From positions 1 to 14,880 of the forward strand of contig JAJYOH010000083.1 in assembly GCA_021796315.1 (NCBI GenBank): a stretch of 14,880 bases of DNA, read 5' to 3'. The translations under genes were made by a program, and so were the position numbers. Of this stretch, positions 1 through 14,880 are shown one piece after another. The notes beneath the pieces were generated by a model. It made no database searches, was not told the DNA's origin, and worked only from the letters and a program-made list of their open reading frames with translations. Origin of the DNA: Chloroflexota bacterium (GTDB lineage: Bacteria > Chloroflexota > Anaerolineae > Anaerolineales > Villigracilaceae). Positions within the stretch are counted from its first letter, which is position 1, and every line of letters starts with the position of its first letter.

Positions 1-1170
1 GAGGCCGGTCTGGTAGTAGCTGTTCATATACCCATATTCAAGGACGCGCTCGCTTTCATCGCCATGCACATTCAAATGCTTTTCGAGCACGATCTTGCCC
101 TGAGTGAGAGTGCCGGTCTTGTCGGTGCACAACACATCTGCCGCGCCGAAATTCTGGATAGCGTTCAGACGCTTGACAATTACTTTTTTGCGCGCCATTG
201 CCAGAGCGCCATTAGATAGGTTAACGGTCACGATCATCGGCAGCATCTCAGGCGTCAACCCAACCGCCACTGCCATAGCAAACAGGAAGGCTTCCAACCA
301 ATTGTGCTTGCTCAACCCATTGATCAGGAAAACGGCGGGAACCATCACGGCAATAAAACGAATCATCAACCAGGTGAATTTATTAACGCCTTTATCAAAA
401 CTGGTGAGTTCGCGCTGTCCCACAATGCTGGCAGCCAACGAACCAAAATAGGTTTTATCTCCGGTGTGGACAACCACGGCGGATGCAGTTCCGCTTTCGA
501 CATTTGACCCGAGGAAGCAGATGTTCGGCAACTCGAGCGGATTTCGAATCTCTCCGGACGTTGGGGCTGCTTTCTTCTCAACGGGCATTGACTCGCCTGT
601 GAGCGCCGCCTGGTTAATGAACAAATCCTTGGCGGTTAGCACGTGCACGTCGGCAGGCACCATGTCCCCAGCTGCCAGGCGGATGATGTCGCCCGGTATC
701 AGCATCTTGAGCGGGACTTCTACATCTTTGCCATCGCGTACCACAGTGGCGGTGGTGTTGACCATGGCCTTGAGTTTTTCCGCGGCGTTATCAGCGCGCA
801 TCTCTTGATAGAAACGCAGTACGATGCCGAGTAAAACCATTACGAAAATAACAATCGTTGCGCGCAGGTCACCGGTTAAATAAGAAAGTACACCCAGCGC
901 TGTCAGCAAAATGACCAGTGGATTCTTGATGTTATCCCACAGTCGCATCAGCGGCGATTGGCGCTTTTCACGCGCGATCGCATTCAACCCGTCGCGTTTG
1001 AGGCGGGCCTCGGCTTCCGCCGCGCTCAAGCCGCTTGACTGCGACTCGAGTTCCTTCAAAACGGCATCCGATTCTTTGCGCGCCATTTCCAATAAGTAAT
1101 CGGAGATATTTGGCTTATTGCCGCCAGTGAGATTTCCTGCAGTGCTCAACGTGTTTTTCGGCAGGCCCAT
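1..1170 (-). CDS. Magnesium-translocating P-type ATPase (MgtA/MgtB type), C-terminal part outside the window
   Basis: Membrane pump that couples ATP hydrolysis to cation uptake, most likely Mg2+. The first 390 residues are visible; full family members have about 850-900, so the rest of the P and N domains and the later membrane segments lie beyond the left edge. Visible motifs are the actuator-domain TGES at about residues 191-194, the M4 signature LTPEMLPMIVT with prolines near 307 and 311, and the phosphorylation motif DKTGTLT with Asp near 350. The PEMLP form of the M4 motif and the closing stretch MNSYYQTGL are typical of MgtA/MgtB rather than of Ca2+, Cu+ or K+ pumps. The ATG at 1170 is chosen because GGAG sits 6 nt upstream; another ATG at 1174 is out of frame. 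It is the last gene of a minus-strand row and is separated from the 128-residue gene by 79 nt that hold a hairpin. Confidence 0.93.
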   Translation of the reverse strand, partial: MGLPKNTLSTAGNLTGGNKPNISDYLLEMARKESDAVLKELESQSSGLSAAEAEARLKRDGLNAIAREKRQSPLMRLWDNIKNPLVILLTALGVLSYLTGDLRATIVIFVMVLLGIVLRFYQEMRADNAAEKLKAMVNTTATVVRDGKDVEVPLKMLIPGDIIRLAAGDMVPADVHVLTAKDLFINQAALTGESMPVEKKAAPTSGEIRNPLELPNICFLGSNVESGTASAVVVHTGDKTYFGSLAASIVGQRELTSFDKGVNKFTWLMIRFIAVMVPAVFLINGLSKHNWLEAFLFAMAVAVGLTPEMLPMIVTVNLSNGALAMARKKVIVKRLNAIQNFGAADVLCTDKTGTLTQGKIVLEKHLNVHGDESERVLEYGYMNSYYQTGL

Positions 1171-1192
1171 TCATTTCTCCGCAAATAACATT

Positions 1193-1222
1193 CCTGCCGC
1201 AGGATTGCAATTCAGCGGCAGG
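1193..1222 (-). terminator. GC-rich hairpin between the 128-residue gene and the Mg2+ ATPase
   Basis: CCTGCCGC (1193-1200) and GCGGCAGG (1215-1222) form a perfect 8-bp stem with a 14-nt loop containing TTGCAA. A competing shorter palindrome, CCTGC-C-GCAGG, lies at 1193-1203. Read on the minus strand the stem is followed by AATGTTATTTGC, which is only mildly U-rich, so it is a poor intrinsic terminator. It may attenuate or process the message before the ATPase, or end it partially. Read on the plus strand it is followed by TGGTTTTC, but no plus-strand gene needs it. Confidence 0.4.
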
Positions 1223-1249
1223 TGGTTTTCATTAATTGTATAACAAGAT

Positions 1250-1636
1250 TTAAGCCGGAAAACGCTCTCGAACTTTTGCTGTAATTTGGCGATCCGTCAT
1301 CTTGTCTACGGTTTCAATGGCAAGGATGTGTGCTTTGAGACCTTCGCTCTCAAGACGTTTTTCGAGCTCGCCTTTGGCCTCACCCGGCCCAAAGATTTGG
1401 ATGGAGTCTGCATCGCGAATCATAGCAATAACTTGATCGTAGTAGCTGTTGAGATGGTTTCCAAATTGACGATCTCGCACATCCTCTGATGAGCCTTCTT
1501 GTGAGCCATTACCACCCGTAAAATGGACGTGTTTTTCCGTGCCAGATGTAATTTTCTTTATTTCTTCGCCTGCATCAGTAACAAGCACAACAATGGCTTT
1601 CCGATGATCAATCCACAAACCCGCTTGCTTTTTCAT
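1250..1636 (-). CDS. Conserved hypothetical protein, 128 residues, possibly related to release-factor/Dom34-like domains
   Basis: A small soluble protein with no signal peptide or membrane segment. It opens with a hydrophobic strand containing WIDHRKA (residues 8-14), then has a charged, glycine-rich middle (about 30-55), a helical part with NHLNSYYDQVI (60-70), the stretch IFGPGEAKGELEKRL (81-95), and near the C-terminus ETVDKMTDRQ (108-117). The layout of an early strand with a polar turn, followed by a Gly-rich 'FGPGEAKGEL' turn and helix, recalls the compact eRF1/Dom34-type domains seen in bacterial release-factor-like proteins. This is inference from the pattern, and I do not know an experimentally defined function. 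The start is supported by AAGGA 8 nt upstream of the ATG. The gene sits 47 nt after the RNase gene, so an RNA- or ribosome-related role would fit its neighbour. Confidence 0.85.
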   Translation of the reverse strand: MKKQAGLWIDHRKAIVVLVTDAGEEIKKITSGTEKHVHFTGGNGSQEGSSEDVRDRQFGNHLNSYYDQVIAMIRDADSIQIFGPGEAKGELEKRLESEGLKAHILAIETVDKMTDRQITAKVRERFPA

Positions 1637-1683
1637 GGGTTTTATCCTTTTCTATTTTGAAAACGGATGCATACATTTCCGCA

Positions 1684-3168
1684 TCAATGTTTTGATGAGT
1701 TGACTCTCTTGAAATCGATAAATCCCTGCTGAACGTCAACAGATGTTAACTTCACGCGCAGCCGGTTGCCGACATCCAGCCCCTCGAATCCATCCACCAG
1801 CTTGCCTTCAACAGGGAGGCTGAGAAGCCGGACCCATGTCCCTTTCTCGGAAGCGCCTGTGACAATCGAATCAAATTGCTCTCCGATTCTCGATTCAAGC
1901 AGAAGCGCGGCTGCGGATTTGCCAACTTGCCGTTCGACTTTGTTCGCAGCATCTTCTGCTTCGGTGCAATGAGCTGCCAGAACATCCAGTTCATCTTTGT
2001 TGTAGGGTGCAGGTTTCCCATCCATGACCGCCTTCAACAAACGCTGCGTCAACAGGTCGGGGTAGCGGCGATTGGGAGCGGTCGAGTGAGCATAGTCTTT
2101 GATCGCCAGACCAAAGTGACCCGGTACTTCCCCATCAGGAAGTTCCGCAATATATTCGCCTGCGCCTAAAAGCTTGATCACGGCCAAAGATAAATCTGGG
2201 AAGCGCAGTGGATCCACAGCTTTTTGCTTGACCAGAAACTCCTCCAGCGCTTTTGAATCCGGCACCTCCGGAAGCCTGAACTTGTGGTCCGCGGCGATTT
2301 CGACGATCCGCTCCCAGCGTTTTGGCGTGCGTACCACCCGGCGGATCGAAGGGAATTTGTTAGCCGAAAGATAGCGTGCGGTCACGCCGTTGGCCGCGAT
2401 CATGAAATCTTCGATGATCTCCTTGGCGCGGTTCTTTTCCTCTATTTCGAGAGACCGAATTTGATCGCCGTCGAATACCGGTTTGGCCTCAATGGTTTCC
2501 AGACTAAGCGCCCCATGGATATGCCGGAAATTTTTCATGCTTTGGGCTATCCGATCCTGCAGTTGCAGATTCTCAGCCAAACCTTGAACGGCAGCAATCT
2601 CTTGGGGAATGTCGCCTTTCTTTTCCAACCATGCGGCTACACTGTTATAGGCCAGTTTCGCATGATTACGCACCCAGGCTCTGTAGATTTTCGAATCTTC
2701 AAGCGATCCATCGGCGCCGACTACCATTTCAACAACAATGGAAAGACGATCCTCGTTGAAATTCAAGGATGTAATGTCGGTGGAAACCTTTTCCGGCAGC
2801 ATCGGGAATATCTCGGCGGCGGTATAAACCGAGGTGGTGTTATTGCGCGCGTGTTGGTCAATCGCTGATCCATTTACGATGGAAGAGTCCACGTCTGCTA
2901 TAGCAACGAGGATCTTTACCTTTTCTGATGGCAATGCCTCGGCAACGGTAAGCTGATCTAGGTCCCGCGAGTCGTCGTTGTCAATGGAGGCCCACAGAAG
3001 ATTCCGCATATCGCGAACGGTCTTGCTGTCGATTGTCGTTGGTATCTGAAGCCGTCCAAGTTCAGCAAGCGCTTCGCTGGAAAAATCAGGCAGTAAGCCT
3101 CGCTTGAGCATCGCCCTGTGGGCAATGCTCTGTAAGATGACGCGATGGTTTTGATCATTTGCATTCAT
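1684..3168 (-). CDS. RNase II/RNase R family (RNB domain) exoribonuclease, short form
   Basis: A predicted 3'-5' exoribonuclease acting in the cytoplasm on single-stranded RNA. At 494 residues it is shorter than E. coli RNase II (about 640) or RNase R (about 800): the RNB domain begins close to the N-terminus, so the usual cold-shock domains are missing. The metal-binding motif is SIDNDDSRDLDQ (61-72), giving Asp63, Asp69 and Asp71; the fourth position, Asp in RNase II/R, is Gln72. The second RNB signature AHSTAPNRRYPDL is at 360-372. Residues about 430-490 (GTWVRLLSLPVEGKLVDGF and on) look like a C-terminal S1/OB fold. AGGA lies 6 nt before the ATG. The gene follows the site-2 protease gene by 29 nt and precedes the 128-residue gene by 47 nt, which suggests one transcript. 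Activity despite Gln72 is uncertain, although I believe a branch of the family normally has DLDQ here. Confidence 0.93.
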   Translation of the reverse strand: MNANDQNHRVILQSIAHRAMLKRGLLPDFSSEALAELGRLQIPTTIDSKTVRDMRNLLWASIDNDDSRDLDQLTVAEALPSEKVKILVAIADVDSSIVNGSAIDQHARNNTTSVYTAAEIFPMLPEKVSTDITSLNFNEDRLSIVVEMVVGADGSLEDSKIYRAWVRNHAKLAYNSVAAWLEKKGDIPQEIAAVQGLAENLQLQDRIAQSMKNFRHIHGALSLETIEAKPVFDGDQIRSLEIEEKNRAKEIIEDFMIAANGVTARYLSANKFPSIRRVVRTPKRWERIVEIAADHKFRLPEVPDSKALEEFLVKQKAVDPLRFPDLSLAVIKLLGAGEYIAELPDGEVPGHFGLAIKDYAHSTAPNRRYPDLLTQRLLKAVMDGKPAPYNKDELDVLAAHCTEAEDAANKVERQVGKSAAALLLESRIGEQFDSIVTGASEKGTWVRLLSLPVEGKLVDGFEGLDVGNRLRVKLTSVDVQQGFIDFKRVNSSKH

Positions 3169-3197
3169 AAGAAATCCTGCTCATTTCTCGCCGGAAT

Positions 3198-4319
3198 TTA
3201 ATGGCGGCTGAACTCACTCACAGTGCGTAAAAAGCCGATCACATCGTCCCGGCCCAGCACACCTAGAATCTGATCGCCCTGCATCACGGGCAATTGGTTG
3301 ACACCGTCCCGATCCATTTCCCCGAGAGCATCCACCAGTTCCGCCTCAGGCCGTATCCATTTCATTTTTGCAACCGGTATCATCACCTGGGCAGCAGTTG
3401 TAGTTGACCAATCAGAGGATGGAATGGCTCTGACATTATGCAGCGTCAGCAGGCCGGCAACCCGGTCATCCTGTTTGACCACCAAACTGCGCTGGCCGTT
3501 CCCCAGAATGTGCTGATTGATCAGTTGCTCCAAAGTAGTATTGGGCAAAATCGCGGCATAGTCGCGACGCATTGTGTCCGCTACATGATGGCCCTCCAAC
3601 AGGCCATGGATCGTTTGCTGGTGGATCTGTGAAGACGCGGCCGTTTCCAGGAACCAACCGATAAAGGCAATCCATAAGCCATTGCCGAAATTGCCGCTGA
3701 ACATCTGCCAGACTCCCAGGATGATGAATAGGTATGCAATAAATCGACCCACGTTCGCGGCGATAAGAGTAGCCCGATGAAAATTATGTGTGGCTCCCCA
3801 GATAATGGCCCTGAAGACTCGACCGCCATCCAACGGGAACCCCGGAATCAAGTTGAAGAGTCCCAGCGTGCCGTTGATATATGCCAGATACTTTGCGATG
3901 GCCAGCAACGGTGCGAGCGCGCTGACCACGGGTTGCAACACACCAAAGAGAATGGCCAAAGCAAAACTCGTAATCGGGCCGGCAATGGCGATCCAGAATT
4001 CTGCGATGGCGCTGGGTGGTTCGGCTCCGATTTGGGCAATGCCGCCGAATATGAAGAGCGTAATACTGCGTACTGGAATCTTATAGCGCAAGGCCACCAC
4101 TGAATGCCCCAGCTCATGCAACAGCACACTGACAAACAATAAGATGACCGTCACCGCGCCTACGATCCAATACTGTGTCACGGGCCAGTTTTTAAATTCA
4201 GCCGGAAAGTAACTGGTAGCTAACGACCAGGTGAGCAAGGCAAAAATTAAAAACCAGGAATAATCCAATCCGACCGGAATTCCGAGAATGCGTCCCAGGG
4301 AAATTGCGCTTCGGTTCAT
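3198..4319 (-). CDS. Site-2 protease (M50 family) with two CBS domains
   Basis: An intramembrane zinc metalloprotease of the SpoIVFB/Rip3 type. The 373 residues hold several membrane segments (about 15-35, 50-72, 110-140, 185-225), the zinc motif HELGH at 68-72, and the second motif NLIPGFPLDGGR at 156-167, in which Asp164 is the third zinc ligand. Residues about 243-299 and 311-366 form a pair of CBS domains, which commonly bind adenine nucleotides and here probably gate the protease by energy state. Family members cut membrane-bound regulators within the bilayer; the target cannot be read from this window, since no anti-sigma factor is present. The ATG at 4319 is preferred because AGGA lies 10 nt upstream and the protein then begins MNRSAISLGRILGIP, as usual for this family. 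A GTG at 4340 would add seven residues but has no ribosome binding site. It follows the radical SAM gene by 38 nt. Confidence 0.94.
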   Translation of the reverse strand: MNRSAISLGRILGIPVGLDYSWFLIFALLTWSLATSYFPAEFKNWPVTQYWIVGAVTVILLFVSVLLHELGHSVVALRYKIPVRSITLFIFGGIAQIGAEPPSAIAEFWIAIAGPITSFALAILFGVLQPVVSALAPLLAIAKYLAYINGTLGLFNLIPGFPLDGGRVFRAIIWGATHNFHRATLIAANVGRFIAYLFIILGVWQMFSGNFGNGLWIAFIGWFLETAASSQIHQQTIHGLLEGHHVADTMRRDYAAILPNTTLEQLINQHILGNGQRSLVVKQDDRVAGLLTLHNVRAIPSSDWSTTTAAQVMIPVAKMKWIRPEAELVDALGEMDRDGVNQLPVMQGDQILGVLGRDDVIGFLRTVSEFSRH

Positions 4320-4357
4320 ATTCGATCCATCCTCTCGCACTTATATTGGCAGGAAAA

Positions 4358-5851
4358 TCAACCGACATGCAGTTCGATCACCTGACGGAAATGGAAACCG
4401 TAGATGGCGAATGTGATCGCCAGCGGGAATAGGCGTGGACGCCGGAACAAAGTCCAGAAAAAGAGCCGCCAGTATTGGACGCGTTCGGCGCCGCGGATGC
4501 CCAGTTGGTAAATAGACCGCCACAGAGCCAAAATATATTGCGGTTCCAAATGGATTCTGATTTTGGGCGGCTGGTACTCATGAAGGAATGTCAAAACGCG
4601 CTCGTAATAGAATTGTGGCGCATAGATCTGCTCAAGAATTTTACGATAGCCTTCTCTCAGCGGCTCCAATCCCATCCTAGGGATGATGTTGGTCGAGCCA
4701 TCCACGTTATCGCCTGAAAATTCATTTATCAGACGACCTTCTTTTTGCATGCGCTTATACAGCCGAGTTCCTAATGGAGCTTGCAGTAACCCAACCATAG
4801 CCGTCACAATGCCGCTCTTCTGAATGAAGTCAATCTGCTGTTGGAAGATCGAGGGAGAATCATTGTCGAACCCGACAATGAAACCACCCTGCACCTGGAG
4901 ACCTGCGCGCTGGAGTTGCTTGACGCTCTCCACCAGATCGCGGCCTTTATTTTGGTTCTTACTGCATTCGGCCAGGCTGTCTTCATTCGGCGTCTCGATG
5001 CCGACAAAGACCGTGTCGAACCCGGCTTGTGTCATCAGGTCCATCAGTTCGGGATCATCGGCCAGGTTGATGGACGCTTCGGTGCTGAACGGCATCCCAG
5101 CTTTCCCTTTCCGCCATTCGACCAAGGCGGGCAGGACTTCGGACTTGATCTGTTTCTTGTTACCGATAAAGTTGTCGTCCACGAAGAAGAGGCTCTTGCG
5201 CCAGCCCAGCGCGTAGAGACTGTCCAACTCGGCAATGATCTGCGCGGCGGTCTTGGTGCGCGGACGATGTCCCAGCAACGCGGTCACGTTGCAGAAGTCG
5301 CAATTGAACGGACAGCCGCGCGAAAACTGTATACTGATCGTGTCGTAATATTTGAGATTCGCCAGCCGCCAAAGCGGGACCGGGGTTTGGTGGATATCGG
5401 GAAATTCCGCAGACGAGTAAACGCGTCCAGCCTGACCCGCTAACAGGTCCCGCACGAACGGCGCGAGCGTCTCCTCCGCCTCGTTCAAGACGAAGTGATC
5501 CACGTCCGGGAATTGTTCGTGTTCCATCGTGAAGAGCGGACCGCCCGCCACCACTTTCGCTCCGGCTGTTTTACAGCGTTCGATGACCGCCTGCGCTGAT
5601 TCGCGCTGTACGATCATAGCGCTGACGAAAACATAATCGGCCCATGCCAGGTCTTCATCCGTGAGGCTGGTCACATTTAGATCAACCAGCCGTTTTTCCC
5701 AATCAGAAGGCAGCATGGCCGCAACGGTCAGCAGACCTAATGGAGGCGCACCAGCCTTCTTCCGGATAAATTTAAGCGCGTGTTTGAAACTCCAAAAGGT
5801 GTCGGGAAATTCAGGATAAACAAGCAGGATCTTTAAGAGATTCTCCTTCAT
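4358..5851 (-). CDS. B12-binding radical SAM protein with a DUF4070-type C-terminus
   Basis: A 497-residue enzyme predicted to use cobalamin, S-adenosylmethionine and a [4Fe-4S] cluster. The N-terminal part (about 5-145), opening with ILLVYPEFPDTFWSFKHAL, is the Rossmann-like B12-binding domain. The cluster motif is CPFNCDFC at 180-187 (Cys180, Cys184, Cys187), inside a radical SAM barrel of about 170-380. The C-terminal third (about 385-490), rich in aromatic and basic residues, matches the architecture of the DUF4070 group that includes the hopanoid C-2 methylase HpnP. Methylation of a lipid or another unactivated carbon is therefore possible, but the substrate is not shown and no hopanoid genes are nearby. 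The ATG at 5851 has AAGGAG 5 nt upstream. It is the first intact gene of the row leading to the site-2 protease, and a degraded membrane-protein gene lies just upstream. Confidence 0.92.
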   Translation of the reverse strand: MKENLLKILLVYPEFPDTFWSFKHALKFIRKKAGAPPLGLLTVAAMLPSDWEKRLVDLNVTSLTDEDLAWADYVFVSAMIVQRESAQAVIERCKTAGAKVVAGGPLFTMEHEQFPDVDHFVLNEAEETLAPFVRDLLAGQAGRVYSSAEFPDIHQTPVPLWRLANLKYYDTISIQFSRGCPFNCDFCNVTALLGHRPRTKTAAQIIAELDSLYALGWRKSLFFVDDNFIGNKKQIKSEVLPALVEWRKGKAGMPFSTEASINLADDPELMDLMTQAGFDTVFVGIETPNEDSLAECSKNQNKGRDLVESVKQLQRAGLQVQGGFIVGFDNDSPSIFQQQIDFIQKSGIVTAMVGLLQAPLGTRLYKRMQKEGRLINEFSGDNVDGSTNIIPRMGLEPLREGYRKILEQIYAPQFYYERVLTFLHEYQPPKIRIHLEPQYILALWRSIYQLGIRGAERVQYWRLFFWTLFRRPRLFPLAITFAIYGFHFRQVIELHVG

Positions 5852-5872
5852 ACATGCTCCTTCCGAAAGCGA

Positions 5873-6019
5873 CTACGCTCTCCTTCCACTTATCAGACGT
5901 AATAGGATGACGAATATTACCGCTCCGACGAACGCAACCAGGATGGATTGCAGGTTGATGCCAGTCATCGGGTCGCCCATGTGGAAGAAATAGGAAGCAA
6001 TCCAGGAAAGTATTCCCTT
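5873..6019 (-). pseudogene. C-terminal remnant of a GlsB/YeaQ/YmgE (transglycosylase-associated) membrane protein
   Basis: The minus-strand frame from 6019 to the TAG at 5873-5875 encodes 48 residues and is closed upstream by a TGA at 6020-6022. Its end, from MGDPMTGINLQSILVAFVGA to the basic tail ISGRRA, matches the last membrane segment of the small GlsB/YeaQ family, where a 'TGxNLxSILVAxIGAVILL' stretch is typical. The N-terminal two thirds of that family (a first membrane helix and a Gly-rich loop) are not found in the 70 bases upstream, so the gene appears truncated. An internal ATG at 5980 could give a 35-residue single-helix peptide, but I see no good ribosome binding site for it. It ends 22 nt before the radical SAM start. 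Confidence 0.55.
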
Positions 6020-6088
6020 TCAAATCTCCATTTCTTTTTATGGCGTTTTTCTATTTTGGTCATGCGCTTGGCATTGCGTATGACCACA

Positions 6089-6289
6089 TTATCTAGTGTT
6101 TCTTTGCATTTTACTCGATCCAGCCGAGGGATTCATGCCGCCTCGGTTGAGTGGGGTGCCCTTGTCTTTCACCAGTGACTGCACCGTCGAGTGTTCGGTG
6201 GAATGCATATTGGAAGAGTTACTGATATCGGTACTGGAAAACGATCTTGATTTTTTAGGCTTGCGTTTGCTGACGCCTTTGCGTCCCAT
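6089..6289 (-). CDS. Small basic Ser/Lys-rich protein, 66 residues, function unknown
   Basis: The protein begins MGRKGVSKRKPKKSRSFSST, is strongly basic at the N-terminus and polar throughout, and ends with LNRGGMNPSAGSSKMQRNTR. It has no hydrophobic core and is probably disordered or nucleic-acid binding; that is inference. The case for a real gene is a very good ribosome binding site, AGGAG, 6 nt before the ATG at 6287-6289, and a composition unlike a shadow frame. I have an impression of similar short 'MGxKGVSKRK' proteins in Chloroflexota but cannot name a family. It lies in the gap between the sugar importer and the radical SAM row, on the same strand as both, with the GlsB-like remnant directly downstream. 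Confidence 0.6.
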   Translation of the reverse strand: MGRKGVSKRKPKKSRSFSSTDISNSSNMHSTEHSTVQSLVKDKGTPLNRGGMNPSAGSSKMQRNTR

Positions 6290-6363
6290 GTTTTTCTCCT
6301 AACTGATAATGTTTTCCGATGGTTGGTTGGGTTTTTCTTTGCCGAGTGTAATGGCATTTTGAA

Positions 6364-6421
6364 CCTGCGTGTAAAGCAAACTTGTGAAGTTGTAAGGCTT
6401 GCGAAATGTCTTACACGCAGG
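6364..6421 (-). terminator. Perfect 11-bp inverted repeat after the ABC importer, possible terminator or structured RNA
   Basis: CCTGCGTGTAA (6364-6374) pairs perfectly with TTACACGCAGG (6411-6421). The 36-nt loop holds a second hairpin, AACTT-GTG-AAGTT, at 6379-6391. The element starts 42 nt past the stop codon of the last permease gene on the minus strand, the usual place for an operon-end structure. It is not followed by a U-tract in either direction, so a simple intrinsic terminator is doubtful. It could protect the 3' end of the message, act with Rho, or be a nested RNA fold of another kind. Confidence 0.5.
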
Positions 6422-6462
6422 GCCGCGGGTATCGCCAATACACGGCCTGGGAAGCGCAAATA

Positions 6463-7299
6463 CTACTTCAAGCCAGAATGCAGGAAACTGTCGATAAACT
6501 GGCGCTGGAAGATCAAGAACAGTACCAGCAGTGGTCCAACCACAATTACTGTGCCGGCTGTGACCAGCGGCCACTGCGCCCCGATCTCGCCCAGCTGGGT
6601 AAGTACTGCCAGACCGACCGTCAGTGGGCGGCTGTTGGTGCTATTGGTTACTATGAGGGGCCACAGAAAATCATTCCAGTGAAAACTGATCGAAGATAAT
6701 GCAAAAGCAACCAGTGCCGGGCGCGCAGGCGGAATATAAACATACCATAAGGTTTGCAGCCAGTTGGCGCCATCCATGCGGGCGGCATCATCCAGGTCCT
6801 GTGGGATCGTCTTGAAGGTCTGGCGCATTAAGAAGGTGCCAAATGCCGAACCAAAGAATGGCAGCATGACTGCCAGCAATGTGTCGAATAATCCCAGATT
6901 GCGGATGGTGGTGTAGTTTGGCACGATCAAGGCACTTGAAGGGACCATTAGCTGCAACATAATCAAAAAAAATAGGATGTTCTGGCCGCGGAACGTAAAG
7001 CGGGCGAAGGCATATCCTGCCAGGCAAATCGTCACTAATTGAAAGGCGAGGATGCCAAGCACAATCAGTATGGTGTTGACATAGTATTTTGCAAAGGGGG
7101 CAATATCGAGCGCCTGGAAATAGTTGGACAAGGTCGGCTGGCTGCTCCACCACAAGTTGCTGGCGCTCAGCGGCTCATTGGGTGAATGGAACGACACAGC
7201 CAATGTCCACAGGATGGGGACGGTCCAGGCCAGGGCGATAACGCCCAGGGCTAGCAGTCCGGCGGTGTTGAAGGCAGAGTGTAGGCGGCTTCTATTCAT
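6463..7299 (-). CDS. Sugar ABC transporter permease, MalG/UgpE type (CUT1 family)
   Basis: Inner-membrane permease of 278 residues, a normal length for the MalG class, with six predicted membrane segments starting at about residue 12. The cytoplasmic EAA loop that docks on the ATPase is visible as DAARMDGANWLQTLWYVYIP in the second half, followed by PARPALVAF. The ATG at 7297-7299 overlaps the stop of the preceding permease gene by 8 bases (ATGAATAG), so translation is probably coupled. It forms the channel together with the MalF-like protein encoded at 7292-8206 and is fed by the lipoprotein encoded at 8220-9590. No ATPase gene is present in the operon, as is common for CUT1 systems that share an MsmX/UgpC-type ATPase encoded elsewhere. 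The substrate cannot be deduced from the permease. Confidence 0.95.
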   Translation of the reverse strand: MNRSRLHSAFNTAGLLALGVIALAWTVPILWTLAVSFHSPNEPLSASNLWWSSQPTLSNYFQALDIAPFAKYYVNTILIVLGILAFQLVTICLAGYAFARFTFRGQNILFFLIMLQLMVPSSALIVPNYTTIRNLGLFDTLLAVMLPFFGSAFGTFLMRQTFKTIPQDLDDAARMDGANWLQTLWYVYIPPARPALVAFALSSISFHWNDFLWPLIVTNSTNSRPLTVGLAVLTQLGEIGAQWPLVTAGTVIVVGPLLVLFLIFQRQFIDSFLHSGLK

Positions 7300-8206
7300 A
7301 GGTAGCCCGGCGCTCGGTGGTGATGAAGTTGATGACTGTAAAGATCAAGAGAACGACGATCAGGATCACGCTCATTGCGTTGGCCCGGCCGACATCCATG
7401 TAGCTGAAAAGCGTTTGCCACAAATCGAATAGCAGCATACTGGTTGAGTTGATCGGCCCGCCGCCGGTCATGATATAGATCTGGTCGACCGTTTCAAAGG
7501 CGTTGATCACGGCGATGGTGGTCACAAATAGTGTGGTGCCCATCAGCAGTGGCAATGTGATGTAATACGTGGATTGCAGCACGTTGGCACCGTCCAGTTT
7601 GGCAGATTCAAAGATATCGTGCGGAAGACCCTGTAATCCGGCCAGAAAGAACACCATGAAATAGCCGGTCTGTTTCCAGATGCCCAGGATCATCAGCGCT
7701 AGTAGCGCCAGCCTCGGCTCACCAAGCCAGTTTTGGCTGGGAATGTGAAAGAATTCGATAAAGACATTTAATAATCCATAGTCCGGCGTGTACATGAACA
7801 ACCAAATGGTAGCCGCACTGACCATTGGCAGAACGGTCGGATAGAAGAATGCCAGGCGATAGAGTCCCAGCGCGCGGAACTTGCGGTTGAGCAGCAACGC
7901 CAGCAGCAACGCCAGGAACACACTGATTGGAACGGTGACGATCACATAAATCACTGTGTTCATAAAAACATCTCGGAAACCCGAATCAGAAAACAGCGCT
8001 GTATAGTTTCCGGGTCCGATAAACTTAGGCACCTGTACTGCCTGGTTTTCGGCGAACAGACTGCTGTATGTCACATGCAGCAATGGCAACAACGTAAAGA
8101 GCGCCACGAAAAAAAAGGTCGGGGCGATCAAAAAATAGGGCAGAGCAGCGGCCCAAAAGCGCGACCGCCGCTCTGTAGAGTTGTTGACTTTTGTTTGGAA
8201 GTTCAA
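7292..8206 (-). CDS. Sugar ABC transporter permease, MalF/UgpA type (CUT1 family)
   Basis: Inner-membrane permease with six predicted segments. The first follows soon after the start (ALPYFLIAPTFFFVALF), and the EAA loop is visible as ESAKLDGANVLQSTYYITLP. Start choice is difficult. The frame is open to an ATG at 8278, but that would overlap the binding-protein gene by 59 bases and has no ribosome binding site. A TTG at 8204-8206, 13 nt after the binding-protein stop codon, gives a 304-residue protein with about 17 residues before the first membrane helix, which is normal for the family. The TTG also has only a weak upstream GTGGTG. I chose it on overlap grounds; the ATG remains possible. The gene overlaps the next permease gene by 8 bases. 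Confidence 0.9.
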   Translation of the reverse strand: MNFQTKVNNSTERRSRFWAAALPYFLIAPTFFFVALFTLLPLLHVTYSSLFAENQAVQVPKFIGPGNYTALFSDSGFRDVFMNTVIYVIVTVPISVFLALLLALLLNRKFRALGLYRLAFFYPTVLPMVSAATIWLFMYTPDYGLLNVFIEFFHIPSQNWLGEPRLALLALMILGIWKQTGYFMVFFLAGLQGLPHDIFESAKLDGANVLQSTYYITLPLLMGTTLFVTTIAVINAFETVDQIYIMTGGGPINSTSMLLFDLWQTLFSYMDVGRANAMSVILIVVLLIFTVINFITTERRATYE

Positions 8207-8219
8207 AGCACCACTATTA

Positions 8220-9590
8220 TTATTGACTGAACTGTGAAAGAACTTGGTCTGCCTGTTGCTGAGCAGCTTTGAGTGCATCCGCGACGGTGCTCTTGCCGGT
8301 CAGGGCAGCCTGGACGGCGTCGCCCAGGAATTTCTGGATTTGAGCGTTGTCATGTGTGGCCAGTTCAGGTCCGGCATATTGGAGGCCGGCAGCCGCCACA
8401 GCAGCCTGTGGCACCTTTGCAATTTGATCTTTCATGGCTTGGGTGTTATAGGATGATTGGCGCGATGCAACGTAACCAGTATTAATGCTCCAATCGGCCT
8501 GGGTATCAACCGAAGTCATGAATTGAATGAACTTCCATGCTGCGGCTTGATGATCGGCAGGGATACCTTTCAGCATGTACAAGTTTCCGCCACCGGTTGG
8601 GGCACCATAGCCCTTCTCGCCAACAGGGTAGCTGACACCAACGTTAAATTTGGCTTGCTTAAGGATATTGGTCAACGAACCGCTGGAATGCCAGATCATG
8701 GCAGCCTTACCGTTGACAAAATCGTTAGGCATATTGGCCCAAAGCAAAATACCGGGTGGCATTACTTTGTACTTGTTGGGTAGATCGGTAAAGTCCTGAA
8801 GGGCCTGGGCTACCTCCGGTGTATCAAAGGTTACCTTGTTGGAAGCTGTAAAAACATTCGATCCACCACCGATAACGAAAGACTGGAACAGCCAGTATGG
8901 AATTCCGTCTGAAGAAATCTCAATACCCCAGGTGCTGCCGTCAGCTTTGGTCAGTTTTTGGGCATCGGCAACCATTTCCGCATAAGTTGCGGGGCCTTTG
9001 CTATCATCCAAGCCGGCGGCTTTGAACATGTCTTTATTGTAGTAAAGCACCGGAATGGAGCGCTGGAACGGCAGGCTCCAAACATGATCCTGATACTTCG
9101 AATTTGCCAGGTAGGCGGGGAAGAAATCAGACGTGAAAGTATCGCCGCCAGCAGCCTGGATGTAATCATCCAACGGCATGATGGCGTTCGCGTCAACCAG
9201 CGAATAGAGATCTGTCGAGAGCAGTACAGCTACATCCGGAGGCGTACCACCGCCCTTTATTGTGGTTTGAATCTTGGTGAGGGTATCGCCATAGCCTCCG
9301 GAAAGGACGGCGTTCACCTTGATATCAGGGTTGGCTGCTTCGAACTGGGTGATATAACCATCAATTAGTTGGGTAATCGGTCCAGCTACGGCAACTGGAT
9401 AGTAGAAAGTGAGTTCGACTGGTGCGCTGGTCGCTGTAGGTACTGCAGCCGGGGCGGGCGCTTGTGTCGCGGGCAAAGCGGTCGGTTGCGCGGGAGCCGT
9501 TGTAACTGCCGGTGCACAGCCGGTCAAGACGCCAAACAGCAGTACTAGGGCTATTGAAATCGAAATCGCAGAAAAACGTTTTTTTTGCAT
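8220..9590 (-). CDS. Extracellular sugar-binding lipoprotein of the ABC importer
   Basis: Solute-binding protein of 456 residues (bacterial extracellular family 1, like MalE/UgpB). Residues 1-25 form a lipoprotein signal peptide: a basic start MQKKRF, a hydrophobic core, and the lipobox LTGC with the acylated Cys25. A low-complexity Ala/Pro/Thr linker follows (about 26-58), as expected for a protein tethered to a membrane without a periplasmic sorting system. The mature domain begins near ELTFYYPVAVAG and includes the family-typical stretch DYIQAAGGDTF and many aromatic residues for stacking on a sugar. A GTG at 9596 lies only 2 nt from the AGGAG box, whereas the ATG at 9590 lies 8 nt from it, so the ATG was chosen. 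It is the first gene of the importer, 124 nt downstream of gntR. The ligand is unknown; sugars or glycerol-phosphate-like compounds are both handled by this family. Confidence 0.95.
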   Translation of the reverse strand: MQKKRFSAISISIALVLLFGVLTGCAPAVTTAPAQPTALPATQAPAPAAVPTATSAPVELTFYYPVAVAGPITQLIDGYITQFEAANPDIKVNAVLSGGYGDTLTKIQTTIKGGGTPPDVAVLLSTDLYSLVDANAIMPLDDYIQAAGGDTFTSDFFPAYLANSKYQDHVWSLPFQRSIPVLYYNKDMFKAAGLDDSKGPATYAEMVADAQKLTKADGSTWGIEISSDGIPYWLFQSFVIGGGSNVFTASNKVTFDTPEVAQALQDFTDLPNKYKVMPPGILLWANMPNDFVNGKAAMIWHSSGSLTNILKQAKFNVGVSYPVGEKGYGAPTGGGNLYMLKGIPADHQAAAWKFIQFMTSVDTQADWSINTGYVASRQSSYNTQAMKDQIAKVPQAAVAAAGLQYAGPELATHDNAQIQKFLGDAVQAALTGKSTVADALKAAQQQADQVLSQFSQ

Positions 9591-9662
9591 TTTCACTTCT
9601 CCTGATCAATTTTGGGGAAAACCTGGATAGATGGAACGGCGAAAATCCCATTGACGAAAATC

Positions 9663-9674
9663 GTACAAGAGTAC
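9663..9674. promoter_or_regulatory. GTAC-N4-GTAC element upstream of the binding-protein gene
   Basis: GTACAAGAGTAC lies 73-84 bp upstream of the binding-protein ATG, in the 124-nt gap after gntR. The repeated GTAC half-sites give it dyad character, so it could be a binding site for the adjacent GntR-type regulator or part of a promoter for the importer. It does not match the GGACGTCC palindrome in the gntR promoter region, which weakens that idea. I see no convincing -35/-10 pair in the gap, so the importer may be read through from the gntR promoter. Confidence 0.25.
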
Positions 9675-9714
9675 TGAACTTATTTTTATTCTGACTAATT
9701 TATTGAGATTGTCC

Positions 9715-10476
9715 CTAATCCTTTCTCCTATTGGAAAGATCTTTCTTATGGATCATCCGCACAATATTCAATTCAACAATACTTGAATTGAAGCAAATCT
9801 TACTGTGAGCAATAGGTTGGTTTTCTTCTGAAAAAATTGTTGACCGAACGCTGAGGATGGGTGTTCCTTCTGGCAATTCCAAGTACTTTAGAAATGCGGG
9901 ATCAATAACTGATGCTCTGATGTGAGACTGAATATGATGTAAGGGAATATCAAACGAAGCTGATAAGAACTGAATCATATTGCCGTCAAAAGCATTCCAA
10001 TTTAAACCCAGTGTTTCAATCGCTGGGGTAATATAATCTTCAATAAATATCACTGGCAGTCGATCGGCGCGTACAATCCGCTTGATGCAGCATATCTTTG
10101 AAGAAGTTGGTGCTGTAAACACCTCGCAAACATCGATTGGTGCGAGGTCATAACTTATAGAAAGGGTTTGAAAGGTGGGTGTAAAACCACTCTCTCTAAT
10201 GATTTGTGTAAAAGGTGAGAAATCGTTAAGCGAGTCGCGAATAACAGGAGAATGTGCCACAAAAGTACCGATTCCGTGGCGACGAATGATAATGCCCTCA
10301 TTTTCCAATTCTATGTATGCTTCCCGCAGGGTATTTCGGCTGACCCCCAGTGTTTTTGCAATAGCTGTTTCTGATGGCAGTTGATCTTGATGTTCAAGTT
10401 CGTGCTGGTTAATGTAATTGAGTAAATACTCTTTTACTTGGGTTAACCGCGAACTGGTGTTGATAAACACACTCAT
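9715..10476 (-). CDS. GntR-family transcriptional regulator, HutC subfamily (UTRA ligand domain)
   Basis: A DNA-binding regulator of 253 residues. The N-terminal winged helix (about 10-75) shows the GntR features QLPSETAIAKTLGVSRNTLR, then EAYIELENEGIIIRRHGIGTFV. Residues about 95-240 have the UTRA fold pattern of the HutC group, including EDYITPAIE, and RSTIFSEENQPIAHSKICF near the end. UTRA domains bind small effectors such as amino-sugar phosphates, trehalose 6-phosphate or urocanate, so the effector is likely a small phosphorylated sugar or metabolite. It precedes the sugar importer on the same strand and is divergent from the phosphodiesterase gene, so it probably controls both arms and itself. 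The ATG at 10476 has only a weak GAAAG upstream. The gene looks more AT-rich than the importer genes. Confidence 0.93.
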   Translation of the reverse strand: MSVFINTSSRLTQVKEYLLNYINQHELEHQDQLPSETAIAKTLGVSRNTLREAYIELENEGIIIRRHGIGTFVAHSPVIRDSLNDFSPFTQIIRESGFTPTFQTLSISYDLAPIDVCEVFTAPTSSKICCIKRIVRADRLPVIFIEDYITPAIETLGLNWNAFDGNMIQFLSASFDIPLHHIQSHIRASVIDPAFLKYLELPEGTPILSVRSTIFSEENQPIAHSKICFNSSIVELNIVRMIHKKDLSNRRKD

Positions 10477-10521
10477 GGCTAGTCTTTCGAGTAGTAGGAG
10501 AGGAAAGGATTATTGGGGAGG

Positions 10522-10550
10522 TTGGACGTCCTACAACTTCATAGTATAAT
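10522..10550 (+). promoter_or_regulatory. Sigma70-type promoter for the phosphodiesterase/P-loop operon
   Basis: TTGGAC (10522-10527), a 17-bp spacer and a consensus TATAAT (10545-10550) point rightward. Transcription would start near 10557, leaving about 54 nt of leader before the ATG at 10611. The -10 overlaps that of the opposing gntR promoter, and the -35 overlaps a palindrome at 10524-10531. Confidence 0.65.
10524..10531. promoter_or_regulatory. GGACGTCC palindrome, candidate operator
   Basis: An 8-bp perfect palindrome, extended with one mismatch to 14 bp (GTTGGACGTCCTAC, 10521-10534). It covers the -35 of the plus-strand promoter and the expected start point of the gntR transcript. 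One bound dimer could repress both directions. That the neighbouring GntR protein is the binder is inference. Confidence 0.4.
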
Positions 10551-10569
10551 AAAATTTGGTTAATGTCAA
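10541..10569 (-). promoter_or_regulatory. Sigma70-type promoter for gntR and possibly the importer
   Basis: Read on the minus strand, a consensus TTGACA (10569-10564) is followed either by TATACT (10548-10543, spacer 15) or by TACTAT (10546-10541, spacer 17). Transcription would start near 10536, about 60 nt before the gntR ATG. The -10 bases are the same ones used by the rightward promoter, so the two promoters face each other and should compete for polymerase. Confidence 0.6.
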
Positions 10570-10573
10570 TAGC

Positions 10574-10597
10574 TGTTTATGGATGTGTTTATGGATG
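10574..10597 (+). repeat. Perfect 12-bp tandem duplication in the leader of the phosphodiesterase gene
   Basis: TGTTTATGGATG occurs twice without a gap (10574-10585 and 10586-10597). It lies in the predicted 5' leader, after the rightward start point and before the ATG at 10611. Because 12 is divisible by three, the duplication keeps the frame of the short leader ORF in which it sits. Confidence 0.9.
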
Positions 10598-10614
10598 ATT
10601 TACTCCTTAAATGA
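10579..10614 (+). other. Possible 11-codon leader ORF overlapping the phosphodiesterase start (ATGA)
   Basis: An ATG at 10579 opens a frame encoding MDVFMDDLLLK that ends at TGA 10612-10614. This stop overlaps the ATG at 10611 as ATGA, the classic layout for translational coupling. The downstream gene lacks a Shine-Dalgarno box at the normal distance, which makes coupling or leader control plausible. The leader ORF itself has no clear ribosome binding site, so it may be chance. Confidence 0.3.
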
Positions 10615-11465
10615 AAATCACATTTCTTGGCACCTCCGGTGCGAATGCTTTTCCAGAAGCCTTTTGCAAATGCACGAATTGCGAACAGGCACGAATACTG
10701 GGTGGCTCAAATTTACGGAAACGGTCCTCATTATTGGTCAATGATGATTTACTCATTGACCTTGGTCCAGATATAATGGCGGCTTCTCAATTCCACGGCT
10801 GCCCTTTGTCAAATGTCCGTTATTGTATCCAAACACATCCACATGCAGATCATTTAGACGTATCGCATTTCCTCTCGCGCAGCCCGGATCATGGCGTCAT
10901 CGGCGCTCCCTGCCTAAATTTCTATGCATCGTCTGAGACGCTGCAACGAGCAGCTCAAACCTTTGAGCGGGACCTTTCGAGTGATAGTCTTCTGTCGCCT
11001 GAAACGCAGAAATACTTGAATCTGAAATTACATGCTATTAAACCCTTGGAACCTTTTACATTTGGCACTTATCGCGTAATTGCATTTCCGGCTAATCATG
11101 CGCCATCAATGGGGGCGATGGTATATGCTGTTGAATCGGACAAAAGATGTTTTTTTTATGGCGCTGATACCGCAACTTTTTTTGAACAAACCTGGCAAGC
11201 TTTTCATCAATTTGAAATGCGATTCGATGCGGTAATCCTTGACCATACTTATGGATTAATAAGATCAGGAAGTGATCATTTAAATGCAAATCAGGTTATT
11301 GAACACATAACACGAATGCGTAATGAAGGCTTATTAACCCCGAATTCCCGTGCCTTTGCAACTCACATCGCACATGAAGGCAATCCTGTACATCAAGAAC
11401 TGGTAATCTTCGCGAAGCAACATGGGTATGAAGTCGCTTGCGATGGGCTTTGTGTTGAAATTTAG
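10611..11465 (+). CDS. PhnP-like metallo-beta-lactamase-fold phosphodiesterase
   Basis: A cytoplasmic metal-dependent hydrolase of 284 residues. The active-site motif is HPHADH (His76, His78, Asp80, His81), with further likely ligands His163 and Asp186. Near the N-terminus, Cys19, Cys21 and Cys24 (CKCTNC), and at the end THIAHEGNP with His252 and His255, reproduce the extra zinc site of E. coli PhnP (three cysteines in CxCxxC plus a histidine three residues after a catalytic histidine). PhnP opens 5-phosphoribosyl 1,2-cyclic phosphate in phosphonate breakdown. Here no phosphonate C-P lyase genes are present, so a different cyclic or diester phosphate is more likely the substrate; that is inference. 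The protein is about 30 residues longer than PhnP. It is divergent from gntR, starts with an ATG lacking a close ribosome binding site, and is followed after 61 nt by the P-loop gene. Confidence 0.85.
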   Translation: MKITFLGTSGANAFPEAFCKCTNCEQARILGGSNLRKRSSLLVNDDLLIDLGPDIMAASQFHGCPLSNVRYCIQTHPHADHLDVSHFLSRSPDHGVIGAPCLNFYASSETLQRAAQTFERDLSSDSLLSPETQKYLNLKLHAIKPLEPFTFGTYRVIAFPANHAPSMGAMVYAVESDKRCFFYGADTATFFEQTWQAFHQFEMRFDAVILDHTYGLIRSGSDHLNANQVIEHITRMRNEGLLTPNSRAFATHIAHEGNPVHQELVIFAKQHGYEVACDGLCVEI

Positions 11466-11526
11466 GGAATATCCCCAACCTCGAGCGCGGCTGTGACTTC
11501 TCGGCTCGCTGAAAATGTAAAATAGA

Positions 11527-12264
11527 ATGAGTGAAAAAAACACATTTGACATAATCTTGCTAATTGCCAGACCTGCCGCCGGAAAAAGCGAGATCATCGA
11601 TTATCTTAAAAGGATCGCCCTGGATATACGCACACAACGTTTTCATGTCGGCAACTTCGAAGAGATTGATGACTTTCCGATGCTTTGGACTTGGTTTGAA
11701 GAAGATAAATTGCTTGAGGAAATGGGGCATCCGCGGCTGCACACAGATCACAACGGAAATTTTCTGCATCAATATTTCTGGGATCTATTAATTGAGCGTA
11801 TCGGGTTGGAATACCAGAAGAAACTGCGAGATATTTCGAATTATGATGAATCGTTTACAACAATTGTTGAATTTTCGCGGGGGACAGAACATGGCGGGTA
11901 TCAATCGGCTTTTCTTCACTTATTTCCGCAAATGCTCAAAAAAATGGCAGTCCTATACATTGATGTTTCATGGGAAGAATCCTTACGAAAGAATCATCAG
12001 CGGTTTAATCCTGAGAAACCCGATAGTATCCTGGAACATTCTTTGCCGGACTCGAGACTGGAACGTCTCTATAAGGAAGTTGATTGGGGTGAAGTCAGCG
12101 GTGGGGATCCGCAGTACCTGACTATTCAGGGCATTCGGGTTCCGTATGTAGTATTTGACAATGCAGACGATGTGACTACGCCAAGAGGCGTTGTGTTGGG
12201 TGAAAGACTCGAACAGGCTTTGGAAAAATTATGGATTCTTTATGATAAGCGGATAATTGATTAG
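11527..12264 (+). CDS. P-loop NTPase/kinase-like protein of unknown function
   Basis: A protein of 245 residues that I do not recognise as a named family. It opens with a hydrophobic strand followed by ARPAAGKSE, a Walker A loop in which the first glycine is alanine (Ala14, then Gly19, Lys20, Ser21). A second strand near residues 140-147, VLYIDVSWEES, could hold a Walker B-like acidic residue, and 'FVEFSRGTEHGG'-like sequence near 115-125 may form a substrate pocket. No membrane segments or DNA-binding motif are visible. The size and fold pattern fit a small-molecule kinase or nucleotide-dependent transferase rather than an ABC ATPase (there is no LSGGQ signature), so it is not the missing transporter ATPase. 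The ATG at 11527 has only a poor ribosome binding site. Position after the phosphodiesterase gene suggests the two proteins act in one pathway. It ends 73 nt from the convergent glucoamylase gene. Confidence 0.8.
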   Translation: MSEKNTFDIILLIARPAAGKSEIIDYLKRIALDIRTQRFHVGNFEEIDDFPMLWTWFEEDKLLEEMGHPRLHTDHNGNFLHQYFWDLLIERIGLEYQKKLRDISNYDESFTTIVEFSRGTEHGGYQSAFLHLFPQMLKKMAVLYIDVSWEESLRKNHQRFNPEKPDSILEHSLPDSRLERLYKEVDWGEVSGGDPQYLTIQGIRVPYVVFDNADDVTTPRGVVLGERLEQALEKLWILYDKRIID

Positions 12265-12337
12265 CGTCTTTACACCAGGCAAGAGACAATTAAATCGTGC
12301 GGTGTTGTGGCGAGGGCCTTTATCTATTGCATTGCTC

Positions 12338-14740
12338 TCAGACAATATTTACCGAAAAATCCGTTCCCTCCCATGTGTTGCTGGCAGACCAATGAAAGGT
12401 GAATACCAGGGCTGTATTGGATGGCATTGTATCCACTGGCAAGTCTACGATGTAGACACCCAGGCCGGTCGCGCGGGTTTCCGTATCCTGGATGGTCCGC
12501 CAATTATCCACGCTCCAGTGAACTGTGCCCATCGCCAAAAGCTCTATGCGCAGCACTTTACCCGAAGGCATTGTCTGGCACTTATAGTTGAAACGCCAGG
12601 TGGCGCGATTAGATCTAGTCTTTGCCATGATATAACGCTTGACGGTTTGAGGCGGCATATCGAAAACACGCCCTTCACGCAGAGAGCGGAGCAGTTTGAC
12701 ATATTCGGCATGCGCCCAGACGAGAGGCATGGCTGAACCGGACGGTTTGCCAAAGAAGAGTTCCTTTTCAGGGATGTCGGCCGTGTCCCATACCTGCTCA
12801 GGCAGTAGTTTCCCCACACCGGTGCTGGCTTCAAGAACGTGAAGTAGACGCGCAACTTCATCGACATGTCCGGCAGCCAGCTCGTAATGGGCGCGCTCCC
12901 CGGCCAGCAGGGGCCAAACGCGACCCACACCCGTGCCATCGAAAGGACCGCCGTCATTATGCTCACCATAGCCATCATCATTGTAGCGATGCCAGCCAGG
13001 ACCGTAAGGCAAATCGGTTTTCAGCAGCGCGTCGATCACTTTGACGGTGTTGACGATGCGTGGATCATCTGCCGAGCGCAGACCAAAACGCACGAGCGCC
13101 AGGGCGTCTGGGCTGATGATGTGCGCCGCCTGTTCGACGCTATCCCCCGGCGGACGATTCTTGATCGGTACGAAACCCTTGGAAGGTGAAGCAGCATCAG
13201 CGACGTCCGGAGACGAGATGCGCACATAATAACCATCTACGCCGGTCTGATGGGCAAGGTCAGTGTCGGTTGCGTAGATCCAGTGTTCGATGTTGGAATT
13301 CCACGTATCGGCTGTTTCTCGAATATAAGCGCCGATCTGCGGTTCTTCATTTTGATCAGCGAGGTCGGCTGCCGCCAGCAAGGCCGCAATTTCCGCCGCC
13401 AAGGTGAAAGGCGAATAGCCGGGGTCTTCCTCCCAACGGTCTTGCGCGGTGACCGGCCCGTTTTTCACCAGGAAGCTCGCAGCGCGTTTAACCATCGGCC
13501 ATAAACGTTTGAGATCATCCGGTTTCAGCGCTTTTTCCCGGTAAGCCAGATCGACCAGCAGGATCGGGAAAGCCGTTTCATCCATCTGAACGCCGCCCCA
13601 ATACGGACTGCCATCCAGCCACATGTTCTGGGGCCAATGACCATCCGCTTCCTGGGTGACTTGCAGGTAATATAAAACCCGGCGGGCATCGCTATGAGCC
13701 CCGGCGGCCAGGAGGCCGCCCGCAGATTCCACCAAGTCGCGCGGCCAGGAGAGATGATAGCCGCCCAGATCATCATCGCCCTTGGAAAAACCCCAGGGGA
13801 TGGAGAGACTTGCAATCAAGGCGCCTGGAAACCGTTTTGACTCATGGATGCGCATGGCTGCCGCGCTGACCATAAAAAGCTCCTGCGTCTCTTTATCATG
13901 GTCTTTTGAACTCAAAGGGAGCAGAGTTTGCAACCAGTTTTGCCATTCATGGATATAGACCGAGCGGGCGCTCTCGAACCCATCCAACAGGCTGGACAGA
14001 GCGCGCTGACCGGCTTCGAAGGAATTTCCTCCAAAGCCCACTGCCAGTAAAAAACTTCCTCCTGATTGCAGATCCACTTCGCCGGTCAGCGCCACGTTGC
14101 CATTTTCGGCGCGAGTGTATTTCCAGGTCAATTGTTTATGCTGGTCCAAATCCTGCCAGCCATCCGAAGCGCCGACAAACCCGGCGGAGCGGTTAAGCCA
14201 CGGCGCAGAACAGGCCAACGCCAGGGCAAAGCCTTGCCGTTCGGCAAACAGCATTGGCACGCCTTTATATTCACCAATCCAAGCAGTGTTATTGGCACCC
14301 TCATTTCCCAGATGTGGAGCCAGCTCCACATATACGTGATAGTCCTCCAGTTTTCCTTGTAGGGCCGTAAATTGTGTGCGCTGTAACACCACATCCCGTT
14401 TAGGGTCGGCCAAGATTTCTTTCTCGATCCGATATCTTCCATCCTGACAGGTATTGGTCAGTTTATAGGCGGGCACGCCCGGGGCAAGCGCCTCAACAAC
14501 CTGCGTTGTCTGGCGTTTCTCTTCCGAAAAGAAATCCGTTCCCGAGGTGACGACCAGGCCCATATCCCGCATGCAGGCCTGGTCTTCTCTTGGATAATAG
14601 ACTTCATCGAAAATGCCGTGACTGAGCGTAAACCAAACGCGGCTAGTCTGGTTCAAGGCTGTTCCAACACCGGTCTTGGCGCTGGATGTCCAGCGTGGTG
14701 GAATACCAGGCCATCCGGGGGCTAAAGATTCAGTACTCAT
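12338..14740 (-). CDS. Glucoamylase / glucodextranase-type glycoside hydrolase, family GH15
   Basis: An 800-residue exo-acting hydrolase that should release glucose from alpha-glucans. Residues about 1-270 form the N-terminal beta-sandwich of bacterial GH15 enzymes, starting WPGIPPRWTSSAKTGVGTAL and including SHGIFDEVYYPR. The (alpha/alpha)6 barrel spans about 280-690, with IPWGFSKGDDDLGGYHLSWPRD (about 314-335), RWEEDPGYSP (435-444; Glu438 is the likely general acid) and VWPLLAGERAHYE (608-620; Glu615 is the likely general base). The last 90 residues (about 712-800) form an extra beta-rich domain, possibly carbohydrate-binding. There is no signal peptide, so the enzyme is probably intracellular, acting on glycogen or imported oligosaccharides. 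The ATG at 14740 has AGGAG 7 nt upstream; a longer start at 14770 would overlap the preceding gene. It lies 19 nt after that gene, on the same strand. Confidence 0.94.
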   Translation of the reverse strand: MSTESLAPGWPGIPPRWTSSAKTGVGTALNQTSRVWFTLSHGIFDEVYYPREDQACMRDMGLVVTSGTDFFSEEKRQTTQVVEALAPGVPAYKLTNTCQDGRYRIEKEILADPKRDVVLQRTQFTALQGKLEDYHVYVELAPHLGNEGANNTAWIGEYKGVPMLFAERQGFALALACSAPWLNRSAGFVGASDGWQDLDQHKQLTWKYTRAENGNVALTGEVDLQSGGSFLLAVGFGGNSFEAGQRALSSLLDGFESARSVYIHEWQNWLQTLLPLSSKDHDKETQELFMVSAAAMRIHESKRFPGALIASLSIPWGFSKGDDDLGGYHLSWPRDLVESAGGLLAAGAHSDARRVLYYLQVTQEADGHWPQNMWLDGSPYWGGVQMDETAFPILLVDLAYREKALKPDDLKRLWPMVKRAASFLVKNGPVTAQDRWEEDPGYSPFTLAAEIAALLAAADLADQNEEPQIGAYIRETADTWNSNIEHWIYATDTDLAHQTGVDGYYVRISSPDVADAASPSKGFVPIKNRPPGDSVEQAAHIISPDALALVRFGLRSADDPRIVNTVKVIDALLKTDLPYGPGWHRYNDDGYGEHNDGGPFDGTGVGRVWPLLAGERAHYELAAGHVDEVARLLHVLEASTGVGKLLPEQVWDTADIPEKELFFGKPSGSAMPLVWAHAEYVKLLRSLREGRVFDMPPQTVKRYIMAKTRSNRATWRFNYKCQTMPSGKVLRIELLAMGTVHWSVDNWRTIQDTETRATGLGVYIVDLPVDTMPSNTALVFTFHWSASNTWEGTDFSVNIV

Positions 14741-14759
14741 ATATTCTCTCCTGACACAG

Positions 14760-14880
14760 TTACTGTCCATTCGCTGAAAAATTTTTGAAATCCTGAATTT
14801 CCTGATAAGCTTGGTGAATGACCACCGAGCCCATAATCACATCCGAACGGATTGACGACTTTCCCTTACTGCTAGCAGTC
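14760..14880 (-). CDS. C-terminal end of a gene entering from the right, possibly a universal stress protein
   Basis: The minus-strand frame is open from the right edge to TAA at 14760-14762 and encodes 39 residues, starting TASSKGKSSIRSDVIMGSVV and ending FSANGQ. The pattern S-x-G-[KR]-S followed about ten residues later by the hydrophobic-GSVV turn is like the ATP-binding C-terminal part of UspA-type proteins, although the usual 'PVLVV' final strand is not evident and the spacing is one residue longer than typical. The identification is weak. The open frame and the 19-nt gap to the glucoamylase with its ribosome binding site support the view that a real gene ends here and that the two are co-transcribed. 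Confidence 0.4.
   Translation of the reverse strand, partial: TASSKGKSSIRSDVIMGSVVIHQAYQEIQDFKNFSANGQ

What the first reader, a model, noticed from the sequence alone, without database searches (positions are those of the whole stretch)
8220..12264. Regulated locus joining a sugar importer to a PhnP-like phosphodiesterase and an unknown P-loop protein
A HutC-type GntR regulator sits between a CUT1 sugar importer and a divergent pair: a phosphodiesterase with the full PhnP zinc pattern (CxCxxC, HxHxDH, HxxH) and a kinase-like protein with an altered Walker A loop. UgpABCE-type importers are related to CUT1 systems and take up glycerol phosphodiesters; PhnP acts on a cyclic ribose phosphate. 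I infer a route that imports a sugar or sugar-phosphate diester, opens it with the hydrolase, and phosphorylates or otherwise processes it with the P-loop protein. No C-P lyase, no glycosidase and no dehydrogenase is present, so it is not a standard phosphonate or sugar operon.
Basis: partly seen in the sequence, partly recalled or inferred. Interest (0 to 1): 0.72.

Follow-up and report, generated by a model that had tools for sequence, protein, structure and literature searches.

The report
Organophosphate importer, phosphodiesterase and unnamed kinase
A bacterial gene cluster, probably from a Chloroflexota species, appears to import phosphate-bearing small molecules and process them with a zinc phosphodiesterase and a kinase from a large, well-conserved protein family that has no known function.

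Summary
The binding protein is UgpB-type: it keeps the four phosphate-contacting residues (two Tyr, two Ser) reported for UgpB; 17 of 17 sequences aligned keep them if Thr counts for the second Ser (10 of 17), against 0 of 12 cells in three distant CUT1 controls. In 8 of 13 plasmid loci read, its relatives sit in clusters with phosphoesterase, G3P or C-P lyase genes. The P-loop protein is a confident small-molecule-kinase fold (pLDDT 91) with no Pfam or NCBIfam name and 6,455 homologues. In Spirochaetota, 8 of 8 close homologues with readable upstream DNA follow an importer: four UgpB-like (44-51% identical to the window's), four PhnD/PhnE-like. PhnP-like hydrolases at 26-31% identity recur beside CUT1 permeases, a PhnDCE set and a nucleoside-permease-like gene. 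Substrate and chemistry stay inferred: glycerophosphodiester or nucleotide-type diester. 'No glycosidase' is wrong: a glucoamylase lies 73 bases away. No other locus read has all three parts, the kinase family is far more widespread than the module, and Chloroflexota neighbourhoods could not be surveyed. New variant of a known kind; the kinase family is the interesting part.

The parts
8220..9596 (-). UgpB-like CUT1 substrate-binding lipoprotein
   Evidence: SBP_bac_8 147.7 bits; best NCBIfam UgpB 139.7 bits, below cut-off 411; best PDB matches E. coli UgpB 6x84/4aq4, 125 and 123 bits; phosphate-binding Tyr/Ser quartet conserved
7292..8278 (-). CUT1 permease A (UgpA-like)
   Evidence: BPD_transp_1; UgpA model 135 bits, below cut-off 335; 49-51% identical to permeases of L023, L039, L040, L041. 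The ORF overlaps the end of the SBP gene, so the true start may lie downstream
6463..7299 (-). CUT1 permease E (UgpE-like)
   Evidence: BPD_transp_1; UgpE model 118 bits, below cut-off 297; 49-51% identical to the same four Spirochaetota permeases
9715..10476 (-). GntR-family regulator with UTRA domain (HutC/PhnF type)
   Evidence: GntR 68.9 and UTRA 72.1 bits; best NCBIfam PhnF 95.7 bits, below cut-off 156.8; HutC 87.2, below 220
10477..10610 (.). divergent control region with overlapping promoter-like sites on both strands (+ 10523-10550, - 10569-10541) and a tandem 12-base repeat 10574-10597
   Evidence: promoter-like sites in the scanned region are no more than in shuffles (6 found, mean 7.8), so suggestive only
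10611..11465 (+). PhnP-like metallo-beta-lactamase-fold hydrolase, probably a phosphodiesterase
   Evidence: Lactamase_B_2 54.8 bits; PhnP model 49 bits, below cut-off 272; metal-site patterns shared with L073, L075, L077, L078
11527..12264 (+). P-loop kinase of an unnamed family

Best explanation
A regulated organophosphate-scavenging module. The UgpB-branch CUT1 importer takes up a small phosphate-bearing molecule, most likely a phosphodiester such as a glycerophosphodiester or a nucleotide-type diester. The PhnP-like zinc hydrolase cuts the diester inside the cell. The P-loop protein, a small-molecule kinase, phosphorylates the released hydroxyl compound (or a phosphomonoester product) so that it enters metabolism. 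The GntR/UTRA protein senses an intermediate and controls both directions from the divergent control region. Shown by sequence or model: the gene order, the families, the conserved phosphate-binding quartet, the kinase fold, and the recurring linkage of importer with kinase and, for more distant homologues, of hydrolase with importers. Inferred: the ligand, the order of reactions, the kinase substrate and the regulation.
For: SBP keeps the four phosphate-contacting residues that PMC12718374 (passages) reports as shared by UgpB, the GPC-binding and the U3G-binding proteins but not by glucose-binding ones; 17 of 17 sequences aligned (window included) keep them if Thr counts for the second Ser (10 of 17), 0 of 12 cells in three CUT1 SBPs of other loci. 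SBP relatives sit in clusters with phosphoesterase, G3P or C-P lyase genes in 8 of 13 plasmid loci read, among them the about 50%-identical Paenibacillus protein in a row of G3P antiterminator, HAD phosphatase, SBP, two permeases and a GDPD-domain protein. P-loop gene: 8 of 8 close homologues with readable upstream DNA follow an importer on the same strand; in L020 the importer passes the curated cut-offs for the phosphate/phosphite/phosphonate binding-protein subfamily and for PhnE. MBL type (26-31% identity): directly behind CUT1 permeases in 5 and about 2 kb from them in 1 of the 10 Spirochaetota matches above 100 bits; at the end of a His-phosphatase/PhnD/PhnC/PhnE/PhnE row in 2 Cetobacterium plasmids; before a nucleoside-permease-like gene on the one E. 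coli plasmid read. Hydrolase and kinase homologues share 5 exact contig lengths of at least 3,500 bases, 0.16 expected.
Against: No locus read outside the window carries all three parts. The SBP loses UgpB's glycerol-contacting Glu66 (Ser) and Arg374 (Gln). The curated UgpB, UgpA, UgpE, PhnP and PhnF models are matched far below cut-off. Sugar-binding CUT1 proteins also match the SBP in the PDB, at 70-92 bits. The three control SBPs are only 17-20% identical, so part of the contrast is plain divergence. The two nearest Spirochaetota MBL homologues (L073, L074; 41-43%) have no importer near. G293 has an SBP 53% identical to L041's, with permeases, and no P-loop match. The SBPs next to the Spirochaetota MBL homologues that I aligned (L075, L077, L078, L079) lack the phosphate quartet, so there the hydrolase serves another importer type. 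Only one Chloroflexota neighbourhood was readable (L002), where the P-loop gene is 8 kb from a PhnC/D/E set. A glucoamylase is the window neighbour.
Confidence: 0.5

Rival explanations
1. Nucleotide-type salvage: the imported diester is a dinucleotide or cyclic nucleotide, the hydrolase yields nucleoside and nucleotide, and the P-loop protein is a nucleoside or nucleotide kinase.
For: Nearest folds include NMP kinases and deoxycytidine kinase; 18 of 56 family members match Pfam dNK at E up to 0.01 (which does not say which ones); distant homologues lie beside adenosine deaminase; an 8-oxoguanine deaminase over its cut-off adjoins one importer/kinase operon; an E. coli MBL homologue precedes a nucleoside-permease-like gene (262.7 bits, below cut-off 446); phosphodiesterases beside two SBP homologues match cyclic-nucleotide PDE models, below cut-off; the next PDB match of the SBP after UgpB is a T. 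thermophilus protein that I recall to be the U3G dinucleotide-binding one.
Against: The window kinase itself matches no dNK model. The closest SBP relative sits in a glycerol-phosphate cluster. None of the 11 window proteins scanned is a nucleoside enzyme. Gluconate kinase and dephospho-CoA kinase are near in fold too; the fold does not set the substrate.
Confidence: 0.22
2. Bystander kinase: the P-loop protein is a housekeeping enzyme of Chloroflexota and its place here is incidental; only importer and hydrolase form a module.
For: 6,455 homologues, the best 120 of them 73-96% identical, far more than the hydrolase (1,482 at E up to 0.001); distant homologues have other neighbours.
Against: Importer linkage in 8 of 8 readable Spirochaetota loci with two unrelated importer families; shared contig lengths with the hydrolase.
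Confidence: 0.2
3. Ordinary alpha-glucan locus: the CUT1 importer carries maltooligosaccharides for the adjacent glucoamylase, and the divergent pair is unrelated.
For: GH15 glucoamylase over its cut-off at 12338-14770; CUT1 importer; maltose/trehalose-binding proteins match the SBP in the PDB at 76-92 bits; weak match to the galactooligosaccharide model GanS, 24.5 bits.
Against: UgpB scores higher in both searches (139.7 bits; 125 bits) and no maltose model is listed at E up to 0.1; phosphate quartet conserved; the glucoamylase lies beyond the kinase gene, convergent with it.
Confidence: 0.1
4. A PhnP/PhnN-like ribose-phosphate branch: the hydrolase opens a cyclic ribose phosphate and the P-loop kinase acts as a PhnN analogue making PRPP, fed by import or by a C-P lyase elsewhere.
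For: PhnP is the best NCBIfam model of the hydrolase and PhnF of the regulator; a homologous SBP adjoins C-P lyase genes in Thermus; four P-loop homologues sit with PhnD/PhnE-type genes.
Against: No C-P lyase protein among the 11 window proteins scanned and none seen by eye in those four loci; PhnP and PhnF models are matched far below cut-off.
Confidence: 0.08

Closest known systems
Ugp system (UgpABCE with UgpQ; gene set recalled)
   Same: CUT1 importer architecture; UgpB, UgpA and UgpE are the best curated models; phosphate-binding Tyr/Ser quartet conserved; a likely cytosolic phosphodiesterase encoded alongside
   Different: PhnP-like MBL hydrolase instead of a GDPD, extra P-loop kinase, GntR/UTRA regulator, no ATPase gene among the proteins scanned, glycerol-contacting Glu and Arg replaced
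PhnP phosphoribosyl cyclic phosphodiesterase of the C-P lyase pathway
   Same: same MBL branch (best model) and metal pattern
   Different: 49 bits against a cut-off of 272; no C-P lyase protein among the window proteins scanned
NMP kinases / deoxynucleoside kinases
   Same: fold and Walker A; conserved DDF and EFxR motifs that by eye resemble substrate-site motifs of these kinases
   Different: 9-18% identity to the solved chains listed; the window protein matches no curated model; substrate unknown
Spirochaetota SBP-permease-permease-kinase operons (L023, L039, L040, L041)
   Same: importer 44-51% and kinase 56-61% identical to the window's
   Different: RpiR regulator instead of GntR where visible (L023, L040, L041; L039 is cut), no PhnP-like hydrolase in the stretch read

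Membership tests
Ugp importer | UgpB equivalog score (NF008211, cut-off 411) | tested here: not met
   139.7 bits
Ugp importer | two Tyr and two Ser that contact the ligand phosphate | tested here: met
   Y42, S121, S247, Y323 (E. coli mature numbering, recalled start) all kept in the window; residue roles from PMC12718374 passages, mapped by constant offsets of 22 and 19
Ugp importer | Glu66 and Arg374 that contact the glycerol hydroxyls | tested here: not met
   Ser and Gln in the window
Ugp importer | two-Trp clamp | tested here: inconclusive
   two alignments place this stretch differently
PhnP | PhnP equivalog score (TIGR03307, cut-off 272) | tested here: not met
   49 bits
PhnP | CxCxxC, HxHxDH, HxxH metal ligands | tested here: met
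   sequence and alignment; that these are the PhnP ligands is recalled
Deoxynucleoside kinase (PF01712) | Pfam dNK match | tested here: not met
   no match for the window protein; 18 of 56 family members match at E up to 0.01
P-loop nucleotide/nucleoside kinase fold | fold match over most of the chain | tested here: met
PhnF regulator | PhnF equivalog score (TIGR02325, cut-off 156.8) | tested here: not met
   95.7 bits
C-P lyase pathway | C-P lyase genes in the genome | tested here: inconclusive
   none among the 11 window proteins scanned; no genome is held for the window

The most novel reading that the evidence does not exclude
The P-loop protein founds an unnamed kinase family that acts on the products of organophosphate import, serving two unrelated importer families (UgpB-type and PhnD-type) in different lineages, with the PhnP-like hydrolase as its partner in Chloroflexota.
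Probability: 0.4. Interest if true: 0.66.

Novelty: new variant of a known kind. Interest (0 to 1): 0.5.

Why it matters
Thousands of well-conserved proteins, many from Chloroflexota, have no function assigned. Linkage of their Spirochaetota relatives to two independent organophosphate importer families gives them a testable role, and hints at how such bacteria recover phosphorus and carbon from phosphodiesters. It also marks an importer branch whose members keep the phosphate end of the UgpB pocket but vary the alcohol end, so ligand diversity can be tested directly.

Tried and rejected
A genome-contig scan with the single window protein found one locus only, which used the session's one scan; no Chloroflexota genome handle could be obtained, so the survey was done in Spirochaetota. 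Two viral-contig scans found no relative. The profile search of the PDB by sequence gave one meaningless match for the P-loop family (E 1.2). A first structure with 18 similar rows had pLDDT 69.8; the second with 56 diverse rows had 90.8. No repeat shared by the two control regions was found (searched each region by itself, and I compared them by eye); the tandem 12-mer does not exceed chance in number in the window (2 matches, 74 of 200 shuffles reach that). Literature searches for a UgpB/PhnP/kinase combination, for PhnP, dinucleotide uptake and GPC/UgpB residues were seen as listings only; none listed a paper on such a module. Of one paper, PMC12718374, I saw passages, not its supplement. 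Recalled, not read: that the T. thermophilus PDB entries 7c0f-7c1b are the U3G-binding protein; that UgpQ is a GDPD; PhnP and PhnN reactions; the E. coli UgpB mature numbering. Gene names given by eye are marked so. Absence of a family from the fold lists was not used as evidence.
Full report
What is there. The window (probably Chloroflexota, since the named ones among the nearest homologues of the two + strand proteins are Anaerolineales, Anaerolineae, Anaerolineaceae, Chloroflexi or Chloroflexota) holds, on the minus strand, permease E, permease A, a binding protein and a GntR/UTRA regulator, and on the plus strand a divergent pair: an MBL hydrolase and, 61 bases later, a P-loop protein. Its statement that no glycosidase is present does not: a GH15 glucoamylase over its curated cut-off lies 73 bases beyond the P-loop gene, convergent with it.

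The importer. The binding protein's best curated model is UgpB (139.7 bits, below the cut-off of 411). Its best solved relatives are E. coli UgpB (125 bits), then a T. thermophilus protein (102 bits), then maltose/trehalose and other sugar binders (92 bits and less). PMC12718374 (passages seen) reports that two Tyr and two Ser contact the ligand phosphate in UgpB and are shared by the glycerophosphocholine- and U3G-binding proteins but not by glucose-binding ones, and that a Glu, a Gly, an Arg and two Trp contact the glycerol part. Mapped to the window (constant offsets of 22 and 19 between numberings), all four phosphate contacts are kept. In the alignment the first three columns with Tyr, Ser, Tyr are invariant in 17 of 17 members (window included) and the second Ser is Ser in 7 and Thr in 10; the T. 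thermophilus protein has Thr there too. Three CUT1 binding proteins of other loci keep 0 of 12 cells (2 of the 12 are gaps; two of the three proteins are close relatives; all are only 17-20% identical to the window, so part of this contrast is plain divergence; in the alignment one of them, L077, has Thr in the second-Ser column). The Glu is Ser and the Arg is Gln in the window; across the 17 that Arg position reads R in 7, T in 6, Q in 3 and K in 1. So the phosphate end of the pocket is kept and the alcohol end varies. The Trp pair is placed differently by the two alignments and is left open.

Its relatives. I read 13 plasmid loci of binding-protein homologues: 3 rows of the 30-row spread list and 10 of the 25 rows of the best list, about one per genus (Pantoea twice), out of 1,408 records with a match. 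In 8 of 13 a phosphoester-, G3P- or phosphonate-related gene lies in the cluster: Paenibacillus (about 50% identical; G3P antiterminator 190 bits, HAD-IIA phosphatase, GDPD domain protein 120 bits), two Pantoea (metallophosphoesterase, one checked by Pfam), E. coli and Nitratireductor (phosphodiesterase matching the cyclic-nucleotide PDE models SpdA and CpdA below cut-off), Comamonas (Exo_endo_phos protein two genes on, and PhoX), Acuticoccus (annotated GDPD family, opposite strand) and Thermus (C-P lyase phnI, phnJ, two ATPases and phnM upstream). In 5 of 13 (Chelatococcus, Neorhizobium, Pseudoroseomonas, Paroceanicella, Roseicitreum) I counted none, though Roseicitreum has an annotated sugar-phosphate isomerase family gene next door and a YjdM gene, and Paroceanicella a DeoR/GlpR regulator.

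Its neighbourhoods. In 296 Spirochaetota genomes 10 had a match; with the orders of G256 and G048 (8 genomes each, 5 and 6 with a match) there are 11 loci at 53% identity or more. In 8 the upstream DNA is readable, and in all 8 an importer precedes the P-loop gene on the same strand: L023, L039, L040, L041 have binding protein, permease A, permease E, P-loop (binding protein 44-48%, permeases 49-51% identical to the window's), and L001, L020, L021, L022 have PhnD/PhnE-type genes (L022 only the end of PhnE, at the contig edge), then an ATP-cone plus PRK/uridine-kinase-like protein, then the P-loop gene. For L020 the binding protein and PhnE pass their curated cut-offs (194.8 over 112; 254 over 217). 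L025 starts at the ATP-cone kinase; L024 and L042 are cut. The ATP-cone kinase occurs at E up to 1e-60 in 6 of 296 genomes, 5 of which have the P-loop gene; the sixth is a 46% partial match on a cut contig. The importer also occurs without the P-loop gene: G293 has a binding protein 53% identical to L041's, with permeases, and no P-loop match. On the Chloroflexota plasmid CP069395 the P-loop gene stands 8 kb from a PhnC/PhnD/PhnE set. Distant homologues (about 25-40%) lie beside other genes: L026-L028 among genes that by eye are unrelated housekeeping genes, L029 and L031 beside adenosine deaminase and a CLP1-like protein.

The hydrolase. It has 1,482 homologues at E up to 0.001. In 392 Spirochaetota genomes 199 have some match; of the 10 matches above 100 bits, 5 (L075, L076, L078, L079, L080; some clearly close relatives of one another) lie directly behind two CUT1 permeases and 1 (L077) about 2 kb from them on the other strand; 4 (L073, L074, L081, L082) show none, and these include the two closest. 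The SBPs of L075, L077, L078 and L079 lack the phosphate quartet, so there the hydrolase serves another importer type. G111 has, besides, a binding protein 35% identical to L041's, two permeases and a different MBL protein in one cluster. On plasmids 53 records have a match: the 29.5%-identical E. coli gene (48 records; I read one, L038) lies before a nucleoside-permease-like gene and opposite a LacI-type regulator; in both Cetobacterium plasmids the gene ends a His-phosphatase, PhnD, PhnC, PhnE, PhnE row; the two Proteus records and the Burkholderia one are unannotated there and were not resolved (for one Proteus).

Kinase and hydrolase together. The protein search gives no neighbourhoods, but it gives the length of the longest contig. 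The lists hold the best 120 of 6,455 (plus window-type rows) and the best 120 of 1,482. This says that the two genes probably share contigs in some other metagenome assemblies; it does not give distance, and these are close relatives of the window.

How it most likely works. Import of a phosphate diester by the UgpB-branch importer (ATPase presumably encoded elsewhere), hydrolysis by the PhnP-like enzyme in the role that a metallophosphoesterase, GDPD or cyclic-nucleotide-type PDE may have in related loci, and phosphorylation of a product by the kinase. The nearest relatives' neighbours favour glycerol-phosphate chemistry; the kinase family's distant neighbours and folds favour nucleoside chemistry.

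Limits. No genome is held for the window, Chloroflexota neighbourhoods could not be surveyed, no locus outside the window with all three parts was seen among those read, and all functional statements rest on sequence, predicted structure and gene order.

Noticed in passing
   Followed up: yes
L020 2945-4276 (-), L001 5890-7218 (+), L021 10014-11345 (-), L022 11169-12509 (-), L025 92-1423 (+): An ATP-cone domain fused to a uridine-kinase/phosphoribulokinase domain directly precedes the P-loop gene in these five Spirochaetota loci: two kinases in one operon.
   Followed up: partly
L029 8626-13999, L031 8083-15622: Distant P-loop paralogues occur in pairs a few kb apart, with adenosine deaminase, a CLP1-like P-loop protein and an MBL-fold protein nearby.
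   Followed up: partly
window 4358-5851 (-): B12-binding radical SAM protein with DUF4070; best NCBIfam match is the PhpK-type P-methyltransferase model at 90 bits, far below its cut-off of 600.
   Followed up: no
L038 9493-14073 (E. coli plasmid pLH13-b-B): PhnP-like MBL gene with a nucleoside-permease-like gene and a 724-residue LacI-type regulator. The MBL gene is matched in 48 E. coli plasmid records; neighbours were read in this one only.
   Followed up: partly
L092 (Thermus plasmid pHB5008b): A UgpB-like CUT1 importer lies between C-P lyase genes and a second ABC importer whose binding protein matches aminoethylphosphonate models below cut-off.
   Followed up: no
L077 3336-12057: PhnP-like MBL gene near a CUT1 importer, a SIS-domain protein (Pfam; MurQ-like by eye), a BadF-type kinase and a GH3-like enzyme (both by eye): reads as an amino-sugar recycling locus.
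   Followed up: no
P0001 and P0245: A 96%-identical P-loop protein and a distant paralogue report the same longest contig length, 6984, suggesting both may occur on one contig of a close relative of the window.
   Followed up: no
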